Source: Thalassobacillus devorans
GTDB lineage: Bacteria; Bacillota; Bacilli; Bacillales; Halobacillaceae
Assembly (NCBI RefSeq): GCF_900176565.1
Contig: NZ_FXEH01000002.1
Span: 1-60,635 of the forward strand
Direction of reading: 5' to 3'
Length of the DNA: 60,635 nucleotides
Made by a program: the position numbers and the translations under genes. Positions 1 to 60,635 of this stretch are shown piece after piece (position 1 is the first letter of the stretch; each line of letters opens with the position of its first letter). Below the pieces are notes generated by a model. That model saw nothing but the letters and a program-made list of their open reading frames with translations. It did not search any database and had not been told where the DNA came from.

Positions 1-122
1 AGATGAGATTTCCCATCACTTCGAGTGAGTAAGATCCCTCAGAGACGATGAGGTAGATAGGTCCGAGGTGGAAGCGTGGTGACACGTGGAGCTGACGGAT
101 ACTAATCGATCGAGGACTTAAC
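1..122 (+). rRNA. rrl: 23S rRNA, 3' end (partial)
   Basis: Only the 3' tail is present. The final stretch, with GAGCTGACGGATACTAATCG and then GATCGAGGACTTAAC, is the conserved end of Bacillus-type 23S rRNA. The gene enters from the left edge, so the window starts inside an rrn operon. About 80 nt of spacer without a tRNA follows before 5S. The exact 3' end is placed by similarity and may be off by a few bases. Confidence 0.95.
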
Positions 123-201
123 TAACATAATTCGTGAATGACGTCAGTCGTTGAATGTTGCTTATCTAGTTTTGAGGGTTCACCTCAATTAAATAGTCAA
201 G

Positions 202-316
202 GTCTAGTGGCGATAGCGGAGAGGTCACACCTGTTCCCATGCCGAACACAGCAGTTAAGCTCTCCAGCGCCGATGGTAGTCGGGTTTATCCCCGTGAGAG
301 TAGGACGCCGCTAGGC
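202..316 (+). rRNA. rrf: 5S rRNA
   Basis: About 115 nt, the usual bacterial length. It carries the diagnostic segments GTGGCGATAGCGGAGAGGTC, the loop with CCCATGCCGAACAC, and GAGAGTAGGACGCCGC near the 3' end, whose end pairs with the 5' end (TCTAGTGGCG against CGCCGCTAGG). It is the last gene of the 16S-23S-5S operon and is followed at once by a strong intrinsic terminator. Ends are set by the terminal stem and may shift by one or two bases. Confidence 0.96.
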
Positions 317-324
317 AATTGAAA

Positions 325-358
325 AACCCGGAAGTTTTCCAAAGCTTCCGGGTTTTTT
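325..358 (+). terminator. rrn operon terminator
   Basis: A perfect 10-bp stem, AACCCGGAAG (325-334) with CTTCCGGGTT (345-354), is followed by a T run. It sits 8 nt after 5S and ends the rRNA transcript before the mgtC-type gene. Confidence 0.93.
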
Positions 359-378
359 GGTTTCTTTTTAAAAAACAG

Positions 379-414
379 GTATAGAGTGCTATACTGTTCA
401 TACTTATATATAAT
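379..414 (+). promoter_or_regulatory. Possible promoter with palindromic operator before the MgtC-type gene
   Basis: A TATAAT hexamer lies at 409-414, 30 nt before the start codon. No good -35 hexamer lies 16-18 nt upstream. The place is taken by the dyad GTATAG-AGTG-CTATAC (379-394), which could be a repressor or activator site. There is no room for an M-box Mg2+ riboswitch between the rrn terminator and this point. Confidence 0.35.
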
Positions 415-443
415 CAGCATATATGTAGTTGTTGGAGGTGAGG

Positions 444-1142
444 ATGATGGAAGTAATCCCTTTTTTGGATGATGATTTTAATACTTATTTCATCCGACTG
501 CTTATCGCTCTTCTTTTATCTGGCTTGATAGGTTTTGAGCGGGAATTAAAAAACCATTCTGCGGGTTTTCGAACACATATACTGGTCGGGGTCGGAGCTT
601 GTCTGATGATGCTTTTATCTTTATATGGTTTTGAGACATTTATGGAGTCATCAGATAATATCAGATTTGATCCAGCAAGGATACCTTCATATGTAATCAG
701 CGGAATCGGTTTCCTGGGAGCAGGCACGATAATTGTCAATGGTATGACTATCAAAGGACTGACCACTGCTGCTTCGATCTGGACGGTGGCAGCGATCGGT
801 TTGGTGATCGGTGCCGGGATGTATGACGCTGCTATTTTTACCACCATTATAGTACTGTTAAGTCTTGTAGTCTTGAATCAAATTGAAGAAAAAGTAATGG
901 CAGGAAGAGGAAGAAATTTTGTTCGGTTGTTAGTAGAAAAAGAAGTCAACATGGGAGAAGTGGTAGAGACTTTTGATCAATTCGGTCTAAATGTAAAAAG
1001 ATTATCTATTGAAAATGAACGAACAGGAGAACGGACGCTTTTTATAGAAATAGAGAGAGGACAAAAGTTTGACCAAACGGTTTTATTTGATTGTCTTTCT
1101 AAAATTGAACATGTCAAATTGGTATACGAACGAAAAGCATGA
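444..1142 (+). CDS. MgtC/SapB family membrane protein
   Basis: A 232-aa membrane protein of the MgtC/SapB family. The N-terminal ~145 residues are hydrophobic, with about five membrane segments. The family signature is visible: GLIGFERE, then AGFRTHILVGVGA, and the later glycine-rich GIGFLGAGTI and TAASIWTVAAIGL. The C-terminal ~80 residues are soluble and resemble the ACT-like domain of long MgtC-type proteins. Some family members affect survival at low Mg2+ or modulate the F-type ATPase, but the role in Gram-positive bacteria is not settled. ATG 444 was chosen over an upstream TTG at 429 because GGAGG (434-438) sits 5 nt before it; ATG 447 is also possible. It is a single-gene unit closed by its own hairpin, inserted between 5S and ctsR, where B. 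subtilis has no such gene as far as I recall. Confidence 0.85.
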   Translation: MMEVIPFLDDDFNTYFIRLLIALLLSGLIGFERELKNHSAGFRTHILVGVGACLMMLLSLYGFETFMESSDNIRFDPARIPSYVISGIGFLGAGTIIVNGMTIKGLTTAASIWTVAAIGLVIGAGMYDAAIFTTIIVLLSLVVLNQIEEKVMAGRGRNFVRLLVEKEVNMGEVVETFDQFGLNVKRLSIENERTGERTLFIEIERGQKFDQTVLFDCLSKIEHVKLVYERKA

Positions 1143-1153
1143 AACCACACCTA

Positions 1154-1187
1154 AGCTGTACTGCATCTTTGTAGTACGGCTTTTTTC
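1154..1187 (+). terminator. Terminator after the MgtC-type gene
   Basis: A 9-bp stem, AGCTGTACT (1154-1162) with AGTACGGCT (1173-1181) and one G-U pair, is followed by TTTTTT. Confidence 0.85.
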
Positions 1188-1271
1188 TACATAATCTCTT
1201 ATAAATCATGGTTTTAAAAACATGCGAATTAGGGGAACATGAATGGTATGAAAAAATTATAAACTTTTTAG

Positions 1272-1299
1272 TTGCATCCAGAAAAAATTTAAGTATAAT
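1272..1299 (+). promoter_or_regulatory. Sigma-A promoter of the ctsR operon
   Basis: TTGCAT (1272-1277), a 16-nt spacer and TATAAT (1294-1299). Transcription would start near 1306, exactly where the CtsR operator lies, so repressor binding would block the start site. A weak sigma-B-like pair (GTTTTA 1211, GGGGAA 1232) upstream is not convincing. Confidence 0.82.
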
Positions 1300-1307
1300 A
1301 AAATTAA

Positions 1308-1330
1308 AGTCAAAGATAGTCAAAGTCAAA
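1308..1330 (+). promoter_or_regulatory. CtsR operator (heptad repeat)
   Basis: Two AGTCAAA heptads (1308-1314 and 1318-1324), separated by 3 nt, match the CtsR box (A/G-GTCAAA-N3-A/G-GTCAAA). A third GTCAAA follows directly at 1325-1330. The operator covers the predicted transcription start and ends 4 nt before the SD, implying autoregulation of the operon by heat-labile CtsR. Confidence 0.9.
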
Positions 1331-1345
1331 AGAGGAGGGGGGAAG

Positions 1346-1813
1346 ATGCGGAATATATCCGACATCATTGAAGCTTATTTAAAACAAATACTTGATTCTA
1401 ACCGTCAAGATGCAATCGAAATAAAGCGAAGCGAAATAGCAGAGCGCTTTCAATGTGTTCCCTCTCAAATTAATTATGTGATTAAGACTAGATTCACTGT
1501 GGAAAAAGGCTATATAGTAGAAAGTAAACGGGGTGGCGGGGGTTATATCCGCATTATACGTGTCAAACACCAGGATGATACGAAACTTTTAGATGAAATC
1601 TTAAATAACATCCAGGACAAAGTGACACAGACAGCCGCCATTGATATTATTGAACGACTTTTAGACGAAGAAATCATTACAGAGCGGGAAGCCAAACTGA
1701 TGGTTAGTGTTATGACCCGCCAAGTACTGACCTTTCAACTTCCATTACGAGATGAAGTTAGAGCAAGGATTTTAACAGCAATGTTAACAACCCTTAGATA
1801 TAAGATGTCATGA
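1346..1813 (+). CDS. ctsR: Transcriptional repressor CtsR
   Basis: 155-aa repressor of class III heat-shock genes (clpC, clpP, clpE families). The N-terminal winged helix-turn-helix ends in the wing R62-GGGG-Y. The tetraglycine loop is the known intrinsic thermosensor, and Arg62 is the known McsB phosphorylation site in B. subtilis. The C-terminal half is the helical dimerisation domain. The reading frame stays open upstream to 1208, but ATG 1346 follows the SD AGGAGGGGGG and gives the family length. First gene of ctsR-mcsA-mcsB-clpC, and it controls itself through the operator just upstream. Confidence 0.96.
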   Translation: MRNISDIIEAYLKQILDSNRQDAIEIKRSEIAERFQCVPSQINYVIKTRFTVEKGYIVESKRGGGGYIRIIRVKHQDDTKLLDEILNNIQDKVTQTAAIDIIERLLDEEIITEREAKLMVSVMTRQVLTFQLPLRDEVRARILTAMLTTLRYKMS

Positions 1814-1834
1814 GGAGAAAGGGGAGAAGTTGAG

Positions 1835-2377
1835 ATGGAGTGCCAAGAATGTCATCAACGTCCGGCAACTGTGCATTTGACCAAGGTAATCAATGGTGAC
1901 AAAACAGAAATTCATGTGTGTGAACAATGCGCCAAAGAAAAAGGCTATGGCGAAACTTCCTTTTCATTGAATGACTTGCTATCAGGCTTATTCAACTTTG
2001 ATCATGCCACCTCGATTAGCAGCGGCACAGCGCCAGCTTCCACGCAACTTGCCAAGCAGGTGCAATGTCCGAAATGCGGTCTTACGTATAAGGAATTTGC
2101 CAGAATTGGCAAATTTGGATGTGCAGAATGCTACAAGACGTTTGATGAGAAGCTCAATCCGATTTTTCGACGCGTGCATAGCGGGAATACCCAGCATAAT
2201 GGGAAAATTCCAAAACGTGCAGGTGGTAACCTTCACCTTAGAAAAGAAATAGAACAGAAAAAACATGAGTTACATCAATTGATTGATAGAGAAGAATTTG
2301 AAGAAGCAGCTAAAGTACGCGATCAAATTCGTAAGCTGGAGAAACAGCTGGATGATGAGCAAGGAGGAGATGTCTGA
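1835..2377 (+). CDS. mcsA: Protein-arginine kinase activator McsA
   Basis: 180 aa, the family length. McsA is the zinc-binding activator of the arginine kinase McsB and helps release CtsR under heat or thiol stress. Two zinc-ribbon modules are visible: CQEC with CEQC near the N-terminus, and CPKC with CAEC around residues 85-110. The C-terminus (about 135-175) is a UvrB/UvrC-type coiled-coil motif ([18 protein letters not shown]). The ATG follows GGGGAGAAG. The stop codon overlaps the mcsB start in TGATG, indicating translational coupling with its partner. Confidence 0.95.
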
Positions 2378-3444
2378 TGTCTCTTCAGAATTTCATGAAT
2401 GAAGCGATTAGTCCATGGATGAAAGAAGAAGGTCCTGACAGCGATATTGTACTCAGCAGCCGTATTCGGCTGGCCAGGAACTTCGCGCAGGTAACTTTTC
2501 CTATCATTGCAAAAGAAGAAGAGCTCAAACCGATTCTTGATTTTTTTAATCAAGAATATGCTCATCAGTCATTTAAAGACTATAGAAACCTGGAATTAGT
2601 AGAAATGAGCAGGCTGAAGCCGATAGAAAAAAGAGTGCTGGTTGAAAAGCATTTGATCAGCCCTCATCTTGCTGAACATTCGGACCATTCGGCCGCATTG
2701 ATTTCAGAGAATGAGCAAATATCGGTCATGATCAATGAAGAAGATCATCTTCGTATCCAGTTATATTATCCTGGCTTTCAATTAGAACAGGCTTTACAAC
2801 GTGCCTCGGAGCTGGATGATTGGCTGGAGGAGAAAATAAATTATGCCTTTGATGAGAAGCGAGGGTATTTAACAGCTTGTCCCACAAACGTCGGTACAGG
2901 GATGCGGGCTTCTGTCATGATGCATTTGCCGGCACTCGCCATGACGCAGCAGGTAAACCGGATGATTCCAGCTATTAACCAGTTAGGGCTGGTGGTAAGA
3001 GGCATCTATGGAGAAGGAAGCGAAGCGTTAGGCAACATCTTTCAAATCTCCAACCAGATCACGCTTGGAAAGTCAGAAGAAGATATTGTAGAAGATTTGC
3101 AAAGCGTGGTCAGACAGCTGGTTGACCAGGAAAGGAAAGCACGCGAAACGCTGATGCAGCGTTCCGGCATCCAATTGGAAGATCGTGTGTTCCGTTCTTA
3201 CGGGGTTTTGAAAAATAGTCGGATCATCGAGTCTAAAGAAGCTGCCAAATGCTTATCGGATGTCCGGCTGGGAATTGATTTAGGTTTTATTAAAAATGTA
3301 TCCCAAAATATTTTGAACGAGCTGATGATTTTGACGCAGCCGGGGTTTTTACAACAATACGCTCAGGAAACATTGACGCCAGATCAGCGGGATATACGAA
3401 GAGCGTCGCTGATACGTGAGCGACTACAATTAGAAAAAAAGTAA
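2377..3444 (+). CDS. mcsB: Protein-arginine kinase McsB
   Basis: 355 aa, related to the phosphagen kinase (ATP:guanido phosphotransferase) fold. It phosphorylates arginine residues on CtsR and on damaged proteins, marking the latter for ClpCP. The ATP-binding SSRIRLARN motif is at residues 27-35, and the conserved [18 protein letters not shown] segment of the kinase core is present. It overlaps mcsA by one base and precedes clpC by 24 nt, so the kinase, its activator, its target repressor and the unfoldase are made together. Confidence 0.95.
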
Positions 3445-3468
3445 CACTACTTTAAGGAGGTTATGTCC

Positions 3469-5907
3469 ATGATGTTTGGGCGATTTACAGAAAGAGCACA
3501 AAAAGTGTTGGCACTGGCACAAGAAGAAGCAGTACGACTAGGGCATAATAATATTGGTACAGAGCATATTCTGCTTGGTTTAGTACGTGAAGGCGAAGGA
3601 ATTGCAGCTAAAGCTCTCACTGCTTTAGGTCTGGAAGCGGAAAAGATCCAGGGAGAAGTGGAACAACTGATTGGAAGGGGAGAGAAAGTTTCTCAAACCA
3701 TTCATTATACACCGCGAGCTAAAAAAGTAATTGAACTATCCATGGATGAAGCTCGAAAGCTTGGCCATTCTTATGTAGGCACAGAGCACATTCTGCTGGG
3801 GTTGATCCGTGAAGGTGAAGGAGTTGCGGCGCGCGTATTGAACAACTTAGGAGTGAGCCTGAACAAAGCGCGTCAGCAAGTTTTACAGCTATTGGGGAAT
3901 AACGAATCTTCAAACGGTCAGAATCGTCGTGGAGGTTCCAGCCAGGCAGCCAATGCCAACACCCCCACATTAGATTCCCTGGCACGTGATTTGACCGCAA
4001 TTGCTAAGGAAGGAAATATTGATCCGGTCATTGGCCGTGGTAAAGAGATCGAGCGGGTTATTCAAGTACTCAGCCGACGCACTAAAAACAACCCTGTTTT
4101 GATTGGTGAGCCTGGGGTAGGTAAAACCGCTATCGCAGAAGGCCTGGCACAGCAGATCATTAGTAATGAAGTGCCAGAGATTCTCCGTGATAAACGTGTC
4201 ATGACCCTTGATATGGGTACGGTCGTTGCGGGGACGAAATACCGTGGTGAATTTGAAGATCGCTTGAAAAAAGTAATGGAAGAAATCCGTCAGGCTAATA
4301 ATATCATCTTATTCATCGATGAATTGCATACCCTGATCGGAGCGGGTGGTGCAGAAGGTGCGATTGATGCCTCAAATATCCTGAAGCCATCACTAGCCCG
4401 TGGTGAACTGCAATGTATCGGTGCTACTACAATCGATGAATACCGTAAATATATCGAGAAGGATGCAGCGCTTGAACGCCGTTTCCAGCCGATCCAAGTC
4501 GATGAGCCGACAACAGATGAATCGGTTCAAATTTTACAAGGGCTGCGCGATCGTTATGAAGCTCACCACCGTGTAACGATTACGGACGAAGCGATTGAAT
4601 CTGCAGTAAAACTATCTGACCGTTATATTACGGACCGGTTCCTGCCGGATAAAGCAATTGACCTGATCGATGAAGCAGCATCGAAAGTTCGTCTGCAGTC
4701 TTATACTGCTCCGCCAAACTTGAAAGAATTGGAACAGAAGCTGGAAGAAGTACGCAAAGAAAAAGATGCTGCCGTACAAGGCCAGGAATTCGAAAAAGCA
4801 GCTTCACTACGCGATAGTGAACAACGTCTTCGTGATGAGCTGGAGCAGACTAAAAATGAGTGGAAAGAAAAGCAAGGGCAGGAAAGTTCCGAAGTATCTA
4901 CCGAAGATATCGCAGCAGTCGTTTCTACTTGGACGGGAGTGCCGGTATCTAAACTTGCTAAAGATGAAAGCGAACGTCTGTTGAATATGGAGGACACCCT
5001 TCACAAGCGTGTCATTGGCCAGGATGAAGCGGTGAAGTCCATTTCTAAAGCGATCCGTCGTGCCCGTGCCGGACTTAAAGATCCAAAACGTCCGATTGGT
5101 TCCTTTATCTTCTTAGGACCGACTGGTGTAGGTAAGACAGAGCTTGCCCGCGCGCTTGCTGAAACAATGTTCGGCGATGAGGATGCCATGATTCGCATCG
5201 ATATGTCCGAATATATGGAAAAACACAGCACTTCTCGTTTGGTAGGTTCACCACCAGGATATGTCGGTCATGAAGAAGGCGGTCAGCTTACTGAGAAAGT
5301 CCGTCGTAAGCCATATTCCGTTGTCCTGTTGGATGAGATAGAAAAAGCTCACCCGGAAGTATTCAATATCTTGCTCCAGGTGCTGGAGGATGGACGGTTG
5401 ACTGATTCAAAAGGTCGCGTCGTCGACTTCCGTAATACCGTGCTGATCATGACCTCCAACGTAGGGGCTCAAGAGTTGAAACGGAATAAATTCGTAGGTT
5501 TCAGCCTGGGTGATGACAACCAGGATCATTCCGATATGAGATCGAAAGTGTTGGGTGAACTGAAAAAGGCATTCCGCCCAGAGTTCCTGAACCGGATCGA
5601 TGAAACCATCGTGTTCCATTCTCTAGAAAGAAAACACATGACTGATATTGTCACGCTTATGGCTGAGGAGTTACGTAAGCGCCTGAAGGAACAGGAGATC
5701 GACTTCACCTTATCTCAGAAAGCCATCGAGAAAATCGCAAGCGAAGGTTTCGATCCCGAGTATGGGGCAAGACCGTTGCGTCGTTCCATTCAGAAAAACG
5801 TGGAGGACCTGCTTTCTGAAGAGCTCTTGAAAGAAAACATTGAAAAAGGGCAAAAAGTAGATATTGATATCAATGACCAAGAGGAATTTGTTGTACACGC
5901 CAAATAA
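3469..5907 (+). CDS. clpC: ATP-dependent Clp protease ATP-binding subunit ClpC
   Basis: 812-aa AAA+ unfoldase that feeds substrates to ClpP. Order of domains: double Clp N-repeat (1-150), AAA domain 1 with Walker A GEPGVGKT (213-220), a middle coiled coil with a UVR motif (about 410-470) used for adaptors such as MecA and McsB, AAA domain 2 with Walker A GPTGVGKT (550-557), and the small C-terminal ClpB-D2 domain. An ATG at 3463 is only 2 nt from AAGGAGG (3454-3460); ATG 3469 or 3472 has proper spacing and gives the usual start [11 protein letters not shown]. Last gene of the CtsR operon, followed by a strong terminator. Confidence 0.97.
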
Positions 5908-5919
5908 TGGAATATTAGA

Positions 5920-5950
5920 AATCGGAAGGTTTTTGCCTTCCGATTTTTTT
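5920..5950 (+). terminator. Terminator of the ctsR-clpC operon
   Basis: A perfect 10-bp stem, AATCGGAAGG (5920-5929) with CCTTCCGATT (5936-5945), runs into T7. It separates clpC from radA, which therefore needs its own promoter or readthrough. Confidence 0.92.
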
Positions 5951-6025
5951 CTGTTTTCGCTATGCTTTCAGTAGGGAGTCTTTCTGGTTTCGAAGTTTTA
6001 TTATAGGAGAAAAATAAATAAATCT

Positions 6026-6054
6026 TGCAACCTTTCCATCATTCTTATCGTATA
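6026..6054 (+). promoter_or_regulatory. ECF-sigma-like (SigM-type) promoter before radA-disA
   Basis: TGCAAC (6026-6031), followed by CTTT, a 17-nt spacer and CGTATA (6049-6054). This fits the ECF pattern of an AAC -35 core with a T-rich start to the spacer and a CGT -10. In B. subtilis radA-disA is in the SigM regulon. No acceptable sigma-A pair with 16-18 nt spacing was seen here. Confidence 0.55.
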
Positions 6055-6083
6055 TAAAATAACAGAAGTAAGGGGAGATCAGC

Positions 6084-7457
6084 TTGGCAAAAAAGAAAAG
6101 CAAATTTGTTTGCCAGGAATGCGGCTATGAATCGGCAAAGTGGATGGGCAAATGCCCGGCCTGTCATCAGTGGAACACCTTAGTAGAAGAAGTAGTTTCC
6201 AAGGACCCTGCCCGCCATGTTTTCCAGGCAGACAACAGTGCTTCTAAGAAACCTGAGAAAATAACGGCTATCCATTCGGAAAAGGAGCCGCGTATAACGA
6301 CGAAGATGCCGGAGCTTAACCGGGTGCTCGGCGGCGGGATTGTGCCGGGTTCTTTGGTTTTAATTGGGGGGGATCCGGGAATTGGTAAGTCAACTTTGTT
6401 ATTGCAAGTATCTTCACAGCTGGCAGACAAAGGAATGCCAGTTTTATATATATCCGGAGAGGAATCAGCCAGACAGACAAAATTACGGGCTGATCGGCTA
6501 TCGATAAATTCGGAAGAACTTTATGTCCTTCCCGAGACCAACTTAGCGGAAGTAGTCAACCAGATTGAATCTATTAACCCGAAGTTTGTCGTCATCGACT
6601 CGATTCAGACCATTTACCGGGAAGAGGTGACCTCTGCGCCGGGCAGTGTTTCACAAGTGCGGGAATGTACGAGTGAACTGATGCGAGTCGCGAAAAGTAA
6701 AGGGATTCCGATTTTCATTGTCGGTCATGTGACCAAAGAAGGATCAATTGCAGGTCCTCGGCTGTTGGAGCACATGGTAGATGCCGTTTTGTATTTTGAA
6801 GGGGAACAACATCATACCTTCCGCATTCTGCGAGGAGTAAAGAACCGTTTTGGCAGCACCAATGAGATGGGTATTTTTGAAATGAAAGAAAAGGGACTGG
6901 AAGAAGTGGATAACCCTTCTGAAATCTTTCTGGAAGAACGTTCTCAGGGAGCGGCTGGTTCTACGATCGTAGCCTCCATGGAAGGGACACGGCCGGTACT
7001 GGTAGAGATTCAGGCGCTTATATCTCCCACTACCTTTGGAAACCCTAGACGCATGGCAACCGGACTGGACCATAACCGTGTGCCATTGTTAATGGCCGTC
7101 CTGGAGAAACGTGTCGGTCTTCTTTTACAGAATCAGGATGCTTATTTGAAAGTTGCCGGTGGAGTGAAATTGGATGAACCGGCTATCGATCTGGCAGTTG
7201 CCATCAGCATTGCTTCGAGTTTCAGGAACCAGGCATCCAAGGCGGATGATGTTGTAGTAGGAGAAGTAGGACTAACTGGTGAAATAAGACGTGTTGCACG
7301 GATAGAACAACGTGTCCAGGAAGCAGCCAAGCTTGGTTTTAAGCGAGTCATTATTCCGCAGAAAAACCTTGACGGCTGGACACCCCCTGACAATATTGAG
7401 GTGGTCGGGGTCAATACAGTACAGGAAGCATTAAGCATAACGTTAGGAGAGAGATAA
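6084..7457 (+). CDS. radA: DNA repair protein RadA
   Basis: 457 aa. RadA is a RecA-family branch-migration helicase that helps process recombination intermediates. Visible parts: N-terminal zinc finger (C10, C13, C24, C27), Walker [10 protein letters not shown] (96-104), the RadA-specific KNRFG motif (253-257), and a C-terminal Lon-like domain. Start is TTG at 6084, after AGGGGAGAT with suitable spacing and followed by the usual [13 protein letters not shown]. Its stop codon directly abuts the disA ATG, and in B. subtilis RadA limits DisA activity, so the coupling is functional. Confidence 0.95.
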
Positions 7458-8531
7458 ATGGAATGGCATGAAATGAAAGAGTCCGTCATCGGCGATATTT
7501 TACAATTTGTCGCCCCTGGGACTCCAGTCCGTGAAGGCATCGACAACGTGCTGCGTGCGAAAACCGGCGGACTGATTGTGGTAGGGTATGATGAAAAGAT
7601 GCATCATATCGTAGATGGAGGCTTTCATATCCAGTCTGTTTTCACCCCTGCCCATCTGTATGAATTAGCCAAGATGGACGGAGCTATCATTTTAGATGAT
7701 CGAGGTGAATATATTTTATACGCTAACGCCCAACTCATCCCGGATTCGACTATCACATCGACAGAGACCGGGATGCGCCACCGGACGGCAGAGCGTGTCG
7801 CCAAACAAACCGGACATTTAGTAATTGCCATTTCTCAGCGGAGGAATGTCATCACCCTTTATAAGGGAAGTCTCCGCTATTCGCTGAAAGATATAGGAGT
7901 CATTTTGACGAAAGCGAATCAGGCGATCCAAACGTTGGAAAAGTATAAAAAGGTGTTGGATCAGGGGATTACAAACCTTGGGGCATTAGAATTTGAAGAG
8001 ATGGTCACTTTTTCAGAAGTGATCCAGGTGATTCACAGAATTGAAATGGTCCTTCGTATCAAAACAGAAATTTTGAATTACGCAAACGAGCTCGGCACCG
8101 AAGGCAGGCTGGTCCAAATGCAGTTGACCGAGCTGGTATCGAATATTGAAGAAGAAGCTACCCTTCTACTGAAAGATTACAGTAAGAACGATGACTATGA
8201 ACCTTCTTACCTGTTAAAAAAGATGCAGGAGGCTACCGACTCTGAATTGATGTCTGGAGAGAAGATTCTTAAATTACTGGGTTATTCCCCTAATCAGAAA
8301 ATGCAGGATTCTATTGAACCGAGAGGGTATCGTATCCTGAGAAAAATTCCACGTCTACCACCTTTGATCATCGAACATCTGATTAATCGTTTCGGTACCC
8401 TTAATCATATCGTCATGGCTTCTACGAAAGAACTGGTTAAAGTCGATGGTATTGGGGATGTACGGGCAAATAAAATCAAAGATGGGCTGGATAGGGTCCA
8501 GGAACAGTTATTTGTAGATAGACATATTTAA
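7458..8531 (+). CDS. disA: Diadenylate cyclase DisA (DNA integrity scanning protein)
   Basis: 357-aa enzyme that condenses two ATP into c-di-AMP and pauses at branched DNA, linking genome integrity to sporulation. The N-terminal DAC domain has both catalytic motifs, DGA (74-76) and RHR (107-109). A helical linker (about 150-290) leads to a C-terminal RuvA-like helix-hairpin-helix domain for DNA binding ([13 protein letters not shown], then [12 protein letters not shown]). Start ATG 7458 lies immediately after the radA stop, with AGGAGAG in the radA end as SD. The length matches the family. Confidence 0.96.
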
Positions 8532-8534
8532 AAA

Positions 8535-8563
8535 TTGACAACTTTATTTCAATATGGTAAAAT
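8535..8563 (+). promoter_or_regulatory. Sigma-A promoter before yacL
   Basis: TTGACA (8535-8540), a 17-nt spacer and TAAAAT (8558-8563), just after the disA stop. It leaves a ~115-nt AT-rich leader before yacL in which no clear structure was seen. Confidence 0.78.
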
Positions 8564-8685
8564 TTTATGTTAAAAAATTGACTATATTTGTAAATTGTGC
8601 TACCTTTGAAAATATATATAACTTACTGCTTTTATGGTTATAGCAACGCTATTTTGGTCATACTGTTGGCTAGGAGGTGAACATA

Positions 8686-9780
8686 GTGCTTAAAAGAATT
8701 GTGCAATTATTTATTATTATTGCGGGTGCTACATTAGGTTATTTGTATATCCCTGATTTGATGAAGCTTTTCACTGACCAGGGCTGGTTACAATCTTCTT
8801 ATGTCGGCGCTATTTTGGGAGCACTTATCTTATTTTTATTAACATTTTGGCTGGTCGATTCGATTGTAAATTTACTGAGGTGGTTTGAGGATACCCTTGT
8901 AAAAGCCCCTTTAGCTGATTTGCTGCTTGGAAGCTTCGGTCTGATAATCGGACTGGTGATTGCATTTTTAATTAATATGATCATCCAGGATATTCAGATT
9001 CAAGTCGTCAGCCAGGTCGTCCCTATTTTCCTGACCTTTTTCTTAGGATATTTCGGATTCCAGGTAGGTTTTAAACGTAAAGATGAAATACTAGCGTTAT
9101 TTGGTAATAGTACAATAAAAGACAAAAAACAACCGGAAGAAGAAAATACTGCCCAGGTTACAGCAGAACTTCCTAAGCCGAAGATTCTGGATACGAGTGT
9201 CATCATCGATGGCCGGATAGCGGATATCTGTCAGACTAATTTTCTTGAGGGAACCATTGTCATTCCGCAATTTGTGCTGGAAGAACTGCAGCATATTGCC
9301 GATTCCTCTGATGGTTTGAAGCGTAATCGCGGTCGACGCGGGCTGGATATACTGAATAGACTTCAGAAAGATCTTCCGGTCAACGTGGAGATCTATGAGG
9401 GAGATTTTGAAGAGATCCAGGAAGTGGACAGTAAATTGGTCAAGCTCGCTAAAGTAATGGATGGTGTAGTTGTCACGAATGATTTCAATTTGAATAAAGT
9501 TTGTGAGTTTCAGAATGTAGCGGTGCTGAATATCAATGATCTTGCTAATGCTGTGAAACCGGTTGTTCTGCCAGGTGAAGAAATGAAAATCCAGGTGATC
9601 AAAGATGGTAAAGAGCAGAACCAGGGGGTTGCCTACCTGGATGATGGTACAATGATTGTTGTGGAAGAAGGAAAGAATTACATTGGTGAAACCATCGATG
9701 TCATTGTCACGAGTGTGTTGCAGACATCTGCGGGCCGGATGATTTTCGCTAAACCGAAACCACTTGAAAAAGCCTTATAA
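8686..9780 (+). CDS. yacL: PIN/TRAM domain membrane protein YacL
   Basis: 364 aa. Four hydrophobic segments in the first ~125 residues anchor it in the membrane. A PIN-type nuclease domain follows, with its first acidic residue in [11 protein letters not shown] (Asp169) and others in NDFNLNKV, and a C-terminal TRAM domain (about 295-355) of the RNA-binding type. The family is conserved beside disA and ispD in Bacillaceae, but its substrate is not established. GTG 8686 was chosen because AGGAGG (8672-8677) is 8 nt upstream and the protein then begins MLKRIVQ as in relatives; an in-frame GTG at 8677 overlaps the SD. Confidence 0.88.
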
Positions 9781-9806
9781 AAAGGGTATAAACAAATAAG
9801 GAAAAG

Positions 9807-9845
9807 CAAAAGTGATAACAGGTGATGTTATCGCTTTTGTTGTTT
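9807..9845 (+). terminator. Possible weak terminator or attenuator between yacL and ispDF
   Basis: A 14-bp stem with one G-U pair (9807-9820 with 9826-9839, loop GGTGA) is followed by TTGTTT. The stem is long but AT-rich and the T tract is broken, so termination may be partial. Confidence 0.5.
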
Positions 9846-9866
9846 ACAAACGGTTAGGATGGATGC

Positions 9867-11051
9867 ATGATGATCGAATATACAGCAATAGTGCTCGCAG
9901 CTGGTCAGGGAAAGCGAATGAAAGCGGGGAAAAACAAACAGTTTCTGCTGCTGGATGATAAGCCTTTAATTATACATACCTTATCCGTTTTTGAGAAAGA
10001 CGAGTGGTGCCGGGAGATTGTGTTAGTTATTAATGAAAAAGAGAAAAAGAGTATGCAGTCTCTGCTTGATGTTCACCCCTTTGAAACGGTTATCCGGTTG
10101 ACGGTTGGAGGGAAAGAGCGTCAGGATAGTGTGTATCAAGGGTTGAAGTCAGTTTCCAATAAATCGATTCCAGTGTTTATTCATGATGGAGCAAGGCCGT
10201 TTGTGGAACAGTCCCACTTACATGAGTTGGCTAAAGAAACGGTGGAACATGAGGCGGCATTGCTGGCAGTACCGGTTACGGATACAATCAAACAGCGGAA
10301 TGGAAATAAGCTGACGACCCTGGACCGGAAGACCTTATGGGCGGCCCAGACGCCACAAAGCTTTTCCTATCCATTGATATTAGAAGCACATGAACAGGCG
10401 AAAAATGCCGACTATACGGGGACAGATGATGCTTCACTTGTGGAACGGATGGGAAGAGATGTCACGGTTGTACAAGGAAGCTATGATAATATGAAATTAA
10501 CAACTCCAGAGGATAAGGCGAAAGCACTATCGCACCTATCCCATAAAAACAACAAGACGGGAGATGAAGGGATGTTTCGGATAGGACAAGGATTTGATGT
10601 GCATCAGCTTGCCGAAGGGAGGAAGTGCATCATCGGTGGTGTGGAGATCCCTTATGAAAAAGGATTGCTCGGCCACTCCGATGCAGATGTATTACTTCAT
10701 ACGGTAGCGGATGCTTGTTTAGGAGCAATCGGGGAAGGAGATATTGGCAGACACTTCCCGGATACTGATGAAGCATATAGGGGCGCAGATTCTTCCCAAC
10801 TGCTCGAAGATGTCTGGCAGCTGGTTGAGGAAAAAGGGTACAACCTGGGTAACCTGGATTGTACAGTAATTGCCCAAGCACCGAAAATGGCGCCATATAT
10901 AGAGGGAATCAGGAAAAATATTGCTGCGTTATTACAAGCGGACATTAGCCGGATCAATGTCAAAGCGACAACAACAGAAAAATTAGGCTTTCCTGGAAGA
11001 GGCGAAGGAATTGCCGCGCAGGCTGTTGTCCTTTTGCAGAATGATAACTAA
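9867..11051 (+). CDS. ispDF: Bifunctional IspD/IspF (MEP pathway), in-frame fusion
   Basis: 394 aa with two complete enzymes of the non-mevalonate isoprenoid pathway. Residues 1-225 are IspD (2-C-methyl-D-erythritol 4-phosphate cytidylyltransferase), with [22 protein letters not shown] and the TDDASLVE segment. Residues 236-394 are IspF (2-C-methyl-D-erythritol 2,4-cyclodiphosphate synthase), with zinc ligands Asp244, His246 and His278 and the ATTTEKLGF signature. The joint is a short polar linker (about 226-235) with no stop codon. The IspF start Met is kept as Met236 (ATG 10572) with GGGAG 8 nt upstream, so separate translation of IspF is also possible. In B. subtilis these are two adjacent genes. 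The ATG at 9867 (or 9870) has only a weak SD, AGGATGGA. Confidence 0.9.
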
Positions 11052-11065
11052 AAGACTGGAAAAAA

Positions 11066-11074
11066 TGATAAAAT
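11066..11074 (+). promoter_or_regulatory. Possible extended -10 promoter before gltX
   Basis: TGA-TAAAAT forms an extended -10 element 59 nt before the gltX start. No recognisable -35 hexamer is in place. Confidence 0.38.
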
Positions 11075-11132
11075 AGGACAAGGTGAAGAACGTCCTTCCA
11101 TGGAGCGGAAACTAGAAAGGGGTAGACATACT

Positions 11133-12602
11133 ATGAACAACGAAGTGAGGGTGCGCTATGCACCAAGTCCAACGGGCCACCTGCATATCGGGAATGCCCG
11201 CACGGCTTTATTCAATTATTTATATGCGCGTCATTTAAATGGGAAATTCATCATCCGGGTGGAAGATACCGATGAGAAGCGAAACGTCGAAGGTGGTGAG
11301 AAAAGCCAGCTGGATTACTTGAAATGGCTTGGCATCGAGTGGGATGAAGGTGCGGATATCGGTGGTGAGTACGGACCATACCGCCAAATGGAGCGGCTTG
11401 ATATTTACCAAAAGTATGTGGACGACTTATTAGAGCGTGACTTGGCTTACAAGTGCTATATGACTGCCGAGGAGCTGGAACAGGAACGTGAAGAACAGCG
11501 TGCGAAAGGGCAAGTACCGAAATATTCTGGTGCTCATGCCGACTTGACGCAGGAACAATGTGAGCAATTCGAAGCGGAAGGCCGTGAGCCGAGCATCCGC
11601 CTGCGTGTACCGAAAGACCACACTTATAAGTTCAATGATATTGTTCGTGAGGACATCAGTTTTGACTCCAGTGACTTTGGCGATTGGGTAATTGTAAAGA
11701 AAAACGGAATCCCGACATACAATTTCGCCGTTGCCATTGATGACCATCTGATGGGTATATCCCATGTATTGCGAGGAGAAGAACATATCTCCAATACACC
11801 AAAGCAAATGATGGTATATGAAGCCTTCGGATGGGAGCCGCCTAAATTTGGCCACATGACACTGATTTTAAATGAAAACCGTAAAAAGTTGAGTAAGCGT
11901 GATGAACATATCCTGCAGTTCATTGAGCAATACAAAAACCTTGGTTACTTGCCGGAAGCTTTGTTCAATTTCATCACACTGCTCGGCTGGTCCCCGGTAG
12001 GTGAAGAAGAAATCTTTACGAAAGATCAATTTATCGAGATGTTTGATCCTAATCGTCTGTCCACTTCACCAGCTGTATTCGATCCGGCTAAATTGAAATG
12101 GATGAACAACCAATACATCAAAGCGGCTGATTTCGATCAAGTGGTCGATTTAACGCTGCCGCATTTAATCCAGGCTGGTCGTCTGCCTGAAGATTTGGAC
12201 GGGGAAGAACGAAAATGGGCCCTTGAATTGATCAGCCTTTATCATGAACAATTAAGCTATGGTTCTGAAATCGTGGAATTGACAGAGTTATTCTTCAAAC
12301 AGGAAATCGAGTATGATAGTGAAGCGATGGGAGTGCTGGAAGGAGAGCAGGTTCCTGAAGTATTAAGCACCTTCAAGCAGAAGCTTGCCGAACTGGAAGA
12401 AGTGACACCACAGAATATTAAAGCTCAAATCAAAGCGGTTCAGAAAGAAACAGGTCATAAAGGGAAGAAGCTGTTTATGCCGATCCGTGTAGCTACCACC
12501 GGTCAGACGCACGGTCCGGAACTCCCGGATGCTATTCATTTGCTTGGTATCGATACAGTAACGGTCCGCTTGAATGATGTCCTGAATAAGCTGGAAGGCT
12601 AA
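11133..12602 (+). CDS. gltX: Glutamyl-tRNA synthetase
   Basis: 489-aa class I aminoacyl-tRNA synthetase that charges tRNA-Glu. In Bacillaceae it also mischarges tRNA-Gln for correction by GatCAB. The HIGH motif appears as HIGN (18-21) and the KMSKS motif as KLSKR (252-256); the anticodon-binding helical domain fills the C-terminal third. The frame is open upstream to 11100, but ATG 11133 follows GAAAGGGG and gives the family start [11 protein letters not shown]. It precedes the T-box leader of cysE-cysS, the order found in Bacillus. Being NonD type, it is expected to read both Glu and Gln tRNAs. Confidence 0.96.
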
Positions 12603-12654
12603 ATGATTCACAAAGGATCATTATTGTAATATAGTAATAATACATTTAAGAAAC

Positions 12655-12898
12655 GTATCATTAGGAACGTCGATGAGGAAAAGTAGAAAGCATATCCCTT
12701 ACACAGAGATAACCACCCTGGCTGAAAGTGGTTTTAAGGCCTGCTTTTGAATTGCCCCTCTGAGTCTTGCGTCGAACGAAGTAGGCGGAAGCGGGTTCTC
12801 CCGTTATAGAGAATCGAGTTGGAGAAAGGTACTTTCTCAAACAGAGTGGAACCGCGCGTGGAGCGTCTCTGTGCTGATCAGCATAGAGGCGTTTTTTT
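12655..12898 (+). promoter_or_regulatory. T-box riboswitch, tRNA-Cys specific, controlling cysE-cysS
   Basis: A complete T-box leader. Stem I begins around GATGAGGAAAAGTAGA. The specifier region reads GAAT-TGC-CCCTCTGAG, with TGC (12753-12755) as a cysteine codon, which fits the downstream cysteine genes. The T-box sequence AGAGTGGAACCGCG is at 12843-12856. A competing terminator hairpin follows. Uncharged tRNA-Cys should pair its acceptor end with the T-box bulge and prevent termination. The 5' end is approximate, because no clear promoter was found between gltX and stem I and the leader may be read from gltX. Confidence 0.9.
12864..12898 (+). terminator. T-box terminator hairpin
   Basis: The stem CGTCTCTGTGCTGA/TCAGCATAGAGGCG, with G-U pairs, is followed by TTTTTTT. 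Its 5' arm lies directly downstream of the T-box sequence and competes with the antiterminator. Confidence 0.88.
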
Positions 12899-12989
12899 AT
12901 TCTTTTAAAAATAGTTTAGATTTACGAATGCTTACGTCATAAGCCAAAGGCGACAAGCAGGTTTTCTAATATATTTAAGGAGGTCAAGT

Positions 12990-13661
12990 ATGGGGCTATT
13001 CAAAATGTTCAAGGAAGATGTAGATGTCGTGTTTGACCAGGATCCGGCAGCTCGCACGTATTTTGAAGTTATTCTTACCTATTCCGGGCTGCATGCCATT
13101 TGGGCGCACAGGGTGGCCCATGCTTGTTATAAACGGAAATTTTTCTTCATCGCCCGTGTGATTTCACAAATCAGCCGCTTTTTCACAGGGATTGAGATTC
13201 ACCCCGGTGCGACGATCGGACGTCGTTTTTTTATCGACCATGGTATGGGTGTAGTAATTGGGGAAACCTGTGAAATAGGAGATAATGTGACTATTTTCCA
13301 AGGGGTCACTCTAGGAGGCACAGGGAAGGAAAAAGGAAAAAGGCATCCGACTTTGCTGGATAATTCCCTTGTCGCTACAGGGGCGAAAGTGCTTGGTTCG
13401 ATTACCATCGGGGAAAATTCCAAAGTGGGAGCAGGGTCTGTGGTATTGAACGATGTTCCTGATAATTCTACCGTAGTAGGGATTCCGGGACGGGTAGTCA
13501 TCCAGGACGGTAAGAAAGTAAGGAAGAAGGACCTGGATCACCACAAGCTTCCTGACCCGGTATATGATCGATTGAAAGCGATGGAAGAAGAAATCATGCG
13601 GTTGAGAAAACAGATTGACGATAGCGAAGGAGCGATTCACGATGGCCATAAAAATTTATAA
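12990..13661 (+). CDS. cysE: Serine O-acetyltransferase
   Basis: 223 aa. It makes O-acetylserine from serine and acetyl-CoA, the first step of cysteine synthesis. The N-terminal helical part is followed by a left-handed beta-helix of hexapeptide repeats, with the catalytic region [19 protein letters not shown] and the acetyl-CoA-binding [13 protein letters not shown]. The ATG follows AAGGAGG with 6-nt spacing. Its last 20 bases overlap cysS, coupling supply of cysteine to its use in charging tRNA. Both are under the T-box. Confidence 0.96.
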
Positions 13662-15036
13662 TACGCTTAAACGGACAAAAGAGGTATTCACTCCTCTCGA
13701 AGAAGGTAAAGTGAAAATGTATGTATGCGGACCGACCGTATATAACTATATCCATATCGGGAACGCCCGACCGGCTATCGTATTCGATACTGTTCGCCGG
13801 TATTTCGAATATAAGGGGTATAACGTCGATTATGTACTCAACTTTACAGATGTCGATGACAAGCTGATCAAAGCAGCTAATGAAATGGGGGAAGAGGTGC
13901 CCGCGATTGCCGACAGATTCATCGGTGCCTACAAAGAGGACGTCAAAGCTCTCGGTGTAAAGGAAGCCGTCCATCATCCCCGCGTTACGGAAAATATGCC
14001 TGAGATCATTGAATTCATTAAGGGTTTGATCGATAAAGGCCATGCCTACGAATCCGACGGAGATGTTTATTTTAAAACACGTTCGTTTGATCAGTATGGT
14101 AAACTGTCCCATCAGTCCATTGACGAACTACGTACTGGAGCACGGATCCAAGTTGGTGAGAAGAAGGAAGACCCGCTTGACTTTACTTTGTGGAAACAGG
14201 CGAAACCGGGAGAGATTTCCTGGGAGAGCCCATGGGGCAAAGGGCGCCCTGGCTGGCATATCGAATGCTCGACAATGGCCAAAAAGTATTTAGGTGAAAC
14301 GATTGATATTCATGCCGGTGGCCAGGATTTAACATTCCCGCACCATGAAAATGAGATCGCCCAATCGGAAGCACATAACTGCCAGACATTCGCAAATTAT
14401 TGGATGCACAATGGTTATATCAATGTGGAAAATGAAAAAATGTCCAAGTCGCTTGGCAACTTTGTTCTTGCCCATGACTTAATCCAAAAGCACGATCCCA
14501 ATATCATCCGCTTCTTTATGCTAAGTGTTCATTACCGTCACCCAATCAACTTTAGTGATGCACTTCTGGAAGGGGCGAAAAACAGCTTTGATCGGATTCG
14601 CAATGCCTATGAAAATCTTCAGCATCGTAAACAAGCAAGCATGGATCAAGCCGACCAGAAAGAGTGGCTGGAAAAAGTGGCACAGCATAAACAGCGGTTT
14701 GAAGAAGAGATGGACGATGATTTCAATACCGCCAATGCGATATCGGTATTATTTGATTTGACGAAAGATGCCAACCTGTATCTTCAATCCCCGCAAACTT
14801 CTACAGAAGTGATTGAGGCGTTCGAGGAAGCTCTGGTTTCGCTTACGGGTATTCTCGGAGTAGAATTGAAGCAGGAAGAGCTGATTGATGAAGAAATTGA
14901 AGCCTTAATCCAAAAACGGATTGAAGCAAGAAAGAACAGGAACTTTGAACTTGCCGACCAAATCCGTGATGATTTGAAAGCAAGGAATATCATTTTAGAA
15001 GATACACCACAAGGGACACGCTGGAAACGGGGATGA
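13642..15036 (+). CDS. cysS: Cysteinyl-tRNA synthetase
   Basis: 464-aa class I synthetase for tRNA-Cys. The zinc-binding Cys29 in MYVCGPT, HIGN (38-41), KMSKS (266-270), and further zinc ligands in HIECST and FPHHENE are visible. ATG 13642, inside cysE, has AAGGAG 9 nt upstream and gives the family N-terminus; an in-frame ATG at 13615 would add an unconserved extension. It is the second gene under the cysteine T-box. Confidence 0.96.
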
Positions 15037-15039
15037 ACC

Positions 15040-15453
15040 ATGAAGAAGATGGAAGTAAAACAAATGAAAAGCCTGGCCCTTGCCTATATGGGTGATGCTG
15101 TATATGAGATGCATGTCCGGCATCACCTATTAAGTCAGGGTGCTGTAATGCCGAATCAGCTGCACCGTTCTGCGGTTCGCTTTGTTGCAGCTACCTCCCA
15201 GGCAGCTGTCGTACAAGCCTGGATAGCGGATAACTTCCTAACTGAAGAAGAACAAGGGGTCGTAAGAAGGGGAAGGAACGCTAAATCTGGTTCCATTCCG
15301 AAAAATACCGATGTGCAAACGTATCGTTACAGTACAGGATTTGAAGCACTGCTTGGGTACCATTATCTTTCAGGGGCTGTGGCTCGTCTCGAAGAACTTG
15401 TAACAGACGCTATCCGACAGGTAGAAGAGAAAGGGGTTGATAGGAATGAGTGA
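15040..15453 (+). CDS. mrnC: Mini-ribonuclease III
   Basis: 137 aa. Mini-III is an RNase III catalytic domain without the double-stranded RNA-binding domain, and it matures 23S rRNA ends in Bacillus. The catalytic signature [12 protein letters not shown] is at residues 12-23, and [13 protein letters not shown] follows. It begins 4 nt after the cysS stop and overlaps rlmB by 8 nt. In B. subtilis it also sits between cysS and rlmB. Confidence 0.94.
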
Positions 15454-16189
15454 AGAATGGATTATTGGGAAAAATCCTGTATTTGAAGCGTTGAAGTCAG
15501 GTCGTACTATCAACAAAGTATTTGTTTCTGATCAGTTGCAGCATCAGGCATTTCAGAAGATCCAAAACCTGGCGAAAGAAAATGGGGCACTGGTTCAAAA
15601 GGTTCCAAGGAAAAAGATCGATCAGCTGGTGGAGGGGAACCACCAGGGGGTGGCAGCATCGGTCGCTGCCTATGATTACAGTTCGTTAGATGACTTATTC
15701 GCAAAAGCAGAGACCTTGGGTGAGGCTCCTTTTTTCATCGTGCTGGATGAAATCTCAGACCCTCATAATCTTGGTTCTGTTCTGCGAACGGCAGATGCGG
15801 TCGGGGCGCATGGAGTAATTATTCCTAAGCGTCGTTCGGTCGGGTTGACCGCTACAGTAGCCAAAACATCAGCAGGTGCCATTGAATATATTCCGGTCGC
15901 CCGGGTGACGAACCTCTCTCGTACGATAGATGAGTTGAAGGAGCGGCATGTGTGGGTGGCAGGAACCGACGCGGAAGGTACAGAAGATTATCGCCAACTG
16001 GATGGTGAGATGCCGATTGCACTGGTGATCGGGAGTGAAGGGAAGGGAATCAGCCGGATTATCAAGGAAAAATGTGATTGGACGATCTCACTTCCGATGA
16101 AGGGTAAGGTAACATCTTTAAATGCTTCCGTCGCTGCGTCCCTCTTAATGTATGAAGTCTATCGTAAACGAAATCCACTAGGACGATAA
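15446..16189 (+). CDS. rlmB: 23S rRNA 2'-O-methyltransferase RlmB (SpoU family)
   Basis: 247 aa. SpoU/TrmH-type SPOUT methyltransferase, predicted to modify a guanosine in the 23S peptidyl-transferase region using SAM. The N-terminal substrate-binding domain (1-75) precedes the knotted domain with motif 1 [14 protein letters not shown], motif 2 [12 protein letters not shown] and motif 3 [18 protein letters not shown] 15446 has AAAGGGG 9 nt upstream; an in-frame TTG at 15437 overlaps the SD. It overlaps the end of mrnC and is followed at 2 nt by rae1. Confidence 0.93.
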
Positions 16190-16191
16190 CG

Positions 16192-16701
16192 ATGATTGTA
16201 CTATTAGTAGATGGTTATAACATGATCGGCGCCTGGCCTGAGTTGAAGAATTTAAAAGATAAAGACCTCAGCCAGGCGCGTGACCTGTTGATCGACATGA
16301 TGGCTGAGTATCAGTCATATACCGGTGAGCGCGTCATCATCGTGTTTGATGCCTATCATGTGAGGGGACTGGCAAACAAAGAAAAAAACCATCGCGTGGA
16401 AGTCATATTCACCAAGGAAAATGAAACAGCGGATGAGCGGATTGAGAAATTAGCGGGAGAATTGAATGATGTACGGACCCAGGTGTATGTAGCTACCTCG
16501 GATTACGCGGAGCAGCGGACAATCTTTGGTCAAGGTGCTTTTCGAAAGTCTGCGAGGGAGCTTTACATCGAAGTGAAAAATATTGAAAGAACCATCGAGA
16601 AGGATGTAGAAGCTCATAAACAACTAAAATATCAGCCTAAAATACCGATAAAAAAAGAGGTGCTGGACGTTTTCGAGAAATGGCGCCGGGGTGATAAATG
16701 A
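16192..16701 (+). CDS. rae1: Ribosome-dependent mRNA decay endonuclease Rae1 (YacP)
   Basis: 169 aa, NYN (PIN-like) nuclease domain. B. subtilis Rae1 enters the ribosomal A site and cuts certain mRNAs during translation. The acidic N-terminal motif LLVDGYNMIGAWPEL and the IVFDAYHV and VYVATSDYAEQ segments fit the fold. It is the last gene of the cysE-cysS-mrnC-rlmB-rae1 unit. The SD is weak, so translation may depend on coupling to rlmB. Confidence 0.92.
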   Translation: MIVLLVDGYNMIGAWPELKNLKDKDLSQARDLLIDMMAEYQSYTGERVIIVFDAYHVRGLANKEKNHRVEVIFTKENETADERIEKLAGELNDVRTQVYVATSDYAEQRTIFGQGAFRKSARELYIEVKNIERTIEKDVEAHKQLKYQPKIPIKKEVLDVFEKWRRGDK

Positions 16702-16714
16702 GCCAAGAGCCTTG

Positions 16715-16744
16715 TTGACGTTTTGGAAGGGCTTACTGTATAAT
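16715..16744 (+). promoter_or_regulatory. Sigma-A promoter of sigH
   Basis: TTGACG (16715-16720), an 18-nt spacer and TATAAT (16739-16744), 42 nt before the sigH start. This matches the vegetative, AbrB-sensitive expression known for spo0H in B. subtilis; no AbrB site can be called by eye. Confidence 0.8.
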
Positions 16745-16785
16745 ATTTCTATATTCAGGGCACTATGGGTCGGGGGGAATCCTGA

Positions 16786-17436
16786 GTGAGCATCGTTCAA
16801 AAAGAAGTGGACATCCATGATTACGAAAAGCTGGAAGATGAAGAAATCATCGAACGGATTAATGAGGGTCATAGCCAGGCGCTTGATTATCTGATCAATA
16901 AGTACAAAAATTTTGTCCGTGCCAAAGCCCGGACGTATTTTCTAATTGGTGCGGATCGTGAGGATATTGTACAGGAGGGTATGATCGGTCTTTATAAAGC
17001 CATTCGGGACTATAAAGAAGACAAGCTCTCATCCTTTAAAGCCTTCGCTGAATTATGTGTCACCCGCCAGATTATTACCGCCATCAAAACTGCCACTCGT
17101 CAAAAACATATCCCGCTTAATTCTTATGTATCCTTGGACAAGCCGATTTATGATGAAGAATCCGACCGTACCCTGCTGGACGTGATAGCTGGATCAAAAG
17201 CTATTGATCCGCAAGAATTAATTGTTAATAAAGAAAAATTCGGCGACATGGAAGACAAAATTTCAGAATTATTAAGCGACTTGGAGCGGAAAGTACTCAC
17301 TCTCTACCTGGACGGAAGATCCTATCAGGAAATTTCTGCTGAGTTGGACAGGCATGTAAAGTCGATTGATAATGCCTTGCAGCGAGTGAAGCGGAAACTG
17401 GAAAAATACCTGGAAGTAGCTGAAATCATATTATAA
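16786..17436 (+). CDS. sigH: RNA polymerase sigma-H factor (Spo0H)
   Basis: 216 aa. Sigma-H directs transition-phase and early sporulation genes. Region 2 includes DREDIVQEGMIGLYKAIRDY, and the helix-turn-helix of region 4 is GRSYQEISAELDRHVKSIDN. GTG 16786 follows CGGGGGGAA by 8 nt. It is monocistronic by promoter position; the rpmGB promoter lies just downstream. Confidence 0.95.
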   Translation: MSIVQKEVDIHDYEKLEDEEIIERINEGHSQALDYLINKYKNFVRAKARTYFLIGADREDIVQEGMIGLYKAIRDYKEDKLSSFKAFAELCVTRQIITAIKTATRQKHIPLNSYVSLDKPIYDEESDRTLLDVIAGSKAIDPQELIVNKEKFGDMEDKISELLSDLERKVLTLYLDGRSYQEISAELDRHVKSIDNALQRVKRKLEKYLEVAEIIL

Positions 17437-17443
17437 TCCTGCA

Positions 17444-17472
17444 TTGACATGCCTTGACATGCGTGCTACATT
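17444..17472 (+). promoter_or_regulatory. Sigma-A promoter of rpmGB-secE
   Basis: TTGACA (17444-17449), a 17-nt spacer and TACATT (17467-17472). A second TTGACA at 17454 is a decoy with no -10 at a good distance. Confidence 0.72.
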
Positions 17473-17510
17473 TATGAGAGTGAAAATTCCTCTTATTTGA
17501 GGGGTGTATG

Positions 17511-17660
17511 ATGAGAAAAAAAGTAGTCTTAGCCTGTACTGTTTGTATGAGTAGAAATTACAGTTCTTATAAAAACCCGTCGAACCAAGCGGAACGGCTT
17601 GAGGTTCGTAAATTTTGTAAAAAATGCGGCAAACACACATTGCATCGAGAAACAAAATAG
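17511..17660 (+). CDS. rpmGB: Ribosomal protein bL33 (zinc form)
   Basis: 49 aa: starts [17 protein letters not shown] and ends [12 protein letters not shown]. The two CXXC pairs (C9/C12, C36/C39) make this the zinc-binding C+ form of L33, located near the ribosomal E site. ATG 17511 is preferred over 17508 because GAGGGG (17499-17504) is then 6 nt away. It lies between sigH and secE as in B. subtilis. Confidence 0.95.
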
Positions 17661-17700
17661 AGAAAGAAGCCGACAGGCGCAAGGTTGGGGGAGGTTTAGC

Positions 17701-17877
17701 ATGTTTAAGTTCTTGAAGAACGTGTCTCGTGAAATGCAGAAGGTCAGCTGGCCTAAAGGTCAGGAACTTGTGCGCTACACGATTACTGTTTTAACTACAG
17801 TGGCATTTGTTTCTGTGTTCTTCGCAGTCGTCGATTTAGGCATTTCTTGGGGTCTTGAATTATTCTTCCCTGAATAA
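17701..17877 (+). CDS. secE: Preprotein translocase subunit SecE
   Basis: 58 aa, the short Gram-positive form with one membrane segment (about 28-50). The amphipathic N-terminal helix has the conserved EMQKVSWPKGQEL. SecE clamps SecY in the SecYEG channel. The ATG follows GGGGGAGG by 6 nt. Its stop is followed by a promoter-terminator pair before nusG. Confidence 0.94.
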   Translation: MFKFLKNVSREMQKVSWPKGQELVRYTITVLTTVAFVSVFFAVVDLGISWGLELFFPE

Positions 17878-17891
17878 TGCTGTCGGATTTA

Positions 17892-17900
17892 TGCTATAAT
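17892..17900 (+). promoter_or_regulatory. Extended -10 promoter before nusG
   Basis: TGC-TATAAT is an extended -10 element with no clear -35. Transcription would start near 17907 and meet a terminator within about 40 nt. Confidence 0.5.
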
Positions 17901-17921
17901 GGTGAATAAGATTGACGTTTA

Positions 17922-17944
17922 AAAACCCGTTCCGCGGGTTTTTT
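17922..17944 (+). terminator. Terminator or attenuator between secE and nusG
   Basis: AAAACCCG (17922-17929) pairs with CGGGTTTT (17935-17942), with a 5-nt loop and T6. It closes rpmGB-secE but also stands between the extended -10 promoter and nusG, so nusG expression must come from readthrough or from an unseen promoter in 17945-18001. Confidence 0.85.
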
Positions 17945-18001
17945 CAATGCTCAAATTTTGAAAGATAAGGGAGGGAAGGGCAAGGAGCTTGTCCTGTATA
18001 C

Positions 18002-18535
18002 ATGGAAAAAAGATGGTATGTGGTTCACACCTATTCCGGTTACGAAAATAAAGTAAAAACGAATTTAGAAAAGCGTGTCGAGTCGATGGGAATGGAAGAT
18101 AAAATCTTCCGTGTACTAGTGCCCGAAGACGAAGAAACAGAAATAAAAAATGGGAAACGTAAAGTAGCGAAGAAAAAAGTATTCCCTGGATATGTACTGG
18201 CTGAAATGGTGATGACCGATGATTCCTGGTATGTCGTCCGCAATACACCTGGTGTAACCGGGTTTGTCGGATCGACAGGCTCCGGTTCAAAGCCGACCCC
18301 TCTCCTGCCTGAAGAAGTAGAGACGGTGCTTAAACGTATGGGAATGAAAGAGCCAGTCACCGACATCGATTTTGAATTGAAAGAAAGTGTCTCAGTGACC
18401 GATGGTCCTTTCGCCAATTTCACGGGTACTATCGAGCATATCGACCTGGACAAACAAAAGGTGAAAGTCCACGTAAATATGTTTGGAAGAGAGACTCCGG
18501 TAGAACTGGACTTCTCTCAAATAGAAAAATTATAA
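18002..18535 (+). CDS. nusG: Transcription termination/antitermination factor NusG
   Basis: 177 aa. NusG binds RNA polymerase and modulates pausing. In Bacillus it stimulates pausing at T-rich non-template sequences. NGN domain (1-110, with WYVVHTYSGYENKVK and FPGYVLAEM) and C-terminal KOW domain (about 125-177, DGPFANFTGTIEHID). The ATG is unusual in having its best SD (AAGGAG, 17982-17987) 14 nt upstream; no alternative in-frame start fits the conserved N-terminus. Confidence 0.95.
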   Translation: MEKRWYVVHTYSGYENKVKTNLEKRVESMGMEDKIFRVLVPEDEETEIKNGKRKVAKKKVFPGYVLAEMVMTDDSWYVVRNTPGVTGFVGSTGSGSKPTPLLPEEVETVLKRMGMKEPVTDIDFELKESVSVTDGPFANFTGTIEHIDLDKQKVKVHVNMFGRETPVELDFSQIEKL

Positions 18536-18543
18536 CTCTCCTC

Positions 18544-18572
18544 TTGCAAACAGGTCGTAAAGATGCTAAAAT
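18544..18572 (+). promoter_or_regulatory. Sigma-A promoter of rplK-rplA
   Basis: TTGCAA (18544-18549), a 17-nt spacer and TAAAAT (18567-18572), with TGC before the -10. The start near 18579 gives a ~100-nt leader holding the first L1-type site. Confidence 0.82.
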
Positions 18573-18627
18573 TTTTATGTTCTTTATGTGCCTCGGACAA
18601 AGAGGAAGTCAACATATTGTAATCTGA

Positions 18628-18653
18628 GTGGGAGGGCATCGCCCCATTACCAC
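18628..18653 (+). promoter_or_regulatory. Ribosomal protein L1 target site 1 (rplK leader)
   Basis: A 26-nt motif: GTGGGAG, short GGC/GCC stem, CATTA, then CCAC closing on GTGG. It resembles the L1-binding region of 23S rRNA (GUAGGAG...AUACUAC in Bacillus) and recurs before rplA. L1 is known to repress the L11-L1 operon by binding such an rRNA mimic. It ends 26 nt before the rplK start. Confidence 0.65.
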
Positions 18654-18679
18654 ATCACGGACTTAAGGAGGTGTGTCTC

Positions 18680-19105
18680 GTGGCTAAAAAAGTAATCAAA
18701 GTAGTAAAGCTTCAAATCCCTGCAGGTAAAGCTAACCCAGCACCGCCAGTAGGACCAGCGCTAGGTCAAGCGGGTATCAACATCATGGGTTTCTGTAAGG
18801 AGTTCAACGCTCGCACACAAGAACAAGCGGGAATGATCATTCCAGTTGAAATCACGGTATTTGAAGACCGTTCATTTACATTTATTACGAAGACTCCGCC
18901 AGCTGCAGTGCTTCTTAAAAAAGCAGCCGGTATTGATACTGCATCAGGCGAACCGAACCGTAACAAGGTTGCAACGCTTAAGCGTGACCAGGTAAAAGAG
19001 ATTGCGGAAACAAAAATGCCTGACTTGAATGCTGCTGACGTTGAAGCTGCTATGCGTATGGTTGAAGGTACTGCGCGTAGTATGGGTATCGTTATCGAAG
19101 ACTAA
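18680..19105 (+). CDS. rplK: Ribosomal protein uL11
   Basis: 141 aa, the family length. L11 forms the GTPase-associated centre with 23S helices 43-44 and is needed for the RelA stringent response. The proline-rich linker region ([21 protein letters not shown]) is intact, with no change pointing to thiopeptide resistance. GTG 18680 lies 8 nt after AAGGAGG; a GTG at 18671 overlaps the SD. Confidence 0.96.
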
Positions 19106-19131
19106 TCCCACAGCGTCGCTCTTATTGGAGT

Positions 19132-19175
19132 TAAAGGTTGCGAGAATGGAGGTTGCTTTCATTCCGCAACCTTTA
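19132..19175 (+). other. Large hairpin between rplK and rplA
   Basis: TAAAGGTTGCG (19132-19142) pairs perfectly with CGCAACCTTTA (19165-19175), and GAATG/CATTC extends the stem by 5 bp past a single bulged A. An outer TCCCAC (19106-19111) can pair with GTGGGA (19179-19184), the first half of the second L1-type site. There is no T run, so it is a structural or processing element rather than a terminator. Confidence 0.75.
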
Positions 19176-19178
19176 TTC

Positions 19179-19204
19179 GTGGGAGGTATAACCGTTAAAA
19201 CCAC
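19179..19204 (+). promoter_or_regulatory. Ribosomal protein L1 target site 2 (rplA leader)
   Basis: A second 26-nt copy of the rplK-leader motif: GTGGGAGG, short loop, CC-GTTA, then ACCAC closing the outer GTGG. It lies just before the rplA SD (GAGGAGG, 19208-19214), so bound L1 would cover the ribosome-binding site of its own gene. Confidence 0.65.
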
Positions 19205-19222
19205 AACGAGGAGGAAATAATA

Positions 19223-19921
19223 ATGGCTAAACAAAGCAAAAGGTATCAAGAAGCTCAAAAGCTTGTTGATCGTGAAAAAGCATATGAAGTAAAAGAAGCA
19301 GTCGAATTAGTGAAAGAAACTGCTAAAGCTAAGTTTGATGAGACAGTAGAAGCTGCTTTCCGTTTGGGTGTAGACCCTAAGAAAGCTGACCAGCAAATCC
19401 GTGGGGCAATGGTTTTGCCGCATGGTACAGGTAAAACACAACGTGTTCTTGTATTCGCTAAAGGAGAGAAAGCAAAAGAAGCAGAAGCTGCTGGCGCTGA
19501 CTACGTAGGCGATCAGGACATGATCAACAAAATCAACCAAGGCTGGTTCGAATTTGACGTAGTTGTCGCTACTCCGGACATGATGGCTGAAGTAGGTAAG
19601 CTGGGTCGTGTACTTGGACCTAAAGGTCTAATGCCTAACCCTAAGACTGGAACTGTCACTTTCGAAGTGGAAAAAGCTGTCCAGGAAATCAAGGCTGGTA
19701 AAGTGGAGTACCGTGTAGACAAGTCTGCTAATATCCATGTACCAATCGGTAAGGTTTCTTTCGATACAGATAAGCTGGTTGAAAACTTTGAAGCAATCAC
19801 AGAAACTCTTGTAAAAGCAAAGCCGCAGGCTGCTAAAGGAACTTACATGAAGAATTCCGCTATTGCTTCTACAATGGGTCCTGGAATTAAAGTAGATATC
19901 TCCAGCTATATCCGCAAATAA
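19223..19921 (+). CDS. rplA: Ribosomal protein uL1
   Basis: 232 aa, full length. L1 forms the mobile stalk over the E site and acts as a translational repressor of its own operon. Conserved [15 protein letters not shown] is visible in domain 2. GAGGAGG is 8 nt before the ATG. The gene follows rplK after a structured 117-nt spacer; rplJL has its own promoter downstream. Confidence 0.96.
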
Positions 19922-19928
19922 TTCGCTG

Positions 19929-19957
19929 TTGACTTTTAATTGCATTAAGCATATAAT
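19929..19957 (+). promoter_or_regulatory. Sigma-A promoter of rplJ-rplL
   Basis: TTGACT (19929-19934), a 17-nt spacer and TATAAT (19952-19957), close behind the rplA stop. The start is near 19964. Confidence 0.85.
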
Positions 19958-19963
19958 GAATAA

Positions 19964-20112
19964 TGTTGTTTAAATAAATACGTTATACCGTAGACAGCAG
20001 GTGCGTTTTCGCGCTTAATTTCCTGCCGAGGTGTGTGAATAAACGAAACGGTTGTCCGTTTATAATCGTTTCTCACCATAAAGCCTCCATGTCTACATGG
20101 GGGCTTTTTTCA
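19964..20112 (+). promoter_or_regulatory. L10 leader (ribosomal protein L10-L12 autoregulatory RNA)
   Basis: The leader before rplJ has the L10-leader layout known from Firmicutes: a kinked stem around AGCAGGTGC and TTCCTGCCGAGGTG, then a terminator. GTAGACA (19990-19996) is the exact reverse complement of TGTCTAC (20090-20096) in the terminator loop and stem, giving a 7-bp antiterminator alternative. L10(L12)4 binding to the 5' part would free the terminator and reduce rplJL. Confidence 0.85.
20081..20112 (+). terminator. L10 leader terminator
   Basis: AAGCCTCCATGT (20081-20092) pairs with ACATGGGGGCTT (20095-20106), followed by a T run. It is the regulated terminator of the L10 leader. Confidence 0.88.
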
Positions 20113-20186
20113 TCTTGAACACTTGCCGTTTTGAAAATGAAACAGGCACCTGACGGTATGATGAAAAGTCAATAGGAGGTGGAATG

Positions 20187-20687
20187 ATGAGCAAAATTAT
20201 CGAGCACAAAAAGCAGATTGTATCTGAAATTGCAGACAAGCTTCGCAATAGTAAGTCTACTATCCTTGTAGATTACCGCGGACTTGATGTTGCTGAAGTG
20301 ACTGAGCTTCGTAAGCAGCTGCGTGAAGCTGGCGTTGATTTCAAAGTGTACAAAAACACAATGACTCGCCGTGCGACAGAAGAAGCTGAGCTTACTGAGC
20401 TTAACGACACATTGGTTGGGCCGACTGCGATTGCTTTCAGTGAGGAAGATGTCGTAGCACCTGCCAAAATCCTTAACAACTTCGCTAAGGATCATGATGC
20501 CCTGGAAATCAAAGGAGGCGTCATCGAAGGTAATGTAGCCAGCCTTGAACAAATCAAGGAACTTGCAGATCTTCCAAACTACGAAGGTCTTGTATCTATG
20601 CTACTCAGCGTGCTTCAAGCACCTGTCCGCAACTTCGCTTACGTTACAAAAGCAGTTGCAGAGCAAAAAGAAGAACAAGGCGCGTAA
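20187..20687 (+). CDS. rplJ: Ribosomal protein uL10
   Basis: 166 aa. L10 is the base of the L7/L12 stalk; the C-terminal helix (about 135-166) carries the L12 dimers. The N-terminal rRNA-binding domain has [21 protein letters not shown]. Two ATGs occur in a row; 20187 is preferred because AGGAGG (20174-20179) is then 7 nt away. Regulated by the upstream leader. Confidence 0.95.
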
Positions 20688-20746
20688 TAGCGTTTTATGC
20701 TTACGGTTAAATTATAAAACTAACATTTTTAAGGAGGAACTTAATC

Positions 20747-21109
20747 ATGAGTCATGAACAAATTATTGAAGCGATTAAAGAAATGTCTGTTCTTGAGCTT
20801 AACGATCTAGTTAAAGCTATTGAAGAAGAATTCGGAGTAACTGCTGCAGCACCAGTTGCAGTCGGTGGCGGCGGTGCAGCCGAAGCTGCTGAAGAGCAAA
20901 CAGAATTCGACGTAGTACTTGAGAGCGCTGGAAGCTCCAAAATCAAAGTCGTTAAAGCTGTTCGCGAAATCACTGGTCTTGGACTGAAAGATGCTAAGGA
21001 CCTAGTTGATAACGCTCCTGGCGCTATCAAAGAAGGCATTTCTAAAGAAGACGCTGAAGAGATCAAAGGTAAGCTGGAAGAAGCAGGCGCTTCTGTAGAA
21101 GTTAAGTAA
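20747..21109 (+). CDS. rplL: Ribosomal protein bL12
   Basis: 120 aa. Multi-copy stalk protein that recruits translational GTPases. N-terminal dimerisation helix pair, an alanine/glycine-rich hinge (about 36-52) and the C-terminal domain with [15 protein letters not shown], which contacts EF-Tu and EF-G. AAGGAGG precedes the ATG. It ends at a strong terminator. Confidence 0.96.
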
Positions 21110-21126
21110 TTTCATGCTTGAGAGGT

Positions 21127-21160
21127 AAAGCTCGCTGTTTATCGGCGAGCTTTCTTTTTC
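21127..21160 (+). terminator. Terminator of rplJL
   Basis: A perfect 9-bp stem, AAAGCTCGC (21127-21135) with GCGAGCTTT (21145-21153), then CTTTTTCTT. Confidence 0.9.
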
Positions 21161-21272
21161 TTATACTTTAAGTAACACCCAAAGACAAAGGGTTTCTTCA
21201 TTAGAACTTGTCGATAATCCGAGTTTTGTTTGAAAGTGATGATCGAACCCAATGAAAAGCAGGTGCATGATA

Positions 21273-21875
21273 TTGACCGAGCACTATTACTCCAATAAAA
21301 CGGAAACTCAAAGCGAAGAACGGACATGGCAGTTCACCCTTAAAGGGGAAACTTTTCGCTTCACAACGGATAATGCAGTTTTCTCGAAGAAGGAAGTAGA
21401 CTTTGGTTCCCGTGTGTTGATTGAAGCTTTTCAGCCACCGGAAATAGAGGGCGATTTATTGGATTTAGGTTGTGGCTATGGACCGATTGGTTTGTCTATT
21501 GCTAAAGCAAACCCGGACAGGGTAGTTTATATGGTTGATATAAACGAACGTGCGGTAGAGTTGTCAAGAAAAAATGCCGAACAAAATGGCATCCCAAATG
21601 TTGAAGTCAGGGTGAGTGATCGCTTAAGCCAGATAGAGGACATCCGGTTTGCTGCCGTGTTGACCAACCCTCCCATTCGTGCGGGGAAGAAAGTAGTCCA
21701 TTCCATGTTTGAAGAAGCTCACCAATCCCTGGTTGATAAAGGCGAACTTTGGGTGGTCATTCAAAAGAAGCAAGGGGCCCCGTCTGCCCGCAAAAAACTC
21801 GAAGAATTGTTCGGTGAGGTAGAGGTAGTAGATAAACAGAAAAGATATTATATCTTTCGGGCTAAAAAGGTTTGA
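21273..21875 (+). CDS. ybxB: Class I SAM-dependent methyltransferase, RsmC-like (YbxB)
   Basis: 200 aa. The SAM-binding motif is LLDLGCGYGPIGLS and the N6/N2-type catalytic motif is NPPIRAGKK, as in the 16S G1207 methyltransferase RsmC, but only one methyltransferase domain is present. The substrate in Bacillus is not firmly known; an rRNA guanine is likely. TTG 21273 gives the family start TEHYY and lies 9 nt after AGG; an ATG at 21267 is the alternative. It sits between rplL and rpoB as in B. subtilis. The rpoB promoter overlaps its last codons. Confidence 0.85.
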   Translation: MTEHYYSNKTETQSEERTWQFTLKGETFRFTTDNAVFSKKEVDFGSRVLIEAFQPPEIEGDLLDLGCGYGPIGLSIAKANPDRVVYMVDINERAVELSRKNAEQNGIPNVEVRVSDRLSQIEDIRFAAVLTNPPIRAGKKVVHSMFEEAHQSLVDKGELWVVIQKKQGAPSARKKLEELFGEVEVVDKQKRYYIFRAKKV

Positions 21876-21900
21876 CTGCCATATGCGTTTATGCTATTAT
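21872..21900 (+). promoter_or_regulatory. Sigma-A promoter of rpoBC
   Basis: TTGACT (21872-21877), a 17-nt spacer and TATTAT (21895-21900), with the extended -10 TGC. The -35 overlaps the ybxB stop codon. The start near 21907 gives a ~365-nt leader. Confidence 0.75.
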
Positions 21901-21906
21901 TGGAAA

Positions 21907-22273
21907 ATGCCTATATATGCACTCCTGTGTCAAGGTTTTTTTCGTGTTTTATGTATAAATTTAGTGAACGCGGTTCACAATGGTAAAATCGAAGAAAATA
22001 ACAGGGTGGCATACGGTTTGTTTCTATAATAGAAGAACGTTTCTTTTTTGTCTAACGTTAGAGAGAAATGAAGTTTCTTTTTTTAGATCCCATCCGCATT
22101 TGCGGATGACACTATATATCAGCTTGTGGTCGACATTAGCTTCCATAAGCTTGTTCGGCATGTTTGCCGGACCCTTTTTACGTAAGATTGAAAGTGGGGA
22201 GTGGAATACTCGCTATCAGCTTGAGATGCTTCCGCTTTTATTATTAAAATGCTTGATTTGAGGGGTGAAGCAG
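21907..22273 (+). other. Long 5' leader of rpoB
   Basis: About 365 nt without a credible gene. It holds GTGAAC-GCG-GTTCAC (21964-21978), the 12-bp palindrome TCTAACGTTAGA (22051-22062), a weak hairpin AGAAA-TGAAG-TTTCT before T-rich sequence (about 22063-22085), and the hairpin CATCCGC/GCGGATG (22091-22108). A second TATAAT is at 22025-22030 without a -35. An open frame of 93 codons (21980-22261) ends exactly at the rpoB SD but has no SD of its own. Confidence 0.55.
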
Positions 22274-25200
22274 TTGACAGGTCAACTAGTTCAGTATGGA
22301 CGACACCGCCAACGCAGAAGTTATGCGCGCATCAGTGAAGTACTAGATTTACCTAACTTGATTGAAATTCAGACAGCTTCCTATGAGTGGTTCTTAGAGG
22401 AAGGTCTGAAAGAAATGTTCCAGGATATTTCTCCAATTGAGGATTTCACCGGTAATCTATCGCTTGAGTTTGTAGATTATAGTTTAGGTGAACCTAAATA
22501 TCCCGTGGACGAATCGAAAGATCGAGACGTTACCTATAATGCTCCTTTACGTGTGAAGGTCCGTTTGTTGAATAACGAAACAGGTGAAGTGAAAGAGCAG
22601 GAAGTATTTATGGGTGACTTCCCGTTGATGACAGATACAGGTACTTTTGTCATCAATGGTGCAGAGCGTGTCATCGTATCACAGCTTGTCCGCTCACCAA
22701 GCGTGTATTTCAATAATAAAATTGATAAAAACGGTAAGAAAGGCTATACAGCCACCGTCATTCCAAACCGTGGTGCATGGTTAGAGTTTGAAACGGACGC
22801 AAAGGATGTCGTCCACGTTCGTATCGATCGTACTCGAAAGCTGCCAATTACGGTTCTTTTGCGTGCGCTGGGCTTTGGTACCGATCAAGAAATCATTGAC
22901 CTTATCGGGGACAATGAATATTTGAAAAACACATTAGAAAAAGACAACACCGAGAACAGTGAAAAAGCGCTTCTTGAAATCTATGAACGTCTACGTCCGG
23001 GAGAACCACCGACTGTGGAAAATGCCAAGAGTTTACTGGTTTCCCGCTTCTTCGATCCGAAGCGTTATGACTTGGCTCGTGTTGGCCGTTATAAAATGAA
23101 CAAAAAACTTCATATTAAAAACCGTTTGTTCAATCAAACGTTAGCTGAAACGCTAGTAGATGAAGAGACTGGGGAAGTTTTAGCTGATAAAGGTGATAAA
23201 ATTGACCGTCGTCTGTTGAACAAACTGCTTCCATATTTGGAAGGACAGGATGAAAACACTGGAGAGGAACTCCTTGAGCCGCATGATGGGGTGCTGGAAG
23301 ATCCAATCAAAATCCAGTCCATCAAGATTGTTGATCCTACTGATCCAGAAGGGGAAAGAACAATCAACGTAATCGGCAACTCTAATATTGAAAAAACAGT
23401 CAAAAACATCACGCCTGCTGATATCCTTGCATCGATCAGCTATTTCTTCAACTTGCTTCACCAAGTTGGTGACACCGATGATATTGACCATTTAGGTAAC
23501 CGTCGTTTGCGTTCTGTCGGTGAATTACTGCAAAACCAATTCCGTATCGGATTGTCCCGTATGGAACGTGTGGTGCGTGAGCGTATGTCTATCCAGGACA
23601 CCTCTTCCATTACACCACAGCAATTGATCAACATCCGTCCAGTAATTGCATCAATTAAAGAGTTCTTCGGAAGCTCTCAGTTGTCGCAATTCATGGATCA
23701 GACGAACCCGCTTGCAGAATTGACGCACAAGCGCCGTCTGTCTGCCTTGGGACCTGGTGGTTTGACTCGTGAACGTGCCGGATTTGAAGTTCGAGACGTA
23801 CACTATTCCCACTATGGGCGTATGTGTCCGATTGAAACGCCGGAAGGACCGAATATCGGCCTGATCAACTCGCTTTCCTCTTACGCAAAAGTGAATGAGT
23901 TCGGTTTCATCGAAACTCCATACCGTCGTGTGGATCCGGATACCAACAAAGTTACGGATCAAATCGACTACTTGACTGCCGACGAAGAAGATAACTACGT
24001 GGTAGCTCAGGCGAACGCGAAACTTGAAGAGGACGGTTCATTTACAGATCCAGAAGTCATCGCCCGTTTCCGTGGTGAAAACACGGTTGTCAGTCGTGAA
24101 CGACTTGATTACATGGATGTATCACCAAAGCAGGTAGTATCTGCTGCGACGGCATGTATCCCATTCTTAGAGAATGATGACTCCAACCGTTCCCTGATGG
24201 GTGCGAACATGCAACGTCAGGCGGTGCCATTGTTAAATCCGGATTCGCCAATTGTTGGAACTGGCATGGAATATGTCAACGGTAAGGACTCCGGTGCGGC
24301 TGTCATTAATCGTCATGAAGGGATTGTCGAGCGCGTGGAAGCGAAAGAAATTCACGTACGTCGCATCTCTAAAGTTGATGGTAAAGAAGTAGAAGGCGAT
24401 CTGGATCGTTATCGTCTGCAAAAATTCATTCGTTCCAACCAGGGAACTTGCTATAACCAGCGTCCGATTGTTTCCAAAGGAGACCGTGTTGCCAAAGGTG
24501 AAATCCTTGCTGACGGTCCGTCGATGGATAAAGGTGAGCTGGCTCTTGGTCAAAACCCTCTAGTAGCATTCATGACATGGGATGGCTACAACTATGAGGA
24601 TGCCGTCATCATGAGTGAACGTCTGGTGAAGGATGATGTATACACCTCTGTTCATATTGAAGAGTATGAATCAGAAGCCCGTGATACAAAGCTTGGACCA
24701 GAGGAAATCACACGCGATATCCCTAACGTCGGGGAAGAAGCGTTAAAAGACTTAGATTCCCGCGGTATCATCCGTGTTGGTGCTGAAGTCAGCGATGGTG
24801 ACCTGCTGGTAGGTAAAGTTACACCTAAGGGTGTGACAGAGCTATCTGCTGAAGAACGACTATTGCATGCAATCTTCGGTGAAAAAGCTCGAGAAGTACG
24901 GGATACTTCCTTGCGGGTGCCGCATGGAGCAGGTGGAATTGTGCTTGACGTGAAGATCTTCAACCGCGAAGATGGCGATGAGCTTCCTCCTGGTGTCAAC
25001 CAGTTGGTACGTGTCTATATTGTTCAGAAGCGTAAGATTTCTGAAGGGGACAAGATGGCTGGTCGACATGGTAACAAAGGTGTTATCTCTAAAATCTTGC
25101 CGGAAGAGGATATGCCGTTCCTTCCAGATGGTACACCGGTAGATGTCATGTTGAACCCGCTTGGTGTACCGTCCCGTATGAACATCGGGCAGGTACTGGA

Positions 25201-25807
25201 ATTACACTTAGGTATGGCAGCACGTCAGCTGGGCATCAAAGTAGCGACGCCGGTATTTGACGGTGCACGAGAAGAAGATGTCTGGGAAACATTAGAAGAG
25301 GCGGGAATGCCGCGTGATGCGAAGACCATCCTTTATGATGGCCGTACCGGTGAACCGTTTGACAACCGTATCTCTGTCGGCGTGATGTATATGATCAAGC
25401 TGGCACACATGGTTGATGATAAACTCCATGCACGTTCAACCGGCCCATACTCCCTCGTTACACAACAACCGTTGGGTGGTAAAGCGCAGTTCGGTGGACA
25501 ACGTTTCGGTGAAATGGAGGTATGGGCACTGGAAGCATATGGTGCAGCATATACCCTTCAGGAAATCCTGACTGTCAAATCCGATGACGTTGTTGGCCGT
25601 GTGAAAACGTATGAAGCAATCGTCAAAGGGGAAAACGTACCTGAACCTGGTGTACCAGAATCATTCAAGGTCTTGATCAAAGAGCTGCAAAGCTTGGGTA
25701 TGGATGTGAAGATTTTGGCAGGAGACGAATCAGAAATTGAAATGAGAGATATCGAAGAAGAAGAAACGAAAGCTTCTGAGAACCTGAATCTCGACCCGGA
25801 AGAATAA
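22274..25807 (+). CDS. rpoB: DNA-directed RNA polymerase subunit beta
   Basis: 1177 aa. With beta' it forms the catalytic core. The rifampicin region (464-497) reads [20 protein letters not shown] and onward in wild-type form, so no rifampicin resistance is predicted. Conserved C-terminal blocks [15 protein letters not shown] and [20 protein letters not shown] are present. TTG 22274 follows GAGGGGTG by about 6 nt and gives the family start [19 protein letters not shown]; a GTG at 22265 lies within the SD. The acidic C-terminal tail is slightly shorter than in B. subtilis. It is followed by rpoC after 69 nt. Confidence 0.97.
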
Positions 25808-25876
25808 AAACTCTTAGCAATAGTCCTGATGTTCTAAGCTTAGGGAAACCTGGATACTAAAAGGGAGGTAGGCCCC

Positions 25877-29482
<3,606 letters not shown>

Positions 29483-29552
29483 ATTCAAAGTTAGCAAATA
29501 ACTTGGGTAAATAATGGGGAAGCGCCTTGAGAAAAAACCACCACGAATATTG

Positions 29553-29581
29553 TTGACATGCAAAACCGTGAGTGATAATAT
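29553..29581 (+). promoter_or_regulatory. Sigma-A promoter of ybxF-rpsL-rpsG-fusA
   Basis: TTGACA (29553-29558), a 17-nt spacer and TAATAT (29576-29581), with TG in the extended -10 position. A strong promoter for the str operon. Confidence 0.85.
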
Positions 29582-29629
29582 AATCAAGGTGCTTCCATTT
29601 ATCCTTGTTACTTTGGAGGATATGCTTAA

Positions 29630-29881
29630 ATGTCTTATGAAAAAGTAGCACAGGCTAATTCTAATATCGTTATTGGAACGAAACAGACACTGAAAGCCAT
29701 GAAAAATGGCGAAGTGGAAGAAGTCTTCGTAGCTGATGATGCTGATCAGCACGTTACAGACAAAGTAATGCGCCTGGCAAAAGAATTAAACATTCCGTGC
29801 CAGCGGGTTGACTCGATGAAAAAACTCGGAGAAGCCTGTGACATTGAAGTCGGTGCAGCGACCGTGGCGATAAAGCAATAA
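29630..29881 (+). CDS. ybxF: L7Ae-family K-turn RNA-binding protein YbxF
   Basis: 83 aa, L7Ae/L30e fold. B. subtilis YbxF binds kink-turn RNA. The fold signature is visible in [27 protein letters not shown] and the loop [15 protein letters not shown]. It is the first gene of the str operon, as in Bacillus. Its stop codon is already part of a terminator hairpin, so most transcripts may end here. Its role at the ribosome is unsettled. Confidence 0.9.
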
Positions 29882-29918
29882 AGTTTTGGCGGTGTTATCC
29901 GCGAAAGCTTTGTTTTTT
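29880..29918 (+). terminator. Terminator or attenuator between ybxF and rpsL
   Basis: The left arm AAAGTTTTGGCGG (29880-29892) pairs with CCGCGAAAGCTTT (29899-29911), 13 positions with one mismatch and one G-U pair, and T6 follows after one G. The hairpin starts inside the ybxF stop codon. No promoter was found between it and rpsL. Confidence 0.75.
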
Positions 29919-29953
29919 GCCTTATTATGAACCACCTGGATGTGTGGTATTGA

Positions 29954-30394
<441 letters not shown>

Positions 30395-30444
30395 TAGCCT
30401 GAGTGGCTTAATTATAAAAATACAACATGGAAGGAGGGGGACAT

Positions 30445-30915
30445 ATGCCACGTAAAGGACCAGTAGCTAAGCGTGATGTACTACCAGATCCGCTTTACAA
30501 CTCTAAACTTGTTACTCGTTTGATCAACCAGATCATGGTTGACGGACAACGCGGTAAGGCCCAAAAGATTCTTTATAAAGCTTTCGATCTTATCCAGGAA
30601 CGCAGCGGTAACGATCCAATGGAAGTTTTTGAACAAGCAATGAAAAACGTAATGCCAGTACTTGAGGTGCGTGCTCGCCGTGTAGGTGGGTCAAACTACC
30701 AGGTACCAGTTGAGGTGCGCCCAGAGCGTCGCCAGGCACTAGGATTGCGTTTCATCGTGAACTATTCTCGCTTGCGCGGTGAAAAGACGATGGAAGAACG
30801 CCTTGCTAACGAAGTATTAGATGCAGCTAACAACACAGGTGCTTCTGTCAAGAAACGCGAAGATATGCACAAGATGGCTGAAGCGAATAAAGCATTCGCT
30901 CACTATCGCTGGTAA
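30445..30915 (+). CDS. rpsG: Ribosomal protein uS7
   Basis: 156 aa. S7 nucleates assembly of the 30S head. The N-terminus [19 protein letters not shown] and the helical core are conserved. ATG 30445 follows AAGGAGGGGG; an ATG at 30427 lies upstream of the SD and is rejected. Spacing to fusA is 45 nt. Confidence 0.97.
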
Positions 30916-30960
30916 AATCCTACCAATCACAAAACTTATATTCAGGAAGGAGAAAGATTC

Positions 30961-33039
30961 ATGCCTAGAGAATTCTCCTTGGAGAAAACACGTAATATCG
31001 GTGTCATGGCTCACATCGACGCCGGTAAAACAACTGCTACTGAACGTATCCTTTTCTATACAGGACGTATCCATAAAATTGGGGAAACTCACGAAGGTGC
31101 TTCTCAAATGGACTGGATGGAGCAGGAGCAAGAGCGCGGTATTACAATCACATCCGCAGCAACAACTGCTCAATGGAAAGGTCATCGTATCAACATCATC
31201 GATACACCAGGCCACGTGGACTTCACTGTAGAAGTTGAACGTTCCCTGCGTGTACTAGATGGTTCTGTAGCTGTTCTTGACGCTCAATCAGGCGTTGAGC
31301 CACAAACGGAAACAGTTTGGCGCCAGGCTACAACATACGGTGTTCCTCGTATCGTCTTTGTAAATAAGATGGATAAAATCGGTGCAGACTTCATTTACTC
31401 CCTGGGCACACTTAGTGATCGCCTTGGAGCAAATGCAGCAGCAGTACAACTTCCAATCGGAGCAGAAGATGAATTCGAAGGAATCATCGACTTAGTAACG
31501 ATGGAAGCATATTATTACATGGATGACTTGGGTACACGTGCGGAAGCGCGTGAAATCCCGGACAGCCATAAAGAACAAGCGGAAGAATACCGCAGCAAGT
31601 TGATTGAAGCTGTAGCAGATTTTGATGAAGACTTAATGATGAAATTCCTCGAAGGGGAAGAAATCACTAATGATGAGTTGAGATCAGCTATCCGCCAAGC
31701 AACATTAAGCGTGGAATTCTATCCAGTCTTCTGTGGTTCTGCCTTCAAAAACAAAGGTGTACAGTTATTGATTGATGGGGTTATTGATTATCTTCCATCT
31801 CCACTGGATGTACCTCCAATCGAAGGTCATGTTCCACAAACAGAAGAAGAGGTTGTCCGTAAAGCGGACGACAAAGAACCTTTCTCTGCTTTGGCGTTTA
31901 AGGTTGCAACAGACCCATATGTAGGTAAACTGACGTTTTTCCGCGTTTATTCCGGAACCTTGAAATCTGGTTCATACGTAAAGAACTCCACGAAAGATAA
32001 GCGTGAGCGTGTAGGTCGTATCCTGCAGATGCACGCGAATTCCCGTGAAGAGATCTCTGAAGTATATGCAGGAGATATCGCAGGTGCTGTAGGTCTGAAG
32101 GATACAGGTACTGGTGACACATTGTGTGACGAGAAGAGCCTGGTAATTCTTGAGTCTATGGAATTCCCTGAGCCGGTTATTTCCGTAGCAATTGAACCGA
32201 AATCCAAGGCTGACCAGGATAAAATGGCTGTTGCCCTTGGTAAGCTGGCAGAAGAAGATCCGACCTTTGTAACTGAGACAGATACCGAAACTGGTCAAAC
32301 GATCATTAAAGGTATGGGTGAGCTTCACCTCGACATTATTGTCGACCGTCTCCGTCGCGAATTCAAAGTAGATGCCAACATCGGTGCTCCTCAGGTTGCC
32401 TACCGCGAAACATTCCGCGGAAGCGCTGAAGTCGAAGGTAAATTCGTACGTCAGTCTGGTGGTCGCGGACAATACGGTCACGTTTGGGTCAAATTCGAGC
32501 CAAACGAAGAAGGCGCAGGCTTTGAATTTGAAAACAAAATCGTCGGTGGTGTCGTTCCGCGTGAATACATTCCTTCCGTAGAACAAGGTATTAAAGAATC
32601 CTTGGAAAACGGTGTACTAGCCGGATATCCGATGGTAGACATCAAAGCAACACTTTATGATGGTTCTTACCATGATGTTGACTCCAACGAAATGGCATTT
32701 AAAGTTGCCGCTTCCATGGCACTTAAAGAAGCCAAGAATAAATGTAAACCAGTACTTCTTGAGCCATTGATGAAAGTGGAAGTTGTAATCCCTGAAGAAT
32801 ACATGGGAGATATCATGGGTGATGTCACTTCCCGTCGTGGACGTGTAGAAGGTATGGAAGCCCGTGGTTCTGCACAAGTGGTTAAAGCATTTGTACCACT
32901 TTCTGAAATGTTCGGTTACGCAACAGCGTTGCGTTCCAACACCCAAGGCCGTGGAACTTACTCCATGCACTTTGACCATTATGAAGAAGTACCAAAGAGC
33001 ATTGCTGATGAAATCATCAAGAAAAATGCCGGTCAGTAA
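30961..33039 (+). CDS. fusA: Elongation factor G
   Basis: 692 aa. Translocation GTPase. G1 motif AHIDAGKTT (17-25), then DTPGHVDF and NKMDK, with domains II-V following. It lies in the str operon between rpsG and tuf, with the SD AGGAAGGAG. The sequence shows no obvious disruption in the fusidic-acid pocket, though that was not checked residue by residue. Confidence 0.97.
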
Positions 33040-33048
33040 TTGATTTTA

Positions 33049-33077
33049 TTGACTAGATAAAGTATAAATTATATTGT
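33049..33077 (+). promoter_or_regulatory. Possible tuf promoter
   Basis: TTGACT (33049-33054), a 17-nt spacer and TATTGT (33072-33077), 10 nt after the fusA stop. The -10 is only moderate, and the hairpin described next starts immediately behind it. Confidence 0.45.
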
Positions 33078-33112
33078 AGGCTTAGAGGCAATTTTGCATT
33101 GCTTCTGAGCTT
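33078..33112 (+). other. Hairpin in the fusA-tuf spacer
   Basis: A 14-bp stem with three G-U pairs: 33078-33091 (AGGCTTAGAGGCAA) with 33099-33112. No T run follows on the plus strand, so it is probably a processing or mRNA-stabilising structure of the tuf leader. Confidence 0.6.
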
Positions 33113-33169
33113 CCTATAAAAAAAGTTAAACTATAACAATATGTTATTTATTTAAAGGAGGAACTATAA

Positions 33170-34360
33170 ATGGGTAAAGAAAAGTTTGATCGTTCCAAGT
33201 CCCACGTCAACATTGGTACAATTGGCCACGTTGACCATGGTAAAACAACACTAACTGCTGCAATCACTACAGTACTTCACAAGAAATCTGGTTCTGGTAC
33301 TGCAATGGCATACGACATGATCGACGGTGCTCCAGAAGAGCGTGAGCGTGGAATCACAATCGCAACTGCACACGTTGAGTATGAAACTGACAATCGTCAC
33401 TATGCACACGTTGACTGCCCAGGCCACGCTGACTATGTTAAAAACATGATCACTGGTGCTGCGCAAATGGACGGTGCTATCCTGGTTGTATCTGCAGCTG
33501 ATGGCCCAATGCCACAAACTCGTGAGCACATCCTTCTTTCTCGTCAAGTAGGTGTACCTGCGATCGTAGTATTCCTAAACAAAACTGACATGGTAGACGA
33601 CGAAGAGCTACTTGAACTAGTTGAAATGGAAGTTCGTGACCTATTGACTGAATACGAATTCCCTGGTGATGATGTACCAGTAATCAAAGGTTCTGCTCTT
33701 AAAGCCCTAGAAGGCGACGATGAGTACGAAGCTAAAATCTTTGAACTAATGGATGCGGTTGATGAGTACATCCCAACTCCAGAGCGTGACACTGACAAGC
33801 CATTCATGATGCCAGTTGAGGACGTATTCTCAATCACTGGCCGTGGTACAGTTGCAACTGGCCGTGTAGAGCGTGGTCAAGTTAAAGTCGGTGACGAAAT
33901 CGAAATCATCGGTCTTGCTGAAGAGCCTACTAAAACTACTGTAACTGGTGTTGAAATGTTCCGTAAGCTTCTTGACTATGCAGAAGCTGGTGACAACATC
34001 GGTGCACTTCTTCGTGGTGTATCCCGTGAAGATATCAACCGTGGACAAGTACTTGCTAAGCCAGGTTCTATCACTCCACACACGAAGTTCCGTGCAGAAG
34101 TTTATGTACTATCTAAAGAAGAAGGTGGACGTCACACTCCATTCTTCACTAACTACCGTCCACAGTTCTACTTCCGTACAACTGACGTAACTGGTGTTTG
34201 CCAGCTGCCAGAAGGAGTAGAAATGGTAATGCCTGGTGACAACGTTGAAATGACAGTTGAACTTATTTCTCCAATCGCTATCGAAGATGGAACTAAGTTC
34301 TCTATCCGTGAAGGTGGCCGTACAGTAGGCGCCGGCGTTGTTGCTGAAATCACTGAGTAA
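33170..34360 (+). CDS. tuf: Elongation factor Tu
   Basis: 396 aa. Delivers aminoacyl-tRNA to the ribosome. G1 motif GHVDHGKTT (19-27), DCPGHADY and NKTD are intact, and domains II and III are complete. AAAGGAGG precedes the ATG. Last gene of the str operon, closed by a strong terminator. It is the only tuf in this window. Confidence 0.98.
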
Positions 34361-34376
34361 TAACAACATTAATTAT

Positions 34377-34410
34377 AAAAAGACAGCGATCTAGCATCGC
34401 TGTCTTTTTT
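34377..34410 (+). terminator. Terminator of the str operon
   Basis: AAAAAGACAGCGAT (34377-34390) pairs with ATCGCTGTCTTTTT (34396-34409), with a 5-nt loop and a T run. Confidence 0.94.
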
Positions 34411-34451
34411 GCATTTTATCAGGGGTTCTTTACCATAATAGCGTCAGGGTT

Positions 34452-34567
34452 GGCTGGGAAACTACTCGCTTTCCTGCGGGGGAACCGACAAGCCTCCTCA
34501 GTCGTTTCACTCCTTGTGGGGTCTCGCCTGGCTCCTTCTCCCGCGGGAGTCTCGCAGTTTCCCAACC
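34452..34567 (-). repeat. Structured interspersed repeat, copy 1
   Basis: A 116-nt element bounded by the imperfect terminal inverted repeat GG(C/T)TGGGAAACT. Read on the minus strand it contains TGCGAGACTCC, the palindrome CTCCCGCGGGAG, an inner stem GGCGAG/CTTGTC (34523-34528 with 34487-34492), GAGGAGGC and GGAAAGCGAGT. It aligns over its whole length with copy 2 in the opposite orientation. Elements of this type are, from memory, scattered through Bacillaceae genomes, but I cannot name a described family. Confidence 0.75.
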
Positions 34568-34671
34568 ACCCCATCTGAAGAATGGGAGATACGAACCCAT
34601 CCCATATTATAGATGTCTTCTACTTCTAATCGATAATTGAACAAAGACGCGGTTTTAAGCTCATATTTCAT
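34507..34671 (-). CDS. Candidate small protein (54 aa), possibly a truncated gene
   Basis: Unrecognised. A strong SD (AAGGAGGG on the minus strand, about 8 nt upstream) precedes ATG 34671. The peptide begins MKYELKTASLFNYRLEVEDI, continues with YNMGWVRISHSSDG, and from about residue 36 is encoded by repeat copy 1, giving an arginine-rich tail and a stop at 34507. The stretch LFNY...VED recurs, with a one-codon indel, in degenerate sequence at 34907-34945. It may be a small gene whose 3' end was replaced by the repeat, or chance coding in repeat DNA. No promoter was identified. Confidence 0.25.
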   Translation of the reverse strand: MKYELKTASLFNYRLEVEDIYNMGWVRISHSSDGVVGKLRDSRGRRSQARPHKE

Positions 34672-34730
34672 GCGTAGCTCCCTCCTTGTTTAAAAATATA
34701 CCGATGTTTCCGTTTCTCTCATAAACGCAA

Positions 34731-34850
34731 GGAGGGCCGGGAAATTGCGAGACTCCTATGGGATGAACATGATCGGTGAGATCCCGCAGGGCTTTAGCCC
34801 GAGGAAGCTCACCTCATGCACATGGAAAGCGAGTGATTTCCCGGACCTCC
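34731..34850 (+). repeat. Structured interspersed repeat, copy 2 (inverted to copy 1)
   Basis: A 120-nt element with a 15-bp terminal inverted repeat, one mismatch: GGAGGGCCGGGAAAT (34731-34745) and its partner (34836-34850). Inside are TGCGAGACTCC, an inner stem GGTGAG/CTCACC (34775-34780 with 34808-34813) and an apical hairpin GGGC-TTTA-GCCC (34789-34800). Relative to copy 1, the inner stem shows a compensatory T-A to C-G change, and a hairpin is kept at the tip, so structure seems conserved. CCCTCCTTG (34680-34688) and CAAGGAGGG (34728-34736) add a flanking inverted repeat. Confidence 0.75.
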
Positions 34851-34906
34851 CTACCGTTACTACCTTAACGGAAAGAGTTTTCGCGAACATCACTTCTCGA
34901 AATCAA

Positions 34907-34945
34907 GTCTTCGACTTTTCCGGCCTTATAATTGAATAAGCATAG
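34907..34945 (-). repeat. Degenerate coding-like segment related to 34615-34650
   Basis: GTCTTC(G/T)ACTT, then TAATTGAA(T/C)AA, is shared with 34615-34650 in the same orientation, with a length difference of one codon. On the minus strand both encode LFNY followed by VED. The frame here is open further upstream on that strand (to 35110) but lacks a recognised SD and conserved N-terminus. Probably a decayed copy of the same small gene or mobile sequence. Confidence 0.4.
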
Positions 34946-35062
34946 CGTGCCGATGACGGACCAGCCACGAATAATTGCTTTATATTTATATAGAAGAAAC
35001 TCGTCAAATTTTATTTTCCAACTATTACTTTTAGTTAGTTGGAATCTTACTGGCGCTAGGGG

Positions 35063-35091
35063 TTGAAATGATAACCAGAAGTTTGTATAAT
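35063..35091 (+). promoter_or_regulatory. Upstream promoter of the S10 operon
   Basis: TTGAAA (35063-35068), a 17-nt spacer and TATAAT (35086-35091). Confidence 0.7.
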
Positions 35092-35129
35092 GTTTTGAGT
35101 GTTGCTTCATAGATTCGTTGAATTTATGC

Positions 35130-35158
35130 TTGCATTCACCAACGTTCTTCTATATAAT
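35130..35158 (+). promoter_or_regulatory. Downstream promoter of the S10 operon
   Basis: TTGCAT (35130-35135), a 17-nt spacer and TATAAT (35153-35158). The start near 35165 gives a ~128-nt leader. It lies 67 nt after the first promoter, forming a tandem pair. Confidence 0.85.
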
Positions 35159-35164
35159 GAATAA

Positions 35165-35601
<437 letters not shown>

Positions 35602-35633
35602 TAGTATTTTTTAATTAATAGGAGGTGTAACGG

Positions 35634-36266
35634 ATGGCGAAAGGAATCTTAGGACGCAAAGTCGGCATGACTCAAGTTTTCTCTGAAAATGGCGAGTTGA
35701 TCCCAGTAACAGTGATTCAAGCCGAACCAAACGTTGTTCTTCAAAAGAAAACAAACGAAAACGACGGTTATGAATCCCTGCAATTGGGCTTTGCTGATGA
35801 AAAGAAGAATCGCGTGAACAAAGCTGGGCAAGGACATGCTGATAAAGCAAACACCACCCCTAAGCGCTACGTTCGTGAAATCCGTAATGTAAATCTTGAC
35901 GATTATGAAGTAGGTCAAGAGGTTAAGGTAGATATTTTCGAAGCTGGAGACATCATTGATGTTACTGGAACATCCAAGGGTAAAGGTTTCCAAGGTGCTA
36001 TTAAGCGTCATAACCAATCCCGCGGACCAATGACTCACGGTTCTCGCTATCACCGACGTCCAGGTGCTATGGGTGTAATTGACCCAATGCGTGTATTTAA
36101 AGGTAAAAACCTTCCTGGTCAAATGGGTAACGAGCAAGTGACATTGCAAAACCTTGAAGTAGTACAAGTGGATGTAGAACGTAACTTGCTGCTTATCAAA
36201 GGCAATGTTCCTGGCCCGAAAAAATCTTACGTTAAAATTACAAGTGCAATCAAGGCTAACAAATAA
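35634..36266 (+). CDS. rplC: Ribosomal protein uL3
   Basis: 210 aa. Early-assembly 50S protein whose long loop reaches the peptidyl-transferase centre. Conserved [14 protein letters not shown] start and [13 protein letters not shown] loop. Second gene of the S10 operon, 32 nt after rpsJ, with the SD AGGAGGT. Confidence 0.97.
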
Positions 36267-36288
36267 TTAAAGGAAGGGAGGATTAGTC

Positions 36289-36912
36289 ATGCCTAAAGTA
36301 GCACTATTAAACCAAAGTGGCTCTCAGGTAGGCGATGTGGAATTGAACGATGCCGTATTCGGTATTGAACCAAATACACATGTACTACATGAAGCAGTTG
36401 TTATGCAGCGCGCATCTTTGCGTCAAGGCACACACAAAGTAAAGAATCGTTCAGAAGTGAGTGGCGGTGGTCGTAAACCATGGCGTCAAAAGGGTACAGG
36501 TCGTGCACGTCAAGGATCTATCCGTTCCCCACAATGGGTTGGCGGTGGAACTGTGTTCGGTCCTACACCACGCAGCTATAGCTACAAACTTCCAAAGAAA
36601 GTACGCCGTCTGGCTCTTCGTTCTGCGCTTTCTACTAAAGCGAACGAGGGAAACGTCGTTGTTTTAGAAGCTCTTTCTTTTGACGCTCCAAAAACAAAAG
36701 AAGCAGTAAACGTCCTTAAAGCTCTGGATGTCAACACGAAAGCGTTGATCGTAACAGCGGACGAAGATGAAAATGTAACTCGCTCAACAAACAACATTCC
36801 TAATGCGAAGACTATCACAGTCGATCAATTGAATGTACTTGATTTGTTGGCGCATGACAAGCTGATCCTGACGAAGGAAGCAGCTGAAAAAGCAGGGGAG
36901 GTGCTTGCATAA
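36289..36912 (+). CDS. rplD: Ribosomal protein uL4
   Basis: 207 aa. L4 lines the peptide exit tunnel with its extended loop ([19 protein letters not shown]), where changes give macrolide resistance; the loop looks wild type. In some bacteria L4 also represses the S10 operon. Its stop overlaps the rplW start by one base (TAATG), implying coupling. Confidence 0.97.
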
Positions 36913-37202
36913 TGAAAGACGCTCGTGATATCATTAAGCGCCCTGTCATTACGGAACACTCTGCTGACCTTATGGGAGAAAAGAAATATACGTTTGAAGT
37001 TGATACAAAAGCGAACAAAACACAAATCAAGCATGCTGTTGAGGAAATCTTCGGTGTGAAAGTTGAACGTGTTAACACGCTTAACCTGAAAGGTAAATTC
37101 AAGCGTATGGGTCGTTATGGTGGATACCGTTCTGACCGTAAGAAAGCAGTTGTCACTTTGACTGAAGATAGTAAAGAACTAGAATTCTTTGAAGGTGTAT
37201 AA
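36912..37202 (+). CDS. rplW: Ribosomal protein uL23
   Basis: 96 aa. L23 at the tunnel exit is the docking site for trigger factor and SRP. It begins [20 protein letters not shown], as in Bacillus. Coupled to rplD by a one-base overlap; GGGGAGG in the rplD end is its SD. Confidence 0.97.
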
Positions 37203-37234
37203 ATAAAAATTCAAATGTGAAGGAGGGAAAAACG

Positions 37235-38065
37235 ATGGCGATTAAAAAATACAGACCTACTACAAATGGTCGTAGAGGTATGACCGGTTCCGATTTCGCT
37301 GAAATCACAACCGATAAGCCAGAAAAATCCTTGCTGTCTCCGTTGCACAAACGTGGTGGCCGTAACAACCAAGGTAAATTAACAGTTCGTCATCAAGGCG
37401 GCGGTCATAAGCGTCAATACCGTATTATCGACTTTAAGCGTGATAAAGATGGAATACCAGGACGCGTTGCTACAATCGAATACGATCCTAACCGTTCCGC
37501 TAACATTGCTTTAATCCATTACGTAGATGGTGAAAAGCGTTATATCCTAGCCCCTAAAGGGTTGGAAGTAGGGAATGAAATCATGTCAGGTGAAGGTGCT
37601 GACATCAAAGCTGGTAACTCTCTTCAATTGAAAGATATCCCAGTTGGTACGATCATCCACAACATTGAACTTAAGCCTGGTCGCGGTGGTCAAATGGCAC
37701 GCTCTGCTGGTGCACAAGCACAAGTACTTGGACGCGAAGATAAGTACACACTTGTACGTTTGACTTCCGGAGAAGTACGCCTGGTATTGAGCACTTGCCG
37801 TGCGACTATCGGTCAAGTAGGTAACCTTCAGCATGAACTGATCAACATTGGTAAAGCTGGACGTTCCCGTCACCTAGGTAAGCGCCCTACAGTTCGTGGT
37901 TCTGTTATGAACCCAAGTGATCACCCACACGGTGGTGGTGAAGGACGTGCGCCAATCGGTCGTAAGTCACCAATGTCTCCATGGGGTAAACCTACGCTTG
38001 GTCTTAAGACTCGTAAGCGTAACAAGCCTACAGATAAGTATATTGTACGTAAACGTAAAAAATAA
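37235..38065 (+). CDS. rplB: Ribosomal protein uL2
   Basis: 276 aa. One of the most conserved 50S proteins, at the subunit interface near the peptidyl-transferase centre. The functional [13 protein letters not shown] loop is present. ATG 37235 follows AAGGAGGG; an ATG at 37217 lies before the SD and is rejected. A 58-nt spacer with an imperfect hairpin (about 38069-38106) separates it from rpsS. Confidence 0.97.
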
Positions 38066-38123
38066 ACGGGGTTGATCGACGGGGGATGAAACCCGTCTCT
38101 CAATCACGAAGGGAGGTTTATGT

Positions 38124-38402
38124 ATGGGTCGCAGCCTAAAAAAGGGACCTTTCGTAGATGACCATTTGATGAAGAAAGTTGAGAAATTGAATGAAGACGA
38201 CAAGAAACAAGTGGTGAAAACCTGGTCTCGTCGTTCTACTATTTTCCCTAATTTTGTCGGACACACAATCGCAGTTTATGACGGACGTAAACATGTACCA
38301 GTCTATGTTACTGAAGATATGGTAGGTCATAAGCTTGGCGAATTCGCGCCATCCCGTACGTTCAAGGGTCACTCTGGCGACGATAAGAAAACAAAACGCT
38401 AA
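38124..38402 (+). CDS. rpsS: Ribosomal protein uS19
   Basis: 92 aa. 30S head protein that contacts S13 and A-site tRNA. Conserved [18 protein letters not shown] start and [15 protein letters not shown] core. SD GGGAGG, 7-nt spacing. Confidence 0.97.
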
Positions 38403-38421
38403 TTGAGAGGAGGCACTCTAC

Positions 38422-38763
38422 ATGCAAGCTAAAGCCGTTGCAAAAACCGTTCGTATTGCTCCTCGTAAAGTTCGTATTGTTATCGATTTGATTCGAGGAA
38501 AAAACGTAGGCGAAGCGATCGGTATTTTAAATAATACTCGACGTGGCGCTTCTCCGGTTGTAGAAAAAGTATTGAAATCTGCTATTGCAAACGCAGAGCA
38601 TAACTATGAACTAGATCCAGAAAGCTTATATATTTCTGAAGCATATGTAAACGAAGGTGTGACAATGAAACGTTTCCGTCCACGCGCAATGGGACGTGCG
38701 AGCCAGATCAACAAACGTACCAGTCACATTACAGTTGTCGTATCAGAAAAGAAGGAGGGATAA
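38422..38763 (+). CDS. rplV: Ribosomal protein uL22
   Basis: 113 aa. Forms part of the exit-tunnel constriction through its long hairpin ([17 protein letters not shown]), where erythromycin-resistance changes occur; no deletion or insertion is seen. It is 19 nt after rpsS and 3 nt before rpsC. Confidence 0.97.
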
Positions 38764-38766
38764 TCA

Positions 38767-39408
38767 GTGGGTCAAAAAGTTAATCCGGTAGGTCTTCGTG
38801 TCGGCGTTATCCGCGACTGGGAATCCAAGTGGTACGCAGGTAAAGATTACGCAGACTTGCTACATGAAGACATTAAGATTCGTGAATATATTGAACAACG
38901 TCTTAAGGATGCTGCTGTTTCAACCATCGAAATTGAACGTGCAGCTAACCGCGTGAACATTACTATCCACACAGCTAAGCCTGGTATGGTTATCGGTAAG
39001 GGCGGTTCTGAAGTTGAAGCACTTCGTAAGTCATTGAACAGCCTTACTGGCAAACGTGTTCACATCAACATCGTTGAAGTTAAAAAAGCAGACTTGAACG
39101 CAACATTGGTTGCTGAAAATATTGCACGCCAATTGGAAAACCGTATTTCTTTCCGTCGTGCTCAAAAACAAACAATCCAACGTGCTATGCGCGCAGGTGC
39201 CAAAGGTATCCGTACACAAGTATCCGGACGTCTTGGCGGCGCAGACATCGCTCGTGCAGAACATTATAGTGAAGGAACAGTACCACTACACACACTTCGT
39301 GCAGACATCGACTACGGAACTGCAGAAGCTGACACCACATACGGTAAACTTGGTGTTAAAGTGTGGATCTATCGTGGAGAAGTCCTTCCAACTAAAAACA
39401 ACAACTAA
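38767..39408 (+). CDS. rpsC: Ribosomal protein uS3
   Basis: 213 aa. Lines the mRNA entry channel and has helicase activity with S4. KH-type RNA-binding motif [12 protein letters not shown] near residues 78-89. Starts at GTG 38767, 3 nt after rplV, using GAAGGAGGG at the end of rplV as SD. Confidence 0.97.
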
Positions 39409-39426
39409 GGAAGGGGGAAAAGCATT

Positions 39427-39861
39427 ATGTTAATGCCTAAACGTGTCAAGTATCGTCGTCAACACCGTACTAGTCTGAAAGGCCGCGCGAAAGGCGGAAC
39501 TTCAGTAGCATTTGGTGAATATGGTTTGCAAGCTGTAGAGCCTGCATGGATTACTAGCCGTCAAATCGAGGCAGCGCGTATCGCGATGACTCGTTACATG
39601 AAGCGTGGCGGTAAGGTTTGGATTAAAATCTTCCCTGACAAGCCTTATACTGCTAAACCCCTAGAGGTCCGCATGGGTTCCGGTAAAGGTGCTCCAGAAG
39701 GATGGGTTGCAGTAGTAAAACCTGGGAAAATCATGTTTGAAATCGCAGGTGTATCTGAAGAAGTAGCACGCGAAGCGTTGCGCCTTGCTTCACACAAACT
39801 GCCGATTAAAACTAAATTCGTAAAACGTGAAGAAATTGGTGGTGAAATCAATGAAGGCTAA
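39427..39861 (+). CDS. rplP: Ribosomal protein uL16
   Basis: 144 aa. Late-assembly 50S protein at the A-site tRNA elbow. Conserved [11 protein letters not shown] start and the [19 protein letters not shown] loop. Its last 11 bases overlap rpmC. Confidence 0.97.
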
Positions 39862-40051
39862 TGAAATCAGAGAATTAACCACTGCCGAAATTGAACAAAA
39901 AGTTAAATCTTTAAAAGAAGAACTTTTCAACCTACGTTTCCAGCTGGCAACAGGTCAACTTGAGAACACAGCACGTATCCGTCAGGTTCGCAAGTCCATT
40001 GCAAAAATGAAGACCGTTGTTCGTGAAAGAGAGCTAGGCGTAAATAACTAA
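39851..40051 (+). CDS. rpmC: Ribosomal protein uL29
   Basis: 66-aa helical hairpin protein near the tunnel exit, with L23. [19 protein letters not shown] is the typical start. ATG 39851 lies within the end of rplP (11-nt overlap), with a GGTGGT stretch as a modest SD; in-frame upstream codons do not match the family. Confidence 0.96.
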
Positions 40052-40075
40052 TAGTTGAGAGGAGGTTACCCTCAC

Positions 40076-40339
40076 ATGAGTGAACGTAACAATCGTAAGG
40101 TTTACACTGGTCGTGTAGTATCTGACAAGATGGATAAAACCATTACGGTAATGGTTGAGACGTATAAATTCCACAAGCTATATGGCAAGCGTGTTAAATA
40201 CTCTAAGAAGTTCAAGACCCATGACGAAAACAACCAAGCTAAAAACGGCGACATCGTACGTATCATGGAAACTCGTCCGCTATCAGCAACAAAGCGTTTC
40301 CGTTTGGTTGAAATCGTTGAAGAGTCAGTTATTATCTAA
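40076..40339 (+). CDS. rpsQ: Ribosomal protein uS17
   Basis: 87 aa. Primary 16S-binding OB-fold protein. [17 protein letters not shown] is visible near the N-terminus. ATG 40076 follows GAGGAGGT; upstream in-frame codons lie in or before the SD. Confidence 0.97.
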
Positions 40340-40382
40340 TTAAAGTTCGCTCGGAAGGATTCCGAAGGGAGGTTACAACGAT

Positions 40383-40751
40383 ATGATCCAACAAGAGAGT
40401 CGTTTAAAAGTTGCAGACAACTCTGGTGCTCGTGAAATTCAAACTATTAAGGTGTTAGGTGGTTCTGGACGTAAGACTGCTAACATCGGTGACGTCATCG
40501 TTGCTTCGGTAAAACAAGCAACACCAGGAGGCGTTGTCAAAAAAGGTGAGATTGTAAAAGCAGTAATTGTACGTTCCAAGAGCGGAGCTCGCCGTAAAGA
40601 TGGTTCTTACATTCGATTTGATGAGAATGCTGCCGTAATCATCCGTGACGATAAAGGACCACGTGGTACTCGTATCTTCGGTCCGGTTGCTCGTGAATTG
40701 CGTGATGAGAAATTTATGAAAATCGTATCTCTAGCTCCAGAAGTACTATAA
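40383..40751 (+). CDS. rplN: Ribosomal protein uL14
   Basis: 122 aa. Part of the subunit bridge B8 and target of the silencing factor Rsf[20 protein letters not shown] is the classical start. First gene of the spc-operon part, with no separate promoter visible; SD GGGAGGT. Confidence 0.97.
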
Positions 40752-40786
40752 AGAATGAATCGCGTTGTTAAGGAGGTGCGTCAAGC

Positions 40787-41098
40787 ATGCATGTAAAAAA
40801 AGGCGATAAGGTAATGGTCATTTCCGGTAAGGACAAAGGCAAGCAAGGCTCTGTACTTGAAGCTTACCCGAAAAATGAACGTGTACTAGTTGAAGGTATC
40901 AACGTCGTGAAAAAACACGCAAAACCTTCTCAAGATAACCCACAAGGTGGAATTCTAAACCAGGAAGCACCTATCCATGTATCTAATGTAATGCCGATTG
41001 ACCCGAAATCAGGCGAACCAACACGTGTTGGATACAAAGTGGAAAACGGAAAGAAAGTTCGTATCGCTAAAAAATCTGGTGAAACGTTAGGTAATTAA
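40787..41098 (+). CDS. rplX: Ribosomal protein uL24
   Basis: 103 aa. Assembly initiator of the 50S subunit. N-terminal KOW motif ([19 protein letters not shown]). AAGGAGGTG precedes the ATG. Confidence 0.97.
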
Positions 41099-41123
41099 TT
41101 AGCGACGAAAGGAGGGCCATACG

Positions 41124-41663
41124 ATGAACGAACTACAGAATAAATATAATGAAGAAGTTGTGCCATCTTTGATGGAAAAATTCAATTATGACTCTATCAT
41201 GGAAGCACCTAGAGTTGAGAAGATCGTAGTCAACATGGGTGTTGGTGATGCGGTTCAAAATGCGAAAGCATTGGACACTGCTGTTGAAGAACTATCACTT
41301 ATCACTGGTCAAAAACCAATGGTAACACGTGCGAAGAAATCAATCGCTGGCTTCCGCCTTCGTGAAGGAATGCCAATCGGTGCGAAAGTTACTCTTCGCG
41401 GTGAGCGTATGTACGAATTCTTGCAAAAGTTGATTGCTGTATCTTTGCCACGTGTACGTGACTTCCGTGGTATTTCCAAGAAAGCATTCGACGGCCGTGG
41501 AAACTACACGCTTGGTGTAAAAGAACAATTGATTTTCCCAGAGATTAACTATGATAAAGTCAACAAAGTGCGTGGAATGGACATCGTTGTAGTAACTACA
41601 GCGAACACTGATGAAGAAGCGCGTGAACTCTTAGCTCAGTTTGGCATGCCGTTTCAAAAATAA
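41124..41663 (+). CDS. rplE: Ribosomal protein uL5
   Basis: 179 aa. Binds 5S rRNA together with L18 and contacts P-site t[21 protein letters not shown] is conserved near residue 32. SD AAAGGAGGG. Confidence 0.97.
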
Positions 41664-41666
41664 TGA

Positions 41667-41873
<207 letters not shown>

Positions 41874-41903
41874 AGACCCCGATAGGGAAGGAGGTAACAA
41901 GTT

Positions 41904-42302
41904 ATGACAATGACAGATCCGATTGCAGATATGCTGACACGTATTCGTAATGCCAACATGGTCCGCCATGAGAAGCTAGAACTTCCAGCTTCAAACTTGA
42001 AGAAGGAGATCGCTGATATCCTTAAGCGTGAAGGTTTTGTACGTGATTTCGAGTATGTAGAAGACAATCATCAAGGTGTTCTACGTATTTTCTTGAAATA
42101 CGGACAAAACGACGAGCGTGTAATCACTGGACTGAAACGTATCAGTAAACCAGGATTGCGTGTTTACGCTAAAGCAGAAGAGCTACCAAAAGTCTTGAAT
42201 GGCTTAGGTGTCGCTATCGTATCCACATCTAAAGGTGTATTAACTGATAAAGAAGCACGTGAGCAGGCTATTGGCGGCGAAGTGCTTGCCTATATCTGGT
42301 AA
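41904..42302 (+). CDS. rpsH: Ribosomal protein uS8
   Basis: 132 aa. Central-domain 16S binder. [20 protein letters not shown] is the conserved start. ATG 41904 fits AAGGAGGT better than the second ATG at 41910. Confidence 0.97.
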
Positions 42303-42332
42303 TCTTAAAGAGAAGACAGGAGGTGCAAAGAT

Positions 42333-42869
42333 ATGTCTCGCGTAGGTTTTAAATCATTAGAACTTCCAGAAGGTGTTGAAGTTAAAAATGACAACAACAC
42401 TGTTACAGTTAAAGGTCCAAAAGGGGAACTTACTCAAACGTTCCACGAGGACATGACAATTAAAGTTGAAGACAATGTTCTTACTGTAGAGCGTCCAAGC
42501 GAAAGTAAAGAACATCGTGCCCTTCATGGAACAACTCGCAGCCTGATCGGAAACATGGTTGAAGGAGTATCCAAAGGCTACGAAAAAAGTCTTGAAATCA
42601 TCGGTGTAGGTTACCGTGCGACAAAGCAAGGTAACAAAGTGACCATCAACGCTGGTTATTCCCACCCTGTGGAAGTAGAACAGCGTGACGGTATTGAAAT
42701 CGATGTTCCTTCCAACACGAAACTTGTTGTAAAAGGTATCGATAAAGAATTGGTTGGCGCTGTAGCTGCCAACATCCGTGCTATTCGTCCGCCAGAGCCT
42801 TACAAAGGTAAAGGTATCCGTTATGAAGGCGAATATGTACGTCGTAAAGAAGGTAAAACTGCTAAGTAA
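42333..42869 (+). CDS. rplF: Ribosomal protein uL6
   Basis: 178 aa. Two similar domains near the sarcin-ricin loop. The C-terminal [16 protein letters not shown] motif is conserved. AGGAGGTG precedes the ATG. Confidence 0.97.
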
Positions 42870-42901
42870 GGGCAAGTAAGCAACAGAAAGGAGTGACCTT
42901 G

Positions 42902-43788
<887 letters not shown>

Positions 43789-43801
43789 GGAGGGAAATAA
43801 C

Positions 43802-43987
43802 ATGGCTAAAAAGTTGGAAGTTACCCTCACGCGCAGTGTGATCGGCAGACCTGAAGACCAACGTCTAACTGTCAAAACACTTGGCCTGAATAAAATTCGT
43901 CAATCTGTGGTACTTGAAGACACTCCATCCAATCGTGGAATGGTTAACAAAGTATCTCACTTGGTTGCAATTAAAGAAGTAGAATAA
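43802..43987 (+). CDS. rpmD: Ribosomal protein uL30
   Basis: 61 aa. Small 50S protein; [18 protein letters not shown] is the family core. AAGGAGGG precedes the ATG. Confidence 0.96.
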
Positions 43988-44015
43988 ACATTAAGCGCAA
44001 AGAGGAGGTGCTCGC

Positions 44016-44455
44016 ATGAAACTACATGAATTGAAGCCATCAAAAGGTGCTCGTAAAGAACGTAACCGTGTCGGACGCGGAATGGCGACAGGAAATGGTA
44101 AAACTTCCGGTCGTGGTCATAAGGGGCAGAAAGCTCGTTCCGGCGGTGGCACTCGTCCAGGATTCGAAGGTGGACAAATGCCATTATTCCAACGTCTTCC
44201 TAAACGTGGATTCACTAACATCCACCGTAAGGAATTCGCTATCGTAAACCTTGATGCACTTAATCGCTTTGATGAAGGCACAGAGGTTACTCCTGAGCTT
44301 TTACTTGAAACTGGCGTAGTAAGCAAAGAAAAAGCTGGTATCAAAATCCTTGGTAACGGATCACTTGATAAAAAACTTACAGTAAAAGCTCACAAGTTCT
44401 CTGCTTCAGCTAAAGAAGCAATTGAAGCAGCGGGCGGTCAAACTGAGGTGATTTA

Positions 44456-44456
<1 letters not shown>
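44016..44456 (+). CDS. rplO: Ribosomal protein uL15
   Basis: 146 aa. Late-assembly 50S protein with the long glycine/arginine-rich N-terminal arm ([19 protein letters not shown]). The TAATG overlap with secY couples their translation. Confidence 0.97.
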
Positions 44457-47198
<2,742 letters not shown>

Positions 47199-47214
47199 GT
47201 GAAGGTGATCGTGA

Positions 47215-47550
47215 TTGAACGAAACTGAGTCGAGTCCACGAATAGGTCAAGTTGTTCGTATTGTACAGGGACGTGAAGCAGAGCAGTATATGGTTGTCAT
47301 TGATTTGCTTGACGATCGTTTTGTGCTGCTTGCTGATGGGGAGAAACGAAAGTTTGATCGACCAAAGAAAAAGAATCTGCAGCACGTGGAGCTGATGGAT
47401 TTCGTTTCTCCAGAAGTCCAACACAGCCTTCTAGAAACTGGTCGCGTCACAAATGGTAAGCTGCGTTTTGCCGTAACGAAATTTATGAATGAAGTAGTGA
47501 CTGATTTGAAGAAGGGAGATCAACTCGATGGCGAAAGACGATGTAATTGA
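47215..47550 (+). CDS. ybzG: KOW-domain RNA-binding protein (YbzG family)
   Basis: 111 aa. N-terminal KOW-like segment ([22 protein letters not shown], split here: GQVV, then GREAEQY) with a basic patch [14 protein letters not shown]. The family lies between map and infA in Bacillaceae and is presumed to bind RNA or ribosomes; no function is proven. TTG 47215 lies 7 nt after GAAGGTG. Its 3' end overlaps infA by 23 nt. Confidence 0.82.
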
Positions 47551-47746
47551 AGTGGAAGGTACCGTCGTTGAGACTCTGCCAAATGCAATGTTCAAGGTAG
47601 AGCTTGAGAACGAACATACCGTTCTGGCACATGTATCTGGTAAAATTCGCATGCATTTCATTCGAATCTTGCCTGGTGACAAAGTGACGGTTGAACTTTC
47701 CCCTTATGATTTAACAAGAGGACGAATTACGTACCGTTATAAATAG
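47528..47746 (+). CDS. infA: Translation initiation factor IF-1
   Basis: 72 aa, single OB fold that occupies the 30S A site during initiation. [20 protein letters not shown] is the standard start. The ATG is inside ybzG, with GAAGGGAG as SD. Followed by rpmJ. Confidence 0.97.
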
Positions 47747-47766
47747 CATGAAATGCTCCGATCTAA

Positions 47767-47895
<129 letters not shown>

Positions 47896-47919
47896 TTCTG
47901 AAGGAGGTGCACGTAACCT

Positions 47920-48285
47920 ATGGCACGTATTGCAGGTATAGATATTCCTCGTGACAAGCGCGTCGTTGTTTCTTTAACTTATATCTATGGCATTGGTAAA
48001 TCCGCTGCTAAAGAAGTACTGGCTAAAGCTGGTGTTTCTGAAGACACACGCGTCCGCGACTTGACTGAGGACGAACTAGCTAAAATCCGTAAAGCAATGG
48101 AGGACTTCAACGTAGAAGGTGACCTTCGCCGTGAAGTTTCTCTTAACATCAAACGTTTGATTGAAATCGGTTCTTACCGTGGAATCCGCCACCGTCGCGG
48201 CCTTCCAGTACGCGGACAGAAGACGAAGAACAACTCCCGTACTCGTAAGGGACCACGTCGTACCGTTGCGAATAAGCGTAAATAA
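47920..48285 (+). CDS. rpsM: Ribosomal protein uS13
   Basis: 121 aa. Head protein at the inter-subunit bridges B1a/b. [20 protein letters not shown] start, helix-two-turn-helix, and a basic C-terminal tail ([14 protein letters not shown]). SD GAAGGAGGTG. Confidence 0.97.
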
Positions 48286-48315
48286 TCGTTAGATAAAGGA
48301 GGTAAATAAAACAAT

Positions 48316-48705
48316 ATGGCACGTAAAACTAACACTCGTAAACGTCGTGTGAAAAAGAATATTGAGAGTGGAGTGGCTCATATCCGTTCTACTTTCAACA
48401 ATACGATCGTTACTATCACCGATGTCCAAGGTAACGCAGTAAGCTGGAGCAGTGCTGGATCCCTAGGTTTCAAAGGTTCCCGTAAGTCTACTCCATTCGC
48501 TGCACAAATGGCTTCTGAAGCTGCAGCTAAAGCAGCTCAGGAACACGGTATGAAAACTTTGGAAGTAACCGTTAAAGGCCCAGGTGCTGGTCGTGAAGCT
48601 GCTATCCGTGCACTTCAAGCTGCAGGCTTGGAAGTAACAGCTATTCGTGATGTTACACCTGTACCTCACAATGGTTGCCGTCCGCCAAAACGTCGTCGTG
48701 TATAA
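48316..48705 (+). CDS. rpsK: Ribosomal protein uS11
   Basis: 129 aa. Platform protein near the E-site m[21 protein letters not shown] and the C-terminal [15 protein letters not shown] are conserved. The SD AAAGGAGG is unusually far (13 nt) from the ATG, but no nearer start fits. Confidence 0.96.
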
Positions 48706-48721
48706 TTTTACTGTATAGAAT

Positions 48722-48750
48722 TTGTAACCCTGTCTATAATGGGTTATGAT
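48722..48750 (+). promoter_or_regulatory. Possible promoter of rpoA-rplQ
   Basis: TTGTAA (48722-48727), a 17-nt spacer and TATGAT (48745-48750). A TATAAT at 48735-48740 lacks a -35. The 183-nt rpsK-rpoA gap is by far the largest inside the alpha region, which supports a separate start. Confidence 0.5.
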
Positions 48751-48830
48751 AGCTATTTAACAGCACCGCATGAATAACAGACAATACGAACGTTATTTGT
48801 TCTAAATCGGGGACTGCCTACCTGAGGAAT

Positions 48831-48857
48831 TTCGGTTAGACAGGAGGTCTAACCGAG
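48831..48857 (+). other. Perfect hairpin in the rpoA leader
   Basis: CGGTTAGAC (48833-48841) and GTCTAACCG (48847-48855) form a 9-bp stem extended by T-A and T-G, with the loop AGGAG. No T run follows. It is 31 nt before the rpoA start and does not cover the SD (GAAGGAGGG). Confidence 0.75.
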
Positions 48858-48888
48858 GTTTCGACGTTTTGAAGGAGGGTTTTGTTTA

Positions 48889-49833
48889 ATGATCGAAATT
48901 GAAAAGCCGAAAATTGAAACGGTTGAGATCAGCGATGACGCCACATTTGGGAAATTCGTTGTCGAACCGCTCGAACGCGGGTATGGTACAACACTAGGTA
49001 ACTCCTTACGTCGTATCCTACTATCCTCGCTTCCTGGCGCTGCTGTGACATCTGTTCAGATGGATGGGGCACTTCATGAATTCTCCACGATCGATGGGGT
49101 GGTTGAAGATGTAACGACTATCATTCTGAACCTGAAGAAACTGGCTCTGAAGATTTATTCAGATGAGGAAAAGACTTTAGAGATTGATGTACAAGGCGAA
49201 GGAAACGTTACTGCTGCTGACATTACGCATGACAGTGATATCGAGGTCTTGAATCCGGAGATTCACATTGCAACACTTGGTCCGAATGCCAGTCTGCAAA
49301 TGCGTATCACAGCTGAGCGTGGCAGAGGATATCGCCCGGCAGAGGGGAACAATCACGAAGACCTGCCAATTGGAGTCATTCCGGTTGATTCCATCTTCAC
49401 ACCAGTATCACGTGTAACATACCAGGTGGAAAACACACGTGTGGGTCAGTCAGCTAATTTTGATAAACTTACGTTAGATGTTTGGACAGATGGAAGCATT
49501 CGTCCAGAAGAGGCTGTGTCTCTTGGTGCTAAAGTCTATATGGAACACCTCAATATCTTTGTCGGCCTTACTGATGAAGCACAAAAAGCGGAAATCATGG
49601 TCGAAAAAGAAGAGGACCAAAAAGAAAAAGTACTAGAGATGACTATCGAAGAGCTTGACTTGTCTGTACGTTCCTACAATTGCTTGAAGCGTGCGGGAAT
49701 CAATACCGTACAAGAACTTGCTCATAAGTCTGAAGAAGACATGATGAAGGTCCGCAACCTCGGACGTAAGTCACTGGAAGAAGTTAAATATAAATTAGAT
49801 GAACTCGGCCTTGGTCTAAGAAAAGACGATTGA
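48889..49833 (+). CDS. rpoA: DNA-directed RNA polymerase subunit alpha
   Basis: 314 aa. The N-terminal domain (1-230) dimerises and starts core assembly ([21 protein letters not shown]). An acidic linker leads to the C-terminal domain (250-314, [20 protein letters not shown]), which contacts UP elements and regulators. SD GAAGGAGGG. Preceded by a leader with a putative promoter and a hairpin. Confidence 0.97.
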
Positions 49834-49879
49834 TCGATAGATTGCATCAAAGAGAGTCAAAACAAGGGAGGGATAATCA

Positions 49880-50239
49880 ATGGCTAGAAAATTGGGTCGT
49901 ACTACAGATCAACGCTTGGCGTTGTTGCGCAACCTGGCGACAGATCTAATTATCCATGAACGTATTGAGACGACTGAAGCCAAAGCGAAAGAGCTTCGTT
50001 CTGTCGTGGACAAAATGATCACACTCGGCAAGCGTGGGGATCTACACGCTCGTCGTCAAGCAGAAGCGTATCTATATAGTGCTTCAGCTGATGAAGAAGG
50101 AGATCAGACAGCACTACAAAAACTATTCTCTGACATCGCTCCACGCTATGAGGAGCGTCAAGGTGGTTATACTCGTGTACTGAAACTTGGCGAACGTCAA
50201 GGTGATGGCGCGAAAATGGCGATCATTGAATTAGTTTAA
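49880..50239 (+). CDS. rplQ: Ribosomal protein bL17
   Basis: 119 aa. Tunnel-exit protein; [20 protein letters not shown] is the usual start. Last gene of the super-operon, followed by a large terminator. SD AGGGAGGG. Confidence 0.97.
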
Positions 50240-50250
50240 TGAATAACAAG

Positions 50251-50314
50251 GGTGCAAAAGGGCAGGACGGAATCTCAGCTAGAGGTTGGTTCCAGCCCTT
50301 TTTTGTTTTGCACC
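50251..50314 (+). terminator. Terminator of the S10-spc-alpha super-operon
   Basis: A nested structure: GGTGCAAAA (50251-50259) can pair with TTTTGCACC (50306-50314), and inside it AAAAGGGC pairs with GCCCTTTT, followed by T-rich sequence. The inner hairpin plus T6 is the functional terminator. The outer arm contains the -35 hexamer of the next promoter. Confidence 0.85.
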
Positions 50315-50336
50315 TAACCAGCTATTTCCCTATAAT
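50308..50336 (+). promoter_or_regulatory. Sigma-A promoter of ecfA1-ecfA2-ecfT-truA
   Basis: TTGCAC (50308-50313), a 17-nt spacer and TATAAT (50331-50336). The -35 is part of the right arm of the preceding terminator. Confidence 0.72.
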
Positions 50337-50400
50337 TCTAGAAAAACGGACATTATTTCCGGGGAAATATTAGGTAAGTCGAGCAGAGGGGGAGCTAAGT

Positions 50401-51237
50401 TTGTCATATTTTATCGAGTTTAGAGACGTATCATTCCGCTATAGGGAAGACCAGCCCTGGGTATTAAAAGATGTAAGTTTTCATGTGCAATCTGATGAGT
50501 GGCTGGCCATTATCGGCCACAATGGCTCCGGGAAATCTACCATCGCTAAATTGATGAATGGCCTTCTTCTTCCTCAAAAGGGAGAGATCCTTGTCGACGG
50601 GGTGCAAGTAACTGAAGATACGATTTGGGAAATCCGCAAGAAAGTAGGAATGGTTTTTCAGAATCCTGATAACCAGTTTGTCGGTACGACGGTTAAGGAT
50701 GATGTTGCCTTTGGCATGGAGAACCATGGTCTGCCACGAAAACTTATGGTGGAAAGGATCCAGACAAGCTTAGCTGCAGTAGGCATGAGCGATTATGTAG
50801 CCCACGAACCCCACCGTCTCTCTGGAGGGCAAAAACAGCGTGTTGCTATAGCCAGTGTGCTGGCTGTGGCACCTCAACTCATCATATTGGATGAAGCTAC
50901 CGCTATGCTTGACCCTAAAGGCAGACTGGAAATTATGGAAACGATACGTAACGTGCAGGAAGACCAGGATCTATCACTCCTTACCATTACTCATGACCTC
51001 CAGGAAGTTGTAAAGGCAGACAGGGTAATTGTGATGAACCAGGGCAGCAAATGGTTAGAAGGCACCCCGCGAGATGTGTTTTCCGAAAAAGATAAATTAC
51101 GGAATATTGGCTTAGATACTCCCTTTGTAACGAAGCTGGCTGCTGAATTATCTGCTGCTGGATTACCTATACAGCGTGAGCCATTAAATCACCAGGAGTT
51201 GTTGGAGGACTTATGGACATTACATTCAAAGATGTAA
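50401..51237 (+). CDS. ecfA1: ECF transporter ATP-binding protein EcfA1
   Basis: 278-aa ATPase of the energy-coupling factor module shared by vitamin and metal uptake S-components. Walker [10 protein letters not shown] (39-47), signature LSGGQKQR, Walker [11 protein letters not shown] 50401 follows GAGGGGGAG by 7 nt. It overlaps ecfA2 by 25 nt; the two ATPases form a heterodimer under the EcfT membrane protein. No S-component is encoded here, so the module is the group II (shared) kind. Confidence 0.95.
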
Positions 51238-52085
51238 GTTATATCTACCAGGCTAATACACCATTTGAACATCGTGCTTTGAGTGGGGTGTCATTTCATA
51301 TACCTTCCGGGTCCTTTGTTGCTGTTATTGGCCATACAGGCTCTGGTAAGTCCACATTGCTTCAACACTTGAATGGTCTCTTACGACCCACAGAGGGGAA
51401 AGTGATGATCGACGACTACCAAATCAGTGCAGGGGAAAAAACGAAAGATATCAAAAGCTTACGAGAAAAAGTAGGGGTGGTCTTTCAATATCCTGAGCAC
51501 CAACTATTTGAGGAAACAGTTGCAAAGGATATCGGGTTTGGCCCATTGAACTTTAACGTGGAGCCTAAAGAAATCGAAAGAAGAACAGGTGAAGCCATTA
51601 AGGCGGTAGGTTTGCCGGAAGATCTTCTCCAGCGATCACCTTTTGATCTCAGCGGAGGGCAAATGAGAAGAGTAGCTATAGCGGGTGTGCTTGCCATGAA
51701 CCCTGAAGTGCTTGTATTAGACGAGCCGACAGCTGGACTGGATCCAAGTGGTCAAAGGGAAATCATGGATATGTTTTCCCGCCAGCATAAAAACAACAAC
51801 CTTACTACTGTTTTGGTTACGCACAGTATGGAGGACGCGCTCCGATATGCGGACCATATTATCATCATGAAAGATGGCGAAAAGTATATGGAAGGCGCTC
51901 CTTTGGACGTACTCGTCAATAAAGAGGAACTGCAAAGGGTACAACTGGATCTTCCGGAGGTAATCCAATTTTTGCATCAGGCAGAAAAGCAGTTCGGAAA
52001 AGCGATCCCCTACCAAAAACAAAGCATAGCACAATTAGCAAAGGAATTGACTGCTATTGTAAAAGGGGGAGAGAGCAATGGGTAG
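51213..52085 (+). CDS. ecfA2: ECF transporter ATP-binding protein EcfA2
   Basis: 290 aa, second ATPase of the ECF module. Walker [10 protein letters not shown] (40-48), signature LSGGQMRR, Walker [14 protein letters not shown]. It starts inside ecfA1, with GTTGGAGG as SD, and overlaps ecfT by 8 nt. Confidence 0.95.
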
Positions 52086-52875
52086 CAGCATGATCATCGG
52101 ACAGTATGTACCAGGCAACTCGTTTATCCACCGACTTGACCCCCGGACGAAAATAACCATCATTTTTTTCTTTGTGTTGATCGTATTCTTTGCTAATTCT
52201 GTTATGAGTTACGGGTTATTGACGTTATTTGCAGTAGGAAGCGCGGTTTCAACAAGAATTCCTGCGCCTTACTTGATTAAAGGGTTGCTTCCTGTTTGGT
52301 TTTTGATAGTTTTCACTTTTATTCTGCACTTATTTGTTACAAAAGAAGGAGAAGTACTGTTCACTATTTTTTCCTTTGATTTTTATACAGGCGGAATCAT
52401 TCAAGGTTTAGCTATTTCTTTGCGTTTCTTTTTATTAATCCTGGTGACCTCACTCCTGACGCTGACGACCACCCCGATAGAAATCACAGATGCGATTGAG
52501 GGGATGTTAGGGCCATTGAAGAAGATTCGTTTCCCGGTGCATGAGCTTGCGTTAATGATGTCGATCTCACTACGCTTCATTCCAACGTTGATGCAGGAAA
52601 CAGAGAAAATTTCGAAAGCTCAGGCATCGAGAGGCGTCGACTTTCGTACAGGCTCTTTCAAAGACCGTATCAAGGCAGTGGTACCTTTGTTAGTTCCATT
52701 GTTTGTGAGTGCTTTTAAACGTGCAGAAGAACTGGCAATGGCGATGGAGGCAAGAGGATACCAGGGTGGTGAGGGAAGAACGAAGCTGAGGGAACTTCGT
52801 ATCGGTAAGCTGGATACCTACACGTATATCCTTTTTATACTTTTGGTTATCGGTTTATTCTTGACCAGAGCATAG
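52078..52875 (+). CDS. ecfT: ECF transporter transmembrane protein EcfT
   Basis: 265 aa with about five to six membrane segments. The two Ala-Arg-Gly type coupling motifs, here SRG (AQASRGVDF) and ARG (MEARGYQGG), dock into grooves of the two ATPases. The ATG overlaps the end of ecfA2, with GGGGGAGAG as SD. Confidence 0.94.
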
Positions 52876-52890
52876 GATGGAGGAAACATT

Positions 52891-53631
52891 GTGCAAAAGT
52901 TAAAGGGCATCATCCAATATGATGGAACAGCATTTGCAGGTTATCAAATACAGCCTAACGGTCGTACCATCCAGGCCGAGATTGAAGCTGCCCTGCAGAA
53001 GATGCATAAAGGTCAAACGGTGAAGGTGACAGCCTCAGGACGGACCGATGCTGGTGTGCATGCGGTGGGACAAGTTATCCATTTCACTTCAAATCTTAAT
53101 ATCCCGCCTGAAGGCTGGAACCGGGCTTTGAATGCTATGCTTTCTGATGATATTCGTATAGCTGACATCCAATATGCCGAGGCAGGTTTTCATGCCCGTT
53201 ATGACACCAGAGGAAAAGAATATCGCTATAAAGTATTGAATCAAAAGGATCCTGACCTGTTCAGACGCTATTATAGTTATCATGTTCCTCAGAAATTGGA
53301 TGTAACAGCGATTAAGGAAGCATGCAGGTATCTGGAAGGGGAACATGATTTTACTTCCTTTTGTTCTGCCCGTTCTACAGTAAAAGGCGATAAAGTCCGG
53401 ACGATCACTAAGGCTGAAATTCATCCGGAAGGAAATGATCTGGTATTTATTTTCCGGGGTACAGGATTTCTTTACAATATGGTCCGCATTTTGGTGGGTA
53501 CTTTGCTGGAAATTGGAAAAGGAGAAAGAAAACCAGAAGAGATTATGGCTATGATTGAGGCGAAGGATCGAAGCGCAGCAGGCAAGACTGCACCGCCCCA
53601 TGGTTTGTTTCTTTGGGAGGTTTTTTACTAA
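52891..53631 (+). CDS. truA: tRNA pseudouridine synthase A
   Basis: 246 aa. Makes pseudouridine 38-40 in the anticodon arm of tRNAs. The catalytic aspartate lies in GRTDAGVHA. GTG 52891 follows GGATGGAGG. Fourth gene of the ecf unit, as in B. subtilis. Confidence 0.95.
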   Translation: MQKLKGIIQYDGTAFAGYQIQPNGRTIQAEIEAALQKMHKGQTVKVTASGRTDAGVHAVGQVIHFTSNLNIPPEGWNRALNAMLSDDIRIADIQYAEAGFHARYDTRGKEYRYKVLNQKDPDLFRRYYSYHVPQKLDVTAIKEACRYLEGEHDFTSFCSARSTVKGDKVRTITKAEIHPEGNDLVFIFRGTGFLYNMVRILVGTLLEIGKGERKPEEIMAMIEAKDRSAAGKTAPPHGLFLWEVFY

Positions 53632-53734
53632 GCATTTTGAGGATCATAACTGGCAGCAGAAAGTTCAGCATTTCTTATATTTTATCGTTTTTCAATAATT
53701 TATAAAAAACAACTCTCCCTGGTGTAACATTTCC

Positions 53735-53762
53735 TTGACATTCGGGGTACAAGTATTATAAT
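53735..53762 (+). promoter_or_regulatory. Sigma-A promoter of rplM-rpsI
   Basis: TTGACA (53735-53740), a 16-nt spacer and TATAAT (53757-53762). The start near 53769 leaves a ~100-nt leader. Confidence 0.85.
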
Positions 53763-53768
53763 ATGTTC

Positions 53769-53870
53769 TATGGCATTTTATTTCTATACCACGATTAGCC
53801 CCGGAAACTAATCGTATCGAGATAAATGAAGCTCTGTGAAACATTTAAACAATTCAGGAGGGAAACCGAC
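53769..53870 (+). promoter_or_regulatory. L13 leader (rplM 5' regulatory RNA)
   Basis: The position and size fit the L13 leader known in Firmicutes, thought to bind L13 and repress rplM-rpsI. A perfect hairpin CGATTAG (53792-53798)/CTAATCG (53808-53814) with a 9-nt loop is visible. The match to the published leader family was not computed. Confidence 0.6.
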
Positions 53871-54308
53871 ATGCGCACAACTTTCATGGCTAATGAAGGT
53901 AACGTTGAACGTAAATGGTATGTTGTGGATGCAGCGGGTAAGACACTTGGTCGTCTTTCCAGCGAAGTAGCTGCTATCCTACGCGGTAAGCATAAACCAA
54001 CTTATACACCGCACTTTGACACTGGTGATCACGTAATTATCGTCAATGCAGAAAAAATCGAACTTTCAGGTAAGAAACTTAACGATAAAATTTATTACCG
54101 TCACACAAATTATGTAGGCGGTTTGAAATCTCGTACAGCTAACGAAATGCGTACGAAATACCCTGAGCAAATGCTTGAAATTGCAATCAAGGGTATGCTG
54201 CCTAAAGGAAGCCTGGGACGTAAAATGGGTAAGAAGCTTCACGTGTATGCTGGCCCAGAGCACAAGCACGAAGCACAACAACCAGAAGTTTACGAACTTC
54301 GCGGATAA
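53871..54308 (+). CDS. rplM: Ribosomal protein uL13
   Basis: 145 aa. Early-assembly 50S protein. [21 protein letters not shown] and the [19 protein letters not shown] block are conserved. ATG 53871 follows AGGAGGG; an ATG at 53826 lies in the leader, without an SD, and is rejected. Confidence 0.97.
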
Positions 54309-54327
54309 TCTAAGGAGGTAATGAAGA

Positions 54328-54720
54328 GTGGCACAAGTACAATACAACGGTACTGGACGTCGTAAAAAGTCAACTGCACGTGTACGCCTTGTTCCTGGAA
54401 ACGGCCGTGTAGTAGTCAACAACCGTGACGCGGAAGACTACTTCCCGTATGAAACCCTTCGTACAATTCTAAAGCAGCCTCTAGCTGTTACAGAAACAGA
54501 AGGTAACTATGATGTATATGTAAACGTTGATGGTGGTGGATTCACTGGCCAGGCTGGTGCTGTCCGTCATGGTATCGCTCGCGCCCTATTGCAAGCTGAT
54601 CCTGACTACCGCACACCATTGAAGCGTGCAGGTCTACTGACACGTGACAGCCGCATGAAAGAGCGTAAGAAATACGGTCTTAAAGGCGCTCGTCGTGCAC
54701 CACAGTTCTCCAAGCGTTAA
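54328..54720 (+). CDS. rpsI: Ribosomal protein uS9
   Basis: 130 aa. Its C-terminal Lys-Arg (FSKR) reaches the P-site tRNA anticodon. [18 protein letters not shown] start. GTG 54328 lies 9 nt after AAGGAGG; the ATG at 54321 is out of frame. Last gene of the rplM-rpsI unit. Confidence 0.97.
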
Positions 54721-54735
54721 TTTTATATTGTTACT

Positions 54736-54771
54736 AAAGTCTCTGGTCTATTGCAGATCAGAGGCTTTTTT
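54736..54771 (+). terminator. Terminator of rplM-rpsI
   Basis: AAAGTCTCTGGTCT (54736-54749) pairs with AGATCAGAGGCTTT (54755-54768), with G-U pairs and a 5-nt loop, then T. Confidence 0.88.
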
Positions 54772-54807
54772 ATATAATTTTTCAAGTAGCAGGAAAAGGT
54801 TAGACGA

Positions 54808-54836
54808 GCATATTTTACTGCTTTGTCCCATATAGT
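54808..54836 (+). promoter_or_regulatory. Sigma-E-like sporulation promoter of cwlD
   Basis: GCATATT (54808-54814), a 14-nt spacer and CATATAGT (54829-54836) match the mother-cell sigma-E pattern (kmATATT, N14, CATACAAT). CwlD is made during sporulation in B. subtilis. A start near 54843 also helps decide the translation start. Confidence 0.6.
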
Positions 54837-54871
54837 TGAAAGAGAATGTTATGGGAGAGGGTGGGAAAGAC

Positions 54872-55600
54872 GTGTACCATCGTCTGAAAGTATTTACGTG
54901 GTTATGTGGGCTGGCATTATTGATTTTTTTAATTGCATATCCTGTTCAAGAAGCAAAAGATACATGGCAGACATGGTCGCTCCCATTAGCCGGAAAGGTG
55001 ATTGTACTGGATCCGGGACATGGGGGAGTTGACGGAGGAGCGGAAGGGCCGGAGGAAGATAATGTACAGGAAAAAGATATTGCGCTTAATATCACCAAAT
55101 ACTTACAGGATTACCTCCAGCAGGGTGGGGCGTTAGTATATTTGACGCGAAGTGATGACCGTGATTTAGCAGCGGAAGATACAGACGGGTATTCGAGGAG
55201 AAAAACCGAAGATCTGCGGAACCGATTGGCATTCATTCATGAGAAAGAACCGGATATTTTTTTAAGTATACACTTGAATGCCCTTCCTGCTTCGGAATGG
55301 CGTGGTGCTCAGACTTTCTATTATCCTGACTTGGAGCAAAGTGAGCATTTGGCCAAGTTTATCCAGGCGGAAATCGTCCGTAACCTGGAAAATACAACAA
55401 GATCTGTACTCGCTATTAATGGCATGTATCTCCTCAAGCATTCTAATGTTCCAAGTGCACTAGTGGAAGCTGGCTTTTTATCGAATCCCCATGAACGGAA
55501 CTTATTGAAAAAAGACAGCTATCAGCGAAAGATGGCAGCTTCTATTTATGAAGGCATTTTGCGGTATTCGAGTGAAGAAGAATATCCGGGTTCCAACTGA
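54872..55600 (+). CDS. cwlD: N-acetylmuramoyl-L-alanine amidase CwlD
   Basis: 242 aa. Zinc amidase of the Amidase_3 family. With PdaA it makes muramic-delta-lactam in the spore cortex, the mark that germination lytic enzymes recognise. An N-terminal membrane anchor or signal (about 5-25) is followed by the catalytic domain with DPGHGG (His), a Glu in the QEKDIAL region, SIHLNA (His) and VEAGFLSN (Glu). GTG 54872 was chosen: the predicted sigma-E start lies near 54843, AGGGTGG is 7 nt upstream, and the N-terminus then resembles relatives. ATG 54851 and TTG 54836 are the alternatives. Confidence 0.9.
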   Translation: MYHRLKVFTWLCGLALLIFLIAYPVQEAKDTWQTWSLPLAGKVIVLDPGHGGVDGGAEGPEEDNVQEKDIALNITKYLQDYLQQGGALVYLTRSDDRDLAAEDTDGYSRRKTEDLRNRLAFIHEKEPDIFLSIHLNALPASEWRGAQTFYYPDLEQSEHLAKFIQAEIVRNLENTTRSVLAINGMYLLKHSNVPSALVEAGFLSNPHERNLLKKDSYQRKMAASIYEGILRYSSEEEYPGSN

Positions 55601-55648
55601 CAGATTTCACCATCCTTGATGCAAATCACTTATTTCGTAAATGAAATA

Positions 55649-55657
55649 TGTTATACT
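55649..55657 (+). promoter_or_regulatory. Possible extended -10 promoter of salA
   Basis: TGT-TATACT, 40 nt before the salA start, with no good -35. Confidence 0.4.
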
Positions 55658-55696
55658 TGCAGTGATTGAAACAATAAAAAGGATGGTGAATCATAC

Positions 55697-56752
55697 GTGT
55701 TGAATAAAGAAGAAGTACAAAAATTGCTTGATCCAATCGAGGATCCGTTTTTACATAAAACGTTAGAAGAAACCGGTGGCGTAGAAGAGATTAAAATCAA
55801 AGAAGAAAAGAACCATGTCAGTGTCAAAATCGGTATTGCCAAAACTAATACGGCAGAACAAATGCAGCTCCAACAGGAAATTGTAAACGTTTTGAAGAGT
55901 GCCGGCGCGGCTACTGTCGGTTTACGTTTCAGTCAGCTTCCAGATGAAGTTATTGAAAAGTATCAAGGCAGCGCTCAACAAGCCGAAGAGGCATCTCTGA
56001 TGAATGGCCAGACAGGGACTACATTTATCTCGATTGCAAGTGGGAAAGGTGGCGTAGGGAAATCTACCGTAACTGTAAACCTTGCTATTGCTCTTGCGCG
56101 TTTAGGCAAGAAGGTCGGCATTATCGATGCTGATATTTATGGTTTCAGTGTACCGGATATGATGGGAGTAGAGGAGCGTCCTGTCGTGCGAGGAGAAAAA
56201 ATTCTCCCGGTAGAACGATTTGGTGTGAAAGTCATTTCTATGGGCTTTTTTGTTGAAGACAATTCGCCTGTTATCTGGCGTGGTCCAATGCTCGGTAAAA
56301 TGCTGACAAGCTTCTTCAAAGAAGTGGAGTGGGGCGATTTGGACTATCTGCTTCTTGATTTACCGCCGGGTACTGGTGATGTAGCATTAGATGTCCATTC
56401 TATGCTTCCATCCTCTAAAGAAATCATCGTTACGACACCGCATCCGACAGCAGCTTTTGTTGCAGCGCGTGCCGGTCAGATGGCTATCCAGACGGAACAT
56501 GAAATCCTTGGGGTAGTGGAAAATATGGCTTACTTTGAAAGCCAGGTGACAGGCGATAAAGAATATGTATTCGGACGTGGCGGAGGAGACAAGCTTGCAG
56601 AACAGCTGAAAACAGATGTGCTCGGTCAAGTTCCTCTGCGCCAGCCGTTTGAAGAAGAAGATATTTTTGCTCCATCGGTTTATCAGGAAGACCATCCAAC
56701 GGGACAGATTTACCGGAATGTAGCAGCAAAGGTAATTGATCGTACGTCCTGA
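55697..56752 (+). CDS. salA: Mrp/SalA family P-loop ATPase
   Basis: 351 aa. The N-terminal ~85 residues are a MIP18 (DUF59)-like domain; then comes the deviant Walker A GKGGVGKS (116-123) and the MinD/Mrp fold with PPGTGDV. B. subtilis SalA represses scoC and so raises exoprotease expression; other Mrp proteins carry Fe-S clusters. The CXXC pair used for cluster binding in Nbp35/ApbC is absent here (MAYFESQVTGDKE in its place), as in SalA. GTG 55697 follows GGATGGTG. It lies between cwlD and gerD, as in B. subtilis. Confidence 0.9.
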   Translation: MLNKEEVQKLLDPIEDPFLHKTLEETGGVEEIKIKEEKNHVSVKIGIAKTNTAEQMQLQQEIVNVLKSAGAATVGLRFSQLPDEVIEKYQGSAQQAEEASLMNGQTGTTFISIASGKGGVGKSTVTVNLAIALARLGKKVGIIDADIYGFSVPDMMGVEERPVVRGEKILPVERFGVKVISMGFFVEDNSPVIWRGPMLGKMLTSFFKEVEWGDLDYLLLDLPPGTGDVALDVHSMLPSSKEIIVTTPHPTAAFVAARAGQMAIQTEHEILGVVENMAYFESQVTGDKEYVFGRGGGDKLAEQLKTDVLGQVPLRQPFEEEDIFAPSVYQEDHPTGQIYRNVAAKVIDRTS

Positions 56753-56758
56753 TATAAC

Positions 56759-56799
56759 AAAGGTCACGTTATCCCGCAGAAGGGAAACGTGACCTTTTT
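56759..56799 (+). terminator. Terminator between salA and gerD (probably bidirectional)
   Basis: AAAGGTCACGTT (56759-56770) pairs with AACGTGACCTTT (56786-56797), and TCCC/GGGA forms an inner stem. T5 follows on the plus strand. On the minus strand the tail is weaker. Confidence 0.9.
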
Positions 56800-56836
56800 C
56801 TATAGGAGAAGAAGCGAAACAGATACGTATTGGATA

Positions 56837-57478
56837 TTACTCCGTCGTACCTCCGCCACCTTCACCTCCACCGCTGGAACCGCCTTCCTGGGATTGCCCG
56901 CCTTGGCTTTCGCCTCCGCTTTGCCCACCTTCTTGCATTTTTTCAGCGGCTTTTAGCAAAGTTTCAGTCATTTCTGCTTTAAACAAAGGACTGTTCAGGG
57001 TTTCTTGAATAGTTTTCTCTAAATGCTCACGGAATTTTTGTCCTTCTAGAACGGTTTGCACCTGCTCGACCATTTCAGGGTTCTGGAAAACATCGATGAG
57101 GAGTTTCTGGTATTCAGAATCCTTCATCAACCCCTTCAGCAGTTCCTCATGTTCTTTTTTCATCGAGTCGGCAAAACCTTTAACAAACTTTGGATCTTCA
57201 AACATTTTTGTCCAGAATTCCTGGCCTTTTTCAGAAGTCAATGCCTGATTGACAGCGTCAGAGACCACCTCGGATTCGAGAGCCATCGCCTGCTGCATTT
57301 TTTCATCAGATAATACTTCTGTCATGGCTTTTTTACCATCATCGGACTTTAATATATCTACAACCATTTTTTTAGTGGTGTCGTAATCGGCTTGTTCACT
57401 TCCAGAGGAATTCCCTGCACATGCGGTGAGAAACAATGCAAATAATCCTATGAACAATAAGCTGCGTTTCATGGACAT
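56837..57478 (-). CDS. gerD: Spore germination lipoprotein GerD
   Basis: 213 aa. GerD clusters the nutrient germinant receptors in the inner spore membrane. A lipoprotein signal with lipobox LTAC (Cys20) is clear. The middle is helical and charged, with alternating predicted helices (about 30-180). The last ~30 residues are glycine/serine/glutamine-rich, a low-complexity tail. ATG 57478 has GGGGA about 9 nt upstream; a second ATG two codons later is possible. It lies opposite to salA and kbaA, as in B. subtilis. Confidence 0.92.
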   Translation of the reverse strand: MSMKRSLLFIGLFALFLTACAGNSSGSEQADYDTTKKMVVDILKSDDGKKAMTEVLSDEKMQQAMALESEVVSDAVNQALTSEKGQEFWTKMFEDPKFVKGFADSMKKEHEELLKGLMKDSEYQKLLIDVFQNPEMVEQVQTVLEGQKFREHLEKTIQETLNSPLFKAEMTETLLKAAEKMQEGGQSGGESQGGQSQEGGSSGGGEGGGGTTE

Positions 57479-57512
57479 TTGGAATGTCCCCTTTCTTTGT
57501 CCTATTATTTAT

Positions 57513-57542
57513 TAATATGGGGAAACGGGAGAAAAATATTCG
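57513..57542 (-). promoter_or_regulatory. Sigma-G-like forespore promoter of gerD
   Basis: On the minus strand: CGAATA (-35), a 17-nt spacer and CATATTA (-10), close to the sigma-G pattern TGAATA/CATACTA. gerD is a known sigma-G gene in B. subtilis. Confidence 0.65.
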
Positions 57543-57621
57543 CGCTAACACTAAGGAAAAAAACGGGTGTTCATGATAAAATACCAAAGGAAAGGTTATA
57601 AGAAGATTAGGGGGATACATC

Positions 57622-58224
57622 GTGACAAGTCGTAAATGGGTGCATCTTTTTTGGACGACTTTAGTACTGGGCGGGGCACTGACACTTCTGACCAGCTTTG
57701 TTGTCAAAGCGGATGCTTATGCACAAGTATTACAGCCATTCGATTTTTTTGAGCTAATCGGGCTGTTGTTATTTTTCTCAGGATTAGGTTTTATATTCAG
57801 TATTATCAGTCAAATGGGCTTTTTTGCGTATTTGACCGTCCATCAATTTGGCTTAGGTATGTTTAAAGGCTTATGGCCTGCGATCCAGGTGTTTCTAATT
57901 GTTTTCACCTTGTTTGATCTTGTTTATTTCCGTTACCAGGCAGCTGGTGAAGGTGCTTCTTTGTGGCCTTACCTGCTTACAGCATTTGCCTTGTTGGCAG
58001 TCAGCTATGTGGTGGCTCATATAAAAAGAAAAGAAACCAACAGCAAGGCATTTGTCCCCGCTTTATTTTTTATGGTAGTAGTGACTACCGTTGAATGGGT
58101 GCCTGCTTTACAATCTGAAGGCCAGGTTTATGTATGGCTGATGATTATTCCGCTTCTTGCATGTAATGCTTATCAGTTATTACTACTCCATCGCTTGAAT
58201 AATAAGGAGCCGAAACGTAAATAA
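57622..58224 (+). CDS. kbaA: KinB-signalling pathway activation protein KbaA
   Basis: 200 aa, membrane protein with about six hydrophobic segments and a basic C-terminus. In B. subtilis KbaA is needed for KinB to feed the sporulation phosphorelay. GTG 57622 follows AGGGGGAT. A TGA-TAAAAT extended -10 (57574-57582) may be its promoter. It is divergent from gerD and closed by a terminator. Confidence 0.88.
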   Translation: MTSRKWVHLFWTTLVLGGALTLLTSFVVKADAYAQVLQPFDFFELIGLLLFFSGLGFIFSIISQMGFFAYLTVHQFGLGMFKGLWPAIQVFLIVFTLFDLVYFRYQAAGEGASLWPYLLTAFALLAVSYVVAHIKRKETNSKAFVPALFFMVVVTTVEWVPALQSEGQVYVWLMIIPLLACNAYQLLLLHRLNNKEPKRK

Positions 58225-58226
58225 TG

Positions 58227-58258
58227 AAAAGCCGGACATTTGGTTGTCCGGCTTTTTT
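58227..58258 (+). terminator. Terminator of kbaA
   Basis: A perfect 12-bp stem, AAAAGCCGGACA (58227-58238) with TGTCCGGCTTTT (58245-58256), then T. It may also serve the convergent pdaB. Confidence 0.94.
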
Positions 58259-58311
58259 ATATTTTAAGAAAAATTTGTATAAATACTTGGCGATAAGCCA
58301 ATTTTTTCTAA

Positions 58312-59070
58312 TTAGTTTATTTCTTGTGCGTTCGCTTCGCTTCCTGCCACCAGATCCGTAACTCTGACGAACTTCAATCCTTTTCCTTTCAATCCCGGTA
58401 AAATTGTATCTAACGCCTTAGGGGTTTGCTTAGCTGAATCCGAAGCATGAAGGAGGATAATATCCCCTTTGGAACTCTTACTCATTACATGATCGACTAT
58501 ATGCTCCGTTCCTGGATTCTCCCAATCCCTCGGGTTTATACTCCATTGAACCACGTCATACCCTTTTTCGTCTGCAATTTCCAATACTTCTTTATTAAAG
58601 TGACCATGAGGAGGGCGCAAAAGAGTGAGGTCCTCGTATCCCAGTTTATCGAAAATTTCTTTTGCGTAGTTCAGGTCTTTTCTTACCTGCTCCGGCTTTT
58701 GTTCCAGGTAGCTTGTATACCGGTAACCCATCATTCCGATTTCGTGTTCTCCTTCGTTAATTTTCTTCATTAATTCCGGATGCCTTTCAGCCCATTCTCC
58801 GCTTACGAAAAAAGTGGCCTGCACATCATGATCAGCTAATTGTTTCAACACTTCATTCACCTTTTCAGTACCCCAGCTTATATTGAACGTCAAGGCGACG
58901 GCAGCTTGTTTGTCATCTCCTTTGCTTAAAGCTTCCGGGCCATTTTCGCTTGAAAAAACAGACAGGGAATTAAACTGACCAATCCATAAGAATAAGGCAC
59001 AAACCAAGGCTAAAAGTACAATGATGGCATATCGTTTTATTGTTTTAAGCTGCCATACAAAAAAATGCAT
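58312..59070 (-). CDS. pdaB: Polysaccharide deacetylase-family sporulation protein PdaB
   Basis: 252 aa. One membrane anchor (about 12-32), then a NodB-fold domain. PdaB is needed for stable cortex late in sporulation in B. subtilis. The usual first metal motif TFDDGP is replaced by TFNISWG and the second motif (HTxxH) by GYRYTSY, as typical of PdaB, while LRPPHGHFN and the C-terminal LLHASDS are kept, so classic metal-dependent deacetylation is doubtful. ATG 59070 follows AAGAAGGGG and gives the family start HFFVW; an in-frame TTG at 59088 lacks an SD. Confidence 0.92.
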   Translation of the reverse strand: MHFFVWQLKTIKRYAIIVLLALVCALFLWIGQFNSLSVFSSENGPEALSKGDDKQAAVALTFNISWGTEKVNEVLKQLADHDVQATFFVSGEWAERHPELMKKINEGEHEIGMMGYRYTSYLEQKPEQVRKDLNYAKEIFDKLGYEDLTLLRPPHGHFNKEVLEIADEKGYDVVQWSINPRDWENPGTEHIVDHVMSKSSKGDIILLHASDSAKQTPKALDTILPGLKGKGLKFVRVTDLVAGSEANAQEIN

Positions 59071-59101
59071 ACAACCCCTTCTTTCCAAGTGGACTTGCTA
59101 C

Positions 59102-59130
59102 ATTCTATGTTCAATTAGGCCAGGCTATGC
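59102..59130 (-). promoter_or_regulatory. Sigma-E-like promoter of pdaB
   Basis: On the minus strand: GCATAGC, a 14-nt spacer and CATAGAAT, the -10 matching 7 of 8 of CATACAAT. It leaves a leader of about 25 nt. Confidence 0.55.
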
Positions 59131-59205
59131 GATTCGGTAATTTTTTCTAATAAATAATTGGAATAAGGGAACAATGTAAAGACAATCTTTCAATGAGGTG
59201 ATCTC

Positions 59206-59427
59206 GTGCTTGGTTTGTTGATGAACGAAAATGAAAGAGAAGAAATAGAATATCTAATTAAAAGAGAAATGGACGAGCTTTTGTTCGACTTAGATGACCA
59301 CCGCATCGATCATATGGTTAAGCGTGCAATGCAAGAACGGTATCAATTGCTTTTTCAATTGTTCAAACGTGTTGCCAGCCATCATGAATGTTTGAAGTAC
59401 ATGCCCAGGAAGAAAAAACAGCAATAA
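59206..59427 (+). CDS. Small conserved protein of unknown function
   Basis: 73 aa, not assigned to a named family. Highly charged and predicted all-helical, with REEIEYLIKREMDELLFDL, a DDHRIDHMVKRAMQERY segment and a basic C-terminus (PRKKKQQ). There is no signal or membrane segment. GTG 59206 follows GAGGTG by about 7 nt; ATG 59221 is an alternative. I recall similar short proteins in other Bacillaceae, so it is probably real. It lies between pdaB (divergent) and a phosphoglucomutase-like gene. Confidence 0.7.
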   Translation: MLGLLMNENEREEIEYLIKREMDELLFDLDDHRIDHMVKRAMQERYQLLFQLFKRVASHHECLKYMPRKKKQQ

Positions 59428-59487
59428 GAAAGAATATGTTATATTCAATATAGAAGAACAACAGGAGTTAGTAAGGGAGTGGGGAAC

Positions 59488-60138
59488 ATGAAAGAGATAA
59501 GAGGAGTTCTGTTCGACTTGGATGGTGTGATCACCGATACTGCTGAATATCACTTCGAAGCATGGAAGAAGCTTGCCGAAGAGTTGGATATATCATTTGA
59601 CCGGGAGTTCAATGAGCGGTTAAAAGGTGTGGGCAGGATGGAATCATTGGAATTGATTTTAAACCACGGGGAAAAAGAATTATCAGAATCGGAAAAAGAG
59701 CATTTTGCCTCTAAGAAAAATGATCATTATAAAACTATGATTGCTAATATCACGCCAAATGATTTACTTCCGGGTATCCTCGAGTTCATGGAAGAAATAA
59801 AAGAAGCTGGTATTAAAACTGCTCTTGCTTCATCCAGTAAAAATGCGCAGGTAGTAATTGAAAGGCTGGAAATCACTCACTTACTCGATGAAGTCGTGGA
59901 TGCAGCTAAGCTGGAACGCGGGAAACCTGACCCGGAAATTTTCCTGAAAGCTGCTGAACAAATTAATGAGCCGGAAACTGCGTGTGTAGGAGTAGAAGAT
60001 GCCCAGGCAGGGGTAGACGCAATTAAAGCAGCTGGTATGTTTGCGGTAGGGGTCGGCAGTTACCTGGAAAAGGCTGACTGGATTGTGGAAGAAACCAGCC
60101 AGCTTGAATTAAAAAAGTTACAGGCTAAAATTCAATAA
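59488..60138 (+). CDS. pgmB: Beta-phosphoglucomutase-like HAD hydrolase
   Basis: 216 aa. HAD superfamily with the nucleophile and acid aspartates Asp10 and Asp12 in FDLDGVITDT, a helical cap, motif II ASSS, the motif III lysine in RGKPDPEIF, and motif IV GVEDAQAG. The cap segment KGVGRMESL and SSKNA resemble beta-phosphoglucomutase, which interconverts beta-glucose 1- and 6-phosphate in maltose or trehalose use. No sugar phosphorylase gene is nearby, so the substrate is inferred. ATG 59488 lies 8 nt after AAGGGAG; GTG 59479 overlaps the SD. Confidence 0.82.
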   Translation: MKEIRGVLFDLDGVITDTAEYHFEAWKKLAEELDISFDREFNERLKGVGRMESLELILNHGEKELSESEKEHFASKKNDHYKTMIANITPNDLLPGILEFMEEIKEAGIKTALASSSKNAQVVIERLEITHLLDEVVDAAKLERGKPDPEIFLKAAEQINEPETACVGVEDAQAGVDAIKAAGMFAVGVGSYLEKADWIVEETSQLELKKLQAKIQ

Positions 60139-60150
60139 CTCACGCGGATA

Positions 60151-60181
60151 GAAGTTGGGAGCTGATGCTCCCTTCTTTTTT
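60151..60181 (+). terminator. Terminator after the HAD gene
   Basis: GGGAGC-TGAT-GCTCCC (60157-60172), flanked by GAA/TTC, is followed by T6. Confidence 0.85.
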
Positions 60182-60245
60182 ATTGGATCATCATATACTC
60201 CAAAACGACAAATTTCATTTTTTATAAAAAAGTTTAAAAACACTA

Positions 60246-60275
60246 TTGCATAAATTATAATTTATATGCTATATT
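60246..60275 (+). promoter_or_regulatory. rrn promoter P1
   Basis: TTGCAT (60246-60251), an 18-nt spacer and TATATT (60270-60275) with extended TGC. The region upstream is very AT-rich and could act as an UP element. Confidence 0.65.
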
Positions 60276-60339
60276 TATCTCTGTTGTCGGAAAAACAACC
60301 GAAGCCAACAAATTACAACAAAAAACTTGTAATAAATTG

Positions 60340-60368
60340 TTGACAACGATTCGCGGCCATGATATATT
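60340..60368 (+). promoter_or_regulatory. rrn promoter P2
   Basis: TTGACA (60340-60345), a 17-nt spacer and TATATT (60363-60368). Strong promoter about 95 nt after P1, the tandem arrangement of Bacillus rrn operons. Confidence 0.88.
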
Positions 60369-60398
60369 AATATTCGTCGCAAAAACGACAAACAACAA

Positions 60399-60416
60399 TT
60401 TGATCTTTGAAAACTG
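60399..60416 (+). promoter_or_regulatory. rrn leader boxA (antitermination)
   Basis: TTTGATCTTTGAAAACTG is the conserved boxA-like element of Bacillus rRNA leaders, bound by NusB-S10 (NusE). The rest of the leader to 60510 has no gene. Confidence 0.7.
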
Positions 60417-60510
60417 AACGAACCAACCAGTACGTCAATACAATTTCTTCATTATATGAGGAAATGAACAACGCACTTTAGCAGTGCAAACATGAGCTAT
60501 TCAAACTTAC

Positions 60511-60635
60511 TTTTATGGAGAGTTTGATCCTGGCTCAGGACGAACGCTGGCGGCGTGCCTAATACATGCAAGTCGAGCGCGGGAAGCAAGCGGATCCCCT
60601 TCGGGGGTGACGCTTGTGGAACGAGCGGCGGACGG
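60511..60635 (+). rRNA. rrs: 16S rRNA, 5' end (partial)
   Basis: Begins TTTTATGGAGAGTTTGATCC, followed by the universal CTGGCTCAGGACGAACGCTG. The V1 region with GCGGGAAGCAAGCGGATCCC and its partner strand looks like Halobacillus-type Bacillaceae. The gene runs off the right edge. Confidence 0.97.

Follow-up and report, generated by a model that had tools for sequence, protein, structure and literature searches.

The inverted pair of structured repeats found between two genes of Thalassobacillus devorans, which we take to be tuf and rpsJ, is with high confidence a copy in a MITE family with IS1595-type ends. Very probably it is the decayed remnant of a non-coding, composite MITE that was moved in trans by an IS1595 transposase and whose hairpin fold has been kept by the mobile lineage.

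The window, by which we mean the whole stretch of 60,635 nt that was analyzed (contig NZ_FXEH01000002.1), carries the two units, A and B, between an ORF ending at 34360 and an ORF starting at 35293 (Table 1). A sequence-only reading of this DNA had described two elements in opposite orientation here, and both the sequence and a repeat search bear this out (34539-34563 against 34739-34763 at 84% and 34436-34474 against 34824-34862 at 74%). The T-A to C-G change it had reported in the inner stem is also present, accompanied by two G-T wobbles in the GGCGAG/CTTGTC copy. The element is larger than the 34452-34850 interval, spanning about 34417-34941, and this copy has no recognizable terminal ends. 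We did not treat a 54-aa minus-strand ORF in the spacer as a gene, since the spacer sequence varies from copy to copy. Elsewhere in the window a T-box leader (12661-12873) and an L10 leader (19970-20119), both ordinary, score above the Rfam gathering score.

Table 1. Features of the element copy and its upstream flank (window positions).
Feature	Position	Strand	Basis
Intrinsic-terminator-like stem after tuf, immediately preceding the element (context only)	34377-34409	+	14-bp perfect inverted repeat, then T
Unit A outer arm; junction 34416/34417 is the left breakpoint of the micro-inversion	34417-34451	+	Copy alignment and comparison with L291
Unit A, hairpin core (CGCTTTCC ... GGAGTCTCGC orientation)	34452-34567	+	Copy matches, alignment, covariation
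Spacer with inner arms of units A and B; less conserved among copies	34568-34730	.	Copy alignment
Unit B, hairpin core, inverted relative to unit A	34731-34850	-	Genome matches, alignment
Unit B outer arm, then ~20 bases of former left host flank moved by the micro-inversion	34851-34894	.	
A-side end, unflipped outermost part (GGCC.AAAAGTCGAAGACTTGATTTCGAGA type)	34895-34941	-	Terminal repeat no longer recognizable

A search of the window's genome (4.07 Mb in 6 contigs) returned 41 matches to the left unit and 44 to the right, pieces included in both, and so many copies genome-wide rule out a local duplication without further copies. The pattern TGCGAGACTCC occurs 34 times on the plus strand and 39 times on the minus strand (73 in total), against 0 and 0 for the same pattern read backward. 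Among the matches listed, 40 places carry both units and eight carry a single unit; the A-B gap at the 40 is 108-172 bp and once 234 bp. Because these 40 places all keep one relative orientation, it is the inverted pair as a whole that repeats, and what had been described as two separate repeats are parts of one composite element. Thirty-seven of the 40 paired places were aligned; the other three are a copy that a ~1.7-kb insertion divides, a copy whose B unit is broken and a copy at a contig end. The ~1.7-kb insertion (G000:C1:784883-786614, L024) splits unit A, and a second copy of A (G000:C4:14322, L020) runs into sequence similar to it.

Two-ended copies in Thalassobacillus are mostly 569-735 bp long and usually hold two cores. 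Across a set of 79 two-ended elements the commonest sizes are 181-186 bp (~185 bp) with a single core; shorter elements of 161 and 334 bp occur, and most two-ended elements fall between 161 and 760 bp. The ~620-bp Thalassobacillus form probably arose through the inverted joining of two single-core elements. In several genera a ~60-bp module with a GAAAATGC..GCATTTTC-type hairpin sits at a nearly constant position in the core (L200 as compared with L177; also L196, L218, L219, L235, L244, L208 and L228, and L007 and L091 in the window's own genome). In L200 it lies between 5-bp CAGGA repeats, and the module may be a mini-element inside the MITE or the mark of an old sublineage.

Conservation extends outward from the units to terminal inverted repeats of ~27 bp, GGCTCTGTTAAA...TGTTGATTT. 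The end pattern gave 24 matches in four of the five genomes of the genus, the window's own included, and none with backward controls. Scanning named genomes with it returned at least 120 stretches; the 80 titles listed are mostly from Bacillales genera, the exceptions being Geosporobacter, a Clostridiaceae MAG, a Desulfovibrionaceae MAG and Pseudomonas sp. ISL-84. When the nearest opposite end was chosen blind to any duplication, 46 of 79 elements proved to be flanked by a perfect 8-bp AT-rich target duplication and 60 of 79 by one with at most one mismatch, while the shifted-register control yielded no perfect duplication and 0-1 with one mismatch. For one insertion, a 619-bp copy at G000:C4:896716-897334 flanked by two ATTTTTTA, we examined the corresponding site in congeners: there is a single ATATTTTA in G002 and a single ATTTTTTA in G001, both without the element, whereas in G003 a related element lies just beside the site and G004 differs. 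This one insertion thus has clean empty sites in two congeners.

Short length, many copies, terminal inverted repeats, target duplications, empty sites and the lack of a transposase gene together characterize a MITE, and IS1595 elements of other genera share its ends and its duplication length, so that of the identities first proposed from the sequence the MITE-like one is upheld. Another of them, a REP- or BIME-like extragenic palindrome, would account for repeats that are intergenic, palindromic and abundant. Such sequences are 20-40 bp palindromes in the description given in part of PMC3733652, whereas here the core is ~120 nt long and the elements, mostly of 161-760 bp, have terminal repeats and are flanked by 8-bp duplications, and we regard this identity as practically excluded.

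No match to PF12762, the model for IS1595 transposases, was found in the window's genome, so the identification of a mover draws on other genera, and copies here probably no longer move. Across the order, PF12762 matched in 53 of 249 genomes, 47 of them above the cut-off. Locus L178 holds an element of 1543 bp that is flanked by a perfect duplication and has a 335-codon frame scoring 58.5 bits against PF12762 (cut-off 27); the right end of this element fits the terminal repeat across only about 10 bases. Among another 30 IS1595 loci, nine have ends of this kind around the transposase with perfect duplications, three of the nine having GGTTCTG or GGCTGTG end variants, and 21 have no such ends with a perfect duplication; ends at these 30 loci were picked with the help of the duplication. 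Since same-kind ends flank the transposase with perfect duplications in these nine loci, IS1595-family enzymes are the likely movers of the MITE in trans. Such a transposase would recognize the ends and insert the element into AT-rich DNA, often adjoining terminators. The IS1595 insertion sequences (L178 and the nine loci) thus share with the MITE its kind of terminal repeat and perfect 8-bp AT-rich duplications, but they encode a transposase and the MITE does not.

The hairpin core was not found in 33 of the 34 IS1595 and gene-cassette loci searched, and we therefore rejected the idea that it is a part of IS1595 elements; the remaining locus, L324, has two weak core matches more than 850 bp past the transposase match. 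Three gene cassettes (L173, L198 and L202) have MITE-type ends and no transposase, with duplications that are perfect in L173 and L202 and carry one mismatch in L198. They differ from the MITE in that passenger genes are present and the core is absent. Their cargo comprises a SnoaL-like protein, a protein without a Pfam match, and FMN-binding and GNAT proteins, and we take them to resemble the mobile insertion cassettes of Bacillus. ISL3 was considered as a partner and rejected: its transposase has no match in G000-G004 and matches in eight of 44 family genomes, and none of 18 ISL3 loci has a pair of MITE-type ends around the transposase, the one TIR-like sequence in L160 lying some 1.4 kb from its transposase.

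The core, ~120 nt long, folds as an imperfect, nested hairpin in which blocks of sequence are conserved as well as pairing. At an E-value of 0.001 or better, a covariance model finds it in 192 of the 249 genomes sampled in the order, which fall in 85 of its 106 sampled genera, with at least 14 copies in 134 of the 192; by DNA comparison 40 of 44 family genomes match, and the four that do not form one genus. Sixteen plasmid records, mainly of Priestia and Peribacillus, have partial matches covering at most 72% of the query, making plasmids a possible route of spread, and the phage record set gave no match.

Our alignment (A1) holds 70 non-redundant cores, six of 76 having been left out. In it 86.4% of cells pair, a figure favored by the way the 29-pair structure was obtained, namely by folding the aligned sequences one at a time (RNAalifold alone gives 10 pairs). 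Doubly changed cells number 249, where shuffles give 100.6 +/- 8.8 and slid partners 42-76. The covariation score is 0.294, compared with 0.141 in shuffles and at most 0.119 with slid partners, and both comparisons control only in part for the kinship of copies. The inner-stem pair whose compensatory change had drawn attention to the locus (columns 36-76) is U-A in 26 copies, C-G in 21 and G-C in 15, so the covariation survives the addition of copies. One motif recurs in the outer part (columns 16-20/102-106) and the inner part (columns 40-44/67-72) of the hairpin, consisting of a pyrimidine mismatch followed by a nearly fixed U-G pair and C-G pairs, with a bulge on the 3' side; the two U-G pairs are present in 67 and 63 of the 70 copies. 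With these pairs included there are 177 G-U against 74 A-C cells, and outside them 47 against 74. The excess of G-U over A-C expected of strand-specific RNA pairing thus stems only from the two near-fixed wobbles, and the 70 copies carry no RNA-strand signature once these are set aside. The core fold is maintained, as the strong covariation attests.

At the tuf-rpsJ site itself the element is present in G000-G003 and absent from G004. G002 keeps one core in part and lacks the other, G001 has an extra module and G003 an insertion. Relative to G002 (L291), window positions 34417-34894, comprising the interior and ~20 bases of host flank, are inverted; the reverse complement of 34870-34894 corresponds to the L291 left flank with 4 mismatches in 25. 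The junctions of this micro-inversion are exact (GCATTT/TATCAGG and CATCACT/TCTCGAA), and a simple inverted-repeat crossover does not explain them. Decay of the element takes a different course in each congener and looks neutral, and we infer that the fold does not serve tuf or rpsJ. Core differences in three orthologous pairs from other sites amount to 9/213, 18/212 and 22/204 letters, and those in the remainder of the element to 17/387, 56/386 and 64/347, respectively. This lower divergence of the core could come from weak constraint, from conversion among copies or from lower mutability, and could be read as host-level constraint.

A terminator-like stem lies directly before 28 of 132 element ends, where occurrences of the same 8-mers at other places in those loci predict 5.9; coding DNA is among these controls, so the enrichment is best taken as an upper estimate. 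With shuffled flanks the expectation is 0.6 (27 observed in a slightly different window). The copy studied here likewise adjoins the tuf terminator on its downstream side. The terminator-stem test was made after a comparison of flank stability, in which the median next to the ends was no different from that of two controls (-5.0 against -6.2 and -6.6; p = 0.75 and 0.89), although 41 of 136 flanks were below -10 kcal against 16 and 27 in the controls. Simple ORF calls, which are rough, place 27 of the 37 pairs between codirectional genes (21 of them in one orientation and six in the other), six between convergent and four between divergent genes; a spurious ORF put the window pair among the convergent cases, whereas tuf and rpsJ run in the same direction. 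The codirectional placement of 27 of 37 pairs agrees with the over-representation of IS1595 between codirectional genes stated in part of PMC9208149.

What keeps the fold can be explained in several ways. In our preferred view the core serves the element's own spread or tolerance, for instance as an insulating hairpin, and palindrome-arm repair would contribute to keeping the fold. Such repair might by itself suffice: nested palindromes are prone to arm-to-arm repair, and template switching or conversion between the arms could produce covariation without selection, leaving the core a successful passenger. The decay of orthologous copies fits with this, but repair of that kind should not have left two U-G pairs and their adjacent mismatches uncorrected in 67 and 63 of 70 copies, and blocks of sequence are kept beyond what pairing alone would entail. 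We consider repair as the sole cause rather improbable, though it tempers the original suggestion of selection on the fold, for which the covariation speaks and to which palindrome-arm repair remains an alternative source.

A structured RNA, also among the first suggestions, fares similarly, in that the covarying pairs are there and the strand signature and an Rfam match are not. As an explanation of the whole, it would give the core a host function, either as a structured non-coding RNA or as a terminator or processing element at the RNA level, and transposon ends would have carried and spread it. Strong covariation, near-invariant blocks, the two near-fixed U-G pairs beside pyrimidine mismatches, the adjoining terminators and the somewhat lower divergence of the core in the three orthologous pairs are all in its favor. 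It is nevertheless unlikely given the 47 G-U against 74 A-C cells outside the fixed pairs, the broken or cut fold at the same site in congeners and the lack of any Rfam match. Equally doubtful is the proposal that the core, conserved and covarying across the order, is an uncatalogued functional nucleic-acid module which IS1595-type ends turn into a self-spreading cassette aimed at intrinsic terminators; if true, the module would be among the commonest structured repeats of these bacteria, acting on transcript 3' ends or on its own spread. Service to the element's own spread or tolerance remains our favored account. The element makes two questions testable, namely why a single hairpin is kept by non-coding mobile DNA across many genera, and whether transposons have safe landing sites in terminators.

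Roughly three quarters of the order's sampled genomes carry the core, yet it matched no family in Rfam, and it is a potential source of error in gene calling, assembly and RNA-motif searches. Rfam gave no match to the window copy at gathering score or by E-value, the best weak matches having E of at least 1, and in eight loci with single-core copies the core was unmatched, a SAM riboswitch and sbrA being the only hits elsewhere there. We found no description of this MITE family in the open-licence literature searched, and the main text of a 2024 review of prokaryotic MITEs, so far as covered, mentions neither Bacillus nor IS1595 (PMC10969869). Bhal-1, Bhal-2 and bcr1 are listed among repeat families in part of PMC2267715. 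Like our element, Bhal-1 and Bhal-2 of B. halodurans, a related genus, are stem-loop repeat families; at 74 and 76 bp they can be set beside the MITE by name, size and copy number only from that account (PMC2267715), and they may be identical with part of this element. The bcr1 repeat of the B. cereus group and the BOX, RUP, SPRITE and Correia elements are, like this one, short, non-coding, intergenic, multi-copy and foldable; the core described here recurs across 85 of 106 sampled genera of its order. The MITE family is thus a known kind of element, and what is unusual about it is its widely conserved, covarying core.
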